The notes beneath the pieces were generated by a model that was not told the DNA's origin, searched no databases, and worked only from the letters and a program-made list of their open reading frames with translations. Positions 1 to 64,000 of a stretch of 64,000 nt of DNA are shown here, one piece after another (the stretch's first letter is position 1; every line of letters starts with the position of its first letter). The translations under genes and the position numbers were made by a program. Source of the stretch: an uncultured Collinsella sp. (GTDB lineage: Bacteria; Actinomycetota; Coriobacteriia; Coriobacteriales; Coriobacteriaceae). The DNA is taken from the NCBI GenBank assembly GCA_947507155.1, contig CANNOC010000009.1, positions 1 through 64,000 on the forward strand. Reading direction: 5' to 3'.

Positions 1-193
1 TGGGAGGCCAGGGCGCCGCTGACCGGTGGACGGCACCGAGCCGTCAGCGAGAATGAAGAAGGGGGAGGCCTCGCGGCCTCCCCCTTCTTTGCGTTTGGTC
101 GATATGTGGCTCTAGATAGCTGATTTCTTTATTCTGACGTTGGGATAGCTTATGGAGAAAGCCGATCCACTTTGAGGCCTGTTTTGGGGGTAG
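1..193. other. Left edge of window, no complete gene
   Basis: No complete gene is visible. A short open stretch on the plus strand ends at a TGA at 54-56, immediately before a strong terminator, so it could be the last 17 codons of a gene lying outside the window. It is too short to identify. A small inverted repeat (CGCTGAC at 17-23 with GTCAGCG at 43-49) overlaps this stretch. Confidence 0.3.
56..90 (+). terminator. Intrinsic terminator
   Basis: A perfect 15-bp stem (56-70 with 75-89) closes on the stable tetraloop TCGC and is followed by a short T-rich run (TTCTTT). It probably ends a gene whose body lies left of the window. The A-rich left side means it could also work on the minus strand. 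Confidence 0.8.
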
Positions 194-270
194 TGTCGAG
201 AAAGTTGGTGTAGCGCCCGATCCGAAGCGAGTCGGCCCGGCGTCCTGGAATCTGGAATACGGTTGATATC

Positions 271-561
271 CTATGCCGCCTCGACCCTGTCCGCAAGCTC
301 GAGGCCGGACTCGAGCATCTTCCAGGCCTCCGCCTCGAGCCGCGCCCACTCGACGGGACCGTCGATTCCCCGAGTGCGGCCGTCGTCGTAGAGCTCGTTC
401 ATCCTCGCCTCCGAGAAGTACCTGGACTCCTGCCATATCTCGTCCTGCTCGCACATGACCGCGTCCGCGAGCCGCACCAGCGAGTCCGTGGAGGGGAACA
501 CCTGCACGACGCGTGACCTGCGCTTTGTCTCCCGGTTGGTCCTCTCCTGCACGTTGTTGGT
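271..561 (-). pseudogene. IS256-family transposase, C-terminal fragment
   Basis: The minus-strand reading contains TNNVQERTNRETKRRSRVVQ and then a hydrophobic helix, which is the conserved C-terminal region of mutator/IS256 transposases, where the third catalytic acidic residue (Glu) precedes the R-rich stretch. Only about 95 residues remain of a protein normally near 400. The open frame runs a few codons further, to 588, but those codons belong to the inserted IS21 end, so the ATG at 588 is fortuitous. It cannot be functional alone; its N-terminal partner lies at about 1042-1176. Confidence 0.7.
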
Positions 562-1041
562 TGTTAGCGCTAATCTAAAATTGACCACTTTCGCAAACGC
601 ATCTCGCCGACCCCGCTAACGCGCTTTCGCCGACCCCGCTAACGTACTTTCACCAACTGCGCTAACGGAACTATGCTCCGATCGGGTATCCGACCCGGGA
701 GGAGCGGGATATGGAGCGAAACGTAATGGGAGAGCTGAACGTCTACAGGGGGTCCGGCGCGATGCCGAACTTCAGTGAGATCGCGAGGAGGCACGGCATG
801 GACCGGCACACGGTCGCCAAGTACTGGCGGGAGGGCGAGTCCGCCGCCGACGGGAGGTCCGCGAGGGGCAGCGCCTTCGACCCGCTCGAGGAGATGATCC
901 GCTCGAAGGCCCAGCTGCCCGGGATGACCAAGATGGCCGTCTACGCGTTCCTGCGCGAGGGCCGCGGGGAGGGGCTGCCCAGGTACGGCGCCTTCACCGC
1001 GTGGTGCCGCGCGCACGACGTGCCCTTCGGGGGCGCGGGCG
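562..1041 (+). mobile_element. IS21-family element, left-end fragment
   Basis: The fragment begins with TGTTAGCGCTAATC, compatible with the 5'-TG ends of IS21 elements. It then carries tandem copies of a short motif (CGCCGACCCCGCTAAC at about 609 and 632, and a diverged copy near 655), like the multiple terminal transposase sites of this family. The istA-like reading frame follows and stops matching near 1040, where IS256 sequence resumes. The right end and the istB helper gene are absent. Confidence 0.65.
711..1041 (+). pseudogene. IS21-family transposase (IstA-like), N-terminal fragment
   Basis: The ATG at 711 follows a GGAGGAG-like ribosome site. The first 110 residues contain a helix-turn-helix (FSEIARRHGMDRHTVAKYWR, about residues 22-41) typical of the IstA DNA-binding domain, followed by a second helical segment ending PRYGAFTAWCRAHDV. 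The DDE catalytic core is entirely missing: the frame runs on to 1178 only as nonsense read against the IS256 N-terminal piece. A truncated DNA-binding fragment like this could at most occupy IS21 ends. Confidence 0.7.
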
Positions 1042-1176
1042 GCCGGCCTCGGCGTCCATCACGGCGTTCACGACCTGCTCGGCGAGTCTGCGGAGCAGCT
1101 CCTGCATGTCGATGGCGCCGTCGTCGAAACGGGGCATGGCGAGCATGTCCGGCGTCGGGTCTGATAAGATTCCCAT
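1042..1176 (-). pseudogene. IS256-family transposase, N-terminal fragment
   Basis: Starting at 1176 on the minus strand, the first 45 or so residues contain MQELLRRLAEQVVNAVMDAE, the helical start of mutator transposases (usually followed by a zinc-finger-like segment, lost here). The remaining codons to 994 read through the IS21 junction. Together with the fragment at 271-561 it shows that one transposase gene was split and lost its middle. Confidence 0.65.
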
Positions 1177-1297
1177 AGCGGTCTTCGTCCTTTCCTAGAA
1201 CCTGTTGTTGTGGTGATTTCAGATTCTAGGACGAAGGCCGTTCTTCGTTAAACGGGCGCTAGGGCGTCACCCTTACACCAACATTTTCGACGCGATC

Positions 1298-1409
1298 GGA
1301 AAAGTGTCGAAATCAGCCGTATGAAAGTACGGAAAAGTGTCAAATTTGAGTCTCCTAAATTACAAAAAAGTGTCGAATCGACCGCCATTAAATCACGGAA
1401 AAGTGTATC
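1298..1409 (+). repeat. Four direct repeats at exact 33-bp spacing
   Basis: The motif GGAAAAGTGTCGAA and close variants occurs four times, with the GTGT core at 1304, 1337, 1370 and 1403, exactly 33 bp apart (about three helical turns). The intervening bases are not conserved. The last copy ends about 35 bp before the ATPase start at 1446 and the first begins just outside the IS256 right repeat. The layout fits cooperative protein binding on one DNA face, for example an operator for the downstream gene. Confidence 0.7.
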
Positions 1410-1445
1410 CTAGTGCTAAAACAGCACGTAATAAGGGGTACGCTT

Positions 1446-2768
1446 ATGCTACAGAGAAAAGCGAAAGCACAATTTGAATCTTGGCTTGCCTCGTCGCCTA
1501 ACAAGGCCCTTTTGGTCAAGGGCGCACGACAGGTGGGAAAGTCATATCTGGTCAACGCGTTCGCACGTGAATCGTTCGAAAACGTCGTGACGTTCGACCT
1601 TATCGCCGACGCGTCCGTGCGCGATTCATTTTTGGCGGCGAAAAGTGCGGACGACCTGCTTATGCGCATGTCTATCGCTGCGACGCAGCCGATGGTTGCG
1701 AACAAGACCGTCGTGGTTATCGACGAGGTGCAGCGATGCCCCAACGTGGTGACGTTTATCAAATACCTGGTCCAGCGCGGCGACTTTCGATACATCCTTA
1801 CCGGATCGCTCCTTGGCGTTGAGCTCGAGGGCATCGACTCCCTGCCGGTGGGGTATGTCGAGCAGGTCCAGATGTACCCGCTCGACTTTGAGGAGTTTTG
1901 CTGGGCAAATGGCGTTGGTGCCAGCGTGTTTGACATGCTCAGGGGCTGTCTAAAGGATGAGGGGGAGCTCCCTGGCTTCCTGTATGACCGCTTGCTCGAT
2001 CTGTTCCATCAGTATGTGGTGGTGGGAGGCATGCCCGACGCGGTCAATTCCTTCTTGGCGACGCGCAACGTCGACGAGGTTCGGAACATTCATCGCGATC
2101 TTCACGCCCTGTATCGCGATGACATCGCAAAGTACGCTCCGCCCGAGCTACGCTTGGTTATTCGAGATATCTATGATTTGATTCCCAGCGAGGCCGGCTC
2201 CAAAAACAAGCGATTCAAACTGTCATCGATTAACGGTGTCAAACGTTTTTCGCAGGTGACAGATCATTTTCTCTGGCTATCGGAGGCGGGTGTCGCGCTT
2301 CCCGTGTATAACGTAACGGCGCCCGTGGCACCCCTTTTATTGGGGGAGCAACGAAATCTGTTTAAGCTGTTTTACTTGGACACCGGAATGCTCATGTCGT
2401 CGTATTCCAAGAAGGTTGCCCAAGGGGTATTTGATGGCGAGGCAGAAGACGCCTTTGGCATGAACATGGGAGCGGCGTTTGAGGGCTTTGTTGCCCAGGA
2501 GCTCAAAGCTCATGGATTTAGATTGCGCTACTTTACATCGAAAAAGGTTGGCGAGCTCGATTTTGTCGAGGAGACGCTCGATGGGGAAGTGCTTGCCATC
2601 GAGGTCAAGTCGGGCAAGAGCTTTAGGTCCCATGCGGCGCTCGACAACGCGCTCGTGACGAAGGGTTACGGAATCGACCGTGCTCTGGTGCTTGCTGAGT
2701 GCAACCTGCACCGCGATGGAGAGGTGTTGTATCTGCCCATCTTTATGGCGGGCCTCTTGGAGCCGTAA
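1446..2768 (+). CDS. AAA-type ATPase with DUF4143 domain
   Basis: A 440-residue protein. The start at 1446 is chosen because AAGGGG lies 8 nt upstream; an ATG at 1413 in the same frame has no ribosome site. Seen: a Walker A segment (GARQVGKSY, about residues 26-34), a Walker B segment (VVVIDEVQRCP, about 86-96), and a C-terminal half with the ELDFV...AIEVKSGK pattern, which resembles the PD-(D/E)XK nuclease fold noted in DUF4143 proteins. The family is widespread and common in gut bacteria; its cellular role is not established and regulatory, toxin-antitoxin-like or defence roles have been suggested. It stands alone behind an array of 33-bp-spaced repeats and next to IS debris, so recent mobility is plausible. 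Confidence 0.85.
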   Translation: MLQRKAKAQFESWLASSPNKALLVKGARQVGKSYLVNAFARESFENVVTFDLIADASVRDSFLAAKSADDLLMRMSIAATQPMVANKTVVVIDEVQRCPNVVTFIKYLVQRGDFRYILTGSLLGVELEGIDSLPVGYVEQVQMYPLDFEEFCWANGVGASVFDMLRGCLKDEGELPGFLYDRLLDLFHQYVVVGGMPDAVNSFLATRNVDEVRNIHRDLHALYRDDIAKYAPPELRLVIRDIYDLIPSEAGSKNKRFKLSSINGVKRFSQVTDHFLWLSEAGVALPVYNVTAPVAPLLLGEQRNLFKLFYLDTGMLMSSYSKKVAQGVFDGEAEDAFGMNMGAAFEGFVAQELKAHGFRLRYFTSKKVGELDFVEETLDGEVLAIEVKSGKSFRSHAALDNALVTKGYGIDRALVLAECNLHRDGEVLYLPIFMAGLLEP

Positions 2769-2805
2769 CGCGTTGCCGGCTCTTCCAGCCCTCCTTTAAC
2801 CTTCG

Positions 2806-3510
2806 CTACTCGTCTCCGTCGTTGGGGTCGCCCTTGAGGGTGTTGATGTCCAGGTACTGGTTGTCGTCCTCTTTTTGCTGCGTTGCCGATTCGGGCGCGG
2901 TGGGGCCACGGAACAGCTGGAATCCCTCAAACGCGATCACGCCGAGCAGAGCGATGATGATGGCGATAAAGACAACCTTTGCCGCTTGGGGAAACTCGGA
3001 GAAGTGCGGCGGCTCTTCCTCGGTGTAGTAGTCGGCAAAGCGCTCGTCATCGGTGCCACGGGTATACGACGATGCCGATGCGTCCTTTACGCCGGTCTTG
3101 TTGTACTCGGGAGCCGTGTATGCCGACTGCTGCGGGGCGTCGTAGCGAATCGTGTTGTCTGCCGTGGGGCGCTGTGCCGCTGCAGCGAGAAACGCCGCCG
3201 TCTCGGACGGATCGCTGGTGGGGTGGGGCGCAGGGGCGGCTTTACGCGTCGTCTGCACGATGGGACGGGTGGCAAAGTCGTCCGCGGGCACGGATGCCGG
3301 TGCGGGTGTGGCGGAAGGTGCGGGCTTTGCACTTGTCGGGCGAGCTCCGCCGCCCATGAGTTCATCGGCGGTCCAAGGGCGGTCGCTCATCACGTCGTCG
3401 AGGCTCAACGCAAACAGATCGTCTTCGCCCTCGTCAAACGCGTGTTTCGCATGCCTGGCGGTAGGCGCGGTGCCTCCGCGGCCGCTGCGCGATGCGTTGC
3501 TCGACCTCAT
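2806..3510 (-). CDS. Single-pass membrane protein of unknown function
   Basis: A 234-residue protein with AAAGGA upstream of its ATG. The first 165 residues are polar and low-complexity (rich in Ala, Pro, Thr, Asp), suggesting a disordered cytoplasmic region. One clear membrane segment follows (VVFIAIIIALLGVIAFEGFQ, near residues 178-197), then about 35 acidic residues, presumably outside the cell. There is no signal peptide, catalytic motif or family that I recognise. It sits between the ATPase (convergent) and the PAS regulator (same strand), with no sign of a shared operon. The long tail resembles actinobacterial envelope-associated anchors, but that is inference. Confidence 0.6.
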   Translation of the reverse strand: MRSSNASRSGRGGTAPTARHAKHAFDEGEDDLFALSLDDVMSDRPWTADELMGGGARPTSAKPAPSATPAPASVPADDFATRPIVQTTRKAAPAPHPTSDPSETAAFLAAAAQRPTADNTIRYDAPQQSAYTAPEYNKTGVKDASASSYTRGTDDERFADYYTEEEPPHFSEFPQAAKVVFIAIIIALLGVIAFEGFQLFRGPTAPESATQQKEDDNQYLDINTLKGDPNDGDE

Positions 3511-3630
3511 CTTGTCCCATCCTTTCGAACTGTCTAGCCCTTCGATTATATGGAACTTGCCTTGTCACCGATGTCCGGATTCGCGCATTCAACAACTCGC
3601 ACTAAGGGGAGGATGGTTCAGGCGGGTCGT

Positions 3631-4284
3631 TTACTTGTCGTCGGCCTCTGCCTTGGCCTCGTTGAGGTAGCTGTAGAAGCTGTACTTGGAGATGCCAAAG
3701 AACTCGCAGGCGCGCTCGCTCGATTTGGAGATAAGGAAGGCGCCGCGGTGGTCGAGGTATCCGATAGCGCGAATGCGCTCGTCCTTGGTCATGAGGGCGG
3801 CGGGCTTGCCCACGTACTGCTCGCACTCGCGCAGCAGATCCTCGAGCAGGTCGCCGATGTTTTTGGTGATGGGATCGGGCTCGGTGTATCCCTTGTCGCC
3901 CGTGCCGGTGAGCGCATCGAGCGAACGCTCAAACGCCTTCATGAGCGTGATGTCAAAGTTGATGCCCATAATGCCGACGGGGTTGCCAGCGTCGTCGCGA
4001 ATGAAGATGGTCGACGATTTGAGCAGCTTGCCATCGGCGGTCTTGGTGAGGTACGGCGCGCGGTCGTGGACCTCGGCGGCATCCTCGTGCATGGACTCGA
4101 GCACGATGTGGCTGGGACCGTCGCCCAGTTTGCGTCCGCTGACGTGGCCGTTTTCAATCGCCACGATAGAGTGGTCCATGTCCTCGGTCTCCAGATCGTG
4201 GACGACGATTTCACAGTTGGGACCAAATTGGAGCGCCAGACTGTGTGCAAGACGCTTGTAAAACTCAATCTGTGCGGGGGTCAT
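3631..4284 (-). CDS. YheO/DauR-like PAS-domain transcriptional regulator
   Basis: A 217-residue protein. The ATG at 4284 is preferred over 4335 because AGGAAGG lies just upstream. The N-terminal 120 residues resemble the YheO-like PAS domain (EIVVHDLE near the start; SSTIFIRDDAGNPVGIMGIN later). The last 50 residues form a helix-turn-helix of the DauR type (ACEFFGISKYSFYSYLNEAK). Such proteins are one-component DNA-binding regulators that sense a small ligand. It is divergent from the mocA-like gene and the molybdenum hydroxylase accessory cluster, so it may control them; that is inference from position only. Confidence 0.8.
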   Translation of the reverse strand: MTPAQIEFYKRLAHSLALQFGPNCEIVVHDLETEDMDHSIVAIENGHVSGRKLGDGPSHIVLESMHEDAAEVHDRAPYLTKTADGKLLKSSTIFIRDDAGNPVGIMGINFDITLMKAFERSLDALTGTGDKGYTEPDPITKNIGDLLEDLLRECEQYVGKPAALMTKDERIRAIGYLDHRGAFLISKSSERACEFFGISKYSFYSYLNEAKAEADDK

Positions 4285-4449
4285 GGGTGCCTTCCTAAAA
4301 ATAAGTTTGGGCTCACTGTGCCACAAATGCCACATGGTCGCAAATAACGAAAGCGTCGCTGCGCTATAAGACCGCCTACGGCCAGGACACCATCTTTATG
4401 CACCCGCGGCGCGAGTTATGGGTACGATGGCTTCAGGGGAGGTATCACC

Positions 4450-5040
4450 ATGAAACTTGGTTGCGTCATTATGGCTTCGGGCGAGGGCAAGCGGTTTGGC
4501 TCTAACAAGATGCTTGCCGATATCTGCGGAAAGCCGCTGATTCAGCGGACGATTGAGTCGGTGCCCAAAGGATTTGACGTTGTTGTTACGACGCGCTGGC
4601 CCCAAGTTGCCGAGATTTGCTGTGTGCTGCGCTGCGCGTGCGCGCTGCACGATGGCGCGCTCAGGAGCGAGAGTGTGCGCGCCGGTCTTACCTGGGGAGC
4701 CGATCGCGGCTGGAAGGGCTGCCTCTTTTTGCCGGGCGACCAGCCGCTCGTGAGTTCGGATTCCTTTGAAGCACTCGCCGGTGCTTTTAAGGCCAACGGC
4801 GGTGTCGCGCCCGTGCGTCTTGCCCTGAACGGTGAACCCGCCTCGCCGGTGCTGTTCCCTGCGAGTCTCTTTCCCGACCTTATGGGGCTTAAGGGCAAGG
4901 ATGGCGGATCGTCGCTGCTGCGCGGCCGCGCCGATGTCCAGTTGGTCGAGGCGCGCGCGTACGAGCTGTGGGACGTCGACACCGCCAAGGGTCAGCGCCG
5001 CGTCTCGGAGCACATCGCCGGCTGCTGCGTGCCTCGCTAG
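4450..5040 (+). CDS. MobA/MocA-like nucleotidyltransferase
   Basis: A 196-residue protein with AGGGGAGG before the ATG. The N-terminus has the nucleotide-binding pattern of the NTP-transferase fold (VIMASGEGKRFGSNKMLADI) and later LPGDQPLV, where an Asp binds metal, then GKDGG. The family attaches a nucleotide, usually CMP, to molybdopterin. Molybdenum hydroxylases such as xanthine dehydrogenase often use the cytosine form made by MocA. It heads the accessory set with yqeC, yqeB and xdhC, which supports a MocA-like role, although it is separated from yqeB by the oppositely oriented yqeC. A general MobA role cannot be excluded. Confidence 0.75.
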   Translation: MKLGCVIMASGEGKRFGSNKMLADICGKPLIQRTIESVPKGFDVVVTTRWPQVAEICCVLRCACALHDGALRSESVRAGLTWGADRGWKGCLFLPGDQPLVSSDSFEALAGAFKANGGVAPVRLALNGEPASPVLFPASLFPDLMGLKGKDGGSSLLRGRADVQLVEARAYELWDVDTAKGQRRVSEHIAGCCVPR

Positions 5041-5066
5041 TAGAAAGGGCGCCAGGGTAGCGCCGG

Positions 5067-5801
5067 CTACTTGAGGCTGGTGGCGACGATGGGGCGGCCG
5101 AGGGCCGCCTCGAAGCGGTCGGCCGTCGTGGGGTCGTTGAGCGTGTCGACTTGGTTGAGCATGACGCGTGCGGTACCGAGTTCCAGCGCCTGCATCTCGG
5201 CATTAAGTATCCGGGCGACGCGCTCGGGCGTGGCGATGTCGGTGAGCTCGCAGCCGCACCGTTCGCAAAAGAGCTCGGGGCGGTGGACAGCCTCGCTAAT
5301 GGGCTTGCCGAATCCCGACGCGCCGACGATCCAGACGATGTTGGCGGTGCCAGAGGGAATCACCGGCTCCCAGGCGGCGTGCGCCTTGAGCGGGAGCCGC
5401 TTGCTGCCGTCCGCCTCGGCCAGGACGTAGTCAAAGCGCTGCGCCAGCTGGTCGAGCGGCGCGGCGGGGGAGGAGAGCTTGCCTGTCTCCGGGTCCAAGA
5501 CACCAGCTTGGCAGATGCTTCCCCGCACAAGCCCCGAGCAGGCCTCGCAGGTGCAGCCTGGGGCGTGTAATGCACCTGGCTTCCAGGGCGCGGCGTCCAG
5601 GCGACGGCTCGACCCGTCCCATGGCACGCCGGCGACGGGAAACATATGAGTGGTGGTGCAGAGGAGTACGCGGCCGCCGGCACGCATAAGCTCAAGGCCG
5701 AGCGTCTTTAGCAGGGTCGACTTGCCACCGCTGCCGATGATCGCGGTAATGCCCGGCTCGATCCTGAGCGCCGAGGCAAGATTGCCGCTAACCGTTTCCA
5801 T
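5067..5801 (-). CDS. yqeC: Selenium-dependent hydroxylase accessory protein YqeC
   Basis: A 244-residue protein with a P-loop (IGSGGKSTLLKTL, residues 22-34) near the start, CTTTHMFP soon after, a CTCEACSG cluster near residue 85 and DYVLAEADGSKRLPLKAH near residues 125-145, the conserved core of the YqeC family. The family co-occurs with YqeB and SelD in genomes encoding selenium-dependent molybdenum hydroxylases; its exact reaction is unknown. It lies convergent to the mocA-like gene and divergent to yqeB, sharing a 102-bp promoter region with yqeB that holds a palindrome at 5842-5871. Confidence 0.85.
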   Translation of the reverse strand: METVSGNLASALRIEPGITAIIGSGGKSTLLKTLGLELMRAGGRVLLCTTTHMFPVAGVPWDGSSRRLDAAPWKPGALHAPGCTCEACSGLVRGSICQAGVLDPETGKLSSPAAPLDQLAQRFDYVLAEADGSKRLPLKAHAAWEPVIPSGTANIVWIVGASGFGKPISEAVHRPELFCERCGCELTDIATPERVARILNAEMQALELGTARVMLNQVDTLNDPTTADRFEAALGRPIVATSLK

Positions 5802-5841
5802 CTGTTCACCGCCGTATAATGCTGCGATAAGAAATAATCAT

Positions 5842-5871
5842 CAGAGTAGCGGTCGAACCGCTTTTGCTCTG
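5842..5871. promoter_or_regulatory. Palindrome in the yqeC/yqeB divergent promoter
   Basis: AGCGGT-CGA-ACCGCT (5848-5862) is nested inside outer arms CAGAG and CTCTG (5842-5846, 5867-5871). A consensus-like TATAAT lies at 5815-5820 on the plus strand, but no good -35 accompanies it. The site lies between the two divergent genes and could be an operator controlling both, or an RNA hairpin in the yqeB leader. Confidence 0.45.
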
Positions 5872-5903
5872 CTCAAACCGTAGCACAGGGAGGTGCCCCG
5901 GGA

Positions 5904-6698
5904 ATGCTCGTTTATGTTCGCGGCGCAGGCGATATCGCCACGGGTGTGGCTGCTCGTCTGGTGCGCGCCGGCGTTTCGGTCGTCATGGCCGATATCGCGG
6001 TTCCCACGTGCATCCGTCGCACGATCAGTTTTTGCGAGGCCATTCGCTTGGGCGAGGTCGAGGTCGAGGGCATTCGCGCCCGCTTGGCGCAGAGGCCGGC
6101 CGAGGCGCTTGAGATTGCCAAGGCGGGGAATGTCGCCGTGGTGGTGGACCCCCAGGCACAGATGCTCGGTGAACTTAGGCCCGCGGCCGTGGTAGACGCG
6201 ATTCTGGCCAAGCGCAATCTGGGCACCACGCGCGACATGGCTCCTGCCGTCATCGCGGTAGGGCCGGGCTTTACCGCGCCGGTTGATTGCGACGCCGTGG
6301 TCGAGACTATGCGCGGGCATTTTTTGGGCCGCGTGATTACCCAGGGCTCGCCCCAGCCCAACACGGGCGTGCCGGGTATCATCGCCGGATATGGCAAGGA
6401 GCGTGTTATCCACAGCCCCGCCGCCGGCGTGTTTCGGTCCGACCGCGCAATCGGCGACATCGTGTGCGCCGGAGACGCGATTGGCTACGCGGGCGATACG
6501 CCCATGTTCACGACGATTGACGGCTGCCTGCGCGGCCTTTTGGCAGATGGCGTCCAGGTCACCGAGGGCTTTAAATGCGCCGATGTCGACCCGCGCGGTG
6601 ACGCCAGCTACATCAACTATATTTCGGACAAGGCGACATCGGTCGGCGGCGGCGTGCTCGAAGCGCTCGCCATGCTCACCGACGTTTTTAGGGGATAG
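5904..6698 (+). CDS. yqeB: Selenium-dependent molybdenum hydroxylase maturation protein YqeB
   Basis: A 264-residue protein. The N-terminus (VYVRGAGDIATGVAARLVRA) has a Rossmann-like nucleotide-binding glycine pattern, followed by AIRLGEVEVEGIRA and, mid-protein, a glycine-rich PQPNTGVPGIIAGYGKERVI. These match the EF2563/YqeB family, found with selenium-dependent molybdenum hydroxylases and thought to act in making or inserting the labile selenium cofactor. It ends 9 nt before xdhC and is surely cotranscribed with it. No selD, selA or hydroxylase gene is in this window. Confidence 0.85.
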   Translation: MLVYVRGAGDIATGVAARLVRAGVSVVMADIAVPTCIRRTISFCEAIRLGEVEVEGIRARLAQRPAEALEIAKAGNVAVVVDPQAQMLGELRPAAVVDAILAKRNLGTTRDMAPAVIAVGPGFTAPVDCDAVVETMRGHFLGRVITQGSPQPNTGVPGIIAGYGKERVIHSPAAGVFRSDRAIGDIVCAGDAIGYAGDTPMFTTIDGCLRGLLADGVQVTEGFKCADVDPRGDASYINYISDKATSVGGGVLEALAMLTDVFRG

Positions 6699-6707
6699 GA
6701 AGCGACG

Positions 6708-7751
6708 ATGGAAAAGCTCGATGTGGTGAATGCTGCGCTTGGCGCTCTGAAGGCTGGCAAGACGTGCGAGCTCGTGGTCGTGGCCGGTACGGCGGGGTCG
6801 TCTCCGCGCGGCGTGGGCGCATGGATGGTCGTCTTTGCCGACGGTAGCCAGGCGGGCACCATCGGCGGCGGCAAAATCGAGCTCTTTGCGCTGGGCGAGG
6901 CTCACGAGCTGCTGGCCGCGGGGCAGTCACGCCTGGTCCGCTACACCATGGGCGGGGAGAACTCCGATACCGGCATGATCTGCGGCGGAGCCATCTGCCT
7001 GTGCTATCTGCACCTGGACGCGACCCAGGCGCCATTGTTCCAGGAGATTGCCGATGTCTTGGCGTATCGACGCATCGGCGACTTCGTCATCGACTTTGAG
7101 CCGTTTATCGCAAGCGCGCTCGAAAGCGACGCTGCCGAATACCATGGCGAGGAGTCGCGCCGCACCATTGTGGGTTGCCCTGGGCTTTCGCTGACGGAAG
7201 AGGGGAGTAAGGTCACCTACACCAATGCCGCCTCCGAGATTCCTCCCGCGCACATCGAGACACTCTGCCCCGAGGGCCTGACCTACATCTTTGGCTGCGG
7301 GCACGTGGGCGCCGCGACGGCTCGCGTACTAACGGCGGCGGGCTTTGCTGTCGTGGCCTGCGACGATCGCCCCGGCACGTTGACGCCCGAATGGGTGCCC
7401 GGTGTCTACGACCGTCGCCTGGTCGACTACAAGAGCCTGAGCGAGCTGTGCCCCATCGGCCCGCGCGACTTGGTGGTCGTGGCCACAGCAGGCCACAAGT
7501 CCGATATCGACGTGGTGATTCAGGCAATGCGCGCCAAGCCTGCCTACCTGGGCTGTCTGGGTTCGCGCCGCAAGACGGCCTTTGTGCGGGCCCGTTTGGA
7601 GCAAGAGGGCTTTACGCAGGAACAGATCGACGGGTTGCACCTGCCGATCGGCGTTGCCATCGAGGCGGAGGACCCCGAGGAGATCGCCATCTCCATCGCC
7701 GCCGAAATGATTCACCTGCGTCGCACCAAGCTCGTCCCCCGCAAGCGCTAG
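6708..7751 (+). CDS. xdhC: XdhC/CoxI-family molybdenum hydroxylase chaperone
   Basis: A 347-residue protein. The N-terminal XdhC domain shows VVVAGTAGSSPRGVGAWMVV, TIGGGKIE and the cysteine motif MICGGAICLCYL (about residues 88-99). The C-terminal XdhC Rossmann domain contains YIFGCGHVGAATARVLTAAG near residue 190 and GSRRKT near residue 285. XdhC proteins bind and sulfurate the molybdenum cofactor and insert it into xanthine dehydrogenase-type enzymes. It lies directly behind yqeB in an apparent two-gene operon. Its target hydroxylase is not in the window. Confidence 0.9.
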   Translation: MEKLDVVNAALGALKAGKTCELVVVAGTAGSSPRGVGAWMVVFADGSQAGTIGGGKIELFALGEAHELLAAGQSRLVRYTMGGENSDTGMICGGAICLCYLHLDATQAPLFQEIADVLAYRRIGDFVIDFEPFIASALESDAAEYHGEESRRTIVGCPGLSLTEEGSKVTYTNAASEIPPAHIETLCPEGLTYIFGCGHVGAATARVLTAAGFAVVACDDRPGTLTPEWVPGVYDRRLVDYKSLSELCPIGPRDLVVVATAGHKSDIDVVIQAMRAKPAYLGCLGSRRKTAFVRARLEQEGFTQEQIDGLHLPIGVAIEAEDPEEIAISIAAEMIHLRRTKLVPRKR

Positions 7752-7812
7752 TCGCATCCCCATCAATATGTGCGGGGGAGTTGTGGAGTTGTGCAGGCAG
7801 ACGAGGTTTTTC

Positions 7813-7841
7813 TGGAAATACGCACCCAATGCGCGTATAGT
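7813..7841 (+). promoter_or_regulatory. Candidate promoter for the rplE operon
   Basis: A good -10 (TATAGT, 7836-7841) lies 17 bp from a weak -35 (TGGAAA, 7813-7818), within the 227-bp gap between xdhC and rplE. A promoter is required here because the ribosomal genes that usually drive rplE are absent upstream. Confidence 0.4.
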
Positions 7842-7978
7842 ACCGATTGTTTTGTCGGCTCCTGCTGCGTCGAGTCCAAACCGCGAAATGCCATGAGCGG
7901 CGCGGATGCAGCCAGGAGGCACGAGGACAACCCACCGTGGCCACGCCCCGTGCTTAAAACCCCAAGAAGGAGTGAACA

Positions 7979-8536
7979 ATGGCAGAAGAGAAGTATGTGC
8001 CGCGTCTGAAGACCAAGTACAACAACGAGGTCAAGCAGCAGCTTCAGGACAAGTTCCAGTACGAGAACGTCATGATGATCCCCAAGTTTGAGAAGATCGT
8101 CGTGAACATGGGTGTCGGCGAGGCCGCTACCGATTCCAAGGCCATCGACGGTGCCGTGCGCGACCTGCGCGCCATCACCGGCCAGCAGCCGATGATCACC
8201 CGTGCCCGCAAGTCCATCGCTACCTTCCGCCTGCGCGCTGGTATGCCGATCGGCTGCAAGGTTACCCTGCGTGGCGACCGTATGTGGGAGTTCTTCGATC
8301 GTCTGACCTCCGTCGCGATCCCCCGTATCCGCGACTTCCGCGGCATCTCCGCCAAGAGCTTCGACGGCCGTGGTAACTTCTCCATGGGCGTCACCGAGCA
8401 GCTCATCTTCCCCGAGATCGACTTCGACTCCGTCGATCACCAGCGTGGTATGGACATCACTTTCGTGACCACCGCCAACACCGATGAGGAGGCCAAGGCC
8501 CTTCTGGACGCCTTCGGTTTCCCGTTCAAGAAATAG
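7979..8536 (+). CDS. rplE: Ribosomal protein L5
   Basis: A 185-residue protein starting at an ATG with AAGAAGGAG upstream. It shows the L5 signatures [15 protein letters not shown] (about residues 32-46), [19 protein letters not shown] and a C-terminal [21 protein letters not shown]5 binds 5S rRNA in the central protuberance of the 50S subunit. Normally rplX (L24) and the S10 cluster lie immediately upstream; here the upstream neighbour is xdhC after a 227-bp gap, so this is where the ribosomal block is cut. Confidence 0.97.
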
Positions 8537-8551
8537 GTTCACCTGCCCTAT

Positions 8552-8581
8552 AAGCGCCGTTCCCACAAGGGGGCGGCGCTT
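8552..8581 (+). promoter_or_regulatory. Hairpin between rplE and rpsN
   Basis: AAGCGCCG (8552-8559) pairs with CGGCGCTT (8574-8581), with CCC/GGG able to extend inside. There is no T-run, so it is more likely an mRNA processing or stability structure than a terminator. Confidence 0.5.
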
Positions 8582-8615
8582 GGGGCGAACAATACTCTAT
8601 GTGAGGAGGATATAA

Positions 8616-8801
8616 GTGGCTAAGACATCGATGATCGTCAAGTGCAATCGCAAGCAGAAGTTCTCTACTCGTGAGTACACGCGCTGCCAGCGCTGCGGCC
8701 GTCCGCACTCTGTGTACCGCAAGTTCGGCCTGTGCCGTGTCTGCTTCCGCGAGCTTGCACTCAAGGGCGAGCTTCCCGGCGTTAAGAAGGCCAGCTGGTA
8801 A
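8616..8801 (+). CDS. rpsN: Ribosomal protein S14, zinc-binding type
   Basis: A 61-residue protein starting at GTG with GAGGAGG upstream. Four cysteines in CQRC...CRVC (residues 28-46) form the zinc ribbon of the short S14 type, unlike the roughly 100-residue zinc-free form. It belongs to the 30S head and helps complete assembly. It sits between rplE and rpsH as in most bacteria. The 119 bp that follow, before rpsH, show no further gene. Confidence 0.96.
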
Positions 8802-8920
8802 GTCACTACCAGCGTTTCAAGCATCAGTTTGAGACAGGGAAAACGCGCTAGTTAGGCTTTGCCGTTAAGGGCGGCGAAGAACCAAGAGCACGTGTTCATC
8901 AAGAACGAAGGAGAATCTGT

Positions 8921-9319
8921 ATGAACCTTACAGACCCGATCGCAGATATGCTTACGCGCATCCGTAACGCTAACTCTGTGAACAAGGCCACGGTCTCCAT
9001 GCCGAGCAGCAAGAAGCTCGTCGAGATCGCTCGTGTTCTGCACGAGGAGGGCTACATCGAGGGCTACGATGTCGAGGACACCGTGCCCCAGAAGACTCTG
9101 CACATCACGCTTAAGTATGGTCCCAAGAAGGCTAAGGTCATCAACGGCATCCGCCGCATTTCCAAGCCGGGCCTGCGTAAGTACACCGGCGTTGCCGACA
9201 TGCCCCGCGTCCGCGGTGGCCTTGGTACCGCCATTATTTCCACCAGCCATGGCGTCATGACCGACCGCGATGCTCGCAAGCACAACGTCGGCGGCGAGAT
9301 CATCGCTTACGTCTGGTAA
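8921..9319 (+). CDS. rpsH: Ribosomal protein S8
   Basis: A 132-residue protein starting [18 protein letters not shown], the S8 N-terminus, and ending with [20 protein letters not shown], the conserved C-terminal rRNA-binding segment. A GAAGGAGA ribosome site precedes it. S8 binds helix 21 of 16S rRNA, and in E. coli it also represses the spc operon by binding its mRNA near rplE. Confidence 0.97.
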
Positions 9320-9352
9320 TTCGCTCGGTAGGTAGAAGGAAAGGAGATCACC

Positions 9353-9889
9353 GTGTCTCGTATCGGTAATAAGCCTGTCCAGATTCCCGCCGGAGTCGAA
9401 GTGGCAGTCAACGGCAACAACGTTGTCGTCAAGGGCCCCAAGGGCCAGCTCGAGCTCGATGTTTTTGAGAAGCTCACCATCAACGTCGAGGACAACGTCC
9501 TCACCGTTTCCCGTCCCGACGACGAGCGTGAGACCCGTGCCCGCCACGGCCTCACCCGCGCCCTCATCCACAACATGGTTGTTGGCGTTTCCGAGGGCTT
9601 CGAGAAGAAGCTCGAGCTCGCCGGCGTCGGTTACCGCGTGCAGCAGAAGGGCAAGAACCTCGAGTTCTCCCTGGGCTTCTCGCACCCCGTGATCGTCGAG
9701 GCTCCCGAGGGCATCACCTTCGAGGTTCCCGACAACACCCACGTGAACGTCAAGGGTATCAACAAGCAGCAGGTCGGTCAGATCGCCGCTGAGATCCGCG
9801 GCCATCGTCCTCCCGAGCCTTACAAGGGCAAGGGTATCCACTATGTTGGCGAGCACATCCGCCGCAAGCTGGGTAAGGCCGCCAAGTAG
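9353..9889 (+). CDS. rplF: Ribosomal protein L6
   Basis: A 178-residue protein starting at GTG with AAAGGAGA upstream. The start [17 protein letters not shown] and the C-terminal [20 protein letters not shown] are characteristic of L6. The protein has two related domains and binds near the sarcin-ricin loop of 23S rRNA, close to the elongation-factor site. It lies 33 nt after rpsH. Confidence 0.97.
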
Positions 9890-9914
9890 TCGTAACCGAC
9901 TCACTCGCATAAGA

Positions 9915-9936
9915 CCAGCACCCCGTTAGGTGCTGG
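9915..9936 (+). promoter_or_regulatory. Hairpin between rplF and rplR
   Basis: A perfect 8-bp stem, CCAGCACC / GGTGCTGG, with loop CCGTTA, lies in the 75-bp gap. No T-run follows, so processing or mRNA stability is more likely than termination. Confidence 0.5.
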
Positions 9937-9964
9937 CAAGATCAACCTTTTTAGGAGTTTACGT

Positions 9965-10333
9965 ATGAACAAGCATAAGGCGAAGCTGGAAGGCCTCAAG
10001 CGTCGTCAGCGTCGTGTTCGCGGCAAGGTCTCGGGTACCGCCGAGCGTCCGCGTCTTCGCGTGACCCGTACTAACGCCAACATCTATGCCCAGATCATCG
10101 ACGACAGCAAGGGCTCCAGCCTGACGCTCGTCTCCGCCTCGACCCTCGAGGCCGAGTTCAAGGGCACCCACACCTCGAACAAGGAGGCCGCGGAGAAGGT
10201 CGGTCAGCTCGTTGGCAAGCGTGCCATCGAGGCCGGCATCACCAAGGTCGCTTTCGATCGTGGTGGCCGTATCTACCATGGCCGCGTCAAGGCCCTCGCC
10301 GACGGTGCTCGTGCCGCCGGTCTCGAGTTCTAG
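9965..10333 (+). CDS. rplR: Ribosomal protein L18
   Basis: A 122-residue protein with a basic N-terminus ([20 protein letters not shown]) followed by [20 protein letters not shown], and ending with [20 protein letters not shown], the L18 signature. It contacts 5S rRNA next to L5. AGGAG lies upstream of the ATG. The gene is 14 nt ahead of rpsE. Confidence 0.96.
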
Positions 10334-10347
10334 GAGGTATGTAGCAC

Positions 10348-10872
10348 ATGGCTCGTAATCAGAAGCAGCAGCGCGAGGCCTCCGAGTTCGAGGAGCGCGT
10401 CGTTTACATCAACCGCGTGTCGAAGACCGTCAAGGGTGGTCGTCGCATGAGCCTCGTCGCTCTCGTCGTCGTTGGCGACGGCAAGGGCAACGTCGGCGTT
10501 GGCATGGGCAAGTCCGCTGAGGTGCCCATGGCCATCTCCAAGGCGTCTCTCGATGCCAAGAAGAACATGTTCCACGTGCCGGTGACCGAGCAGGGCACCA
10601 TCCCGCACGAGGTTCTCGGCCACTTTGGTGCCGGTCGCATCATCATCAAGCCCGCTGTCGAGGGTACCGGCGTTATCGCCGGCGGCGCTGTGCGTCCCCT
10701 CTTCGAGCTTGCTGGCATCAAGAACGTCCTGTCCAAGTCCCTCGGTACCGACAACGGCCTCAACATCATCAAGGCTGCCGTCGAGGGCCTCAAGGAGCTC
10801 TCCAGCCCTGAGGACGTCGCGGCTCGCCGTGGCCTGACGGTCTCCGAGATGTTCGTCGGTAAGGAGAACTAA
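10348..10872 (+). CDS. rpsE: Ribosomal protein S5
   Basis: A 174-residue protein. The double-stranded RNA-binding N-terminal domain ([20 protein letters not shown], about residues 16-35) is followed by [19 protein letters not shown] and a C-terminal [20 protein letters not shown]5 lies in the 30S body and helps decoding accuracy and mRNA unwinding at the entry channel. GGAGG precedes the start. It is 2 nt ahead of rpmD. Confidence 0.97.
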
Positions 10873-10874
10873 GC

Positions 10875-11057
10875 ATGGCTGACACCATCAAGATCAAGCA
10901 GGTCCGCAGCACCAATGGTTGCAAGCAGGACCAGGTCCGTACTGTCCGTGCCCTCGGTCTCCACAGGATCCGCGAGGTTCGCGAGATTGCTGACAACGAG
11001 TCCGTCCGCGGCATGATCTTCAAGGTCAAGCACCTTGTCGAGATTGTAGAGGAGTAG
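10875..11057 (+). CDS. rpmD: Ribosomal protein L30
   Basis: A 60-residue protein containing IKIKQVRSTNGCKQDQVRTV and LGLHRIREVREI, the core of bacterial L30. Its start lies 2 nt after the rpsE stop, with the ribosome site (AAGGAG) inside rpsE, so the two are probably translationally coupled. It is a small 50S protein present in many but not all bacteria. Confidence 0.95.
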   Translation: MADTIKIKQVRSTNGCKQDQVRTVRALGLHRIREVREIADNESVRGMIFKVKHLVEIVEE

Positions 11058-11060
11058 CAA

Positions 11061-11510
11061 ATGCAGCTTCACGATCTTACTCCCGCGCCCGGTTCCACCA
11101 AGAACCGCAAGCGCGTCGGCCGTGGCAATTCTTCGGGTCACGGCACCACTTCTGGCCGCGGTCAGAAGGGCCAGGGCTCTCGCTCTGGCGGCACCAAGGG
11201 TGCCGGCTTCGAGGGTGGCCAGACTCCGCTGGCTATGCGCCTGCCCAAGCTTCCGGGCTTCCGCAATCCCCGTCGTATCGAGTACACCGCTGTTAACGTT
11301 GAGCGCCTCGAGCGCAAGTTCGAGGACGGCGCTGTGATCGACGGTGCCGCTCTTAAGGCCGCTCGCATCACCAAGAGCGAGTTCGAGCCCGTCAAGGTGC
11401 TCGGCAATGGTGAGCTCACCAAGAAGTTCACGGTCAAGGTCGACAAGGTCAGCGCTTCTGCGCAGGCCAAGATCGAGGCCGCCGGCGGAAAGGTCGAGCT
11501 GCCGTGCTAA
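11061..11510 (+). CDS. rplO: Ribosomal protein L15
   Basis: A 149-residue protein starting [20 protein letters not shown], with the glycine-rich RNA-threading arm ([20 protein letters not shown], residues 20-39) followed by SRSGG, and a globular C-terminal domain. L15 is a late 50S assembly protein. Its last codons overlap the start of secY by 7 nt, so SecY synthesis is probably coupled to L15. Confidence 0.97.
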
Positions 11511-12790
11511 ATGGTCTTAAGAATGCTTTCCGCATCAAAGAATTGCGCGAAAAGATTCTTTTTACCATAGCTATGCTCGTCGTGTACCGCATTGGTGCGC
11601 ACGTTCCTGTGCCCGGCATTCCCTTCCAGGGGATGCTGGGCCTTTTCTCGACCGATAACAATTCGGTCGCCGCAGGTGCTATGGCCCTCCTGAATCTTTT
11701 CTCTGGTGGCGCGTTGAGCTATGTGTCGGTGTTCTCCCTGGGCATCATGCCTTACATCACCAGCTCGATCATCCTCCAGATGCTCCAGGCCGTTGTGCCT
11801 TCCCTGCATGAGCTTGCCCGCGAGGGCGAGGTCGGTCAGACCAAGATTACGCAGTATTCGCGTTACCTCACCCTGGCTCTGGCAATCCTCAACTCCGTGG
11901 GTTACCTCTTCCTCTTTAAGAGCTTCGGCATCAGCTTTACTGGCGCCGGCGCTCCCGAGATCATCTTCGACCTCATGATCGTCGGCACGCTCACCGCGGG
12001 CGCCATGCTGATCATGTGGATTGGTGAGCTCATCACCCAGCGCGGTATCGGCAATGGCATGTCGCTGATCATCTTCGCGAACATCATGGCCGGCCTGCCG
12101 CAGGCGATCTTCTCCAGCACCGAGGGCAATGCCGGTGGCATCATCACCATGGTGATCATCTGCGCCATCATCTTGCTGGTTATCCCGCTGATTGTTTTCC
12201 TTGAGCGCGGCCAGCGCCGCATTCCGGTCTCCTACGCTAAGCGAGTCGTGGGCCGTCGCATGATGGGTGGCCAGACCACCTACCTGCCCATCAAGGTCAA
12301 CACTGCGGGCGTCGTGCCGATCATCTTCGCTTCGGCGCTGCTGTACTTCCCGGCCCAGATTGCCGTGTTCTTCCCCGGTATCGGCTGGATCCAGGCAGTT
12401 GCCTCTGCGCTTTCGACCGGTTGGCTCAACTGGGTGCTTAACGTTGTCCTCATCGTGTTCTTCGCGTACTTCTACACCTCCATGGTGTTCAACCCTGATG
12501 ACACGGCCGACAACCTTAAGAAGCAGGGCGGCTTTATTCCGGGCGTCCGTCCGGGTAGGGCTACCGCGGCCTACATCAAGAACGCGCTCAACAAGATCAC
12601 GCTTCCCAGCGCTGTCTTTTTGGCGCTCATCGCCATCGTGCCTTCTATCATCTTCTCCTTCACGGGTAATCATCTGATCCAGGCATTTGGCGGCACGTCC
12701 ATCCTCATCATGGTCGGCGTCGTGCTCGACACGGTCGATAAGCTCGAAGGCCAGATCAAGATGTATGATTACGATGGATTCTTTAAATAG
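11504..12790 (+). CDS. secY: Sec translocon channel subunit SecY
   Basis: A 428-residue membrane protein starting at a GTG that overlaps the rplO stop. It has about ten hydrophobic segments. Recognisable parts are [20 protein letters not shown] near residues 20-39 (first membrane helix), [16 protein letters not shown] near residue 80, [14 protein letters not shown] near residue 180, and the SecA/ribosome-contacting loop ending in [20 protein letters not shown] near residue 245. It forms the protein-conducting channel with SecE and SecG and works with SecA, encoded at 33438. A GC-rich antisense reading frame opposite it is a shadow. Confidence 0.97.
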
Positions 12791-12808
12791 GCTAGAGGAG
12801 GATTGCTC

Positions 12809-13435
12809 ATGAACCTCGTATTGCTCGGAGCTCCGGGTGCCGGTAAGGGCACCGTCGCACAGGAGCTCGTCGCCGAGTTTGGCGTCGCTCACATTTCCAC
12901 GGGTGACCTGCTGCGTGCTGCCGTCAAGGGTGGCACCGAGCTTGGTATTCAGGCTAAGAAGTACATGGACGCTGGCGAGCTCGTTCCCGACCAGCTCGTG
13001 ATCGACCTTGTCAAGGAGCGCCTTGCCGCCGATGACGCCCAGCAGGGCTTCATCCTCGACGGTTTCCCGCGCAACACCGCCCAGGCTGTGACGCTCGATT
13101 CCGAGCTCTCCGCTATGGGTCGCGAGATCGACTGCGCCCTTCTGGTCGATGTGGCCCCCGAGGTTATCATCGATCGTCTGTCTTCGCGTCGCACCTGCCG
13201 CGCCTGCGGTTACACCGGCACCGCTGCCGATGCCACCTGCCCCAAGTGCGGCGGCGAGATGTATCAGCGCGACGATGACAAGCCCGAGACCATCAAGAAC
13301 CGTCTCGACGTCTACGAGAAGTCCACGAGCCCGCTCGTCGACTACTATCGTGGCCAGGGTCTGCTCAAGTCGGTCAACGGTGACCAGGCTCGCGAGACCG
13401 TGTACGGGGATGTCAAAGAGGCTCTCGGTCTATGA
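12809..13435 (+). CDS. adk: Adenylate kinase
   Basis: A 208-residue protein. The ATG at 12809 is preferred over a TTG two codons earlier because AGGAGG is well placed. It begins MNLVLLGAPGAGKGTVAQEL (P-loop), has DGFPRN near residue 84, and has a lid with four cysteines (CRACG...CPKCG, about residues 130-151), so the lid binds zinc. It converts AMP and ATP into two ADP. As in many bacteria it lies between secY and map; its stop overlaps the map start. Confidence 0.97.
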   Translation: MNLVLLGAPGAGKGTVAQELVAEFGVAHISTGDLLRAAVKGGTELGIQAKKYMDAGELVPDQLVIDLVKERLAADDAQQGFILDGFPRNTAQAVTLDSELSAMGREIDCALLVDVAPEVIIDRLSSRRTCRACGYTGTAADATCPKCGGEMYQRDDDKPETIKNRLDVYEKSTSPLVDYYRGQGLLKSVNGDQARETVYGDVKEALGL

Positions 13436-14220
13436 TCAAGATTAAGTCTGCAACGCAAATCGAGCAGATGAAGAAGGCAGGAGCGCTATCTAAGATGGCG
13501 CTCCGCCACGTTGGAGCCATGGTTCGCCCCGGCGTGTCGACCTTCGAACTCGATCAGCTTGCCGAGCAGATTATCCGCATGCATGGCGGCACCCCGGCCT
13601 TTAAGGGTTACGGCGGGTTCCCCGGAACCATTTGCGCATCAATTAACGATGCCGTGGTCCACGGTATTCCCAACCCCGATATGATCCTGCGCGATGGCGA
13701 TATCATCTCCATCGATACGGGAGCTGTTCTCGACGGTTGGGTCGGCGATAACGCTTGGACGTTTTTCGTCGGCACCCCCACGCCCGAGGCCAAGGCCCTG
13801 TGCGAGGTTACGCGCGATTGCCTTAAGGCTGCCATCGAGCAGGCTGTTCCCGGTAACCATATCGGGGACGTCGGGTATGCCGTTCAGTCCCTCGCCGAGT
13901 CTCACGGTTACGGCGTGCTTCGCGATTACGTGGGCCATGGCATTGGCCGCGTGATGCACGAGGATCCCAACGTTCCAAATTATGGAAAGAAGGGGAGAGG
14001 CGTTCGCCTTCAGGCTGGTATGGTCATCGCCATCGAGCCGATGGTAACGATGGGTTCCAATCATGTGAGCACGGGCTCCGATGGTTGGATCGTTACGACC
14101 AACGACCACCTGCCCGCCGCGCACTACGAGAACACCGTCGCCATTACCAATGACGGCCCGGTGATTCTCACTACCGACGCGCAAGGCGCTTGGTGTTCCT
14201 TGCAGGGCGGAGAAATGTAA
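13432..14220 (+). CDS. map: Methionine aminopeptidase, type I
   Basis: A 262-residue protein that starts inside the adk stop (ATGA overlap). It shows the pita-bread metallopeptidase signatures: HGIPN near residue 80, SIDTGAVLDGWVGDNAWTF (metal-binding Asp residues), YVGHGIGRVMHEDPNVPNYG (metal-binding His) and AIEPMVTMG (Glu). It removes the initiator methionine from nascent proteins. There is no N-terminal SH3-binding or zinc-finger extension. Confidence 0.96.
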   Translation: MIKIKSATQIEQMKKAGALSKMALRHVGAMVRPGVSTFELDQLAEQIIRMHGGTPAFKGYGGFPGTICASINDAVVHGIPNPDMILRDGDIISIDTGAVLDGWVGDNAWTFFVGTPTPEAKALCEVTRDCLKAAIEQAVPGNHIGDVGYAVQSLAESHGYGVLRDYVGHGIGRVMHEDPNVPNYGKKGRGVRLQAGMVIAIEPMVTMGSNHVSTGSDGWIVTTNDHLPAAHYENTVAITNDGPVILTTDAQGAWCSLQGGEM

Positions 14221-14256
14221 CAAGTTCTACTTAGATGTGGAGCCATTACGAAGATA

Positions 14257-14285
14257 TTACGATACGTGCATGCGTATTGTAGAAT
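14257..14285 (+). promoter_or_regulatory. Candidate promoter for infA-rpmJ-rpsM and onward
   Basis: TTACGA (14257-14262), a 17-bp spacer, then TAGAAT (14280-14285), about 40 bp before the infA start, in a relatively AT-rich gap after map. It would give the alpha-operon half of the cluster its own promoter. Confidence 0.5.
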
Positions 14286-14324
14286 ACTCAATCGCTGTCG
14301 TTTTCTAGAGAAAGATGATTGCTT

Positions 14325-14543
14325 GTGAAGAAGGAAGACGCAATTGAGCTCGAGGGTACGGTAAAGGAACCGCTGCCCAACGCCATGTTTAAGGTCGAGC
14401 TCGAGAACGGTCATTCGGTTCTGTGCAACATTTCTGGCAAGATCCGAATGAATTACATCCGCATTCTCCCCGGTGACAGGGTTGTCGTGGAGCTTTCCCC
14501 GTACGACCTGACCCGCGGTCGCATCACCTATCGCTATAAATAG
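14325..14543 (+). CDS. infA: Translation initiation factor IF-1
   Basis: A 72-residue protein from GTG at 14325, which gives the usual IF-1 length; a TTG two codons earlier is closer to the likely ribosome site (AGAGAAAG) and is the alternative. It contains the OB-fold sequence [20 protein letters not shown] and ends [16 protein letters not shown], both typical of IF-1. It binds the 30S A site during initiation. It lies between map and rpmJ as in most Gram-positive bacteria. Confidence 0.95.
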
Positions 14544-14545
14544 CG

Positions 14546-14641
14546 ACACGCATACACGCTCTTTTCCGACTGCAGGCTTAGCTCAACCTACGGTCGGTTT
14601 GCGTGTGAAGACCAGCCATAGTTTTAAACGCCTGCGGCTGG
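14546..14641 (+). promoter_or_regulatory. Structured leader between infA and rpmJ
   Basis: Two stems fill the 147-bp gap. The first pairs ACACGCA (14546-14552) with TGCGTGT (14600-14606) around an inner CCGAC/GTCGG pair. The second pairs CCAGCC (14612-14617) with GGCTGG (14636-14641). There is no strong T-run. Position suggests a regulatory or processing element ahead of rpmJ-rpsM-rpsK-rpsD; in E. coli, S4 controls this operon through a leader structure. Confidence 0.4.
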
Positions 14642-14690
14642 GCGAGTAGATAGTAGGGAAGTAGTTTGAGCGCTACCGAAAGGAAGAACG

Positions 14691-14804
14691 ATGAAGGTAC
14701 GTCCTTCGGTCAAGAAGATGTGCGATAAGTGCAAAATCATTAGGCGCCACGGCAAGGTCCTCGTCATTTGCGAGAACCCCCGTCATAAGCAGCGTCAGGG
14801 TTAA
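14691..14804 (+). CDS. rpmJ: Ribosomal protein L36
   Basis: A 37-residue protein beginning [20 protein letters not shown], with AAAGGAAG upstream. The C-x2-C...C...H pattern (Cys11, Cys14, Cys27, His32) is the zinc-binding type of L36. It is a very small 50S protein placed between infA and rpsM, the standard order. Confidence 0.95.
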
Positions 14805-14818
14805 GAGAGGAGACTACG

Positions 14819-15193
14819 TTGGCCCGTATTAATGGTGTCGACCTCCCGCGTGAGAAGCGCGTTGAGATCGGTCTGACCTACATTTACGGCATCGGCCGCA
14901 CCACTGCGACGAAGATTTGCGTCGAGTGCAACGTTAACGTGGATACGCGCGTTAAGGACCTCACCGAGGATGAGGTTAACGCCATCCGCGATTATATCGA
15001 TAAGAATCAGATCATGGTTGAGGGCGACCTCCGCCGTGAGCGCAACCAGAACGTCAAGCGCCTTATGGACATCGGCTGCAACCGCGGCCTTCGTCACCGC
15101 AAGGGCCTCCCGGTCCGCGGCCAGCGCACCCACACTAACGCTCGTACCCGCAAGGGCCCGAAGCGTCAGATCGGTGCTAAGAAGAAGAAATAA
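14819..15193 (+). CDS. rpsM: Ribosomal protein S13
   Basis: A 124-residue protein starting at TTG, with AGAGAGGAG upstream and the first residues [20 protein letters not shown]. The C-terminal [20 protein letters not shown] is the S13 signature. It sits in the 30S head and contacts the 50S subunit and P-site tRNA. TTG is a weak start and may set its level. It is 14 nt ahead of rpsK. Confidence 0.96.
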
Positions 15194-15207
15194 GGAGCGC
15201 TAGATAG

Positions 15208-15612
15208 ATGGCTACTGCTAAGAAGAACGTTCGCGCTGCCCGTCTGAAGCGCGCGGACCGTAAGAACATTTCCGTGGGCCAGGCTCACATTCGTTCTACG
15301 TTCAACAACACGATCGTTTCGATCACCGATCCCCAGGGCAACGTCATTTCCTGGAAGTCGGCTGGCCAGGTGGGCTTCAAGGGCTCCCGTAAGTCCACGC
15401 CGTTCGCTGCCCAGATGGCTGCCGAGGCTGCTGCCAAGCAGGCCATGGAGCACGGTATGAAGAAGGTTTCCGTCTTCGTCAAGGGCCCCGGCTCCGGTCG
15501 TGAGACCGCCATCCGCTCCCTCCAGGCTGCTGGCCTCGAGGTCTCGAGCATCCAGGACAAGACCCCCATTCCGCACAACGGCTGCCGCCCCAAGAAGCGT
15601 CGCCGCGTGTAA
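15208..15612 (+). CDS. rpsK: Ribosomal protein S11
   Basis: A 134-residue protein with a basic N-terminal arm and [20 protein letters not shown], then [20 protein letters not shown] and a C-terminal [10 protein letters not shown]. These are characteristic of S11, which lies on the 30S platform next to the E-site region. The start is an ATG with AAGGAG upstream. Confidence 0.97.
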
Positions 15613-15631
15613 CTGAAAGGATCGTATCAAT

Positions 15632-16228
15632 ATGGCAATCGACAGGACTCCTGTTCTTAAGCGCTGCCGTCAGCTCGGGATCGATCCCGCTGAGCTCGGT
15701 TACAGCAGCAAGAAGGAATCTATCCGTCAGCCCAAGCGCCGTCGCAAGGAATCTGAGTACGGCATGCAGCTGCGTGAGAAGCAGAAGGTCAAGTTTATCT
15801 ATGGCGTTCTGGAGAAGCAGTTCCACGGCTACTTCAACAAGGCCCGTAAGATGAACGGCGTCACCGGTGAGAACCTCATGATCATTCTTGAGTCTCGCCT
15901 CGACAACGTCGTCTTCCGTCTTGGCTTCGCCCGCACCCGCAAAGAGGCTCGTCAGTCTGTCCGTCACGGTCACTTCACCGTGAACGGCAAGCGCGTGGAC
16001 ATCCCGTCCTACCGCGTCAAGGCCGGCGACGTCGTCGCTGTCGGCGAGAAGTTCCGTGACCTCCTCCCCATCAAGGAGGCCCTGATTTCCTCCGAGCGCT
16101 TTGAGGTCCCTGGCTGGCTCGAGGTCGATATCGAGAAGCTGTCTGGTAACGTGCTCGCTCTGCCGACGCGTGAGCAGATCAGCGGTGATATCAACGAGCA
16201 GCTCATCGTCGAGCTCTACTCTAAGTAG
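15632..16228 (+). CDS. rpsD: Ribosomal protein S4
   Basis: A 198-residue protein. The S4 domain is seen in LESRLDNVVFRLGFARTRKE (about residues 87-106) followed by ARQSVRHGHFTVNGKRVDIP. S4 starts 30S assembly and in E. coli represses its own operon. The N-terminus here lacks the four-cysteine zinc knuckle found in some S4 proteins. It follows rpsK by 19 nt. Confidence 0.97.
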   Translation: MAIDRTPVLKRCRQLGIDPAELGYSSKKESIRQPKRRRKESEYGMQLREKQKVKFIYGVLEKQFHGYFNKARKMNGVTGENLMIILESRLDNVVFRLGFARTRKEARQSVRHGHFTVNGKRVDIPSYRVKAGDVVAVGEKFRDLLPIKEALISSERFEVPGWLEVDIEKLSGNVLALPTREQISGDINEQLIVELYSK

Positions 16229-16260
16229 TCCATCCGGGCTGCTGAGGCTGGAGGTAATAC

Positions 16261-17202
16261 ATGTCAGAATTCATTAGGCCTCAGGTTCAGGTCGAAGAGA
16301 TCAACGAGACCTCTGCTCGTGTCTCCGTCGAGCCGCTCGAGCGTGGCTACGGCGATACGCTGGGTAACTCGCTTCGTCGTGTTCTTCTGTCCTCGCTCGA
16401 GGGTGCCGCCGTCGAGGCCATTCAGATCGATGGTGCGCAGCACGAGTTCATGACCATCCCTAACATGGTCGAGGATGTCACCGACATCGTCCTGAATGTC
16501 AAGGGTCTTGTCTTCAGGGCTCTCGGCACGACCGACGAGGCGACCGCCACCATCTCGGTTGACGGCCCCTGCGAGGTCACCGGTGCGGACTTCTTTATTC
16601 CGTCCGAGTTTGAGCTGGTCAACCCCGAGCAGCACATTGCTACGCTCACCGAGGGTGGCCATCTCACCATGAGCATGCGCATCGGCTATGGCCGCGGCTA
16701 TGTCTCTGGCGAGGCTAACAAGCGTGACAACGATCCCATCGGTGTGATCAACGTCGACTCGCTGTACTCGCCGGTGTCCCGTTGCGCCAAGCTCGTTGAG
16801 GCTTGCCGTGTCGGCCAGCATACCGACTACGACCGCCTTGTCCTCGAGATCGAGACCAACGGTTCCATCGCCCCGCGCGACGCCGTGGTCCAGGCTGCCA
16901 ATATCATCAACCAGCATATGGCCGCCTTTATGAACCTTGCCGAGACCCCCGAGGTCGAGGAGGAGGCTTCGATCTTCGCTCCCGAGGTCACCAACGACAA
17001 CGCCGAGCTGGACAAGCAGATCGAGGATCTGGACCTTTCCGTCCGTTCCTACAACTGCCTTAAGCGCGCCAGCATTCACTCGGTCCGTCAGCTCGTTGAG
17101 TTCTCGGAGAACGATCTGCTCAACATCCGTAACTTCGGTGTTAAGTCGATCGAGGAAGTGAAGGACAAGCTTGAGTCCATGGGCCTGAGCCTGAAGGCTT
17201 AA
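16261..17202 (+). CDS. rpoA: RNA polymerase alpha subunit
   Basis: A 313-residue protein. The N-terminal assembly domain includes VEPLERGYGDTLGNSLRRVL (about residues 23-42) and the dimer contact LSSLEGAAVEAIQIDGAQHE. A flexible linker near residues 225-245 leads to a C-terminal DNA- and activator-binding domain with LDLSVRSYNCLKRASIHSVR and NFGVKSIEEVKDKLESMGL. A GGAGG site precedes the ATG. It is in the usual place between rpsD and rplQ. Confidence 0.97.
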   Translation: MSEFIRPQVQVEEINETSARVSVEPLERGYGDTLGNSLRRVLLSSLEGAAVEAIQIDGAQHEFMTIPNMVEDVTDIVLNVKGLVFRALGTTDEATATISVDGPCEVTGADFFIPSEFELVNPEQHIATLTEGGHLTMSMRIGYGRGYVSGEANKRDNDPIGVINVDSLYSPVSRCAKLVEACRVGQHTDYDRLVLEIETNGSIAPRDAVVQAANIINQHMAAFMNLAETPEVEEEASIFAPEVTNDNAELDKQIEDLDLSVRSYNCLKRASIHSVRQLVEFSENDLLNIRNFGVKSIEEVKDKLESMGLSLKA

Positions 17203-17232
17203 TGCTTCGCATATTTGAGGAGAAACTAGACC

Positions 17233-17700
17233 ATGCGTCACAACGTTAAGAAGGGCCTGAAGCTCGGCACCGATGCGAGCCACACCAAGGCCATGAAGAA
17301 GAGCCTTGCTAAGGCCCTCTTCGAGAACGACCGCATCAAGACCACCGAGACCCGCGCTAAGGCGCTGCGTTCGGTCGTCGACCCGATCATCACTTGGGCC
17401 AAGAAGGGCGACCTGCACTCTCGTCGTCTGGCTATCGCCAAGCTCGGCGATAAGCAGCTCGTTGCCGAGATCTTCGACAAGGCTGCTCAGGGCATGTGGC
17501 AGGACCGCAACGGCGGTTACACCCGCATCATGAAGCTCGGTAACCGCAAGGGCGACAACGCTCCCATCGTTATCATGGAGCTCGTCACCGAGCCTTGCAC
17601 GCCTAAGGCCAAGAAGGCTGCTCCGGTCCCCAAGAAGGCCGCTGCTCCCAAGAAGGTCGAGGCTGTCGAGGAGGCTCCTGCTGAGGAGACCGCTGAGTAG
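17233..17700 (+). CDS. rplQ: Ribosomal protein L17 with an Ala/Lys/Glu-rich tail
   Basis: A 155-residue protein starting MRHNVKKGLKLGTDASHTKA, followed by RIKTTETRAKALRSVVDPII, typical of L17. The folded part ends at about residue 118. The last 37 residues (KKAAPVPKKAAAPKKVEAVE and onward) are low-complexity and probably disordered, a type of extension seen in several actinobacterial ribosomal proteins. L31 in this window has a similar but longer one. An intrinsic terminator follows at 17727, ending the ribosomal operon. Confidence 0.96.
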   Translation: MRHNVKKGLKLGTDASHTKAMKKSLAKALFENDRIKTTETRAKALRSVVDPIITWAKKGDLHSRRLAIAKLGDKQLVAEIFDKAAQGMWQDRNGGYTRIMKLGNRKGDNAPIVIMELVTEPCTPKAKKAAPVPKKAAAPKKVEAVEEAPAEETAE

Positions 17701-17726
17701 ACATTCTGTCTGCATAGGCTATATTC

Positions 17727-17757
17727 GAGGGGTACGTTCGCGTACCCCTCTTTTTTT
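17727..17757 (+). terminator. Terminator of the ribosomal protein operon
   Basis: A perfect 10-bp stem, GAGGGGTACG/CGTACCCCTC, closes on TTCG and is followed by seven T. It is a textbook intrinsic terminator between rplQ and truA. Confidence 0.95.
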
Positions 17758-17792
17758 GTCGCAATACCGTTGCTAGTTTGTTGGGAGCGCCT

Positions 17793-18617
17793 ATGACTGC
17801 GCCGTCTGATTTCAATTCGACCCCCGAGCTCGACGCCACCCTTGTATTTCGCGTGGCCTACGATGGCTCCTCCTATAGCGGATTTGCCGAGCAGCCGGGC
17901 CAGACGACGGTCGCGGGCGAGCTGCGCCGTGCAATCGAGACGTTGCTGCGCCGCCCAATCGATCTGACGTGCGCGGGGCGTACCGATGCCGGCGTTCATG
18001 CGGTGGCCCAATACATCAGCGTGCCTGTAACGGACGCTGAGCTCGCTTTGACGCGCCGTAGGTGGCTGAGGGCTATGGATGCCCTCCTGGGCAAAGATAT
18101 CGCCATAAACGAGGTCTACAAGGCTCGTAAGGGCTTTTCTGCACGTTTTGACGCGCGCTCTCGCACTTACACCTATCGCATTGCCGACCGTGATGCGCGG
18201 CCCGTGCTGTCACGCGGTGCCGTATGGTGGCATCGCTATCCCCTCGACGTCGATGCGATGGCGGCCGCCTGCCCTGCGCTTTTGGGCGAGCAGGACTTTA
18301 AGAGCTTTTGCAAGGTCGCCTCTGCCGTGGGCAAACCTACGCACCGCTGCGTAATGCGTGCCGAGTTTGGCCATGAGGTCGCCTTTGGCGAGGACATCCT
18401 CACGTTTACCATCGAGGGCAATGCGTTTTTGCATTCGATGGTGCGAACCATTGTGGGCACCCTTGTCGAGATCGGCATGCATCGCCGCGATCCCGAGTGG
18501 ATGCGCGAGGTAATTGATGCCTGCGATCGCACCGCAGCTGGTCCTACGGCACCCGCATGCGGTCTTACTTTTATGGGCGTGGACTACGACCCCGCCGAGC
18601 TTGTGGTCCTCGATTAG
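17793..18617 (+). CDS. truA: tRNA pseudouridine(38-40) synthase TruA
   Basis: A 274-residue protein. The ATG at 17793 is preferred to a TTG five codons upstream because GGGAG precedes it. It contains RVAYDGSSYSGFAEQPGQTT and the catalytic CAGRTDAGVHAVAQYISVPV, in which the Asp is the nucleophile. It makes pseudouridine at positions 38-40 of many tRNA anticodon arms. It often sits behind rplQ, as here, but a strong terminator separates the two. Confidence 0.95.
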   Translation: MTAPSDFNSTPELDATLVFRVAYDGSSYSGFAEQPGQTTVAGELRRAIETLLRRPIDLTCAGRTDAGVHAVAQYISVPVTDAELALTRRRWLRAMDALLGKDIAINEVYKARKGFSARFDARSRTYTYRIADRDARPVLSRGAVWWHRYPLDVDAMAAACPALLGEQDFKSFCKVASAVGKPTHRCVMRAEFGHEVAFGEDILTFTIEGNAFLHSMVRTIVGTLVEIGMHRRDPEWMREVIDACDRTAAGPTAPACGLTFMGVDYDPAELVVLD

Positions 18618-18736
18618 GGATGAGACTGCCTGACGGCGATCTTTGTGTGCGGCGCCTGTGGGCGGGGCGTGTGCAACATCTGTTCTTGACGTGCATCGCG
18701 GCGGACGACCGCCCGCATTAATTGACGGGGTGTACC

Positions 18737-19813
18737 ATGAACGACAGTTTGTTACTAGCTGTCGAGAGGACGGAAAACTTGGTTCGACGTGGTTCGCATC
18801 CGCGACTTTCGGTGATCCTGATTGTTGAGGGTTCGCCCAGTTATGCGATGCGCGCTCTCGAGAGCGTCCAGAACCAAGACCTCTACGATTTGCAAATTGT
18901 CGTCGTTTGCCGCGGCGTGGTAGCTGGTGTGCGCCATTCGCTCGAAGTTGCTGCCGACAGAGACATTCATATTGATTTGATTGATGTTGAGGACCCAGCG
19001 CCTGGTGCCTGCCTGCGTGCCGGCTTTGCGGCTTCGCGCGGCTCCCAGATCATTGCGATGAATGCCAATGAGTGGTTTGCGCCGCAGTCCCTTTCGCAGA
19101 TGGTCGATAGCTCCTGCGACGCTTCGGCTGACATCGTGTTCCCCTCTGTTTCGCTCGATCGCTACGATGCTCACCGCGAGCGTCATTCCCGAGTTTTGGA
19201 CGCGGCATCCGTTTCTGGCGATGGGGACCTGGCAGCTTGCCTGACCCAATTGGTTTCCTGTGGTTTAATCCGACAGTCCTCCGGCGTGCTGTATGATCGC
19301 ACCCTTTTTGAGGCGTGCCTTGCGCATGGCGATGCGTTTCGCACGGTGTCTTTTTTGACGTTCGCGCTTTCGCAGGTAAAGAGCGTTTCTGGATGTGGCC
19401 GTGCCCGTTTTCATGCAGTGGCGCCGTCGATTACGGAGACGTTTGACCCCACAATGTTTGCCAGGCTTTCTGATGATATCGGGGCGCTCGACAGGCTTGC
19501 CGACTCGCTTGCCGTCGCGGGCGGTGGCGATCAGTTGAAGCTGGTCTGCCAGCGGTATTACTACGCCGGCCTGGTTGCCTGCATCGAAAATTTGTGTCTG
19601 AGCCCCCATGGGGTGTCTTCAATAGAGCGTTCGGCCCGTTTGCATGATATGCTCGAAGCGCAGCGTACCCGTCAGATGGTTGCGGCTCTTAAGGGCAATC
19701 ATCGGGGCTTAGGTCTGCTCTATGGTTCGATAGCTAGTGCCAAGCCTATGTGGTGTGCGTTGTATACGCATCTGGCGGCCTTTTTCAATCGTTCGGGCGT
19801 CAGGACTGTCTAG
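18737..19813 (+). CDS. GT2-like glycosyltransferase, probably degenerate
   Basis: A 358-residue protein from the ATG at 18737 (GGGGTG just upstream). The N-terminal half follows the GT-A fold of family 2 enzymes: LSVILIVEGSPSYAMRALES near residues 24-43, LQIVVVCRG, then APGACLRAGFAASRGSQIIA near residues 90-110. Where active enzymes have DxD (usually LDxDD), this protein has MNANEWFAP, so the metal-binding aspartates are replaced. No C-terminal domain is recognised. It may be inactive, bind sugars without transfer, or use another mechanism. It lies alone between truA and argR. Confidence 0.6.
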   Translation: MNDSLLLAVERTENLVRRGSHPRLSVILIVEGSPSYAMRALESVQNQDLYDLQIVVVCRGVVAGVRHSLEVAADRDIHIDLIDVEDPAPGACLRAGFAASRGSQIIAMNANEWFAPQSLSQMVDSSCDASADIVFPSVSLDRYDAHRERHSRVLDAASVSGDGDLAACLTQLVSCGLIRQSSGVLYDRTLFEACLAHGDAFRTVSFLTFALSQVKSVSGCGRARFHAVAPSITETFDPTMFARLSDDIGALDRLADSLAVAGGGDQLKLVCQRYYYAGLVACIENLCLSPHGVSSIERSARLHDMLEAQRTRQMVAALKGNHRGLGLLYGSIASAKPMWCALYTHLAAFFNRSGVRTV

Positions 19814-19865
19814 TAGCGTGTTTTTCGAAATAAATTGCATGGAATTGTTTCGAAATGCGTTCTTA

Positions 19866-19915
19866 TTCACTAAAACCCTCAAATAGCGCTAAACTATTCA
19901 ATCACTAAGTGATTG
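19866..19915 (+). promoter_or_regulatory. argR promoter with a 17-bp perfect palindrome
   Basis: TTCACT (19866-19871), an 18-bp spacer and TAAACT (19890-19895) form a plausible promoter. A perfect palindrome, CAATCACT-A-AGTGATTG (19899-19915), covers the expected transcription start. It could be the site for ArgR self-repression, though it is not a close match to the E. coli ARG box. Confidence 0.5.
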
Positions 19916-19945
19916 TCTCCACCATCTTTTGGAGTGAGGTTTTGT

Positions 19946-20383
19946 ATGGCCAAAAAACGCAATGGGCGCCAGGATGCCATCAGAGATATTGTTCGCAATA
20001 AGGACGTACGTACGCAGCGCGTTTTGGTAGACGAGCTTCGCGCCATGGGTTTCGATTGCACGCAGGCGACCGTTTCGCGCGACATCGCGGACATGGGACT
20101 GCGTAAGCTCCCCGAGGGCATCTATGTCCTTGCCGAGGACCTGCATCTGCAGCGCATGGTTTCCGAGCTGGTTACCGGCGTACTGCGCACCGATAATCTG
20201 GTTATGATCAAGGCACAGCCCGGTACGGCTTCTGGTATTGCCGCAGCGGTCGATGCCGCGGAGCTGCCCGACGTGCTTGGCTCGCTTGCCGGCAACGACA
20301 CGATCTTAGTCATTGCGCAGACGGCCGAGGACGGCGAACGCCTTGAGGCGCTCATCAACAAGCTGAGTAACTCTCACAAGTAG
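19946..20383 (+). CDS. argR: Arginine repressor ArgR
   Basis: A 145-residue protein from the ATG at 19946 (GGAGTGAGG upstream). The N-terminal winged helix contains QRVLVDELRAMGFDCTQATV followed by SRDIADMGLRKL. The C-terminal hexamer domain contains MIKAQPGTASGIAAAVDAAE and ends with NDTILVIAQT, the arginine-binding region. With arginine it represses biosynthesis genes and may activate catabolism. No arginine genes are nearby. A terminator follows at 20434. Confidence 0.93.
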   Translation: MAKKRNGRQDAIRDIVRNKDVRTQRVLVDELRAMGFDCTQATVSRDIADMGLRKLPEGIYVLAEDLHLQRMVSELVTGVLRTDNLVMIKAQPGTASGIAAAVDAAELPDVLGSLAGNDTILVIAQTAEDGERLEALINKLSNSHK

Positions 20384-20433
20384 GGGATGCGTGGCACTGC
20401 TGCTGTGCCGATTGTTGCTATAGGTAATTGTCG

Positions 20434-20463
20434 AGGGCGTTGACGAAGGTCAGCGCCCTTTTG
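20434..20463 (+). terminator. Terminator after argR
   Basis: An 11-bp stem, AGGGCGTTGAC/GTCAGCGCCCT with one G-T pair, has loop GAAG and ends in TTTT. Confidence 0.85.
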
Positions 20464-20533
20464 CATGCCGGCACCCGTTGCTCTATCGGTCCTGCAGCCG
20501 GGGCCGTCGTGACATCTTGTGACATCTGCCGAA

Positions 20534-20573
20534 ATAAAGAAGCGCCCGAGCAGCGTACGTGCTGCTCGGGCGC
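20534..20573 (-). terminator. Terminator of the PBP gene
   Basis: A perfect 13-bp stem (20542-20554 with 20561-20573, loop GTACGT). Read on the minus strand, it is followed by TTCTTTATTT, so it ends the penicillin-binding protein transcript. Confidence 0.85.
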
Positions 20574-20598
20574 CTTAGTGTCAGATGCCGCTTTGCGT

Positions 20599-22824
20599 CT
20601 ACTGGCCCGTAGAGGGGTCGGGCGTGGGCGTAGGATCGGGGGTAGGCGTCGGCGTGCCACCGTCGCCACCCGTGCCGTCATCGCCACCCGTGCCACCGTC
20701 GCCACCCGTGCCGTCATCGCCACCCGTGCCACCGTCGCCACCTGTCGTACCGCTATCGCCGGTGGTGTTACCGCCCGGGGTTTCAGTGGTCGTGGTTGTC
20801 GTTGTCGTTGTGGTGGTTGTGGTCTCTTCCTCTTCTTTTTCCTCGTCTTTATCCTCTTCGTCTTTCTTTTTGTTGTTTGTGCCGTAGAACTTCCAGACGT
20901 TATTGTTCTTGTACGTGGGAGCCGTTCCGGTCGAGAATTCCTCGCGCTCGGTGCCCGCAAGAACGGTGTTCATGAACTTCTTAAAGACGGGCAGGTTGGT
21001 GCTGTCGCCCAGCAGGTCCGAACCGTACTTTTGGATGGGAATCTCGCCTGCGGAATAACCGGTCCACAGGGCGCATGTCAGTTGCGGCGTGAAGCCGCAG
21101 AACCACAGGTTGGTGGTGTTGTCAGTGGTGCCCGTCTTGCCGGCATAGGGCTGGTTGACGTTCAGCGCGCCGGCGGCACCCGTGCCGCTGCCCTGCATGA
21201 CGCCGGATAGAACATCGGTAACCGCGGCAGCCTCGCCTTCGGTGAGCACCTGCGTGGGATTGTCGGTGTGCTGGTACAGAACCGAGCCGGTACGCGAGTC
21301 GATCTCGGTAATGGCGATGGGCTGACGGTAGTAGCCACCGTTGGCAAACGTTGCGTAGGCCGATGCCATCTCGAGCGGTGAGATGGACCCGGTGCCGAGC
21401 GTCATGACGGGAACGTCCTCGATATTGTCTTTGGCGGGATCGATGCCAAGCTTTTTGACGAGCGACATGATCTTGTCATTGCCGATGGCTTCGGCCACCT
21501 GAATGTAGCCGGTGTTGGATGAGTATGCCGTTGCCTGCTTAAGCGTGATGTTGCCATAGCTCTGGTTGCCGTAGTTTTGCACCTCGGTCGTGGTGCCCTT
21601 GGCCTTGAGCGGCGAGTTGCAGTTGAGGGTGACGTTGGGGTTCATACCGTTTTGGATGGCAGTTGCCAGCGTAAAGGCCTTAAACGTGGAGCCCACGGGG
21701 CGCTTTGCCGTAGCGTGGTTCACGTGATTCTCGTCGGCGTTGTAGTCGTAGCCGCCTACCATGCACTTGATGTAGCCGGTCTTGGGGTCAACGACGACCA
21801 TGCCCATGTCCAGGCCGTCGAGCGAAAGCGTGTCGAGCTGCGAGCGCACAGCCTCCTCGGCCACCTGCTGCATGGTGGGGTCGATGGTGGTCTTGACGGT
21901 CAGACCGCCCTTAAAGAGCACGTCGGTGGAGAACTCCTGCTCAAGCAACTGCTTAACGTAGGAGACAAAGTAGGGCTGAGAGTACACATCGACGCCACTG
22001 CCCGAAATCTCGGTCACGTTAAGCGTGATGGGCTCAGCCTGTGCGGCATCGTGCTCTTCCTGCGTGATGTGGCCCAGACGCAGCATGTTGTCCAGAACCT
22101 TATTGCGGCGGGACAGCGCCAAGTCGGGATTAACCGTGGGGTCGTACTGCGAGGGCGAGTTGGGAAGGCCGATGAGCAGCGCGGCCTCGCTCAGGGTGAG
22201 GTCGGCGGCGGTTTTGGACAGATAGGTCTCGGCGGCGGCCTCGATTCCATATGCTCCATGGCCGTAGTAGATGGTGTTGAGGTACATCATGAGGATCTCG
22301 TCTTTGGAGTACATATCCTCCATCTTGATGGCGATATAGGCCTCGCGCACCTTACGCTCGATGGTCGAGTCGAATTGTTCCTCCTGCAAGATGGTGTTGC
22401 GAACCAGCTGCTGGGTGATGGTCGATGCGCCCTCGTGGCCGCCGGTGAGGGTTGCCACCGATGCGCGTGCAATGCCCCAGAGGTCGATGCCGCCATGCTC
22501 GTAGAAGCGCTCGTCCTCAACGTCGACGGTGCCCTGCAGCACGTACGGGGACACTTGGTCCTTGGTGACGGACTTGCGGTTTTGCGTGTAGAAACTCGCA
22601 ATGGTATTGCCGTTGCAGTCGACGATGTCGGTGGGCTCGCTCACCAGATACGCGTTGGCATCGGTGTAGTCGGGCAGATCGGACAGCCAGCGGTTGACAT
22701 TGCCGATCATGCCGATGCCAAACGCTACGCCCGCGATAAGCAGAAAGCCCAAAAACGAGAGCAAGATCATGGGAAGGGCATGTGTCTTAGAGCGACCGCG
22801 CCCCTGTCGTTGGCGAGGACCCAT
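20599..22824 (-). CDS. Class A penicillin-binding protein (transglycosylase/transpeptidase)
   Basis: A 741-residue protein from the ATG at 22824 (GGAGGT upstream; the frame is open 20 codons further). A short basic N-terminus is followed by one membrane anchor (ILLSFLGFLLIAGVAFGIGM). The glycosyltransferase domain shows EDERFYEHGGID and GASTITQQLVRN. The transpeptidase domain shows the SxxK serine in GSTFKAFT, SSNTG and KTGTT. It polymerises and cross-links peptidoglycan outside the membrane. The tail is unusual: an acidic run, about twelve Thr, then Gly/Asp and Pro/Thr repeats encoded by tandem DNA repeats. Confidence 0.95.
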   Translation of the reverse strand: MGPRQRQGRGRSKTHALPMILLSFLGFLLIAGVAFGIGMIGNVNRWLSDLPDYTDANAYLVSEPTDIVDCNGNTIASFYTQNRKSVTKDQVSPYVLQGTVDVEDERFYEHGGIDLWGIARASVATLTGGHEGASTITQQLVRNTILQEEQFDSTIERKVREAYIAIKMEDMYSKDEILMMYLNTIYYGHGAYGIEAAAETYLSKTAADLTLSEAALLIGLPNSPSQYDPTVNPDLALSRRNKVLDNMLRLGHITQEEHDAAQAEPITLNVTEISGSGVDVYSQPYFVSYVKQLLEQEFSTDVLFKGGLTVKTTIDPTMQQVAEEAVRSQLDTLSLDGLDMGMVVVDPKTGYIKCMVGGYDYNADENHVNHATAKRPVGSTFKAFTLATAIQNGMNPNVTLNCNSPLKAKGTTTEVQNYGNQSYGNITLKQATAYSSNTGYIQVAEAIGNDKIMSLVKKLGIDPAKDNIEDVPVMTLGTGSISPLEMASAYATFANGGYYRQPIAITEIDSRTGSVLYQHTDNPTQVLTEGEAAAVTDVLSGVMQGSGTGAAGALNVNQPYAGKTGTTDNTTNLWFCGFTPQLTCALWTGYSAGEIPIQKYGSDLLGDSTNLPVFKKFMNTVLAGTEREEFSTGTAPTYKNNNVWKFYGTNNKKKDEEDKDEEKEEEETTTTTTTTTTTTTETPGGNTTGDSGTTGGDGGTGGDDGTGGDGGTGGDDGTGGDGGTPTPTPDPTPTPDPSTGQ
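20656..20740 (-). repeat. 36-bp tandem repeat in the PBP tail
   Basis: A 36-bp unit occurs about 2.4 times (20656-20691, 20692-20727, then a partial copy) and encodes the glycine- and aspartate-rich tail in 12-residue steps. The copies are almost identical at DNA level, so copy number is likely to vary between strains. Confidence 0.8.
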
Positions 22825-22985
22825 ATATTGACCTCCAGGTATGTCGTGCCAGGCGGCAGGTATGCTACCGAGCAGGATGGACATAAGTTATTACACGATA
22901 AACCAATCGGGGCATGCGGGGCCTCGTGTATGCTGGTTGGCAGCAATTTTCAGAGTGAAAGCACACCTTGGCAAGGAGTTTACCG

Positions 22986-24962
22986 ATGGCGATTCGGCCG
23001 ATGGAATCGAGCGGACAATGCGAAAGCGAGTTGGCGGCGGCTGAAGTGGCGCTGCCCGAACTGCTGGCGCCTGCTGGCGGACTCGACCAGATGCTCGCGG
23101 CGATTGCGGCGGGTGCCGATGCCATCTATGCGGGGCTGGACGGATTCAACGCTCGAGCGAGCGCGCATGGCTTTAGCGATGATGAGTTCGCGCGCGGTTG
23201 TGCCGTGGCCCATGCCCATGGCGTGCGTGTGTACGTGACGCTCAACGTGTTCGTGTTCGATGATGAGTTTGCCGACGCCGTGGCGTTGGGGGCGCATGCG
23301 CGCGCGTTGGGTGCCGATGCGTTGATTGTGGCCGATGCCGGGCTGGCCTGTGCGCTTCGTGCGGCGATTCCGGGGGTCGAGATTCACCTGTCCACTCAGG
23401 CGGGCGCTCATAGCGAGGGTGCCGTGCGGTTGGCTGCCAAGGAGTTGGGCGTTGAGCGCGTGACGACTGCGCGCGAGCTGAGCGTTGCAGAGATTGAGAC
23501 GCTTTGTGCTACTGGCGTGCCCATCGAGGTGTTCTGTCACGGCGCTATTTGCATTGGATACTCGGGTGCGTGCGGGTTCTCTGCCCTTCGACGTGGCCGC
23601 TCTGCGATGCGCGGTGATTGCACGCAACCGTGCCGTCTATCCTATGACTTGGTGGACGAGGCGGGGCAGAGTGTTGTCGCTGTCGAAGGGGATCGCCTGC
23701 TTTGTCCGCGTGACTATCTGGGCATCGCGCATCTGCCCGAGCTTGTTGCCGCCGGCGTGGCATCGCTCAAGATCGAGGGCCGCATGAAGAATCCCGACTA
23801 CGTCTTTAACGTGGTGAGGGTGTGGCGTCGGGCGCTCGATATGCTGCGCGACGGCACATGGGATGCCGATGCGGTGCCGGCGCTTGAGCGCGAGCTGGGA
23901 AGGTCGTTCAACCGCGGCTTTACCGATACGTATCTGCGGGGTCGTTCGGGCGCCGAGCTCATGAGCTTTGAGCGCGCGATCAACCAGGGTGTGCGCGTGG
24001 GCCACTTGGTGGCGGTGGGTCACGAAGAGGTGACGGTTGAGCTTGATGCCGCCGTGGCGGCGGGCGATACGCTCGAGATCCGATTTTACCCGGGTGCCGA
24101 CGCGCGTCCCGATGTGCCCAAGCGCTGGCCACAGGTGCCTTGCCCCGTGGATGCCGCTGCGGGAGAGCGCATCGTCGTGCATTGCAAACGCAAGGTGGAC
24201 GCGGGCTGCGAGGTCTATCTGATTCGCAGTGCCGGCGTGCTGGGGCAGACGGCAACGGTGTTGGAGCGCATGCGGGTCGAGGCAGATGCAGTCGCGCCTG
24301 CTGAGCAGTCCGTTGAGGTGCTGCCGTTTGAGGGCGTTCTGGCAGATGGCGATGTACCGACGGAGTTGGCGGGACCGGCGGAGCCGGCAAAGCATGAGGC
24401 TTTTGCTCGTATGGTCTTTGCCTGGGAGCTGATGGATTTGGATCCGCGCGATGAGTGGGATCTGTCCGATGCGACGGTGGTGTTCGACGAAGTGTGCCGT
24501 GCAGGCGACGCCGAGCGGACTCGAGCGCTTATGCAACGTGCCGGGCGCGTCGTCTGCCGCAATCTGGGACAGGTGGCGATGGCCCGCGAGCTGGGCACGA
24601 CGTTTGACGTGGCGGCGCCGGTGTTCTGCGCCAATCGGGCCACGCTTGCCTGGCTGCGCGGGCTTGGCGCGAGGTGGGTATACTTGCCTGCCGAGTTGCT
24701 CAGCAATGACAGGGAGCGTATCGCCGAGCTGGCTGCTGAACCCGGCGTCTTGGGTCCGGTCGACGCCGACCGTCCCGAGCTCATGGTGTGCGAGCACTGC
24801 CTGCTGACCGCCGAGGGCGTTTGCGCCACCGATGCGACGGGGCGGGTCCGTTGCCGCGACTGCTTGCGTCGTCGGCAGATACGCTATCTGGTCGAGCGTG
24901 ACGGTACGCGTCTGCCAGTTGCCATCGACGCATGCGGCAGGACGAGGATTTTCATGTCGTAG
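22986..24962 (+). CDS. U32-family peptidase-like protein (RlhA/TrhP group)
   Basis: A 658-residue protein from the ATG at 22986 (AAGGAG upstream; a TTG at 22968 is the alternative). It contains LPELLAPAGGLDQMLAAIAA near residue 20, the family motif VFCHGAICIGYSGAC with later CTQPCR, and LCPRDYLG, with cysteines likely to hold an iron-sulfur cluster, then SLKIEGRMKNPDYV. The family was annotated as collagenase, but members such as RlhA and TrhP hydroxylate rRNA or tRNA bases. A C-terminal cluster CEHCLL...CRDCLRRR is extra. Hydroxylation is more likely than proteolysis. Confidence 0.85.
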   Translation: MAIRPMESSGQCESELAAAEVALPELLAPAGGLDQMLAAIAAGADAIYAGLDGFNARASAHGFSDDEFARGCAVAHAHGVRVYVTLNVFVFDDEFADAVALGAHARALGADALIVADAGLACALRAAIPGVEIHLSTQAGAHSEGAVRLAAKELGVERVTTARELSVAEIETLCATGVPIEVFCHGAICIGYSGACGFSALRRGRSAMRGDCTQPCRLSYDLVDEAGQSVVAVEGDRLLCPRDYLGIAHLPELVAAGVASLKIEGRMKNPDYVFNVVRVWRRALDMLRDGTWDADAVPALERELGRSFNRGFTDTYLRGRSGAELMSFERAINQGVRVGHLVAVGHEEVTVELDAAVAAGDTLEIRFYPGADARPDVPKRWPQVPCPVDAAAGERIVVHCKRKVDAGCEVYLIRSAGVLGQTATVLERMRVEADAVAPAEQSVEVLPFEGVLADGDVPTELAGPAEPAKHEAFARMVFAWELMDLDPRDEWDLSDATVVFDEVCRAGDAERTRALMQRAGRVVCRNLGQVAMARELGTTFDVAAPVFCANRATLAWLRGLGARWVYLPAELLSNDRERIAELAAEPGVLGPVDADRPELMVCEHCLLTAEGVCATDATGRVRCRDCLRRRQIRYLVERDGTRLPVAIDACGRTRIFMS

Positions 24963-25058
24963 ATGCTGCGTCGCGTCAGTTTGTTATCATAAGAGAGTTT
25001 ATGGACTTCCAGCACCGCCGTTTTCGGCGAGGGTGCTATAGCAAAAGGAGGATACCCA

Positions 25059-26270
25059 ATGCTGTCTGTTGACGAGCAAATGCGTATCATCACCTCGGGC
25101 GCCGCGCAGATCGTTCCCGAGGCCGACCTTCGCAAGAAGCTTGAGAAGGGCGAGCCCCTCAACATCAAGCTCGGCGTCGATCCCACCAGCCCCGACCTGC
25201 ACCTGGGCCACGCCGTGCCGCTGCGCAAGATGCGTCAGTTCCAGGACCTGGGCCACAACGTCACCCTCATCATCGGCAACGGTACCGCGTTGATTGGCGA
25301 CCCTTCGGGCAAGAATTCCACCCGTCCGCAGCTTTCGCAGGAGCAAATCGAGGCCAATGCCGAGACCTACGTGAGCCAGGCCATGAAGATCCTGGATCCC
25401 GAGAAGACCACCATCGTGCACAACGGTGACTGGATCTTGTCGATGGATCTGGCTGGTCTGCTGCAGGTGTGCTCCAAGTTCACCGTCGCCCGTATCCTCG
25501 AGCGCGACGACTTTACCAAGCGCTACCAGTCCCAGACGCCGATCGCCCTGCACGAGTTCCTGTACCCCGTGATGCAGGCATACGATTCGGTCATGATCAA
25601 GGCCGACGTGGAGATGGGCGGCACCGACCAGCTCTTCAACCTGCTTGCCGGCCGTGAGCTCATGGAGAAGATGGGCATGGAGCCGCAGATCGCGCTCACC
25701 ATGCCGCTGCTCGAGGGTACCGATGGCGTGCGCAAGATGTCCAAGTCCTATGGCAACTACATCGGCCTGACCGACGCTCCCAAGGATATGTTCGGCAAGA
25801 CCATGTCTATCCCCGACGAGATGATTGGCAAGTACTATCGTCTGGCCAGTTCGCTCGCCCCGGCCGAGGTCGACAAGATCGACGCCGCCCTGGCCGACGG
25901 TTCCGCCGACCCCTACGAGCTCAAGCGCGCTCTGGGCCGCGACCTGTGCGACACCTACCACGGCGCCGGTGCCGGCGACGAGGCTCAGGCCGAGTTCGAC
26001 CGTGTGTTCAAGGAGGGCCAGCTCGCCGACTTCCCCGAGAAGCATGTTGAGCTGGCTGTTAACGACGAGGGCCAGATCTACCTCGCCGGTCTGCTCAAGG
26101 ACCTGGGCCTTTCGGCCAGCGCCGGCCAGGCCCGTCGCGACATCGACGGCGGCGGCGTCAAAATCAATGGCAAGGCCGTGGCTCCCAAGAGCTACAACAT
26201 CGACCCCAGCGCCCTCAAGCTGGGCGACACCCTCTCCGTAGGCAAGCGCAAGGGCTTCAAGTTGATTTAG
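25059..26270 (+). CDS. tyrS: Tyrosyl-tRNA synthetase
   Basis: A 403-residue protein with AAAGGAGG upstream. Class I signatures are HLGH (in DPTSPDLHLGHAVPLRK, near residue 50) and KMSKS (near residue 226); the C-terminus carries an S4-like RNA-binding domain (GQARRDIDGGGVKINGKAVA). The tyrosine-site segment VEMGGTDQLFNLLAGRELM is present. It charges tRNA-Tyr. The 96-bp leader shows no T-box. Two hairpins follow the stop codon. Confidence 0.96.
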   Translation: MLSVDEQMRIITSGAAQIVPEADLRKKLEKGEPLNIKLGVDPTSPDLHLGHAVPLRKMRQFQDLGHNVTLIIGNGTALIGDPSGKNSTRPQLSQEQIEANAETYVSQAMKILDPEKTTIVHNGDWILSMDLAGLLQVCSKFTVARILERDDFTKRYQSQTPIALHEFLYPVMQAYDSVMIKADVEMGGTDQLFNLLAGRELMEKMGMEPQIALTMPLLEGTDGVRKMSKSYGNYIGLTDAPKDMFGKTMSIPDEMIGKYYRLASSLAPAEVDKIDAALADGSADPYELKRALGRDLCDTYHGAGAGDEAQAEFDRVFKEGQLADFPEKHVELAVNDEGQIYLAGLLKDLGLSASAGQARRDIDGGGVKINGKAVAPKSYNIDPSALKLGDTLSVGKRKGFKLI

Positions 26271-26271
26271 T

Positions 26272-26297
26272 TACGCGGTTTTACCAAACCGCGTAAC
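26272..26297 (+). terminator. Hairpin directly after tyrS
   Basis: A perfect 11-bp stem, TTACGCGGTTT/AAACCGCGTAA, loop TACC, begins one base after the tyrS stop. It lacks a T-run; it may protect the mRNA end or act as a weak terminator. Confidence 0.5.
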
Positions 26298-26310
26298 GAC
26301 TCGACGCTGC

Positions 26311-26412
26311 AAACCCGCCAGAGCGGCAATCTGCCTTTCAACTTCGGCGGCATGACCAGAAGGTCAATGCCGCCTCGTTTCAAGGCACCTTGCTCGCTCT
26401 GGCGGGTTTTCG
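26311..26412. repeat. 99-nt multi-stem hairpin element
   Basis: A perfect 15-bp outer stem (26311-26325 with 26395-26409) encloses a middle stem (GCAA 26326-26329 with TTGC 26390-26393; TGCCT 26332-26336 with AGGCA 26383-26387). A near-perfect 12-bp inner stem follows (26346-26357 with 26362-26374, one bulged A). TTTTCG follows. It could be a terminator for tyrS, but the length suggests a mobile palindromic element or a stable RNA. Confidence 0.7.
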
Positions 26413-26468
26413 CTGTCGTTGCCAAAACAGCGGCGTTTTTGTTGTCGGGACGGCAGTTAGTAGTTGTT

Positions 26469-26530
26469 GGGTAGTCGTTGGGGACGTTCTTGAATGACTA
26501 GTCGTTTAAGAACGTCCCCAACGACTACCC
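26469..26530. repeat. Family A palindrome, copy 1 (complete)
   Basis: Perfect 23-bp arms (26469-26491 and 26508-26530; core GGGGACGTTCTT / AAGAACGTCCCC) flank a 16-nt loop containing ACTAGT. Partial copies of the same unit occur at 28503, 29513 and 63976. Confidence 0.85.
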
Positions 26531-26585
26531 AAAGCAGCCTGTCCCCATTGCGCCAAGCGGCGTGTGCCGTTAAGCGGAAGGGGTG

Positions 26586-26663
26586 TTATCGGCGGCCTCC
26601 TTTTGGGCATACAATGGCTATTGGTTTGCTGCGGTGAAGGCCTGTCCGCTCCGCAGCTTTTTT
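26586..26663 (+). promoter_or_regulatory. Candidate promoter and attenuator of ade
   Basis: TTATCG (26586-26591), 18 bp, TACAAT (26610-26615) is a possible promoter. Right after the expected start comes GCTGCGG (26628-26634) pairing with CCGCAGC (26651-26657), followed by TTTTTT (26658-26663): a terminator-like hairpin only 20 nt before the ade start. This suggests transcription attenuation of ade. Confidence 0.45.
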
Positions 26664-26683
26664 CTACGGTTAAAGGAGTATGT

Positions 26684-28504
26684 ATGTCCGTTGAGGTCAT
26701 GAGATCTGTGATCGAGGCCGCCGAGGGTCGTGTGCCCGTTGACACGCTGTTTGCCAACGCACAGATTGTCGATGTGTACGGCCAGCGCGTGGCGCCCGGT
26801 AGCGTTGCCGTCAAGGATGGCGTGATCGTCGGTGTGCTCTACGATGGTCGCGACGATGCCGCCGGTACGTATGAGGCTGCCGAGGTCATCGATTGCCAGG
26901 GCCGCTATCTTGCCCCCGGTTTTATTGACGGACACTTGCATATCGAGTCTTCGAACATCCGCCCTGCCGAGTATGCGCGCATGGCGGCGACGCGCGGTAC
27001 CACCACTGCCATTGCCGACAGCCACGAGATCGCCAACGTTTCCGGCCTGGACGGCCTGCGCTTTATGATCGAGGACGGCCGTCGCGCGCCCATTTCCATC
27101 AAGTACATGATGCCCTCGTGCGTGCCCGCGCTGCCCGATGAGCAAGCAGGCGCTGTGATTACCGCCGCTGACATGCAGGCGTTTTTTGCCGAGCATCCGG
27201 GCGATGTCTTTGGCCTGGGCGAGATGATGAACCTGCCGGGCGTCTTTATGGCCGATCCCGAGACCTGCGCTCGAATCGACGCTGCCAACCAGACGCCGTC
27301 CAAGCAGGTTGACGGTCACGCGCCGCTCGTTGCCGGCAAGGACCTCAACGCCTATGCCGCAGCAGGTATTATCGCTGACCATGAGTCGACGATTCCCGAG
27401 GAGGCACTCGACAAGCTGTCTCGCGGCATGTATGTGATGCTGCGCGAGGGTACGTGCAGCCATGACCTGGCCAACCTGTCGCCGATGCTGCTGGAGAATC
27501 CTGCCCGTGCCCGCCGTTGCTGCTTTGCGACCGACGACCGCGCTCCTTCCGATGCGCTTGCGTCCGGCATGATCGACAACGCCTGCCGCGTGGCGATTGA
27601 GGCCGGTATCGACCCGGTGGTCGCTATCTCCATGGCGTCCCTTTCCACGGCTGAGGCGTTTGGCCTGGATCACGGCTGCCGCGACCCGCACGAACTGCGT
27701 GGCGCCATCGCCCCGGGCAAGCGTGCCGACCTGCTGGTGCTCAATGACCTGACGTTTGCCACGGCTCCGCATCGCGTATACGCCGCCGGTGCTCTGGTGG
27801 CGCAGGACGGCACCTTTGTGGGCGAGATCGCACCCGAGATGGCCGAGGTCGCAGCCCTTGCCGACGAGCTGCGCGCGTCCGTTAAGCTGCCGAAGCTTTC
27901 GCTCGACGTATTCGACTATGCCTTTAAGCCGGGCGAGGCCGTGATTGACGTGGTGCCGGGTAAGGCCATCACGGGTATGGCTCGCCCCGAGAGCGCCGAG
28001 GGCCTGCGTCGCATTATGCTGATCGAGCGCCACGGCCGCGGTGTGTCGCTGCAGGCCGAGGGCGCCGACGGTGATGGCCCTGCGGGCCTGGGTCTTGTCG
28101 GCAAGCATATCGGTCGCGGCTGGGTGCGTGGCTTCACCATCACCGGTGGCGCCATTGCCTCCACGATCGGCCACGACTCGCACAACGTGTGCGTCGTGGG
28201 TGATAACGCTGCCGATATGATGGCTGCTGTTGAGGCTGTGGGCCAGGGTGGTCACGTGCTGGTGCGCAACGGCGAGGTCGTGGCGCGCATTCCGCTGGCG
28301 CTCGGCGGTCTGATGAGCGAAGGCACGGCCGAGGATGTCGCCGCGCAGCACGACGACTTTATGGTCAAGGCGCGCGCCATGGGCATCGAGCCGCCGCTCG
28401 ACCCCATCATGGGCATCATCTTCCTGCCCCTGCCGGTTATCCCGACGCTCCGCATCCGCCCCGAGGGCATGTTCGACGTCACAACCTTCACCTACGCCGA
28501 CTAG
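26684..28504 (+). CDS. ade: Adenine deaminase
   Basis: A 606-residue protein from the ATG at 26684 (AAAGGAG upstream; the frame is open 40 codons further without support). It has APGFIDGHLHIESSNIRPAE (metal-binding His, about residues 79-98), TTTAIADSHEIANVSG, GLGEMMNLPGV (Glu) and CCFATDDRAPSDAL (Asp), all amidohydrolase-family signatures of adenine deaminase. It turns adenine into hypoxanthine and ammonia. Hypoxanthine could feed a molybdenum hydroxylase of the kind served by yqeB/xdhC elsewhere in this window. It is probably a single-gene transcript. Confidence 0.93.
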   Translation: MSVEVMRSVIEAAEGRVPVDTLFANAQIVDVYGQRVAPGSVAVKDGVIVGVLYDGRDDAAGTYEAAEVIDCQGRYLAPGFIDGHLHIESSNIRPAEYARMAATRGTTTAIADSHEIANVSGLDGLRFMIEDGRRAPISIKYMMPSCVPALPDEQAGAVITAADMQAFFAEHPGDVFGLGEMMNLPGVFMADPETCARIDAANQTPSKQVDGHAPLVAGKDLNAYAAAGIIADHESTIPEEALDKLSRGMYVMLREGTCSHDLANLSPMLLENPARARRCCFATDDRAPSDALASGMIDNACRVAIEAGIDPVVAISMASLSTAEAFGLDHGCRDPHELRGAIAPGKRADLLVLNDLTFATAPHRVYAAGALVAQDGTFVGEIAPEMAEVAALADELRASVKLPKLSLDVFDYAFKPGEAVIDVVPGKAITGMARPESAEGLRRIMLIERHGRGVSLQAEGADGDGPAGLGLVGKHIGRGWVRGFTITGGAIASTIGHDSHNVCVVGDNAADMMAAVEAVGQGGHVLVRNGEVVARIPLALGGLMSEGTAEDVAAQHDDFMVKARAMGIEPPLDPIMGIIFLPLPVIPTLRIRPEGMFDVTTFTYAD

Positions 28505-28535
28505 TCATCGGGGACGTTCTTAAACGGCTAGTCGC
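28503..28535. repeat. Family A palindrome, copy 2 (single arm)
   Basis: One arm with loop (core CGGGGACGTTCTT then AAACGGCTAGTCG) lies right after the ade stop codon. The second arm is not recognisable. Confidence 0.6.
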
Positions 28536-28643
28536 CTGCGACACTCTTTGACGTGTTGCCTGGCGCTGCGAATGTGGGACCCCTGGTGCGCGTGAGCTAT
28601 TTGCCAGGTCCTTGTAACGTTTGCGCCCGCGGAGTCTTACCTG

Positions 28644-28709
28644 AGCTCCCTTTGGGTACGTTGGAATTGGATACACGTTCGATTCCAACAAGCCCGAAGG
28701 GAGCTTTTC
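28644..28709 (+). promoter_or_regulatory. Hairpin that buries the ribosome site of the HAD gene
   Basis: AGCTCCCTT (28644-28652) pairs perfectly with AAGGGAGCT (28697-28705), which includes the ribosome site. Inside, GGG pairs with CCC and GTTGGAAT (28660-28667) pairs with ATTCCAAC (28682-28689). TTTTCT follows and the ATG is at 28711. It can act as a terminator or as a lid on the ribosome site. Confidence 0.65.
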
Positions 28710-28710
28710 T

Positions 28711-29505
28711 ATGTTTAAACTGATTGCATCCGATATGGACGGCACGTTGCTTGACGAAAACAGCCAGGTGCCTCCCGAGACCTACGAACTGATTCTGGCG
28801 CTACACGAGCATGGCGTGCATTTCGCCGCATCGTCAGGTCGTCGCTACGATCGCCTGTGCGAGTTCTTTGCGCCCGTTCGCGACAAGATGGACTTTGTCG
28901 CCGCTAACGGTGCCCAGGTCTACGCCGACGGCAAAATGGTAGACCGTGAGGTGTATTCGCACCTGGCGATTCGAAGGCTCGCCCAGGCTGTCGCGACGTT
29001 TCCCAATCTGCATCTTGCGCTCTTTGACCGAACCAAATCCTTCTTGCTCGATGACGAGTGCAAGTTCGTACGCGAGGTCGATAAGGACCTTCCCAATGCC
29101 GAGCGCATTTGGGAACTGCCCGATCCCAGCGTAAATATCATCAAGGCGAGTATCTTTTGCGATGACTGTGCCGTTATGGACAGTGCGTACGTGCTACAGC
29201 GAGAACTCGGTCAGCTCTTTACCTTTGCGCCTTCTGGAAACGCGTGGATCGATGCCATGCAGCCCGGTGTGTCGAAGGCCTCGGGCATCGCACAGCTTGC
29301 GGAGCATTACGGCATTGGACGCGACGAGATCATGGCGTTTGGCGACTCGATGAACGACTACGAGATCATTCGCTTTGTCGGCACGGGCTGTGCGATGGAA
29401 AACGCGCGCCCCGCGCTCAAAGCGGTTGCCGATCGCGTCGTGGGCTGCAACCGCGACCACGCCGTCCAGCAGGAACTTCGCCGTGTTCTGGAGAGCCTCG
29501 CCTAA
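28711..29505 (+). CDS. HAD-family phosphatase (Cof subfamily)
   Basis: A 264-residue protein starting MFKLIASDMDGTLLDENSQV: motif I DMDGT with the nucleophilic Asp. AASSGRR provides motif II, a Lys at about residue 190 motif III, and FGDSMNDYEII motif IV. The insertion between motifs II and III is the large C2 cap of the Cof subfamily, which removes phosphate from small molecules such as sugar phosphates or pyridoxal phosphate. The substrate cannot be told. Its ribosome site is inside a strong hairpin. A second HAD gene lies convergent at 29631. Confidence 0.88.
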   Translation: MFKLIASDMDGTLLDENSQVPPETYELILALHEHGVHFAASSGRRYDRLCEFFAPVRDKMDFVAANGAQVYADGKMVDREVYSHLAIRRLAQAVATFPNLHLALFDRTKSFLLDDECKFVREVDKDLPNAERIWELPDPSVNIIKASIFCDDCAVMDSAYVLQRELGQLFTFAPSGNAWIDAMQPGVSKASGIAQLAEHYGIGRDEIMAFGDSMNDYEIIRFVGTGCAMENARPALKAVADRVVGCNRDHAVQQELRRVLESLA

Positions 29506-29512
29506 TCCGGCA

Positions 29513-29634
29513 GTTAGGGACGTTCCTTTTCTGCCGGCAGCCGGGGACAGTCCTTGCAGCTTTTTCGCGAAGAGTGTCCCCAACGACTAGTCATTTAAGA
29601 ACACCCAATGACTAAGAACGTCCCCAATGACTAG
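29513..29634. repeat. Family A composite palindromes
   Basis: The gap between the two convergent HAD genes holds several broken family A pieces: GGGACGTTCC near 29517, GGGGACAGTCCTT near 29543 pairing with AAGAGTGTCCCC near 29570, and two tandem right arms ending AATGACTA. It may terminate both genes. Rearrangement or slippage is likely. Confidence 0.6.
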
Positions 29635-30473
29635 GCGAGGGCGGTCATGATGGTGCGGGCGACGCCGTCGTGGTCGTTGTCGTATTCGGTGATGGCGTCG
29701 GCGGCCTCGTGGTCTTCGGGTTCGCCGTTGATCATGGCCATGCCGTGGCCCGCTGTCTGCAGCATGGGGATGTCGTTGATGTTGTCGCCGAACGCCCAAG
29801 TGTCGGCGAGACGCTCGCCCAGGTGCTCGCATAGCCACGTGAGGGCCGTTCCCTTGGTGGCGCCCTCGCCCATGACCTCGATATTCATGGCGTACGAACG
29901 CGTGACCTCAATGCCTCCGAGCGTGTCGAGCTCCGACGCGATGGCGTCGCGATCGGCCGGGTCGTGCCAGTACATGGCGATGCGTTCGAGCGTCTCGACC
30001 TCGTCGATCTTGCTGTCGATATCCATGTCGATCGGTGTTCGTGTGCGCTTGAGCGAAGCCGCGATGTGGGGGTCACCGCCGCAGAATTCGTCCAGGCGCG
30101 TGTAGAGCGAGCGGGGGAGGAAGCATTGCCCGTCCGCGAAGATATCGAAGGTCACATCGTGGCCGGCGGCGATGCGGTGGATGCGATGGGCAATGCCGCA
30201 ATCGAGCGGTCGGCTCAAGATGCGCGTGGCGCGCGAGGTATCGGTGGGCACATCGTCGTCGAGCTGCCAGACGCTGGCGCCATTGGCACAGACGGCATAG
30301 TGCACGGCGGGATGGGCGAGGATGGGCTCAAAGATGCCCGACAGCGGACGTCCCGTGCACGGTACAAACTCAATGCCGCGACGTGCGAGCTCGTCGAGCA
30401 TCGCCCAGGTGGCGTCGCTCATCTGCTTGTCACTCGTCAACAGCGTTCCATCCATATCGGAAAAAACAATCAT
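29631..30473 (-). CDS. HAD-family phosphatase (Cof subfamily)
   Basis: A 280-residue protein beginning MIVFSDMDGTLLTSDKQMSD (motif I), with FVPCTGRPLSGIF (motif II), ATKGTALTWL (motif III Lys) and WAFGDNINDIPMLQ (motif IV). AAAGGG precedes the ATG. It belongs to the same subfamily as the convergent gene at 28711 but is clearly diverged, so this is not a recent duplication. The substrate is unknown. It is probably transcribed alone. Confidence 0.88.
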   Translation of the reverse strand: MIVFSDMDGTLLTSDKQMSDATWAMLDELARRGIEFVPCTGRPLSGIFEPILAHPAVHYAVCANGASVWQLDDDVPTDTSRATRILSRPLDCGIAHRIHRIAAGHDVTFDIFADGQCFLPRSLYTRLDEFCGGDPHIAASLKRTRTPIDMDIDSKIDEVETLERIAMYWHDPADRDAIASELDTLGGIEVTRSYAMNIEVMGEGATKGTALTWLCEHLGERLADTWAFGDNINDIPMLQTAGHGMAMINGEPEDHEAADAITEYDNDHDGVARTIMTALA

Positions 30474-30497
30474 TCGATGCAGCCCTTTCTACTGGCA

Positions 30498-30537
30498 TAA
30501 AAAGCGTGGCCGAGGGCGGTGATGCCCTGGCCACGCT
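30498..30537 (-). terminator. Terminator of the citrate synthase gene
   Basis: AGCGTGGCC (30503-30511) pairs with GGCCACGCT (30529-30537), with an inner GGGC/GCCC stem. On the minus strand TTTTATG follows. Confidence 0.8.
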
Positions 30538-30560
30538 CGGGTTCTATAACGGTCCGCGTT

Positions 30561-31979
30561 CTAGCGATCGGCGAGCGGCTTGTACTCCAGCGGCTCGATA
30601 ACCGGGCGATACGCGGGACGGATGATGCGGTGCGCGCAGAAGAGCTCTTCCATGCGGTGCGCCGACCAGCCGGCCATGCGGGCGACGGCGAACAGCGGCG
30701 TAAAGAGTGTCTCGGGCACGCCGAGCATCTTGTAGATAAAGCCCGTGTACAGGTCGATGTTGGCGCAGATGGGCTTGGTCATGCCGTGATCGCGCATCAC
30801 CTGCGGTGCCAGGCGCTCGATGCGCTCGATGAGCGCGAACTCATCGCCCAGGTCCTTCTTGGCGGCAAGCGTGCGCGCGTAACGGCGGCACACCTCGGCG
30901 CGCGGGTCGCTCAGCGTGTAGACGGCGTGGCCCATACCGTAGATGAGGCCCGTGCCGTCGAAGGCCTGCTTGTCGAGAATCTTGCCCAGGTAGGCTGCGA
31001 CCTCGTCCTCGTCCTCCCAATTGGAGACATGCGCGCGGATGTCCTCGTGCATGGACACGACTTTGGCGTTGGCGCCGCCGTGGCGCGGGCCCTTGAGCGA
31101 GCCGATAGCCGCGGCGTAGGCGGAATACGGGTCGGTGGCCGAGGAGGACAGCACGCGGCAGGCAAACGTGGAGTTGTTGCCGCCGCCGTGCTCGGCATGC
31201 AGCATGAGCATCACGTCGAGCAGCATGGCTTCGTCGCGGGTGAATGCCATGCCGCCGCGGAGCACCTGCAGGATGGTCTCGGCGGTGGAGAGGCCGGGTG
31301 TGGGGTGCGGTACATGAACCTCGGAGCCGCGACGCTTGGCGACCGAGGCCATATGCGCGAAGGCGGCGATGCGGGGGAGACGGGCGAGCATGGAGATGGC
31401 GACGTCGATTTCGTGCTCGGGTGTAATGGCGTCGGGCTCGGCGTCGAAGGCGTAGAGCAGCAGCACGGCGCGCTGAAGCACATTCATGATGCTCGACGAC
31501 ACCGTGGTCATGGGGAACTCGCGGACGTATTCGTCGCTCAGATGCCTAAAAGCACCCAGGCGTCCGCAAAAACCGTCGAGCTCCTCTTTGGTGGGCAGTG
31601 AGCCCGTGATGAGCAGGTAGGCGACCTCTTCGTAGCCATAGCGATCCTCGGCCTGGGCGTTGTTGACCAGGTCCTCGATGCTGTAGCCACGAAGCGTGAG
31701 TTTGCCCTGATCGGGCACGACCTTTCCGTCGACCTTGTTGTAGCCATGCACATCTGAGATACGGGTGAGACCCGCGACCACGCCCGAGCCGTCGGCATTG
31801 CGCAGGCCGCGCTTGACATTGTGCTCAACAAATAGGCCCTCGTCATAAGGGTCAGTCGGCAGGCCATAGTAGAGATTTTCGCTTTCGGGCGAAATCTGGC
31901 GGCTCGCTTCGTAATCCAAGACCAGGCGGCTCAGGTGGTCGTCGAAGCGGTAATAGATTTTCTTGGCGTCGTAGGCCAT
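30561..31979 (-). CDS. gltA: Citrate synthase
   Basis: A 472-residue protein. Catalytic landmarks are LKGPRHGGANAKVVSMHEDI (first His), YGMGHAVYTLSDPRAE (second His) and ICANIDLYTGFIYKMLG (Asp). HAEHGGGNNSTFACR precedes the first. It condenses acetyl-CoA and oxaloacetate into citrate. The N-terminal 50 residues (YYRFDDHLSRLVLDYEASRQ and onward) are longer than in E. coli and match a Gram-positive type. In anaerobes it serves glutamate synthesis, which fits gltBD in this window. A 2-methylcitrate synthase role cannot be excluded. Confidence 0.9.
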   Translation of the reverse strand: MAYDAKKIYYRFDDHLSRLVLDYEASRQISPESENLYYGLPTDPYDEGLFVEHNVKRGLRNADGSGVVAGLTRISDVHGYNKVDGKVVPDQGKLTLRGYSIEDLVNNAQAEDRYGYEEVAYLLITGSLPTKEELDGFCGRLGAFRHLSDEYVREFPMTTVSSSIMNVLQRAVLLLYAFDAEPDAITPEHEIDVAISMLARLPRIAAFAHMASVAKRRGSEVHVPHPTPGLSTAETILQVLRGGMAFTRDEAMLLDVMLMLHAEHGGGNNSTFACRVLSSSATDPYSAYAAAIGSLKGPRHGGANAKVVSMHEDIRAHVSNWEDEDEVAAYLGKILDKQAFDGTGLIYGMGHAVYTLSDPRAEVCRRYARTLAAKKDLGDEFALIERIERLAPQVMRDHGMTKPICANIDLYTGFIYKMLGVPETLFTPLFAVARMAGWSAHRMEELFCAHRIIRPAYRPVIEPLEYKPLADR

Positions 31980-32056
31980 GCGCGCTCCTCTCCGGGCCGC
32001 ATCGGGGTGACTTGCATGGGCATGCGCGCGTCAGGCTATCCCCAGCGGCTTGCTCG

Positions 32057-32344
32057 CTACAGGCGGTACATAAAGTTGAAGACGTCCTCGCGTTGGATGG
32101 ACACGTTGACGCCCGAAAGCTCGCCGGCCTCGGCCAGCGCCTTCTGCAGCTCGGCGAAGTCGAGCTTGGACTCGGCGGTATCGGCCAGCATGGTCATGGT
32201 GAAGATGTCCTCGATAATGGACTGCGTGATGTCGCGGATGTCGACGTTGGCCTCGCCTAGGACACGGGTGACGCCGGCGACGATGCCGGGGCGGTTCTTG
32301 CCAAGGACGGTGATGACGATACGGGAGGACGAGATCTCGGCCAT
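32057..32344 (-). CDS. ACT-domain protein (UPF0237 type)
   Basis: A 95-residue protein that is one ACT domain: SRIVITVLGKNRPGIVAGVT, then ANVDIRDITQSIIEDIFTMT. ACT domains bind amino acids or other small ligands. This stand-alone type is found in many Firmicutes and Actinobacteria, often next to a DUF711 gene, which is not adjacent here. Its role is unknown; ligand sensing in amino-acid metabolism is a guess. GAAAGGG precedes the ATG. Confidence 0.85.
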   Translation of the reverse strand: MAEISSSRIVITVLGKNRPGIVAGVTRVLGEANVDIRDITQSIIEDIFTMTMLADTAESKLDFAELQKALAEAGELSGVNVSIQREDVFNFMYRL

Positions 32345-32558
32345 GGGAAACCCTTTCGCGTGATTGCGGCGCGCGCGGGGCGCTCCGCTACGGTACAGTG
32401 TTCATCATTGTACCTGTCTGGCGCAAAAAAGGGCACCTTTGCTGCGGCGTTACACGTCTGCAACATGGGAGAAGGGGCAAAGGCGCCCGTTTGCCGCGAT
32501 TCGTCGTGTCGTCTGCCGTGCCTTGGGCGCGATGCACAACGCAAAGACCGTGAACCTT

Positions 32559-32587
32559 TTGTGGGACGCTCGACGCTGTGGTAACAT
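32559..32587 (+). promoter_or_regulatory. rpmE promoter
   Basis: TTGTGG (32559-32564), a 17-bp spacer, then TAACAT (32582-32587). The expected start at about 32594 gives a leader of roughly 78 nt. Confidence 0.6.
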
Positions 32588-32600
32588 AGCCGAGTTTGTT

Positions 32601-32663
32601 GTCTTGGTCGGAAACCAAGACGCCTTATGCGCTGATCGGTAACCAGCGCCTGACCAATAAGGA
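32601..32663 (+). promoter_or_regulatory. Structured rpmE (L31) mRNA leader
   Basis: Hairpin 1: GTCTTGGT (32601-32608) with ACCAAGAC (32614-32621). Hairpin 2: GCGCTG (32629-32634) with CAGCGC (32644-32649). Just before the ribosome site, GACCAA (32652-32657) can instead pair with TTGGTC (32604-32609) of hairpin 1, giving a competing fold. L31 leaders, I recall including a Coriobacteria type, have been described as ribosomal autoregulatory RNAs. Confidence 0.6.
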
Positions 32664-32671
32664 GTCCTACC

Positions 32672-33097
32672 ATGAAGCAGGGTATCCATCCCCAGTATGT
32701 CGAGTGCACGGTGACGTGCTCCTGCGGCAACACCTTCAAGACGCACGCTACCGTGTCCGAGATGAAGGTCGAGCTTTGCAACGAGTGCCACCCGTTCTAC
32801 ACCGGCCAGCAGAAGTTCGTCGACACCGGTGGACGCGTCCAGCGCTTCGCCGACAAGTTCGGTGGCGCCGCTGCCGCTCAGCTCAAGAAGGCCGAGGAGG
32901 CCAAGGCTGCCAAGGCCGCCAAGGCTGCTGAGGCCGAGGCCGCTCGCAAGGCTGCCGCTGAGGCTAAGGCTGCCGAGAAGGCTAAGCGTGCCGCTAAGTT
33001 TGCCGAGGAGGCTGCCAAGCAGGCCGCCGAGGCTCCCGCAGAGGCTCCCGTCGAGGAGGCCGCTGCCGAGGCCGAGACCACCGAGGCTGCTGAGTAA
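32672..33097 (+). CDS. rpmE: Ribosomal protein L31 with a long low-complexity tail
   Basis: A 141-residue protein. Residues 1-66 are L31: [20 protein letters not shown], then [20 protein letters not shown], with cysteines of the zinc-binding type. L31 normally has 65-90 residues; here about 70 more follow, made almost only of Ala, Lys and Glu ([20 protein letters not shown] and so on), likely a long charged helix or disordered arm. TAAGGAG precedes the ATG. L31 bridges the two subunits in the central protuberance. A structured leader suggests self-regulation and a strong terminator follows. Confidence 0.92.
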
Positions 33098-33132
33098 ATA
33101 GCTCGCCGCGGAAACACTCGCATTCATGGCAT

Positions 33133-33176
33133 AAGGGCCGCGCATCCATTTGGGTGCGCGGCCCTTTTCTTTTTAT
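33133..33176 (+). terminator. Terminator after rpmE
   Basis: A perfect 12-bp stem, AAGGGCCGCGCA/TGCGCGGCCCTT, with a 10-nt loop, then TTCTTTTTAT. Confidence 0.92.
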
Positions 33177-33187
33177 TGGTGCAAGCT

Positions 33188-33230
33188 AACCCGTCCCCAT
33201 TGCACCAGGTTGGTGCGAATGGGACAGGTT
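33188..33230. repeat. Family E palindrome
   Basis: AACCCGTCCCCATTGCACCA (33188-33207) folds with TGGTGCGAATGGGACAGGTT (33211-33230), with a few mismatches. A related single arm (CCTGTCCCCATTGCGCC) lies near 26537. Confidence 0.6.
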
Positions 33231-33276
33231 GATTTGCACCAAATGGCAGAGAGGCAGCGTTTTCCCAGATAAAAGC

Positions 33277-33307
33277 TGCCAAAATAAACCAGTCCCTTTT
33301 TGGCAGG
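33277..33307. repeat. Family F element, copy 1
   Basis: TGCCAAAA at 33277-33284 pairs with TTTTGGCA near 33298-33305 around AAACCAGTCCC. The same 29-bp unit, with only a few changes, lies at 46452-46484. Confidence 0.6.
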
Positions 33308-33437
33308 CTGTCGTAGTTATTACGTGGTCGAGCGTGTCGACCGCATAGGCGGCGCCTTGTTTGGCTAAAGTACAAATATCTGTGTTTAACTCGTCCAAGG
33401 TTTCATACCGCGGGCGATGGCCAAAAAGGAAAACCAC

Positions 33438-36244
<2,807 letters not shown>

Positions 36245-36245
<1 letters not shown>

Positions 36246-37393
36246 TGGCCGAGGCTCTAGAGGTAACGCTCGCCGAGTTGGACGCGTTTGCGGACCGGCT
36301 CGGCGAGGTCGAGTCGTATCTTCATTTGGACGAGAAGCGCACACGCGTGACCGAGCTCGAGGCCAGAAGCGTGGCCCCCGGCTTTTGGGATGACGCCGAC
36401 GCCGCTCGCGCCACCATGGAGGAGATCGCTCGCGCCAAGGAAGATATCGCTGCCGTGGATACCGCGCGCGGCGAGCTGTCTGACGCCCGCGCGGCGCTGG
36501 AGCTTGCCGAGGAGATGGGCGACGACCCCGATGCCGCCGCATTGCGCGAGGAGGCTGCCGCTACGGCAGAACGCCTGGCCCGCGCTATCGACGAGCTCGA
36601 GCTTTCGAGCTGGTTTACCGGTGAGTTCGATCACGGCGACGCGATTGTGACCATCAAGCCCGGACAGGGCGGCCTGGAAGCGCAGGACTGGACCTTCATG
36701 CTCTTTAAGATGTACATGAAGTACTGCCAGCGTCGCGGCTGGAAGGTCACCATTAACGACTGCCCCGCGGCTGAGGTCATCGGCATCGACCGTGCGACCT
36801 TTACCGTCGAGGGCAAGGACGCGTTTGGCATGCTGCGCGCCGAGGCCGGCGTCCACCGTCTGGTGCGCATTAGCCCCACCGACGACAAGAAGCGCCGCCA
36901 GACCACGTTTGCCGGCGTCGAGGTCATCCCCGTGCTGCCTGACGATATCGACATCGAGATCAGTCCCGACGATATCCGCGTGGACGTGTATCACGCGAGC
37001 GGCCCGGGCGGACAGGGCGTCAACACCACCGACTCCGCCGTACGCGTGACGCATTTTCCCAGCGGCATCGTTGTCACTTGCCAAAACGAGCGCAGCCAGA
37101 TTCAAAACAAGGCCGCGTGCATGCAGATTCTCAAGGCCCGTCTGTACGAGATCGAGCTCGAGAAGCGCGCCGAGGCGCTCGACGAGATTCGTGGACCCAA
37201 GACCACGATCGGTTTTGGTAACCAGATCCGTAGCTATGTGCTCTACCCGTATCAGATGGTCAAGGACCTGCGTACGGGCGTGGAGACCAGCAACGTCGAG
37301 GCCGTTCTCGACGATGGCGATCTGGATCCGTTTGTGATCGGCTACCATCGCTGGGCAACCGGCAACGCCGATGCGGAAAGCCAGGGCGCCTAA
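36245..37393 (+). CDS. prfB: Peptide chain release factor 2
   Basis: A 382-residue protein whose ATG shares one base with the secA stop, implying tight coupling. It has GGQ in SGPGGQGVNTTDSAVRVTHF (near residue 255), which triggers peptide release, and ISPTDDKKRRQTTFAGVEV before it. Release factors of this type read UGA and UAA. Unlike E. coli and many bacteria, the frame is open from start to stop with no programmed frameshift near codon 25, so that form of self-control is missing. Confidence 0.95.
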
Positions 37394-37397
37394 ACCC

Positions 37398-37441
37398 ACA
37401 GGGTCGGCCTTGGGCAGATGCGGCCAATACGGACCCTGTGC
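37398..37441 (+). promoter_or_regulatory. Hairpin after prfB
   Basis: CACAGGGTC (37398-37406) pairs perfectly with GACCCTGTG (37433-37441), with an inner GGCC/GGCC pair. No T-run follows; an mRNA end-protecting structure is likely. Confidence 0.5.
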
Positions 37442-37493
37442 GGGGGTGGTATTGGGTCGGCGAATCGGTAAAATCGAATACAGCAAGAAGTTC

Positions 37494-37522
37494 AAAGCGC
37501 ATCCGACGGGGTGCGCTTTTTT
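37494..37522 (+). terminator. Terminator just before the YitT gene
   Basis: AAAGCGCA (37494-37501) pairs with TGCGCTTT (37512-37519), followed by further T. The next gene begins only 13 nt later. Confidence 0.75.
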
Positions 37523-37534
37523 GAGGGAGGCAGC

Positions 37535-38425
37535 ATGGCATATCGTCTGGACATCAAGCGCATTCTTTCGATGAACTTCTTTCACGACTTGCCCAAGATC
37601 ATGTTTGGCTGCGCCCTGGCAGCTATCGCAACGGACTTGTTTTTGATCCCCAACGGCCTTGCCGCCGGCGGCGTTACGGGCCTCGCCACGATTATCCAGG
37701 CGGTCGGTGCGTCTCATGGCATCTCGCTGCCTGTCGGTATTCAAACCATTGTGATGAACGCCTTGCTGCTGCTGGTGGTTATGCGCGAGGGTGGCATGTT
37801 CTACGTGGTGCAGACGGCGACGGGTTTTGTGCTGCTGGGCTTTTTCACCGACCTGTTCGCTCCGTTTGTGGCGCCGCTGGCACATGCCGATCTGATGCTG
37901 CCCGCTATGTGGGGCGGCATTATTACGGGCATCGGTTACGGCATGGTGTTGCGCGCCGGCGCCAATACCGGCGGCTCGGACACGATTGGCCAAATCATCT
38001 CGCGTAACACCTCGCTGCCGGTAGGCTCGACCGTCATGGCGATCGACGTTGCCGTATGTGCGGCATCGGCTCCGGTCTTCTCGCTCGAAAATGCTCTGTA
38101 CGCAGGACTTTCGATGGTGATTAGCGGCTATGTGATCGATGCCGTGGTCGATGGCGGCAATAAGCGTCGTATGGTACTCATCATCTCGGATAACTTCCCC
38201 GATATCGCGGCCGACATCATGTATGGTCTGGGTCGCGGCTGCACCAAATTAAAGGCGACCGGTATGTATTCGGGCGTCGAGAAGCCGGTGATCATGGTGA
38301 TCGTTAGCCGTCGAGAGCTCAACACCCTCAAAACGATCGTGCGCGAGCGCGATCCTCACGCCATTGTGACGGTCGCCGACGTTACGGAAGCCTTCGGTGA
38401 GGGATTCAAGGACATTAACGCGTAG
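37535..38425 (+). CDS. YitT-family membrane protein
   Basis: A 296-residue protein from the ATG at 37535 (GGGAGG upstream). It has five or six membrane segments in the first 190 residues, with LFLIPNGLAAGGVTGLATII near residues 29-48 and VLRAGANTGGSDTIGQIISR near residues 139-158, typical YitT/DUF161 features. The C-terminal DUF2179 domain begins near residue 205 (RRMVLIISDNFPDIAADIMY) and resembles a small ligand-binding domain. The function is unknown; related proteins are proposed transporters. It follows prfB behind a terminator, so it may have its own promoter. Confidence 0.85.
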   Translation: MAYRLDIKRILSMNFFHDLPKIMFGCALAAIATDLFLIPNGLAAGGVTGLATIIQAVGASHGISLPVGIQTIVMNALLLLVVMREGGMFYVVQTATGFVLLGFFTDLFAPFVAPLAHADLMLPAMWGGIITGIGYGMVLRAGANTGGSDTIGQIISRNTSLPVGSTVMAIDVAVCAASAPVFSLENALYAGLSMVISGYVIDAVVDGGNKRRMVLIISDNFPDIAADIMYGLGRGCTKLKATGMYSGVEKPVIMVIVSRRELNTLKTIVRERDPHAIVTVADVTEAFGEGFKDINA

Positions 38426-38735
38426 GCTGAATTTCGATTTGCGGACATGATCCGTTTTCCTCCGTCCCCAAGGGATCAAGTGATCCGTAGGGGACGGCAG
38501 GATTTCGGATCATTTTTGTGCCGGGGCGAGAGGTAGACACCGCATCCAAAAGACGTTCACATTGATAAACCGTTTCATCAGCGGTTCTGCCTGCTAAATT
38601 GTTCAAATAATGATAAAAACTCTGGTAAAGCCATCAGTTTCCAGCATAATGAATGACGTACGTGCATTGCGGCTGTGTTGGGATTACCTTCGGCGCCGTG
38701 CGCATTTTGCCTAATGAGGATGAAAGGAAGGCACA
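38426..38735. other. 310-bp gap before transketolase
   Basis: No gene is seen. It holds the family B palindrome (38448-38517), then a relatively AT-rich stretch (38570-38660) that probably carries the transketolase promoter; no convincing -35/-10 pair was found by eye. Confidence 0.5.
38448..38517. repeat. Family B palindrome, copy 1
   Basis: TGATCCG and CCGTCCCC in the left arm (38448 onward) pair with GGGGACGG and CGGATCA in the right arm (to 38512), followed by TTTTT. It may also act as the terminator of the YitT gene. Related copies are at 44059 and 55765. Confidence 0.75.
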
Positions 38736-39566
38736 ATGAGCGACGAAGAGCTCAAAAAGGTTGCCAACGAGGTAAGGAAGGGCATCGTCACCGGCGTGCA
38801 CGCTGCCAAGTCCGGCCATCCGGGCGGTTCGCTCGGCGCTGCCGACATCATGACCTATCTGTACTTTGAGGAAATGAACGTCGACCCGGCCGATCCCCGC
38901 AAGGCCGATCGCGACCGCTTTGTGCTTTCCAAGGGTCATTGCGCTCCGGGCCTGTACGCCGTGCTCGCCGAGCGCGGGTTCTTCCCCAAGGAGGACCTCG
39001 AGACGCTGCGCCATATCGGCAGCCACCTGCAGGGTCACCCCAACATGAACGACACCCCGGGCGTCGACATGTCCACCGGCTCGCTCGGCCAGGGCATCTC
39101 CGCCGCCGTGGGCATGGCCGTTGCCGCTAAGCACTGGGGCGATACTTACCGCACGTACGCCCTGCTGGGCGATGGCGAGAGCGAGGAAGGCCAGGTCTGG
39201 GAGGCCGCCATGTTTGCCGGCAACCAGCAGCTCGACAACCTCTGCGTGATCGTCGACCACAACGGTCTGCAGATCGATGGCCCCGTCGAGGAGGTCAACG
39301 ACCCCATGCCGCTGGCAGACAAGTTCCGCGCCTTTAAGTTCCACGTGGTGGAGCTTGCCGACGGCAACGACTTCGATCAGATCCGCGCCGCCTTTGCCGA
39401 GGCCCGCGCCACCAAGGGTCAGCCGACCGCCATTATCGCCGAGACCACAAAGGGCAAGGGCGTCTCCTTTATGGAGAACCAGGTGGGTTGGCACGGTAAG
39501 GCCCCCAACGATGAACAGTTTGAGCAGGCCATGGCAGAGCTCACGGCCGCCGGAGAGGAGCTCTAG
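38736..39566 (+). CDS. Transketolase, N-terminal subunit
   Basis: A 276-residue protein with GAAAGGAAGG upstream. It is the thiamine-diphosphate-binding half: KSGHPGGSLGAADIMTYLYF (about residues 24-43), STGSLGQGISAAVGMAVAAK, and the GDGESEEGQVWEAAMFAGNQ cofactor motif (about 146-165). With the next gene it forms a split transketolase that exchanges two-carbon units between sugar phosphates in the pentose phosphate pathway. The two genes are one base apart. Confidence 0.93.
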   Translation: MSDEELKKVANEVRKGIVTGVHAAKSGHPGGSLGAADIMTYLYFEEMNVDPADPRKADRDRFVLSKGHCAPGLYAVLAERGFFPKEDLETLRHIGSHLQGHPNMNDTPGVDMSTGSLGQGISAAVGMAVAAKHWGDTYRTYALLGDGESEEGQVWEAAMFAGNQQLDNLCVIVDHNGLQIDGPVEEVNDPMPLADKFRAFKFHVVELADGNDFDQIRAAFAEARATKGQPTAIIAETTKGKGVSFMENQVGWHGKAPNDEQFEQAMAELTAAGEEL

Positions 39567-39567
39567 G

Positions 39568-40509
39568 ATGGCAGATGTCAAGAAAATCGCCACGCGCGTA
39601 AGCTACGGCGAGGCCCTCGTCGAGCTCGCCAACGAGCACGATGACTTTGTGGTCCTCGACGCCGACCTGGCCGCCGCCACGCAGACCGGCAAGTTCAAGG
39701 CAGCCCGCCCCGACCGCTTCTTCGATGTGGGCATTGCCGAGAGCAACCTGATGGGTGTTGCCGCCGGTATCGCGACCACCGGCCGCGTCGCCTTCGCGAG
39801 CACCTTTGCCATGTTTGCCGCCGGCCGCGCCTTTGAGCAGGTCCGCAATTCCATCGGTTACCCGCACCTCAACGTCAAGATCGGTGCCACGCACGCCGGT
39901 ATCTCGGTGGGCGAGGATGGCGCCACGCACCAGTGCTGCGAGGATATCGCCCTTATGCGCGTTATCCCCGGCATGACCGTGATCGTTCCCGCTGACGACG
40001 TCGAAGCCCGCGCCGTGACGCGCGCCGCCTACGAGTGCGACGGCCCTGTGTACATGCGCTTTGCCCGTCTGGCCTCGCCGGTCATTAATGACCCCGAGAC
40101 CTACAAGTTTGAACTGGGCAAGGGCATCATCATGCGCGAGGGCGCCGACGTTACCATCATTGCCTGCGGTTTGATGGTCGGCGAGGCCCTCGAGGCTGCC
40201 GAGCAGCTTGCTGCCGAGGGTATCGACGCCGAGGTCATCAACATGCACACCATTAAGCCCATCGACTCCGACCTGATCGTCAAGAGCGCCACCAAGACCG
40301 GCCACGTCGTGACCGTCGAGGAGCACTCCGTGATCGGTGGCCTGGGCAGCGCCGTTGCCGATGTCCTGTGCGAGCAGTGCCCGACGCCGCTCAAGAAGAT
40401 CGGCGTCAACGACACGTTCGGCGAGTCCGGCCCGGGTGCCGAGCTCCTGCACAGGTACGGCCTGGACGTCGCCAACATCGTGGCGACCACCAAGGAGTTC
40501 TTGGCATAA
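39568..40509 (+). CDS. Transketolase, C-terminal subunit
   Basis: A 313-residue protein whose ATG lies 1 nt after the stop of the N-terminal subunit, with GGAGAGGAG inside that gene as ribosome site. It contains the pyrimidine-binding domain (RFFDVGIAESNLMGVAAGIA, with the catalytic Glu, and ATHAGISVGEDGATHQCCED) and the C-terminal domain (VVTVEEHSVIGGLGSAVADV). Split transketolases are common in Gram-positive anaerobes and archaea. A hairpin terminator follows. Confidence 0.93.
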   Translation: MADVKKIATRVSYGEALVELANEHDDFVVLDADLAAATQTGKFKAARPDRFFDVGIAESNLMGVAAGIATTGRVAFASTFAMFAAGRAFEQVRNSIGYPHLNVKIGATHAGISVGEDGATHQCCEDIALMRVIPGMTVIVPADDVEARAVTRAAYECDGPVYMRFARLASPVINDPETYKFELGKGIIMREGADVTIIACGLMVGEALEAAEQLAAEGIDAEVINMHTIKPIDSDLIVKSATKTGHVVTVEEHSVIGGLGSAVADVLCEQCPTPLKKIGVNDTFGESGPGAELLHRYGLDVANIVATTKEFLA

Positions 40510-40547
40510 GGCAAGGCGGATCTCAAAGACTGCTTCGCCAGTACTAT

Positions 40548-40590
40548 GGAAACCCGGCAGGGGCGCTCTCTTGGAGGGCGCCCCGGTTTC
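40548..40590 (+). terminator. Terminator after transketolase
   Basis: GAAACC...GGGGCGC pairs with GCGCCCC...GGTTTC, a long GC-rich stem with a 10-nt loop and a partly unpaired left side; the outer arms directly abut palindrome C1. Confidence 0.7.
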
Positions 40591-40657
40591 AGTTGCGGTG
40601 AAATAAGGACTGTTTTGCCAGCCTAAAGGCTCAATTAATCCGCATTTCACCGCAACT
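40591..40657. repeat. Family C palindrome, copy 1
   Basis: Perfect 14-bp arms AGTTGCGGTGAAAT (40591-40604) and ATTTCACCGCAACT (40644-40657) enclose a small inner hairpin, AGCCT-AA-AGGCT (40620-40631). The right arm forms the end of the coding sequence of the zinc-ribbon gene. Copy 2 lies upstream of the same gene. Confidence 0.85.
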
Positions 40658-41362
40658 TCCGAAGGCGTTCCCGCTTGTGCTGGCTCCATCGCGACGATTG
40701 ATTGCGGCTTGGCACAGTGCAGCGACATCGGGGGCATCGCTGCCTCTGTATGTCATGGCGAGCAAAGCGGCATCATAGATTTCATCATTGGTCACATCGG
40801 CGGCATCAATGGGGCAGAAGGCGAGAATCGAATCCTGTTCTGCAAGCTCGGCCAGATCGATCGTTTCACCCATGGCAAAGGCATCATCGAGGACGAGTGT
40901 GGCACTCGTGCATGGAATTTGATAGATCGTGCCATCCGCAGCGATAGGGGAACCTGCTGCCTCGAGCGTGTAGACACCTTGTATGAGATTGATGCCAGAG
41001 CCATCGGAGGCGACGAACTCAATCCTGTCGACCGTTATTCCGTCGATGGTCTTGCCCGTAATGTGTATCGGAACGCGCGATGCCCCGTTATCGGTGTCCC
41101 AGCCCGCAGCCGCGACATTCAGCACAATGGCGTGCTCCGAATGGGCGGATACGAAGTGCGACAACACCTGCCGCAGATGAAGGCCCATACAGCTACCGCC
41201 GACAATGCCAATTACCAGCATGCAGGTAAGGATGACCGCAACGTGGTTCCGAGGCTTTACCCGAAGCTCAGAATCAGCAGAGATGCCATTGACGGCAGCC
41301 CCGCACGCCGTGCAGTACCTCACGCCATCGCGCAACTCAGCTCCACAATAAGGACAATTCAT
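40631..41362 (-). CDS. Zinc-ribbon, single-pass membrane protein of unknown function
   Basis: A 243-residue protein from the ATG at 41362 (GGGGGCC upstream; the frame is open 25 codons further). It begins with a zinc ribbon, MNCPYCGAELRDGVRYCTAC, then a membrane segment (VAVILTCMLVIGIVGGSCMG, about residues 41-60) and an outside domain of about 180 residues without a known motif. This is the layout of many Gram-positive sensor-like zinc-ribbon proteins. Its last nine codons lie in palindrome C1, so the natural C-terminus may have been replaced when the repeat arrived. Palindrome C2 lies 89 bp upstream. Confidence 0.7.
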   Translation of the reverse strand: MNCPYCGAELRDGVRYCTACGAAVNGISADSELRVKPRNHVAVILTCMLVIGIVGGSCMGLHLRQVLSHFVSAHSEHAIVLNVAAAGWDTDNGASRVPIHITGKTIDGITVDRIEFVASDGSGINLIQGVYTLEAAGSPIAADGTIYQIPCTSATLVLDDAFAMGETIDLAELAEQDSILAFCPIDAADVTNDEIYDAALLAMTYRGSDAPDVAALCQAAINRRDGASTSGNAFGSCGEMRIN

Positions 41363-41450
41363 ACTGGCCCCCACAACCATAGGCGTTCCTATCGAGGCCA
41401 CTGTAAATCGACAATCCAAATCCGAGTTGCGCAACAATGAGCCCCAATAT

Positions 41451-41519
41451 AAGTTGCGGTGAAATAAGGACTGATTAGGGCTTTTAACTGCTAAAACAGT
41501 CCCTATTTCACCGCAACTT
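41451..41519. repeat. Family C palindrome, copy 2
   Basis: 23-bp arms (41451-41473 and 41497-41519; core AAGTTGCGGTGAAATAAGG) with a single mismatch around a 23-nt loop. The outer 14 bp are identical to copy 1 at 40591. Confidence 0.85.
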
Positions 41520-41647
41520 TTAAAGAGGCCGTATCAAGCAGGATTTCTATTGGGATAAGGGCCCAGCACAACAAAGTGCAATTCAGACCCTCCCAAGCAT
41601 GCATTTGCTGCACCTAATAGAAACGCGGCGGCCCCTTAGTAGCCGCA

Positions 41648-41770
41648 GGCCGTGCGCAGGGTTACCTCCCAAATCTTTCCGCAGGACGGAGGAGCTCCCG
41701 CCGCACGTAGTGCGCAGCGGGAGCTCCGACATGTCCGAGGACGATTTGGGAGGTAACCCTGTGCGCGGCC
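41648..41770. repeat. 123-nt long hairpin element
   Basis: 28-nt outer arms (41648-41675 and 41743-41770) match at 26 positions (core AGGGTTACCTCCCAAATC). Inside, GGAGCTCCCGC (41691-41701) pairs perfectly with GCGGGAGCTCC (41717-41727), with CGCAC/GTGCG at the tip. No T-run follows. No second copy is in the window. It looks like a small mobile palindrome or a folded RNA rather than a terminator. Confidence 0.75.
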
Positions 41771-41873
41771 GGTGAGACCAAAACCCCGCCATGCTTCTTA
41801 TGTGCAGCAAAGCTAATGCTGCTAAAATACAAAGCGCTCATGTAGTTTAAACGCACGACGATAAGGAGCACCA

Positions 41874-43094
41874 GTGGGTAACCACTTCCGTACCTCCGGT
41901 GCGGGCGATGACGCCCCCAAGACGCAGCCAGGCGCCGCGGGCACTCGTTTCGCCACTCCGGATTCAGAGGATCGGCTGTTTAGCCCGATCCCCGCACAGC
42001 CGGCAGATCAGGCACAGCCGGCATCAGATCCCTTTGCCTACAATCCCACCAATGATGTCGAGCTTTCCGAGGCCGCGGGTTTTGAGCCCGTGCAGAAGGT
42101 GACCGCTCGCGTGGATCAGCCCCAGGCGGACACTGTCGCGCCGCAGCCTGTCATGGCCGGTATTCCCGATCCCATGGCTCCTGCGACTCCGGCGCCACAG
42201 CCTGCGCAGTCCGGTCTTTTTGCCGGTATTCCCGATCCTACGCAGCCCGCGGCTCCCGTAGTCGAGAGCGATCAGGCCGCCGAGGTCGCAAGCCTCGACA
42301 ATGCGCTCAACAACCCCGACTTTACGTCGGTGTTTGCGCCCATCGATCCGCAGGCCAGCCGCAAGAAGATGGCCAAGCAGGCCGGTGTCGAGCCCGTCAT
42401 CCTCATGGAGCACATCACCAAAATCTACCCGGCACAGCCCAACAAGCCCGCGCTCGACGACATCAACATCGAGATCTATCCTGGCGAGTTTGTCTTCTTG
42501 GTCGGTCACTCCGGCTCGGGTAAGACCACGCTGCTTTCGACGCTCAACCGCGACGTCAAGCCGACGAGCGGCCGCATTTTGGTCGCCGGCCAGGACCTCA
42601 TGAAGATCAAGAACCGCAAGGTTCCGTTCTTGCGTCGCCAGATCGGTGCCGTGTTCCAGGACTTTAAGCTCCTGCCGCAGAAGACCGCCTACGAAAACGT
42701 GGCGTTTGCCCTGCAGTGCATTGGCAAGCCCAAGGGCGTCATTCGCAGCCAGGTGCCCGAGGTGCTTCGTCTGGTCGGTCTGGCCGATCAGATGGACTCT
42801 CTGCCCGATCAGCTGTCCGGTGGCGAGCAGCAGCGTGTCGCCGTTGCCCGCGCTATGGTCAACCGTCCGCCGCTGCTTATCTGCGACGAGCCCACGGGCA
42901 ATCTCGATCCGGCGATTTCGCTGGGCATTATGAAGCTGCTCGAGCGTATTAACCGTACCGGCACCACCGTGATCGTCGCCACGCACGACCGCGAGATGGT
43001 CGACAGCATGCACCGTCGCGTGATCGCCCTCGAGGGCGGCCACGTAATCCGCGACCAGGAGAGAGGAGGTTACGGCAACTATGGCACCAACTAA
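41874..43094 (+). CDS. ftsE: Cell division ATPase FtsE with a long N-terminal extension
   Basis: A 406-residue protein starting at GTG, with AAGGAGCACCA upstream. Residues 174-406 are a normal FtsE: Walker A GHSGSGKTT (211-219), signature LSGGEQQRVAVARAMV and Walker B LLICDEPTGNLD. Residues 1-173 are an extra, proline- and alanine-rich, probably disordered arm with a repeated GIPDP motif (96-100, 118-122). FtsE normally has about 230 residues. With FtsX it controls peptidoglycan hydrolases during division. The gene overlaps ftsX by 14 nt. An internal ATG at 42369 lacks a ribosome site. Confidence 0.93.
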   Translation: MGNHFRTSGAGDDAPKTQPGAAGTRFATPDSEDRLFSPIPAQPADQAQPASDPFAYNPTNDVELSEAAGFEPVQKVTARVDQPQADTVAPQPVMAGIPDPMAPATPAPQPAQSGLFAGIPDPTQPAAPVVESDQAAEVASLDNALNNPDFTSVFAPIDPQASRKKMAKQAGVEPVILMEHITKIYPAQPNKPALDDINIEIYPGEFVFLVGHSGSGKTTLLSTLNRDVKPTSGRILVAGQDLMKIKNRKVPFLRRQIGAVFQDFKLLPQKTAYENVAFALQCIGKPKGVIRSQVPEVLRLVGLADQMDSLPDQLSGGEQQRVAVARAMVNRPPLLICDEPTGNLDPAISLGIMKLLERINRTGTTVIVATHDREMVDSMHRRVIALEGGHVIRDQERGGYGNYGTN

Positions 43095-44001
43095 CGTGGG
43101 CTATTCGCTCAAAGAGGCTATCAGCCACTTCTTCCGTAACTGGACCACCTCGCTCGGCGCCGTCATCACGATCTTCCTTTCGCTGTTTATCATCGGCCTG
43201 TTCATTATGGGTTCCGCGATGCTGAACTCCGTGATCGGTACCGTCGAGGATCAGGTTGTCATCAATGCCTTTATTAGCGATGACGCCGATCAGGCAGACG
43301 TCCAGGCCTTTGAGGCCGAGCTCAAGACGTGGAGCAACGTCAAGTCCGTGACCTATAAGGACAAGGACGACGCGCTGGCCGAGTACACGAGCAAGATGTC
43401 GGGCAACGCCGACGCCACCATGAGCGCGCTCGACGGCCAGAACCCGCTGCCCGCCTCGTTTGCGATTGAGATGGACGATCCGTCTCAGGTCGAGAGCACG
43501 GCCAAGAAGCTCAAGAAGAATGCCGACTTCCAAAAGATCGCGGACGACGGCGACGTCAACGCGAGCGTGCTGTATGGCCAGGAGGAAGTGAGCCGCCTGT
43601 TCCAGGTGACCAACTACATCCGTATTGCCGCCGTGGTGCTCGTCGGCCTGCTGACCTTTATCGCGTTCATCTTTATCAACAACACGATTCGCCTGTCCAT
43701 CACGGCGCGTCGTCGCGAGATTGCGATTATGCGCCTGGTGGGCGCCAGCAACGGCTTCATTCGCGGGCCGTTCATTACCGAGGGTGTGCTGCAGGCCATT
43801 CTGGGCTCGCTGCTTTCCATCGGTGTTTTGGAGTTGCTGCGCAACCTGCTGGTTCCGCGCCTGCAGGAGAGTGTCGGCTGGATGTCGTTTGCGCTGCCGA
43901 TGCAGTACTATCTGGTGACCTACGCCGCACTGATTCTCGTCGGCGTGCTCATCGGCCTCTTTGGCTCTGCCATCGCCATGCGCCGTTATCTACGCGTGTA
44001 A
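43081..44001 (+). CDS. ftsX: Cell division membrane protein FtsX
   Basis: A 306-residue protein with GGAGG upstream, inside the end of ftsE. The first membrane segment (SLGAVITIFLSLFIIGLFIM) is followed by an outside domain of about 140 residues and then three membrane segments near residues 180-300 with REIAIMRLVGASNGFIRGPF, the FtsX/MacB-type signature. It couples FtsE ATP use to cell-wall hydrolase activation outside the cell. A strong terminator and palindrome B2 follow. Confidence 0.95.
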   Translation: MAPTNVGYSLKEAISHFFRNWTTSLGAVITIFLSLFIIGLFIMGSAMLNSVIGTVEDQVVINAFISDDADQADVQAFEAELKTWSNVKSVTYKDKDDALAEYTSKMSGNADATMSALDGQNPLPASFAIEMDDPSQVESTAKKLKKNADFQKIADDGDVNASVLYGQEEVSRLFQVTNYIRIAAVVLVGLLTFIAFIFINNTIRLSITARRREIAIMRLVGASNGFIRGPFITEGVLQAILGSLLSIGVLELLRNLLVPRLQESVGWMSFALPMQYYLVTYAALILVGVLIGLFGSAIAMRRYLRV

Positions 44002-44024
44002 GCGCTGCGGATATGCTGTCTGCG

Positions 44025-44059
44025 ACGGGTCGTCCCTTTCCAGGGACGGCCCGTTTTTT
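44025..44059 (+). terminator. Terminator after ftsX
   Basis: ACGGGTCGTCCCT (44025-44037) pairs with AGGGACGGCCCGT (44042-44054) with one T-G pair, followed by TTTTTT. Palindrome B2 begins directly after it. Confidence 0.9.
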
Positions 44060-44142
44060 GATCCCTAGGGGACGGAGGAAAACGGATCATCGCGGCGCTG
44101 GTCTATCTATGTGATCCGTTTTCCTCCGTCCCCAGGGGATCA
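44059..44142. repeat. Family B palindrome, copy 2 (best copy)
   Basis: 31-nt arms (44059-44089 and 44112-44142) match at 29 positions; the core is GGGGACGGAGGAAAACGG with TGATCC ends. The loop is 22 nt. It lies between the ftsX terminator and rnr. Confidence 0.85.
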
Positions 44143-44192
44143 TTTGGGTAGACTCTTGGGGTGTAAACGGCTATCGATAGTAAGGAGGCGCC

Positions 44193-46328
44193 ATGGGGCG
44201 CAATAACAAACATAAGCGTAGCGCACGCAATAAACGCGGGCCGGTGCGCAGCGAGCGTCGCCCGAGCATGACTGGCCGCGTGCAGCTCCATGAGCACAGC
44301 GCTTATGTCGTGACCGACAACGGCGATTACAAGGTCATGGGCCGCGGTAAGCGTGAGATTATGGACGGCGATACCGTGGCCGTAAGCATCAAGGCGGGAC
44401 CGCGTGGGGATCGTCGTGCCGTGATCGAGGGCGTCATCGAGCGTGCCGCCATCAGCGTGGTGGGTACGTATCAGACGGCCGGCCCGCTTGGTGTGATCGA
44501 GCCGCTCGATTCGCGTCTCAAAGCCGATTTCTTTATTTTGCCCGAGGACACTTCGGCGGAGCGCCTGGGCGTGCATCCTGGTGATGTCGTCGTCGCGCGC
44601 ATTCTGACCTACCCGACGCGCTTGGAGTCGGGCACGGTGACGATCGATCGCCGCATCGGCGGTGACGATGCGCCCGATCTGGGCGTCCAATATGTTATGG
44701 CGCGCTATGGCTATACCGACAGCTATCCCGAAGCGGCTCTGGCAGAGGCAGAGGCGCTTTCGCTCGATGTGACTGCAGCGCTTAAAGACCCGCTTCGTCG
44801 TGATCTGCGCGATCGCTTTGTCATCACCATCGATCCGGTTGATGCACGCGACTTTGATGATGCCATCTCGCTCGAGCGCACGCCCGAGGGCGGCTATAAG
44901 CTGGGCGTGCATATCGCCGACGTTTCGCATTATGTTGCCTGGGACGGGCATATCGACCTGGAGGCCCGCCATCGCACGACGTCGGTGTACCTTGCTGATC
45001 GTGTGCTCCCCATGCTACCCGAGCGCCTGTCTAATGACCTGTGCTCGCTTCGTCCCGACGAGGATCGCCTGGCGTTTACCGTCGACATCGAGCTTGACGC
45101 GCAGGGCCGCGTGCGCCATTACGACCCCTATCCCAGTGTGATTCGTTCGCGTGTGCGTATGGACTACGACGGCGCCGAGGCGCTGCTGGTGCGTGCCGGC
45201 GCAGTTGAGTATTCCGTGTTGGAGGGCGCTGCGGAGGATGTCGCTGCGGCTGAAGCCTCGCGCGAGGAAGCACTTGAGCGTGGGCTTGCGTGCGAGGACA
45301 CCGCTCGCGGCTGTAACGTTGACCTGGCCGATTTCCTGGTCGCTGCAAACGAACTCGCGGAGCTTCGGCGCCGCATACGTCGCGCACGCGGCTCGGTCGA
45401 CTTCGATACGGCCGAGATTCGCGCGCTGCTGGATGAGGACGGCGTGCCCGTGCAGATTGTGGCACGCGAACGCTCCTGCGCAACCTCGCTTATCGAGGAG
45501 GCGATGCTGCTGGCTAACGAGTGCGTCGCCGAGTGGCTGGCCGACCGCGATATCGAGGCGTGCTATCGCGTGCACGATGACCCCAGCCCCGACAGTCTGC
45601 ACGGTGCTGCTGTGGCGCTGGCGCAGCTCGGTATCATCGATGATCGCCGTGCGGCGGGCATTGCCCTGGGAAGTCCTGATGAGTTGCAGGCGACGGTTGA
45701 CGCCGCTGCCGGCACGGCTAACGCGCCACTCGTCAACACGCTCCTTTTGCGCAGTATGCAGCGTGCGTTGTATAAGCCTCGCAACGAGGGCCACTTTGCG
45801 CTCGCCGCGCCGTGCTACTGCCACTTTACAAGCCCCATTCGCCGTTACCCCGATCTGGTGGTGCATCGCGTGCTCAAGCTGCAGCTGGCATACGAGCAGC
45901 TGGGTGGAAAAGACGCCTTAGCGCGTACGCCGAGGTTGATCGGAAAAGGCAGAGAGTCGCTTCCGCGCATCCTGCCGCAAATCTGCCGCGCGTGCAGCGA
46001 TGCCGAGCGTGCGGCCGACGCTGCCAGCCATGCGACGCAAAAAATCAAGATCGCCCAGTACTACGAGGACCGCCTGGGCGAGCGTTATGCCGGAACGATC
46101 TCGTGGGTCAGCAGCATGGGGCTATTCGTGCGTCTCGATCTGACGCAGGTTGAGGGGCTGGTTTCCATTAAGAGCTTGGGTAACGAGTGGTTTGAGTTTG
46201 ATGAGGACGCGCTCACGTTGACGGGTGCCGACACGGGGCGTCGTTTTGAGTTGGGCCAGCGCGTGATTATCGAGGTCTCGCGCGTCAACACTACTCGCGG
46301 ACATTTGGACTTTAAGCTCATTCATTAA
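44193..46328 (+). CDS. rnr: Ribonuclease R
   Basis: A 711-residue protein with AAGGAGG upstream. A basic start (NNKHKRSARNKRG) is followed by cold-shock-like RNA-binding domains, then the RNB catalytic domain with ITIDPVDARDFDDAISLERT (metal-binding Asp residues, about 211-230) and HFTSPIRRYPDLVVHRVLK (about 550-568), and a C-terminal S1 domain (YAGTISWVSSMGLFVRLDLT). It degrades structured RNA 3' to 5' and takes part in trans-translation with SmpB, encoded at 54326. Confidence 0.95.
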   Translation: MGRNNKHKRSARNKRGPVRSERRPSMTGRVQLHEHSAYVVTDNGDYKVMGRGKREIMDGDTVAVSIKAGPRGDRRAVIEGVIERAAISVVGTYQTAGPLGVIEPLDSRLKADFFILPEDTSAERLGVHPGDVVVARILTYPTRLESGTVTIDRRIGGDDAPDLGVQYVMARYGYTDSYPEAALAEAEALSLDVTAALKDPLRRDLRDRFVITIDPVDARDFDDAISLERTPEGGYKLGVHIADVSHYVAWDGHIDLEARHRTTSVYLADRVLPMLPERLSNDLCSLRPDEDRLAFTVDIELDAQGRVRHYDPYPSVIRSRVRMDYDGAEALLVRAGAVEYSVLEGAAEDVAAAEASREEALERGLACEDTARGCNVDLADFLVAANELAELRRRIRRARGSVDFDTAEIRALLDEDGVPVQIVARERSCATSLIEEAMLLANECVAEWLADRDIEACYRVHDDPSPDSLHGAAVALAQLGIIDDRRAAGIALGSPDELQATVDAAAGTANAPLVNTLLLRSMQRALYKPRNEGHFALAAPCYCHFTSPIRRYPDLVVHRVLKLQLAYEQLGGKDALARTPRLIGKGRESLPRILPQICRACSDAERAADAASHATQKIKIAQYYEDRLGERYAGTISWVSSMGLFVRLDLTQVEGLVSIKSLGNEWFEFDEDALTLTGADTGRRFELGQRVIIEVSRVNTTRGHLDFKLIH

Positions 46329-46357
46329 CCGGCACGGAGTGAGTATCGGCAGAGCGT

Positions 46358-46387
46358 AGAGGGCGGTCTTTCGGGGCCGCCCTCTTT
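46358..46387 (+). terminator. Terminator after rnr
   Basis: A perfect 9-bp stem, AGAGGGCGG/CCGCCCTCT, with a 10-nt loop and a short TTT. Confidence 0.75.
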
Positions 46388-46451
46388 GCGCGTCTCTTGA
46401 TTGCCCTGCCATGGGCTCGGCCGCTTCTTCATATGCTTTTGGGAGATAGGA

Positions 46452-46484
46452 CCTACCAAAACAAACCTGTCCCTTTTTGGCAGG
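46452..46484. repeat. Family F element, copy 2
   Basis: CCTACCAAAA pairs with TTTTTGGCAGG around AAACCTGTCCC. The unit nearly repeats 33277-33307 and lies directly upstream of the recombinase gene. Confidence 0.6.
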
Positions 46485-46506
46485 TTTACGAGAAAGCGGG
46501 GATGTT

Positions 46507-47112
46507 GTGGCAACAGTATATGGGTATGCGCGGGTGAGCACGCGTGATCAAAATTTGAATCGCCAGTTGGATGCGCTGAGCGCCTATGGCGTGGAGCCGG
46601 CGAATGTCTTTGCCGACCGTGCGAGCGGTAAGGACTTTGATCGCCCGCGGTATCGGGAATTGCTTCATGCCTTGGCTTCCGGCGACGTGTTGGTGGTGCT
46701 TTCCATCGATCGGCTGGGTCGAAACTACAGCGAGATACTCGAGGAATGGCGTCGTATAACCAAGGAACTTGGTGCGGCCATCGTTGTGCTGGACATGCCG
46801 TTGCTCGATACGCGTGCGAGAGATTGCGGCGGATCGGATGTGACCAGCACGCTGATCGCCGATATCGTTTTACAGCTGTTGAGCTATGTGGCGCAGGTGG
46901 AACGAGAGAACATCCACCGTCGTCAGGCGGAGGGAATCGCGGCGGCGCGGGCGCGCGGCGTGCGTTTTGGTCGACCCCGCAAGCCGTGCCCTCCGCAATT
47001 CGAACGAGTGCGCGATATCTATGAGGCGGGCAATATTACCCGGAGTCAGGCGGCAAAGCGCCTAGGTGTGTGCGTGGGGACCTTCGATCGCTGGATGCGC
47101 GAGACGGAGTAG
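46507..47112 (+). CDS. Serine recombinase (resolvase/invertase family)
   Basis: A 201-residue protein from GTG at 46507 (a GCGGGGA site upstream). The start MATVYGYARVSTRDQNLNRQ carries the catalytic Ser in YARVST. VVLSIDRLGRNY holds the conserved Arg residues, and a C-terminal helix-turn-helix (NITRSQAAKRLGVCVGTFDR) binds DNA. Such proteins resolve transposon cointegrates or flip segments. No transposase, integrase target or res-like triple site is visible next to it, so it is an orphan. The codon pattern looks like its neighbours, so the acquisition need not be recent. Confidence 0.85.
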   Translation: MATVYGYARVSTRDQNLNRQLDALSAYGVEPANVFADRASGKDFDRPRYRELLHALASGDVLVVLSIDRLGRNYSEILEEWRRITKELGAAIVVLDMPLLDTRARDCGGSDVTSTLIADIVLQLLSYVAQVERENIHRRQAEGIAAARARGVRFGRPRKPCPPQFERVRDIYEAGNITRSQAAKRLGVCVGTFDRWMRETE

Positions 47113-47511
47113 GGGAGCCGGGGATGCGGACTCAGCGACTACCGCCGCCCATCCCGACCCGCTTGCCCCCGTTCGCATATGGATGGGCACCAACATCCGT
47201 CGTGTCGCCCATACCGTAGAGTTCTTCTTTGTTGGGCTGTTTGTCTCGTTGGCGGCGGTGTGCTTGGATAAGCGCACGACCTGTCTCATTGGCGCCCACG
47301 CGAGACGCTGTTAACAACCCTGTTACGAACAATGCGACCTTGATGAATCATTTTGTGTCGCGCGTATTTCCGAGCGGTCGGATTTGAGGGGCGAGTGGTA
47401 GAATGCCCGCCCTTTGTGCGCCATGATGCAGCACAATGTACCGTAAAAGCTGTTTATATCCGGTACGAATCGTTCGTTGGTCTTTAATTCTTCTCAACGG
47501 AGGTGTTTGAG
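47113..47511. other. 399-bp gap between the recombinase and murR
   Basis: No gene is supported. There are two near-identical 13-bp direct repeats, TGTCTCGTTGGCG (47242) and TGTCTCATTGGCG (47282), 40 bp apart, of unknown meaning. The right part holds the likely murR promoter and a palindromic candidate operator at 47438. Confidence 0.45.
47438..47466 (+). promoter_or_regulatory. Candidate MurR operator
   Basis: GTACCG (47438-47443) and CGGTAC (47461-47466) form an inverted repeat with a 17-bp AT-rich spacer, 45 bp before the murR start. RpiR-type regulators bind palindromes, and self-regulation is common. Confidence 0.35.
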
Positions 47512-48363
47512 ATGGCAAACGGATTGCTTTTAAGGCTTCGCGAGCGTGAGCTCAGCGCAAGTCCGGCGGAGCGCAATGTCATCGCATACGTGAGTGCTCA
47601 TCCGCATGAGGTGGTCGGGCTGTCCGTCCGCGGTCTTGCCGATGCCACGTTCTCCTCGCCCTCGAGCATTTTGCGCTTTTGCAAGCGCTTGGGTTTTGCG
47701 GGCTACAAGGAGTTCCAGCGCGAACTGATTGCCGAACTTGCGCTCCTGGGCGACAGAAAGGACGTTGCCCTCGAGGACATCTCCGTGGATGACAGCGTCG
47801 AACGTATCGTGGGGAAGGTGATGAAAAGCAACGTGCGCACGATCGAGGCGACGGCGCGAACACTCGATTACACCGTTTTGGAACGATGTGCAGCCTATCT
47901 TAAGCGGGCGCGCATGGTCAATCTGTTCGGTATTGGTGCTTCTCGCTTGGTTGCACACGATCTGGCACAAAAGCTCATGCGTGTCGACAAGGAATGCCAT
48001 CTGTACGATGACTGGCACGACCAACTCTTGTGCGCCAAGAACATGCACGAAGGCGATATCGGCATTGCTTTTAGCTACTCGGGCTTAACGCAAGAAGTGC
48101 TGGACTGCACCGCCGAGGCCCAACGCCACAACTGTCCCGTTGTGGCCGTGACCAAAGTAGATGGATCGTCCAAGCTTGCCACCATGGCCGATGCCGTGCT
48201 CGGCGTTGCTGCAAGCGAGCCCTTGGTCCGCAGCGGTGCCATGGCCTCGCGTATGGCTCAGCTTATGGTTGTCGATGCCCTCTACGCTGCTTACGTTGCG
48301 AGCGATTACGAACGGGCGACGCATGTCATCAAGCAAAACTACATCGAGAAACAGGAAAGATGA
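47512..48363 (+). CDS. murR: MurR/RpiR-family regulator of MurNAc use
   Basis: A 283-residue protein from the ATG at 47512 (GGAGG upstream). The N-terminal helix-turn-helix of RpiR type shows SVRGLADATFSSPSSILRFC followed by KRLGFAGYKEFQREL. The C-terminal SIS sugar-phosphate domain shows VNLFGIGASRLVAHDLAQKL and IAFSYSGLTQEVLDCTAEAQ. MurR senses MurNAc 6-phosphate, the substrate of the next gene product, MurQ, which begins 10 nt after its stop. It most likely represses or activates this operon. Confidence 0.9.
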   Translation: MANGLLLRLRERELSASPAERNVIAYVSAHPHEVVGLSVRGLADATFSSPSSILRFCKRLGFAGYKEFQRELIAELALLGDRKDVALEDISVDDSVERIVGKVMKSNVRTIEATARTLDYTVLERCAAYLKRARMVNLFGIGASRLVAHDLAQKLMRVDKECHLYDDWHDQLLCAKNMHEGDIGIAFSYSGLTQEVLDCTAEAQRHNCPVVAVTKVDGSSKLATMADAVLGVAASEPLVRSGAMASRMAQLMVVDALYAAYVASDYERATHVIKQNYIEKQER

Positions 48364-48373
48364 GGTGAACAAA

Positions 48374-49297
<924 letters not shown>

Positions 49298-49354
49298 GTG
49301 CACGGCGTGAGCAGATATGACATCAAGAAGAGATACCCAATACAAGGAGGAGTT

Positions 49355-50785
49355 ATGACGAACAAAGAGCTGGCTCAAAAGCTGCTGGACCTTTTGGGCG
49401 GTAAAGACAACGTGCTGGCAAACGCGGCGTGCATGACGCGTCTGCGCGTGACCGTCAAAGATACGGGCAACGTCGACACGGAGGGTATTAAGGCGCTCGA
49501 TGGCGTAATGGGCCTGGTCGAGGACGACACGATGCAGATCGTGCTGGGTCCGGGCAAGGTGAATAAGGTGCTCGAGGAATTCTCCAAGCTCACCGGCCTT
49601 GCGAAAGGCGTTGCTGACGAGAGCGTGGTTGACGCTGCGGCCACAAACAAGGCCGCGCAGAAGGCCAAGTACGAGTCCAAGCCGGTTCAGGCCTTCCTCA
49701 AGAAGATTTCCAATGTCTTTGTTGCCCTGCTTCCCGGCATTATTGCGGCTGGCCTTATCAACGGTATCTGCAACGTCATTAATGTCTCGACGGCCGGTGC
49801 GCTTGCAGGTGAGTGGTGGTATCAGGGCATTCGCTCCATGGGCTGGGCCCTCTTTGCCTATCTGCCCATCTTGGTGGGCTATAACACGGCGCGCGAGTTT
49901 GGTGGCTCCGCTGCGTTGGGCGGTATTGCCGGCATGATGTGCATCGCTAACAGTGCTATGCCTCTGCTCGCGCCTGGCGCCGCCGATCCCAGCACCGCTA
50001 TTCTGCTGCCGCTCACCAATGCACAGTACAATCCCGCCGCGGGCGGCATGATCGCAGCTCTCATCGCAGGCGCATTTTTCGCCTGGATGGAGCGTCAGAT
50101 TCGCAAGGTCATGCCCAACGCGCTCGATACGTTCCTGTCCCCGCTGCTGGTGCTCATCATCGGCGCCTTTGCTTTGATGCTTGTCATCCAGCCGGTTGGC
50201 GCTTGGCTGACGACCGCGATCTTTAGCGTCCTCACCTTTATCTTTGAGAAGCTGGGCGTTCTGGGCGGCTATATCCTGTCGGCAGGCTTCTTGCCGCTGG
50301 TGTCCGTCGGCCTGCATCAGGCACTTACGCCGATCCACGCTATGCTCAACGATCCCGACGGCGCTACCAAGGGCATCAACTACCTGCTGCCCATCCTTAT
50401 GATGGCTGGCGGCGGTCAGGTCGGTGCCGGTCTGGCGCTGTACTTTAAGACCAAGAACGCCAAGCTCAAGAAGTACGTCGCCGAGTCCATCCCCGTTGGT
50501 ATCCTGGGCGTGGGCGAGCCTCTGATGTATGCCGTTACGCTGCCGCTTGTCCGCCCGTTTGTGACGGCCTGCCTGGGTGCCGGATTTGGCGGCGCGCTCG
50601 CGGCGCTGCTTCACATCGGCACGGTTTCTCAGGGCGTTTCCGGTCTGTTTGGCCTGCTGATCGTCGTTCCCGGCCAGCAGCTCGGCTACGTTGCCGCTAT
50701 GCTGCTTGCCTATGCCGCCGGCTTTGTCCTGACGTGGTTCTTTGGCGTCGACGAGCAGAAGATCAACGAGTTCTTTGGCGAGTAG
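49355..50785 (+). CDS. murP: PTS EIIBC transporter, MurNAc type
   Basis: A 476-residue protein from the ATG at 49355 (AAGGAGG upstream). The N-terminal EIIB domain has the phospho-cysteine in NAACMTRLRVTVKD (near residue 25). A linker leads to about ten membrane segments of the glucose/sucrose-type EIIC, with LLPGIIAAGLINGICNVINV near residue 125 and PVGILGVGEPLMYAVTLPLV near residue 385. There is no EIIA domain, so it depends on one encoded elsewhere. Placement after murQ points to MurNAc (or MurNAc-GlcNAc) uptake with phosphorylation. Confidence 0.88.
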   Translation: MTNKELAQKLLDLLGGKDNVLANAACMTRLRVTVKDTGNVDTEGIKALDGVMGLVEDDTMQIVLGPGKVNKVLEEFSKLTGLAKGVADESVVDAAATNKAAQKAKYESKPVQAFLKKISNVFVALLPGIIAAGLINGICNVINVSTAGALAGEWWYQGIRSMGWALFAYLPILVGYNTAREFGGSAALGGIAGMMCIANSAMPLLAPGAADPSTAILLPLTNAQYNPAAGGMIAALIAGAFFAWMERQIRKVMPNALDTFLSPLLVLIIGAFALMLVIQPVGAWLTTAIFSVLTFIFEKLGVLGGYILSAGFLPLVSVGLHQALTPIHAMLNDPDGATKGINYLLPILMMAGGGQVGAGLALYFKTKNAKLKKYVAESIPVGILGVGEPLMYAVTLPLVRPFVTACLGAGFGGALAALLHIGTVSQGVSGLFGLLIVVPGQQLGYVAAMLLAYAAGFVLTWFFGVDEQKINEFFGE

Positions 50786-50852
50786 CCTGATGCTGCGCGC
50801 TATGTCATTCGAGCGTCATGACGTGCCGCAGATCTCTTGATGCTATGGTTGT

Positions 50853-50886
50853 GCCGGCGGGGCTAACTGCTCCGCCGGCCTTTTTT
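50853..50886 (+). terminator. Terminator-like hairpin between murP and mupG
   Basis: GCCGGCGG (50853-50860) pairs with CCGCCGGC (50872-50879), followed by C and six T. The mupG ribosome site starts 3 nt later. It may lower mupG expression relative to murQP. Confidence 0.8.
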
Positions 50887-50902
50887 AAAGGAGAATCGAA
50901 GC

Positions 50903-51955
50903 GTGAGAACGGGTATTTCTGTCTATCTTTCCAGTCCCCTGCAGGATATCGAGCGGACGATTGAACATGGTGCCGCGGCGGGTGCGCGCTATGCGTTTAC
51001 CTCGCTGCATATTCCCGAGGATGGGGGAGCGGCATATGCCGATAAGGTTCGCCAGGTGCTGTCGCTGCTTTCCGCTCGCGGTATTGCGCTCATTGCCGAT
51101 GTGGGGCCGCGCACGTGCGATTTGCTGGGCCTTGAACGCATTGAGGATTTGCGCGATCTGGGACTGGAATACCTGCGCCTGGATTACGGCTTTAGTGCCC
51201 AGCGGGTCGCGGAGCTGTCCGGTGTATTTCGCATTGTGGTCAATGCATCGACGGTGAGTCCTGATGAAATCGCATCGTGGCGAGAAGCCGGCGCCGACGT
51301 GACTCGTTTTGCCGCCTGCCACAATTTTTACCCCAAGCCTTATACCGGTTTAGCTCTGGAGGACATTGCTCGGGTGAATCTTCGTCTTGCGGCGCTTGGA
51401 TTCGAAATCATGGCTTTTGTGCCGGGCGATGCCAACGTTCGTGGGCCGGTATTCGAGGGATTGCCGACGGTTGAGGCGCAACGCGGTCGCGCGTCAAAGG
51501 TTGCCCTCAACATGCTTGAGCTCGCACATGGCGCCGATTGCGACATTGTTTTGGTCGGCGACCCCGATCTTTCCGAAGCGGGTTGGGCGCAGTTTGCCCA
51601 GATTTCCGCGGGGTATGTTGACATGCCGTGCCAGCTCGACCCCGGATACTCCTATTTGTTGGGTCAAGTCCATCACGATCGGCCTGACTCGAGCGCCCTT
51701 ATTTTTAGGTCTCAGGAGTCGCGTACGTCGCTTAAGCCAGATTCCGTGCCGACGGATGCCGGTGCAGGTCTGCCGCGAAAGACGGGGTCGATCGCTGTGA
51801 GCAATAGCGGCTATGGGCGCTACGAAGGCGAGCTTGAGATTGCGCGGGTCGATCTTCCCGGTGACGAGCGCATGAACGTTGTAGGCCATATAGCGCCCGA
51901 GGCGATGGAGTTGCTGCCGTTTGTTAAGCGAGGCTTTGGGGTGCGGTTCGTTTAG
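50903..51955 (+). CDS. mupG: 6-phospho-N-acetylmuramidase MupG (DUF871)
   Basis: A 350-residue protein starting at GTG with AAGGAGAATC upstream. The N-terminal TIM barrel begins TGISVYLSSPLQDIERTIEH and has ALIADVGPRTCDLLGLERIE and FAACHNFYPKPYTGLALEDI. A C-terminal cyclophilin-like domain follows residue 240. This matches DUF871, shown in Gram-positive bacteria to be MupG, which cleaves MurNAc-6P-GlcNAc inside the cell. It completes the route: uptake (murP), cleavage (mupG), etherase (murQ), control (murR). The terminator before it suggests lower or independent expression. Confidence 0.88.
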   Translation: MRTGISVYLSSPLQDIERTIEHGAAAGARYAFTSLHIPEDGGAAYADKVRQVLSLLSARGIALIADVGPRTCDLLGLERIEDLRDLGLEYLRLDYGFSAQRVAELSGVFRIVVNASTVSPDEIASWREAGADVTRFAACHNFYPKPYTGLALEDIARVNLRLAALGFEIMAFVPGDANVRGPVFEGLPTVEAQRGRASKVALNMLELAHGADCDIVLVGDPDLSEAGWAQFAQISAGYVDMPCQLDPGYSYLLGQVHHDRPDSSALIFRSQESRTSLKPDSVPTDAGAGLPRKTGSIAVSNSGYGRYEGELEIARVDLPGDERMNVVGHIAPEAMELLPFVKRGFGVRFV

Positions 51956-52047
51956 CGTGTGGCGCATGGACTACAATTGCCCTATTGCGCGAATGCACCA
52001 CGTTTGTCGCGTGCTCGCATTGGCCGATCTATATTTGGAGGATTCTC

Positions 52048-52407
52048 ATGACCGTACTGTTTGTTGAATATCCCAAATGCTCGACGTGTAAAAAGGCCAA
52101 GGCCTGGTTGGACGAGCATGGGGTTGAGTACATCGATCGCGATATTGTTACAGACAATCCTTCGGCTGAGGAGCTTGCGACCTGGATTGCGCGTTCGGGG
52201 CTGCCGGTGCGTCGCTTCTTTAATTCGTCGGGCATGAAGTATCGAGAGCTTGGCCTGAAGGCGCGTCTGGATGCAGGGATGACGGATCAGGAATGTTACG
52301 AGCTGTTGGCGACCGACGGCATGCTGGTTAAGCGTCCGCTGCTGGTGGGCGATGACTTTGCGATTCCAGGCTTTAAGGAAGCAACCTGGGCCGAGGCGCT
52401 GCTGTAA
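52048..52407 (+). CDS. ArsC/Spx-family protein
   Basis: A 119-residue protein from the ATG at 52048 (GGAGGATTCTC upstream). It begins MTVLFVEYPKCSTCKKAKAW, with the CxxC of the ArsC/Spx thioredoxin-like fold, then IVTDNPSAEELATWIARSGL and DGMLVKRPLLVGDDF. Members are either thioredoxin-linked arsenate reductases or Spx-type RNA-polymerase partners responding to disulfide stress. No arsenic genes are nearby, which favours a Spx/YffB-like or general redox role. It is probably a single-gene transcript. Confidence 0.85.
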   Translation: MTVLFVEYPKCSTCKKAKAWLDEHGVEYIDRDIVTDNPSAEELATWIARSGLPVRRFFNSSGMKYRELGLKARLDAGMTDQECYELLATDGMLVKRPLLVGDDFAIPGFKEATWAEALL

Positions 52408-52479
52408 CAACTGCGGAAAGCGTGTCTCGTTCTGAGCGCAAATTCTGGGATGCGCTTTCCGCCGGCAGGTTCGCTCCGG

Positions 52480-52890
52480 TCAGTCCTCGAACTGTGCCCA
52501 CTTATGCGGGTCGTAGATCTTTATCTGTTTGTTGGGCTTGCCGCTCCAGTACTCTTCGTCCATAAAGGGTAGATATGCCTGAATGCCGGGGCAGATGAAC
52601 GGGATTCGCTGTGCTTGCAAACGGTCGCGTTGGCGTTGCTCCAAATGGGTCTCCGAAATCACGACGGGAATACCGGATAGCTCCACGAGGCTTGCCTGAA
52701 CTCGCTTGAGGTCGGGTAGCGCCGCGTGCCATGCCATTCGCATCATCAAAAATGAGGCCCCGCGATACGTTGCCTGCATGACTGTGATGGCGGGTCGTAG
52801 CGTGGGATGAATTTTGTGCCGATCTGGCCAAGGGATAGCAGTTATCTCGAGGCCGAGGGTCTCCCATAGGTAATCAAGCTCATCATCCAT
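52480..52890 (-). CDS. Unknown protein, possibly the N-domain of a MarR-like regulator
   Basis: A 136-residue protein from the ATG at 52890 (GAGGCGAC upstream; the frame is open 58 codons further without a clear start). It contains DYLWETLGLEITAIPWPDRH and ends RDRLQAQRIPFICPGIQAYL then PFMDEEYWSGKPNK. The phrase IPFICPGIQAYLPF recalls the N-terminal part of a MarR-like regulator family in which a winged helix follows; that domain is missing here. This could be a shortened relic or a stand-alone domain. No function is proposed. Confidence 0.5.
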   Translation of the reverse strand: MDDELDYLWETLGLEITAIPWPDRHKIHPTLRPAITVMQATYRGASFLMMRMAWHAALPDLKRVQASLVELSGIPVVISETHLEQRQRDRLQAQRIPFICPGIQAYLPFMDEEYWSGKPNKQIKIYDPHKWAQFED

Positions 52891-53082
52891 GTCGCCTCGA
52901 TATCCGCGCGATAATTGGTGTCCTGATTGTGTCACTATTGACGGCGACCAGGATGCAACAATCTGCCAACGGTGGCTATGGTGCGCTTGCGGTATTTTGA
53001 CCCCTTGCATGCGGTTTGGCTTCACAGGTCCTTCATGGGTCGGGGCAAATTGGCCGATTTTCAAAAAAGTTAAAAATGGGGC

Positions 53083-53111
53083 TTGCGCCGCCGTAGAACT
53101 TCCCGTATATT
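53083..53111 (+). promoter_or_regulatory. tRNA operon promoter
   Basis: TTGCGC (53083-53088), a 17-bp spacer and TATATT (53106-53111), about 45 bp before tRNA-Gln. Confidence 0.55.
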
Positions 53112-53155
53112 TCTTTCTTGCGCAAAGGTACAGCCGAGCGCAGCGATGCAGTCAT

Positions 53156-53229
53156 TGGGATGTCGTCTAATGGCAGGACAGCGGATTCTGGTTCCGTCAA
53201 TGGGGGTTCGACTCCCTCCATCCCAGCCA
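53156..53229 (+). tRNA. tRNA-Gln (CTG)
   Basis: The acceptor stem TGGGATG pairs with CATCCCA; the D arm has GTCTAATGGCAGGAC; the anticodon stem CGGA/TCCG has loop TTCTGGT with anticodon CTG; the T arm is GGGGGTTCGACTCCC. Discriminator G and an encoded CCA (53227-53229) follow. It reads CAG. Confidence 0.93.
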
Positions 53230-53246
53230 TTGCATTTGCTACATAT

Positions 53247-53323
53247 GGCCCGTTCGTCTAGCGGTTTAGGACGCCGCCCTCTCAAGGCGGAGATCACCAG
53301 TTCGAATCTGGTACGGGCTACCA
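53247..53323 (+). tRNA. tRNA-Glu (CTC)
   Basis: The acceptor GGCCCGT pairs with ACGGGCT (first pair G-U); the D arm has GTCTAGCGGTTTAGGAC; the anticodon stem CGCC/GGCG has loop CTCTCAA with anticodon CTC; the T arm is ACCAGTTCGAATCTGGT. Discriminator A and an encoded CCA follow. It reads GAG. It lies 17 nt after tRNA-Gln in one transcript. Confidence 0.93.
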
Positions 53324-53334
53324 CAAAATGAACG

Positions 53335-53362
53335 CCCGGGCCTCGCAAGAGACCCGGGTTTT
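53335..53362 (+). terminator. Terminator of the tRNA operon
   Basis: CCCGGG (53335-53340) pairs with CCCGGG (53353-53358), with an inner TC/GA extension and loop GCAA, then TTTT. Confidence 0.85.
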
Positions 53363-53418
53363 GTGTATTCACCACACACGCGGCATTTGTCGCGTTTCGT
53401 CCGGTTTGAGGAGTGGCC

Positions 53419-54336
53419 ATGGACCTGCCCATCAGCTTGCAAGACATTACGTATGCCGAGAATTACCTGGCGCAGGGAGACTTGGCAACGGCGACGCCGC
53501 TGTTGGAACGTCTGGTTGAGCTCGCCGAGGAGTATATCGATGCCGAGTGCAAGACGGAGGAGAACCGCCAGTACTTTAGCTTCGATAGCAAGTTTGAGCG
53601 TCTGGCCTACCGTCGCGTGGAAAAGGATCCGCGCGAGCTGGTGCAGGTCGAGGTGCCCTTTGACCGTCTGTATTCCGACATGGCGTTTGCCTACATTCGC
53701 CAGCAGGATTACGTGAGTGCTCGTAATGCTTTGATGCAGGCCGTGCGCTGGGACCCCATGAACTGCAACTACCGACTGGATCTGGCCGAGCTGTTCCGTG
53801 CGCTCGAGGACAAGCAGGAGTGGGCTTCGCTTTCGTTTTCGGTGCTGGAGCGTGCGAGTGACGGCAAGTGCGCCGCCCGCGCTTACGCCAACTTGGGCCA
53901 GTATTTCCTTGAGCCCGAGACCGAGAACGTGTCGGCGGCCGTGGGCTGCGCGCGCCTGGCGCTGCGCTTGGCCCCTGGCGATGCGCATACGACGCGCCTG
54001 CTCAACAAAATCCATGCTGCCTATCCCGATGCCGCCGAGGAGAGTGACGAGCACGTGATGGGCGAGCTGGCGTTGCAGGGCGTACCGACCTCGCCTTCGG
54101 CCGAGATTGCCATTTGCCTCATCATGTGTGCGACCGATGCTGCGAGCGACGGTGACAAGCAGGAGGCTACGCGCCTGACGGTCCGTGCCCGCGACCTGGT
54201 GGGCGAGGAGGCATGCGCGGCGATCATTAAGCTGGTGCGCGAGAGCGATGCCGAGCTCAACGCCGAGCGCAAGGCAAAGCGCGCAGCTACGGGCAAGGGT
54301 TCCGATGGCGCCAAGGAGGCCGGCGATGCCCAGTAA
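53419..54336 (+). CDS. TPR-like protein upstream of smpB
   Basis: A 305-residue protein from the ATG at 53419 (GAGGAG upstream; a GTG two codons earlier is the alternative). It is helical throughout, with TPR-like segments: YAENYLAQGDLATATPLLER near residue 12, LYSDMAFAYIRQQDYVSARN near residue 90, and AARAYANLGQYF near residue 155. The C-terminus is basic and low-complexity. There is no signal peptide or membrane segment, so it is probably a cytoplasmic scaffold. It overlaps smpB by 11 nt, so the two are coupled, but a link to ribosome rescue is only inferred from position. Confidence 0.75.
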   Translation: MDLPISLQDITYAENYLAQGDLATATPLLERLVELAEEYIDAECKTEENRQYFSFDSKFERLAYRRVEKDPRELVQVEVPFDRLYSDMAFAYIRQQDYVSARNALMQAVRWDPMNCNYRLDLAELFRALEDKQEWASLSFSVLERASDGKCAARAYANLGQYFLEPETENVSAAVGCARLALRLAPGDAHTTRLLNKIHAAYPDAAEESDEHVMGELALQGVPTSPSAEIAICLIMCATDAASDGDKQEATRLTVRARDLVGEEACAAIIKLVRESDAELNAERKAKRAATGKGSDGAKEAGDAQ

Positions 54337-54796
54337 GCGCGAGCGCAAGCTCATTTCTAAGAATCGTTCGGCACATCACGAGTACTTTATCGACGAGACG
54401 TTTGAGTGCGGCATTGAGCTGAGCGGCACCGAGGTCAAGTCGATTCGCGAGCGCGCCTGCCAGATCACTGACACCTTTGCGCTGATTCGTGGCGGCGAGT
54501 GCTGGCTGGTGGGCCTGCATATTCACCCTTACAGCCACGGTGGTGTGTGGAATCGTGATCCCGATCGCCGGCGTCGTCTGCTGCTGCATCGCAAGGAGAT
54601 TGATTTTCTTGACGGCAAACTGCGCAACCGCGGCTATGCGCTGGTGCCGTTGGAGCTCTACTTTAATACCGATGGTCGCGTAAAGCTGCTGTTGGGCCTG
54701 GGCCGCGGCAAAAAGCTTTACGACAAGCGCGAAGACATGGCCAAGCGCGACGTTCAGCGCGAGATCGATCGTGCGCTTAAGGAGCGCAACCGCTAG
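54326..54796 (+). CDS. smpB: SsrA-binding protein SmpB
   Basis: A 156-residue protein from the ATG at 54326, inside the end of the TPR gene, with AAGGAGG upstream. It shows KNRSAHHEYFIDETFECGIE and GTEVKSIRERACQITDTFAL, and ends with KLYDKREDMAKRDVQREIDR, the C-terminal tail that enters the empty mRNA channel. It carries tmRNA to stalled ribosomes. The tmRNA gene itself is not seen in this window. Confidence 0.96.
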   Translation: MPSKRERKLISKNRSAHHEYFIDETFECGIELSGTEVKSIRERACQITDTFALIRGGECWLVGLHIHPYSHGGVWNRDPDRRRRLLLHRKEIDFLDGKLRNRGYALVPLELYFNTDGRVKLLLGLGRGKKLYDKREDMAKRDVQREIDRALKERNR

Positions 54797-54868
54797 GCAC
54801 ATGACTTGCGGGGAGGTGGCCTACTGCGATTGTCCCGCCTCCCTAACTGTTTTGACACATGTGTCTCA

Positions 54869-54901
54869 AAGGCGGCGTCCGTTATGGGCGTCGCCTTTTT
54901 T
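54869..54901 (+). terminator. Terminator after smpB
   Basis: AAGGCGGCG (54869-54877) pairs with CGTCGCCTT (54889-54897) with one G-T pair, then a T-run. Confidence 0.85.
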
Positions 54902-54952
54902 GTGGGTACATACATCCATGAGGTTCAATCCCGGGTTAGGGGAGTGGTCGTT

Positions 54953-55456
54953 ATGGACAAAACTGCGTTCTTTACGATGCCGAGTGGCCTGTATGTGGTG
55001 AGTGCTGCGGCCGATGGGCTGCGTGCCGGCTGCGTCATCAACACGGCGGTGCAGGTGACGTCCACGCCGCCGCGCATCTCGGTTGCCGTGAATAAGGAAA
55101 ATGTCACGTCTGGTGTTATCTCGTCTGCCAAGGCCTTTGCGCTGACCGTGATCGATCAGACGGCCGATATGCTCTACATTGGCAACTTTGGATTCCGTAC
55201 TAGCAGCGACTATGACAAATTTGCCAAGTACGAGACGCGCGAGACCGCGCTGGGCATGCCTTATGTTCCCGAGCATGCGGCGGCCTTGTTTAGCTGCCGT
55301 CTGATCGACACTGTTGACGTGGGCACGCACCTGCTCTTTGTTGGCGAGGTCGAGGAGGCCGAGCGCCTGAGCGACGAGACGCCGCTCACCTACGATTACT
55401 ACCATAAGGTCCTGAAGGGCAAGACGCCTCCGAAGGCGTCCTCGTATCAAGGCTAG
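54953..55456 (+). CDS. Flavin reductase-like protein
   Basis: A 167-residue protein from the ATG at 54953 (AGGGGAG upstream). It contains FTMPSGLYVVSAAADGLRAG, CVINTAVQVTSTPPRISVAV and FALTVIDQTADMLYIGNFGF, the FMN-binding split-barrel fold of flavin reductases and flavoredoxins. The rubredoxin gene follows 88 nt later. In anaerobes such as Moorella these two domains are fused in high-molecular-weight rubredoxin, which feeds electrons from NAD(P)H to oxygen-reducing flavodiiron proteins. A role in oxygen or NO defence is inferred from that. Confidence 0.88.
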   Translation: MDKTAFFTMPSGLYVVSAAADGLRAGCVINTAVQVTSTPPRISVAVNKENVTSGVISSAKAFALTVIDQTADMLYIGNFGFRTSSDYDKFAKYETRETALGMPYVPEHAAALFSCRLIDTVDVGTHLLFVGEVEEAERLSDETPLTYDYYHKVLKGKTPPKASSYQG

Positions 55457-55473
55457 AAATGTTTTAAAAATAC

Positions 55474-55501
55474 TTGCATTATATTATTGAGAATATATAC
55501 T
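55474..55501 (+). promoter_or_regulatory. Rubredoxin promoter with an AT-rich palindrome
   Basis: TTGCAT (55474-55479), a 16-bp spacer, TATACT (55496-55501). The spacer contains TATATT-ATTGAG-AATATA, an inverted repeat like PerR/Fur boxes, and outer arms ACTTGC (55473) and GCAAGT (55507) also pair. Strong candidate for peroxide- or iron-dependent repression. Confidence 0.55.
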
Positions 55502-55544
55502 AATAAGCAAGTACACCAGCAGTCACGTTCGAGAGGAGAACATC

Positions 55545-55688
55545 ATGGCTGAGGAGAAGAAGACGTATAAGTTCGTGTGCATCGTTTGCGGTTATGAGGT
55601 TGAGGTCGACACGCCCGAGCTGCCCGAGGATTACGTGTGCCCGGTCTGCGGCGTCGGTCCCGATCAGTTTGAGCTCGTCGAGGAGTAA
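55545..55688 (+). CDS. Rubredoxin
   Basis: A 47-residue protein with GAGAGGAG upstream. It has the two iron-binding motifs, CIVCG (near residue 12) and CPVCG (near residue 32), and the typical [17 protein letters not shown] spacing. It carries one electron on an Fe(SCys)4 centre, likely taking electrons from the flavin reductase encoded upstream. It has its own promoter with a palindrome, so it can be induced separately. Confidence 0.94.
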
Positions 55689-55730
55689 CTCGCAGGCACA
55701 CGACTTGCAGCAACATATAGCTCTGTCCAA

Positions 55731-55765
55731 GGGCCCCGGTCGGATATCCCGGCCGGGGTCCTTTT
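55731..55765 (+). terminator. Terminator after rubredoxin
   Basis: GGGCCCCGG (55731-55739) pairs with CCGGGGTCC (55753-55761), with G-T and mismatch positions, then TTTTG. Confidence 0.75.
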
Positions 55766-55795
55766 GATCCCTTGGGGACGGAGGAAAACGGATCA
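55765..55795. repeat. Family B, single arm
   Basis: A 31-nt unit that matches the left arm of copy B2 at 29 of 31 positions (core GGGGACGGAGGAAAACGG with TGATCC start and GGATCA end). No second arm follows, so it is a half-element. Confidence 0.8.
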
Positions 55796-55843
55796 CGGCT
55801 GCTGTTAGCCGATCCAGTCTGTCGTGAGTCCGGCCGACCTTTT

Positions 55844-55900
55844 GTCTCAATCTGTAACATCTAGCAGTGAAAACGGGGTCTATGTGTTACAGATTGAGAC
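55844..55900. repeat. Family D palindrome D1
   Basis: 16-nt perfect arms GTCTCAATCTGTAACA and TGTTACAGATTGAGAC; loop with GAAAACGGGG. Confidence 0.9.
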
Positions 55901-55924
55901 AAACGGAGCTGTCCCTCGGAATGA

Positions 55925-55980
55925 TCTTGATCTGTAACATCTAGACATCAAAAGCGTGTCTATCTGTTACAGATCAAGAC
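55925..55980. repeat. Family D palindrome D2
   Basis: 15-nt perfect arms TCTTGATCTGTAACA and TGTTACAGATCAAGA. It differs from D1 at two arm positions, each matched by the complementary change in the other arm. Confidence 0.9.
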
Positions 55981-56007
55981 GTTTGCCTGGGTAGGTGCTC
56001 CGCCCCA

Positions 56008-57264
56008 TTACATCCCCGTTAGCAGCACGACATCGAGAATCGTCACGATGGCACCGATCCCCACGAGCAACGCGTTGAGCGGGCGCGAGTTGGCGTATTT
56101 GCCCATGACGCGGGGCGAACTGGTGAGTCGTATGAGCACAAAGACCGTAATCGGCAGCTGAAGCGACAGCAGCGCCTGACTCCAAATGAGACCCTCAAAA
56201 GGATTCGGGACGACCAGGCACGCCGCCACTGCGCCGACGAAACAGGCCGCCACCCCGATCGAGGAATGTCGGTCGTGGATGTCGTATTCCTCGTCGAACA
56301 TGCCCGCGGTGATGGTGCCCGCCGCCATGCCCGCCGTCACGCTGCTCGATATGCCCGCAAACAGCAGTGCCACCGCAAAGATGATTGAGCTTGCCGGGCC
56401 CAGAATGGGGAAGAGCGTGGCCGCTGCGACGGCGAGGTCGTCTACGACAATGCCGTGCGCAAAGAAGGTCGTTGCGGCCAGGATGACCATGGCCGAGTTG
56501 ATTGCCCAGCCCACGCCCATCGAAAAGAGCGTGTCGAAGAGCTCGTAGCGCAGACGTTCTTCGATAACTCGCTCGCCTTGGCCTTCGAAGTGCATGGATT
56601 GGATGACTTCGGAGTGCAGGAAGAGGTTGTGGGGCATAACGACCGCGCCTAGGACGCTTACGATAATCGCGGCCGAGCCGGTGGGCATACTGGGTGTGAT
56701 CCAGCTTGTGGCGGCTTGCGGCCAGTCGACCTTGACTAGTGCAAGCTCGGCTAAAAACGAGAGTCCCACCACGCCCACGAAGGCGATGATCCATCGCTCG
56801 GCGCGTTTGTAGGAGCTTGTCATGAGCATGGCAATCGATGCCGCCGCGACGATGATGCAGCCGGCGCGCACGGGCAGGCCAAAGAGCATTTGAAGCGCGA
56901 TCGCACCGCCCAGGACTTCGGCCATGGCGGTGGCGATGGTCGCAAGATAGGCACTGGCGAGCACCGTGCGCCCAACGAAGCGGGGGAGGTAACGTGTCGT
57001 GGCCTCGGCAAGACAGGCGCCCGTGGCGATACCCAGGTGTGCAGCGTTGTGCTGCAGCACGATGAGCATGATCGTGGACAGCGTGACGATCCACAGCAGC
57101 GCGTAACCAAACTGCGAGCCCGCGGCCATATTGGAGGCCCAGTTGCCCGGGTCGATAAAGCCGACGGTCACGAGCAGTCCGGGGCCGATATGCCGTGCTA
57201 TGTCGAGTCCTCCGTGGCCACCGGTGCGCGGGGAGCCAAAGTGTTGTTTGAGATGGTTGATCAT
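56008..57264 (-). CDS. mntH: Nramp-family divalent metal transporter (MntH-like)
   Basis: A 418-residue membrane protein from the ATG at 57264 (AGGAGCG upstream; the frame is open 12 codons further). It has about eleven membrane segments. The metal-site motifs are present: GFIDPGNWASNMAAGSQFGY (DPGN, first helix) and VMPHNLFLHSEVIQS (MPHN, sixth helix). It imports Mn2+ or Fe2+ with protons. Family D palindromes lie on both sides of the gene (two after it, three before it). Upstream bases at 57310-57335 hold only a weak half of an MntR-like box. Confidence 0.92.
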   Translation of the reverse strand: MINHLKQHFGSPRTGGHGGLDIARHIGPGLLVTVGFIDPGNWASNMAAGSQFGYALLWIVTLSTIMLIVLQHNAAHLGIATGACLAEATTRYLPRFVGRTVLASAYLATIATAMAEVLGGAIALQMLFGLPVRAGCIIVAAASIAMLMTSSYKRAERWIIAFVGVVGLSFLAELALVKVDWPQAATSWITPSMPTGSAAIIVSVLGAVVMPHNLFLHSEVIQSMHFEGQGERVIEERLRYELFDTLFSMGVGWAINSAMVILAATTFFAHGIVVDDLAVAAATLFPILGPASSIIFAVALLFAGISSSVTAGMAAGTITAGMFDEEYDIHDRHSSIGVAACFVGAVAACLVVPNPFEGLIWSQALLSLQLPITVFVLIRLTSSPRVMGKYANSRPLNALLVGIGAIVTILDVVLLTGM

Positions 57265-57386
57265 GGTGCGCTCCTGCGTGCCGTTTGCTTGACGCCGCAA
57301 AGGATACCCGTTTTAGGCTCAAAAGTTAACCAAGACTGACAAAATTGCTGTATTTGAATAGGATGGTGAAAGGGGACTGCCGAAAT

Positions 57387-57443
57387 GTCTTGATCTGTAA
57401 CAACTAGGGATGGAAATTGGGCCTAGGTGTTACAGATCAAGAC
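57387..57443. repeat. Family D palindrome D3
   Basis: 16-nt perfect arms GTCTTGATCTGTAACA and TGTTACAGATCAAGAC, plus inner CTAGG/CCTAG pairing. The loop has GGAAATTGGG. Confidence 0.9.
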
Positions 57444-57467
57444 AGGAAGAAATGGTCCTATGGAATA

Positions 57468-57522
57468 TCTCGATCTGTAACAGCTGACCGCCAAAACCGG
57501 TCCTTCGTGTTACAGATTGAGA
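57468..57522. repeat. Family D palindrome D4
   Basis: Arms TCTCGATCTGTAACA and TGTTACAGATTGAGA. The only non-Watson-Crick position is a G-T pair, the midpoint between the D1/D5 (A-T) and D2/D3 (G-C) forms. Confidence 0.9.
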
Positions 57523-57544
57523 CATTCGGAACCGTCTCTCAAAA

Positions 57545-57605
57545 ACATCTCAATCTGTAACAGTTAGTCGTCGAAATTGGGTCTTCCTGTTACAGATTGA
57601 GATGT
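57545..57605. repeat. Family D palindrome D5
   Basis: 18-nt perfect arms ACATCTCAATCTGTAACA and TGTTACAGATTGAGATGT; the loop has CGAAATTGGG as in D3. Confidence 0.9.
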
Positions 57606-57786
57606 TTGAAGCGGTGAGCTTACGGGCCGAACCTGGGGCCCTTGTTGTCGCCCTTGAGGTCGGCGGTGTCCACTCGTAGGGCGCGCGTTACGCGATTGTT
57701 TCGAAACGGGCGGGAAACACAACGGGCCGGCGATGCTCCTAGTATGCCTATTCAACTGACTGTCTAATATCTAGGGGAGGATCGCG

Positions 57787-60700
57787 ATGCAGGCAGATTC
57801 CGCTCAGCAGCAGGGCCTTTATCGCCCCGAATTCGACCACGACGCATGTGGCATCGGCGCGCTTGCCGATATCAACGGTGAGCGCCATCACCAGATCCTG
57901 GACGACGCACTGTCCATTCTGGTCAACTTGGAGCACCGCGGCGGCACGGGACTCGAGAAGAACACCGGCGACGGCGCTGGCATCCTGTTCCAGGTTCCGC
58001 ATCACTTTTTCCGTAAAGAGGCTCAAAAGTGCGGCCAGATTCTGCCGGCAGAGGGCGACTATGGCGTGGCCATGTTGTTCTTTCCGCAGGACGACAAGGG
58101 CGTAGAGGATGCCCGCCGCGTGTTTGAGGAGGGCTGCGCCGAGGCCGGCGTGCCGCTGCTCTTTTGGCGCGAGGTGCCGGTCGACCCGCACGACCTGGGC
58201 GAGACGGCCCGCGCCTGCATGCCCACTATCCTGCAGGCCTTCCTGGGCCGTCCGGACGACACGCCCGCCGGCGATGCCTTCGAGCGCCGCCTGTACGTGT
58301 GCCGCCGCACCATCGAAAAGAAGGCCGACGCCGAGTTTGCCCTGCGCGACAAGATCTTCTACGTGTGCTCCATGAGCTCGCGCACCATCGTGTACAAGGG
58401 CATGCTGGTCGCCACGCAGATGCGCCGCTTCTTCATCGACCTCAACGACGCCGCCGTCAAGACGGCCGTGGCGCTCGTCCACTCGCGCTACTCCACCAAC
58501 ACCACGCCCAGCTGGGAGCGCGCGCACCCCAACCGCTTTATCATCCACAACGGCGAGATCAACACCCTCAAGGGCAACGTCAACTGGATTCGCGCCCGCG
58601 AACCCAACCTGTACAGCCCCGTGCTGCAGCACGATCTTGAGCGCGTGATGCCCATCATCAACCGCGAGGGCTCCGACTCCGCGATTCTGGACAATGTGCT
58701 TGAGTTTTTGGTCATGAACGGTCGTCCGCTCACGCGTGCCGCATCCATGCTGCTGCCCGAGCCGTGGGACCACAACGACAGCCTGAGTGAGGAGTGCCGC
58801 GCCTACGACGCTTACCAGTCCATGCTCATGGAGCCGTGGGATGGCCCGGCGGCCATCGCCTTTACCGACGGTCGCACGCTGGGTGCCGCCCTCGACCGTA
58901 ACGGCCTGCGTCCCGCCCGCTACTATGTGACGCGCGACGGTCGCTTTATGCTGGCGAGCGAGGTGGGCACCATCGAGGTGAGCCCCGAGAACATCCTGAC
59001 GAGCGGCTGCCTAGGACCGGGCCAGATGCTCGAGGTCGACTTTGCCCGCGGGCGCGTCATCTACAACGATGAGCTGCGTGCCCGTTACGCCAAGGAAAAG
59101 CCCTACCGTGATTGGATTGCCGAGGAGACGCTAACCGTTGACGCGCTCGATGAGCCCGTTGCGGCAACGCCCGCCGAGGACGCCGAGGTGCCCGCCGCCG
59201 TGCGTATGGCCAAGCTCGGCTACCACTGGGATGACGTCGACGAGGTCGTGCGTCCCATGGCCCAGCAGGGCAAGGCGCCGCTCGCCTCGATGGGCATCGA
59301 TGCGCCGCTGGCCTGCCTGTCCAAGAAGACGCGCTCGTTCTACGACTACTTCTATCAGCTGTTCGCCCAGGTCACGAACCCGCCGATCGACGCCCTGCGC
59401 GAGCATATGGTCACCTCGACCACGCTCTACCTGGGCAATCACGGCAACCTGCTCGAGGACTCCCGCGCGGCTTGCCAGCTGGTGCGCCTGGAGCGCCCGC
59501 TGCTGAGCGAGGAGGAGTTCGACCGCATTTGCGCGATTGACCGTGTTGGCTTTAAGACCCGCCGGTTCCGTGCCGTCTACCGCCGCGATGCCGGCGAGGG
59601 CGCGCTGCAGGCTGCGCTCAAGCAGCTTGCCGAAGACGTCGAGGCTGCGGTTCGCGATGGCGTGAACATCGTGGTGCTGAGCGATCGCGCCGGAGCGGGC
59701 GAGGTGCCCGTGCCGTCGCTGCTCGCCGTGGGCTGCGTGCACAACCACCTGATCCGTGCCGGCGTGCGCACCTTTGCCGATATCGTGGTGGAGTGCGGCG
59801 ACGCCGTGTCCCCGCACGACTTTGCGGCGCTGGTGGGCTACTCCGCAAGCGGCATCTATCCGTACAACGCGCATGCGTGCATCCGCGATCTGGCGGCACG
59901 CGGCGATCTGGACGTGACGGCCGAGCAGGGCATCGCCAATTACAACAAGGCCGCGACGGCGGGCATCGTCTCCATCATGTCCAAGATGGGCATCTCCACG
60001 GTGCAGAGCTACCATTCGGCGCAGATCTTCGAGGCCGTGGGCTTTACGCCCGAGTTCGTCAACGCGTACTTTGCCGGCACGGTGAGCCGTGTGGGCGGTA
60101 TGGGTGTCGAGGACGTCGAGCGCGAGCAGAACGAACGCTACGACGCCGCGCTCGCCATCCTTAAGAGCTCGGCTCCCGATCAGCTGCCCACACTGGGTCT
60201 GACTAAGTGGCGCCCGCTCGGCGGCGAGGATCACCTCATCGATCCGCAGACTGTCTACTTGCTGCAGACCGCCTGCCGTGAGGACAGCTACGACACCTTT
60301 AAGGAGTACAGCGCCCGCCTGCACCGCACCGGCCGTGCCGTGCGCCTGCGCGACCTGCTCGACTTTGATGCCAGCGGCCGCACCCCGGTTTCGCTCGACG
60401 AGGTGGAACCTGCGCTCAATATCGTCCGCCGCTTTAACACCGGCGCCATGTCGTATGGCTCCATCAGCAAAGAGGCGCACGAGTGCATGGCCATCGCCAT
60501 GAACCGCCTGCACGGTCGTTCCAACTCGGGCGAGGGCGGCGAGGATCCGCGTCGCGAGACCCCGCTGGCCAACGGTGACTCCAAGAATTCCGCCATCAAG
60601 CAGGTGGCAAGCGCGCGCTTTGGCGTGACGAGCCGCTACCTGTGCAGCGCCTTCGAGATTCAGATCAAGATGGCCCAGGGCGCCAAGCCCGGTGAGGGCG

Positions 60701-62484
60701 GTCACCTGCCCGGCAAGAAGGTCTACCCCTGGATTGCCGAGGTCCGTCAGTCCACGCCCGGCATCGGCCTGATTTCGCCTCCGCCGCACCACGACATCTA
60801 CTCCATCGAGGACCTGGCGGAGCTTATCTTCGATCTTAAGAACGCCAACCCCGGCGCGCGCGTGTCGGTCAAGCTGGTCAGCGAGGCCGGCGTCGGCACC
60901 ATCGCCACCGGCGTGGCCAAGGGCGCTGCCGACAAGATTTTGATCAGCGGCCACAATGGCGGCTCGGGTGCCGCTGCGCGCGACTCTATCTGGCACGCGG
61001 GTCTGCCGCTGGAGCTTGGCCTTGCCGAGGCCCAGCAGACGCTGCTGCAAAACGGTTTGCGCTCACGCGTGGTGCTCGAGGCCGATGGCAAGCTCATGGA
61101 CGGCACCGACGTCGCCGTCGCCTGCCTGCTGGGTGCCGAGGAGTTTGGCTTTGCGACCATGCCGCTCATCTCCATGGGCTGCCTCATGCAGCGCGACTGC
61201 CAGCAGGATACCTGCCCGGCCGGCATCGCTACGCAAAACTGCCGCCTGCGTCGCGGCTTCCGCGGCAAGCCAGAGCACGTCGAGCACTTTATGCTCTTTG
61301 TTGCCGAGCAGCTGCGCGAGGTCATGGCGAGCCTGGGCTTCCGCACCATCGATGAGATGGTCGGCCATCCCGAGTGCTTGCGCCAGATCGAGGTCCCGGG
61401 CAACCGCAAGGCCAACCTGCTCGATCTGTCGCCCGTGCTGGCGAGTGCGACCTGTGAGTTTGGTGCCCATATCCCGGGTGCCGACGGCCGTCACTTCCTG
61501 CCCCAGATGGCTGCGGACAGCGAGCTCGACAAGACGCTCGACTCCACGTTGTTTGTGCCCTATACGGCCGATGCCCGTGCGCACCTGCGTCCGATTCGCT
61601 TCCGCGCCGACATCGCCAACGTCAACCGCTGCGTGGGCACCATTTTGGGCAACGCGGTGACCAAGGCGCATCCCGAGGGCCTGCCCGCCGGCTCCATTAC
61701 CATCGATTGCGATGGTTCAGCCGGTCAGAGCTTTGGCGCGTTCCTTCCGCGTGGCATTACGCTCAACGTGTGCGGCGACGCCAACGACTACTTTGGCAAG
61801 GGCCTTTCGGGCGGCGAGGTGTCGGTGCGCCCCAACCCGCATGCGACCTATAAGTTCGACGAGAACATCATTGTGGGCAACGTTGCGTTCTTTGGCGCTA
61901 CGAGCGGCCGCGGCTTCATCAACGGTCTGGCCGGCCAGCGCTTTGGCGTACGCAACTCCGGTGCCACCGTGGTGGTCGAGGGCTGCGGCAACCATGGCTG
62001 CGAGTACATGACGGGCGGTCTGGCGCTCATCCTGGGCGAGGTCGGGCAGAACTTCGCCGCCGGTATGACGGGTGGCGTGGCTTATGTCTTTGACCAATAC
62101 GGCACGCTCGATGCCCGTGTGAACCACGAGAGCGTTGAGCTTAAAGCCCCGACGGCCGGCGAGCTGGCGCAGATTCGCGAGCTCATCCAGGAGCACGTGG
62201 ACGTGACGCAGAGCCCGCGCGGCATTAAGCTGCTCTACAGCTTTGAGACGATGAGCAAACACTTTGTGAAGGTCATTCCGACCGAGTACGAGCGCGTGCT
62301 GGCGATTGTCGCCGCCGCCGAGGCCGTCGGCAAGACGCATGCGCAGGCCGAGGAGCTGGCGTTTGACATTGTGACCGGTCGCGCGAGTGACGCGGATGTT
62401 GCTCGCTTCGATGTTGCGGGCGGTGCTGCGGGTGCTGCGTCCGTGGCTGCCAGCTCTGTTGCTTCGACCAAGAAGGAGGCGTAA
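57787..62484 (+). CDS. gltB: Glutamate synthase large subunit
   Basis: A 1565-residue protein with GGGGAGG upstream. A 21-residue leader is followed by Cys22 in FDHDACGIGALADI, the glutaminase nucleophile exposed after leader removal. GILFQVPHHFF and NGEINTLKGN belong to the glutaminase domain. The FMN/synthase domain has GAMSYGSISKEAHECMAIAM, SGHNGGSGAAARDSIWHAGL and iron-sulfur cysteines in CLMQRDCQQDTCPAG. The C-terminal beta-helix is glycine-rich (ATSGRGFINGLAGQRFGVRN). It makes two glutamates from glutamine and 2-oxoglutarate. gltD follows 5 nt later. Confidence 0.96.
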   Translation: MQADSAQQQGLYRPEFDHDACGIGALADINGERHHQILDDALSILVNLEHRGGTGLEKNTGDGAGILFQVPHHFFRKEAQKCGQILPAEGDYGVAMLFFPQDDKGVEDARRVFEEGCAEAGVPLLFWREVPVDPHDLGETARACMPTILQAFLGRPDDTPAGDAFERRLYVCRRTIEKKADAEFALRDKIFYVCSMSSRTIVYKGMLVATQMRRFFIDLNDAAVKTAVALVHSRYSTNTTPSWERAHPNRFIIHNGEINTLKGNVNWIRAREPNLYSPVLQHDLERVMPIINREGSDSAILDNVLEFLVMNGRPLTRAASMLLPEPWDHNDSLSEECRAYDAYQSMLMEPWDGPAAIAFTDGRTLGAALDRNGLRPARYYVTRDGRFMLASEVGTIEVSPENILTSGCLGPGQMLEVDFARGRVIYNDELRARYAKEKPYRDWIAEETLTVDALDEPVAATPAEDAEVPAAVRMAKLGYHWDDVDEVVRPMAQQGKAPLASMGIDAPLACLSKKTRSFYDYFYQLFAQVTNPPIDALREHMVTSTTLYLGNHGNLLEDSRAACQLVRLERPLLSEEEFDRICAIDRVGFKTRRFRAVYRRDAGEGALQAALKQLAEDVEAAVRDGVNIVVLSDRAGAGEVPVPSLLAVGCVHNHLIRAGVRTFADIVVECGDAVSPHDFAALVGYSASGIYPYNAHACIRDLAARGDLDVTAEQGIANYNKAATAGIVSIMSKMGISTVQSYHSAQIFEAVGFTPEFVNAYFAGTVSRVGGMGVEDVEREQNERYDAALAILKSSAPDQLPTLGLTKWRPLGGEDHLIDPQTVYLLQTACREDSYDTFKEYSARLHRTGRAVRLRDLLDFDASGRTPVSLDEVEPALNIVRRFNTGAMSYGSISKEAHECMAIAMNRLHGRSNSGEGGEDPRRETPLANGDSKNSAIKQVASARFGVTSRYLCSAFEIQIKMAQGAKPGEGGHLPGKKVYPWIAEVRQSTPGIGLISPPPHHDIYSIEDLAELIFDLKNANPGARVSVKLVSEAGVGTIATGVAKGAADKILISGHNGGSGAAARDSIWHAGLPLELGLAEAQQTLLQNGLRSRVVLEADGKLMDGTDVAVACLLGAEEFGFATMPLISMGCLMQRDCQQDTCPAGIATQNCRLRRGFRGKPEHVEHFMLFVAEQLREVMASLGFRTIDEMVGHPECLRQIEVPGNRKANLLDLSPVLASATCEFGAHIPGADGRHFLPQMAADSELDKTLDSTLFVPYTADARAHLRPIRFRADIANVNRCVGTILGNAVTKAHPEGLPAGSITIDCDGSAGQSFGAFLPRGITLNVCGDANDYFGKGLSGGEVSVRPNPHATYKFDENIIVGNVAFFGATSGRGFINGLAGQRFGVRNSGATVVVEGCGNHGCEYMTGGLALILGEVGQNFAAGMTGGVAYVFDQYGTLDARVNHESVELKAPTAGELAQIRELIQEHVDVTQSPRGIKLLYSFETMSKHFVKVIPTEYERVLAIVAAAEAVGKTHAQAEELAFDIVTGRASDADVARFDVAGGAAGAASVAASSVASTKKEA

Positions 62485-62489
62485 GTGCC

Positions 62490-63971
<1,482 letters not shown>

Positions 63972-63975
63972 AGAA

Positions 63976-64000
63976 GTCATTTAAGAACGTCCCCAATGAC
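63976..64000. repeat. Family A palindrome, copy at window edge (partial)
   Basis: AGTCATTTAAGAACGTCCCC and AATGAC match the right arm and loop of the family A units at 26469 and 29588. The window ends inside it. Confidence 0.65.

Follow-up and report, generated by a model that had tools for sequence, protein, structure and literature searches.

The Nramp gene of an uncultured Collinsella sp. is flanked by members of a clade-specific family of dispersed, intergenic, BIME-like arrays whose units have arms of their own. Our preferred reading, to which we give a probability of about 0.5, is that each unit is a putative protein-bound DNA dyad and that the arrays are probably architectural. A protein-bound dyad was proposed because the fit to REP and REPIN elements fails and because the fold of the palindrome is not preserved.

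Five repeat units at the Nramp locus

The window, meaning the whole 64,000-nucleotide stretch of DNA that was analysed, belongs to contig 9 of a draft genome of 2.22 Mb, and genes were called by codon score. Five inverted-repeat units surround Nramp, where shuffled sequence is expected to hold none; all were located as the preliminary description had reported them, two at the 3' side of the gene and three at its 5' side. Array A consists of D1 (55840..55904, a 65-bp dyad according to the half-site logo; core 55850-55894) and D2 (55920..55984; core 55930-55974). Array B consists of D3 (57383..57447; core 57393-57437), D4 (57463..57527; core 57473-57517) and D5 (57543..57607; core 57553-57597). 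None of the five is assigned a strand.

Array A lies between a small rubredoxin-like gene (55545..55688, plus strand; the name is suggested by its CxxC pairs) and the 3' end of the Nramp/MntH metal transporter gene (56008..57264, minus strand), the two genes being convergent with the 3' end of the first towards the array. The rubredoxin-like gene has its own intrinsic terminator (55731..55766, plus strand) between its stop codon and array A, so array A is not the terminator of that gene. Array B lies between the start of Nramp and the divergent gene of a predicted glutamate synthase large subunit (57787..62484, plus strand).

Each of D1-D5 follows the plan ATCTGTAACA, then 25 nt, then TGTTACAGAT, and the step inside both arrays is 80 bp, a fixed step that the preliminary description did not contain. 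Its outer arm letters were read correctly (TCA/TGA in D1 and D5, TTG/CAA in D2 and D3, TCG/TGA in D4). The GAAA-x-x-GGG loop centre that it took to be kept throughout is present in D1, D3 and D5 and fails as a constant; constant are the 25-nt loop and an A/T triplet at its exact centre.

The gene and its arrays had also been proposed to form a cassette, and this did not survive comparison with other genomes: arrays adjoin many unrelated genes, and Nramp remains where the downstream array is reduced to half a unit. Nramp is an ordinary neighbour of the arrays and lies outside the element. Its own neighbours vary between species, as the preliminary description had suggested checking. A gene of about 865 bp, phosphoglycerate mutase-like by its sequence, stands between Nramp and array B at eight loci (L042, L044-L046, L054, L057, L060 and L063) and is absent there in other species.

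Close to array A, GATCCCTTGGGGACGGAGGAAAACGGATCACGG (window 55766-55798) has opposite orientations in different species, and at one locus (L052) both orientations stand left of the downstream array as a near-perfect palindrome of about 90 bp. It is a second palindromic element, unrelated to the arrays, that seems to collapse to either half.

Unit structure and spacing

Counting orthologs, we collected 501 units, and in 495 of them the 16-nt arm RTCTCRATCTGTAACA and its inverse are separated by 25 nt. The gap between cores of neighbouring units is 35 nt (194 cases) or 36 nt (103 cases) in 297 of 310, and successive units follow at a step of 80 or 81 bp. The half-site logo begins about 9 bp beyond the core arm and reads, towards the centre, WWT R TCT C R ATCTGTAACA n C TAG, followed by a GC-rich segment and the A/T centre. 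The flanks of the outermost arms carry little information past this edge, and the unit is therefore about 65 bp long, with the consensus WWTRTCTCRATCTGTAACAnCTAG...(A/T centre)...CTAGnTGTTACAGATYGAGAYAWW. The 16-nt arm contains no palindrome and lacks a fixed GTAG head, and loop orientation is mixed within arrays.

A/T content peaks at 0, 10, 21.5 and 30.5 bp from the dyad centre. The 10.0-bp harmonic was the strongest outside the arms (p = 0.04 and p = 0.007 in two simple permutations), with a period picked after looking at the data and shuffles that ignore local correlation; the phasing is weak and suggestive only.

Distribution among genomes

The exact core occurs 39 times in the window genome, compared with 0 for a reversed-pattern control. 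Allowing up to two mismatches per arm raised the count to 51 units in 20 arrays, all with a loop of 25 nt, and one more with a 26-nt loop. Two further arrays with worn arms were found on contigs 12 and 22, which brings the family to about 22 intergenic arrays, each of one to six units, with about 50 near-exact units in all. The preliminary description had named a genome-wide search that found only the five copies as a result that would count against it; the copies go far beyond five. Among the matches listed, every arm with at most one mismatch in the window genome belonged to an array or dyad, with no orphans.

Among the matches listed from public genomes, the pattern occurred only in Collinsella, mainly in C. 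aerofaciens and its close relatives. Across 45 Collinsella species, exact units numbered 17-44 in 24, a single one was present in 1 and none in 20; the 204 other genomes of the order held no exact unit. A covariance model recovered single units in four outgroup species. In three of these (G039, G018 and G038) the unit sits within sequence that shares 87-93% identity with C. aerofaciens (2.8, 0.37 and 0.28 kb, respectively); in the fourth (G031) a 1.75-kb stretch with 93% identity to C. aerofaciens lies about 4 kb from the unit. All four were probably carried in by transfer. We rejected these single copies as the ancestral source, given that three of the four stand in C. aerofaciens-like DNA. 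A similar-looking palindrome in a genome of a sister genus (G210, E = 0.006) was also rejected, as it is not a dispersed family. Among the papers searched, none was found to describe the repeat.

At one locus of another genome (L308, G040), two tandem operators resembling CTTCTCTGTAACA-nnn-GTTACAGAGAAG lie mid-locus upstream of a small helix-turn-helix gene. These sites and the arms have CTGTAACA in common (E = 0.6), perhaps by chance. Sampling of GC skew in a further genome (G002) placed the origin at about 1.9 Mb and the terminus at about 0.6 Mb, and none of its exact units, which are too few to relate the arrays to the replication arms, fell within 468-1050 kb.

Genomic context of the arrays

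All 20 arrays of the window genome lie between genes: 7 are between convergent genes, 9 between tandem genes and 3, including array B, between divergent genes, and 1 is at a contig end. A gene 3' end points towards the array in 16 of the 19 arrays for which both neighbours are known. At 12 of the 22 gene ends that face arrays, an intrinsic terminator stands between the stop codon and the array, and the arrays are therefore not the terminators there.

The neighbouring genes include those for ClpB, 6-phospho-beta-glucosidase, 6-phospho-beta-galactosidase, bilirubin reductase, type III pantothenate kinase, a copper ATPase, Dxs, ThiD, a pseudouridine synthase, release factor 3, a PTS transporter and MntH; neither a shared pathway nor a recombinase was seen among the flanking genes examined. 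A gene for the long form of bilirubin reductase (L023, 2805-4832) lies next to the window genome's array of six units. The one viral contig (L177) carries a prophage with a gene that is integrase-like by its sequence (1162-2289). This prophage is joined next to an array, close to the 3' end of thiD, and the arrays were rejected as its target site because the junction lies past the array and not within it.

Pairing and covariation of the arms

The preliminary description had proposed that paired changes in the arms imply a maintained folded form. If so, the units might act as RNA hairpins, that is, as stabilisers of mRNA 3' ends, attenuators or small RNAs, and their 16-bp stems and their position near gene ends are in keeping with this. 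Among the 51 genomic copies, 94.0% of arm positions were paired compared with 93.7 ± 0.3% after shuffling, and two-sided changes occupied 24 cells compared with 16 ± 7 in shuffles. The most variable arm pair was AT in 16 copies, GC in 15, GT in 10 and AC in 9. The RNAalifold covariation term was about zero (-0.06), and pairing within the loop was lower than in shuffles. Helix covariation of the kind expected of a structured RNA is thus not seen in these copies.

Across 48 ortholog groups we counted 203 one-sided variant types (55 Watson-Crick, 59 G.T, 60 A.C and 29 other), so that 148 of 203 leave no Watson-Crick pair. The 28 two-sided types include 15 that are Watson-Crick, or 15 of all 231 variant types; such changes can also be produced by templated quasi-palindrome correction. 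Changes that break pairing as often as they keep it had been set out beforehand as a result that would refute a maintained fold, and the ortholog variants show this result: one-sided changes far outnumber two-sided ones and mostly leave no Watson-Crick pair.

As the orientation of the groups is arbitrary, the equality of G.T and A.C among ortholog variants is uninformative by itself. When strand was taken into account, the arrays of the window genome had 34 G.T and 34 A.C overall; mismatches of one type clustered within arrays (p = 0.014), and in tandem arrays the sense strand carried 18 mismatches of the G.U type and 10 of the A.C type. This bias and clustering are a weak hint of pairing at the RNA level, explicable by the common ancestry of arms within an array.

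Some double changes do occur: D2 reads TTG/CAA in the window genome and TCG/CGA in relatives, and both D2 and D3 differ on both sides from some relatives. Compensation is nevertheless not the rule, and since the larger sample shows no excess of pairing, the pattern in D1-D5 is a small-sample impression that includes a few true double changes. It serves as a warning that compensatory changes suggested by five copies can vanish with fifty. RNA hairpins are accordingly improbable in our judgement: the two-sided Watson-Crick changes and the 18:10 wobble bias speak for them, and against them stand the pairing results above, the position of arrays past terminators at 12 of 22 gene ends and an Rfam scan of the window in which no family matched the arrays.

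Array turnover and mobility

Counted with the detection applied here, the Nramp locus of about 24 species holds 1-3 units in the upstream array and 0-4 in the downstream one, and the step is 80 bp throughout. Half-loop recombinants accompany these changes in whole-unit number. Several single-unit arrays (L041, L046 and L058) consist of the left half of D3 fused to the right half of D5, as expected from recombination between repeats, and a lost downstream array leaves half a unit.

One exact inversion was found in 191 arrays: the loop of D2 is inverted in place in G012 (L051), with its flanks unchanged. This would be the product of a site-specific recombinase if the inverted arms were its crossover sites, a reading under which the loop would invert and units would be excised, and which would also cover the mixed loop orientation within arrays and the gain and loss of units by 80 bp. 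However, loops otherwise keep their orientation within ortholog groups, both the inversion and the unit changes are explained by homologous recombination or template switching, and no recombinase is encoded by the flanking genes examined. We regard recombination sites as very unlikely.

The 191 arrays fall into 22 groups by flank homology, only three of them with one member, and the spread of the family is therefore mostly old. At a tRNA-Ser locus, the window genome (G000) has one unit inside about 141 bp, and three relatives (G033, G034 and G036) have an empty site beside the same neighbouring gene; this polymorphism reflects either an insertion in the window genome or a loss in the three relatives. 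In this region (L020, 3139-3229 and upstream), the neighbours of the tRNA-Ser(GCT) gene vary between Collinsella species, like those of an integration or exchange hotspot. The suggestion that the palindrome multiplies is borne out by the roughly 50 copies in about 22 places, the empty site and the differences in unit number between species, in so far as it is or was able to do so.

A selfish miniature element, REPIN- or MITE-like, would explain the copy number and the empty tRNA-Ser site: a transposase acting in trans would recognise the dyad, and conservation of the arms would reflect that recognition and not a benefit to the host. The units resemble REPINs in being extragenic inverted doublets in which a short sequence is conserved and the spacer less so (PMC3116915), and 39 of the 45 Collinsella genomes have HUH (Y1_Tnp) transposases. 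RAYT genes are described as always flanked by their REPs (PMC2817692), whereas the Y1_Tnp genes examined (L016-L019 and L178-L207) had no arm pair within 1.5 kb, nor did the two in the window genome have one within 3 kb. Y1_Tnp is found in array-free species too, and we rejected Y1_Tnp/RAYT as the partner. Array positions are mostly fixed, and the four outgroup genomes with a single array show no multiplication. By the tests made, the arrays are not REP or REPIN elements, because the arm is no hairpin of its own and has no GTAG or GTGG head, no Y1_Tnp gene examined is accompanied by arms, and the substitutions do not preserve the palindrome. A selfish element is, on balance, unlikely.

One Y1_Tnp gene has a AACCTGCCAAAAAGGGACAGGTTTATTTTGGCAGGTTTTATCTG repeat on both sides (L016, about 160-200, 930-970 and 2175-2215), which may be that gene's own REP/TIR family. 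The repeat recurs at L029, beside an array at 3280.

Constraint on the arms and comparison with other repeats

Divergence between orthologs was 0.024 in the arm core, 0.13 in the loop and 0.32 in the outer flank, measured on units detected by their arms (at most two mismatches per arm) and grouped by loop similarity, which favours low arm divergence; this bias affects the figures somewhat, but the contrast between arm and flank is still large. The arm cores are 13-fold less divergent than the flanks, and the arm sequence itself is therefore constrained. Change between orthologs is rare at several arm positions and at the central A/T, whereas loop and spacer letters drift. Loops are nevertheless conserved between orthologous arrays, an observation that bears on a comparison with TIGR or CRISPR-like guide arrays, which would have guide-like spacers and a cognate effector gene. 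Selection for sequence recognition would be expected to leave short constrained arms amid surroundings that drift on either side.

MITEs and the dRS3/NIME repeats of Neisseria also place inverted repeats around short variable spacers and form mosaic intergenic arrays; here, in contrast, no full-length parent element was found and the spacer length is constant. The GTAG/CGTC-tagged palindromes and TIR families of TIRYT transposases are likewise dispersed palindromic repeats, known from several phyla (PMC3733652), but the units have no end tag motif, and no arm-flanked transposase was seen in the loci examined. The closest likeness is to BIMEs, in regular spacing (here gaps of 35 or 36 nt and loops of 25 nt), alternating orientation, intergenic location, variable unit number and occurrence among unrelated genes (PMC2817692). 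BIMEs, however, are built of REPs, each its own hairpin with a GTAG-type head, whereas here the arm is not palindromic, the two-arm dyad is the unit, loop length is set at 25 nt and units recur with a period of 80-81 bp. BIMEs are also bound by gyrase, IHF or DNA polymerase I, for which the arrays offer only the indirect 10-bp A/T phasing.

Under our preferred reading of a protein-bound dyad, a putative sequence-specific protein would recognise the arms in double-stranded DNA and assemble with fixed geometry on the repeated dyads. No candidate gene for it was found. It might bend or wrap the DNA, in which A/T steps are spaced by about 10 bp. In that case the arrays would serve at gene ends as nucleoprotein or topological boundaries, the role suggested for the gyrase-binding BIME-2 of E. 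coli; BIME-2 is a gyrase site, and the gyrase motif has a phasing of GC content of about 10.75 bp (PMC6379681). The arrays may have spread in an ancestor of the clade through a putative mobilising activity and would now be mostly inherited in place. The three arrays between divergent genes, array B among them, do not stand at gene ends and count against this reading.

More tentatively, the roughly 50 dyads per genome could form a lineage-specific chromosome-organising system, in which a putative sequence-specific architectural protein would wrap or bridge phased 80-bp arrays at gene ends; such a system would be a counterpart, in Coriobacteriia, of the BIME-2/gyrase boundaries and independent of REP. 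The family is a compact system of repeats, found in an actinobacterium that is among the commonest of the human gut. Its strict geometry points to a defined nucleoprotein complex, and it provides a second, unrelated system for studying the function and spread of BIME-like arrays. The variable unit number and loop sequences are possible strain markers. Elsewhere in the window, the sole non-tRNA Rfam match is an L31-Coriobacteria ribosomal protein leader (RF03128) at 32629-32664.
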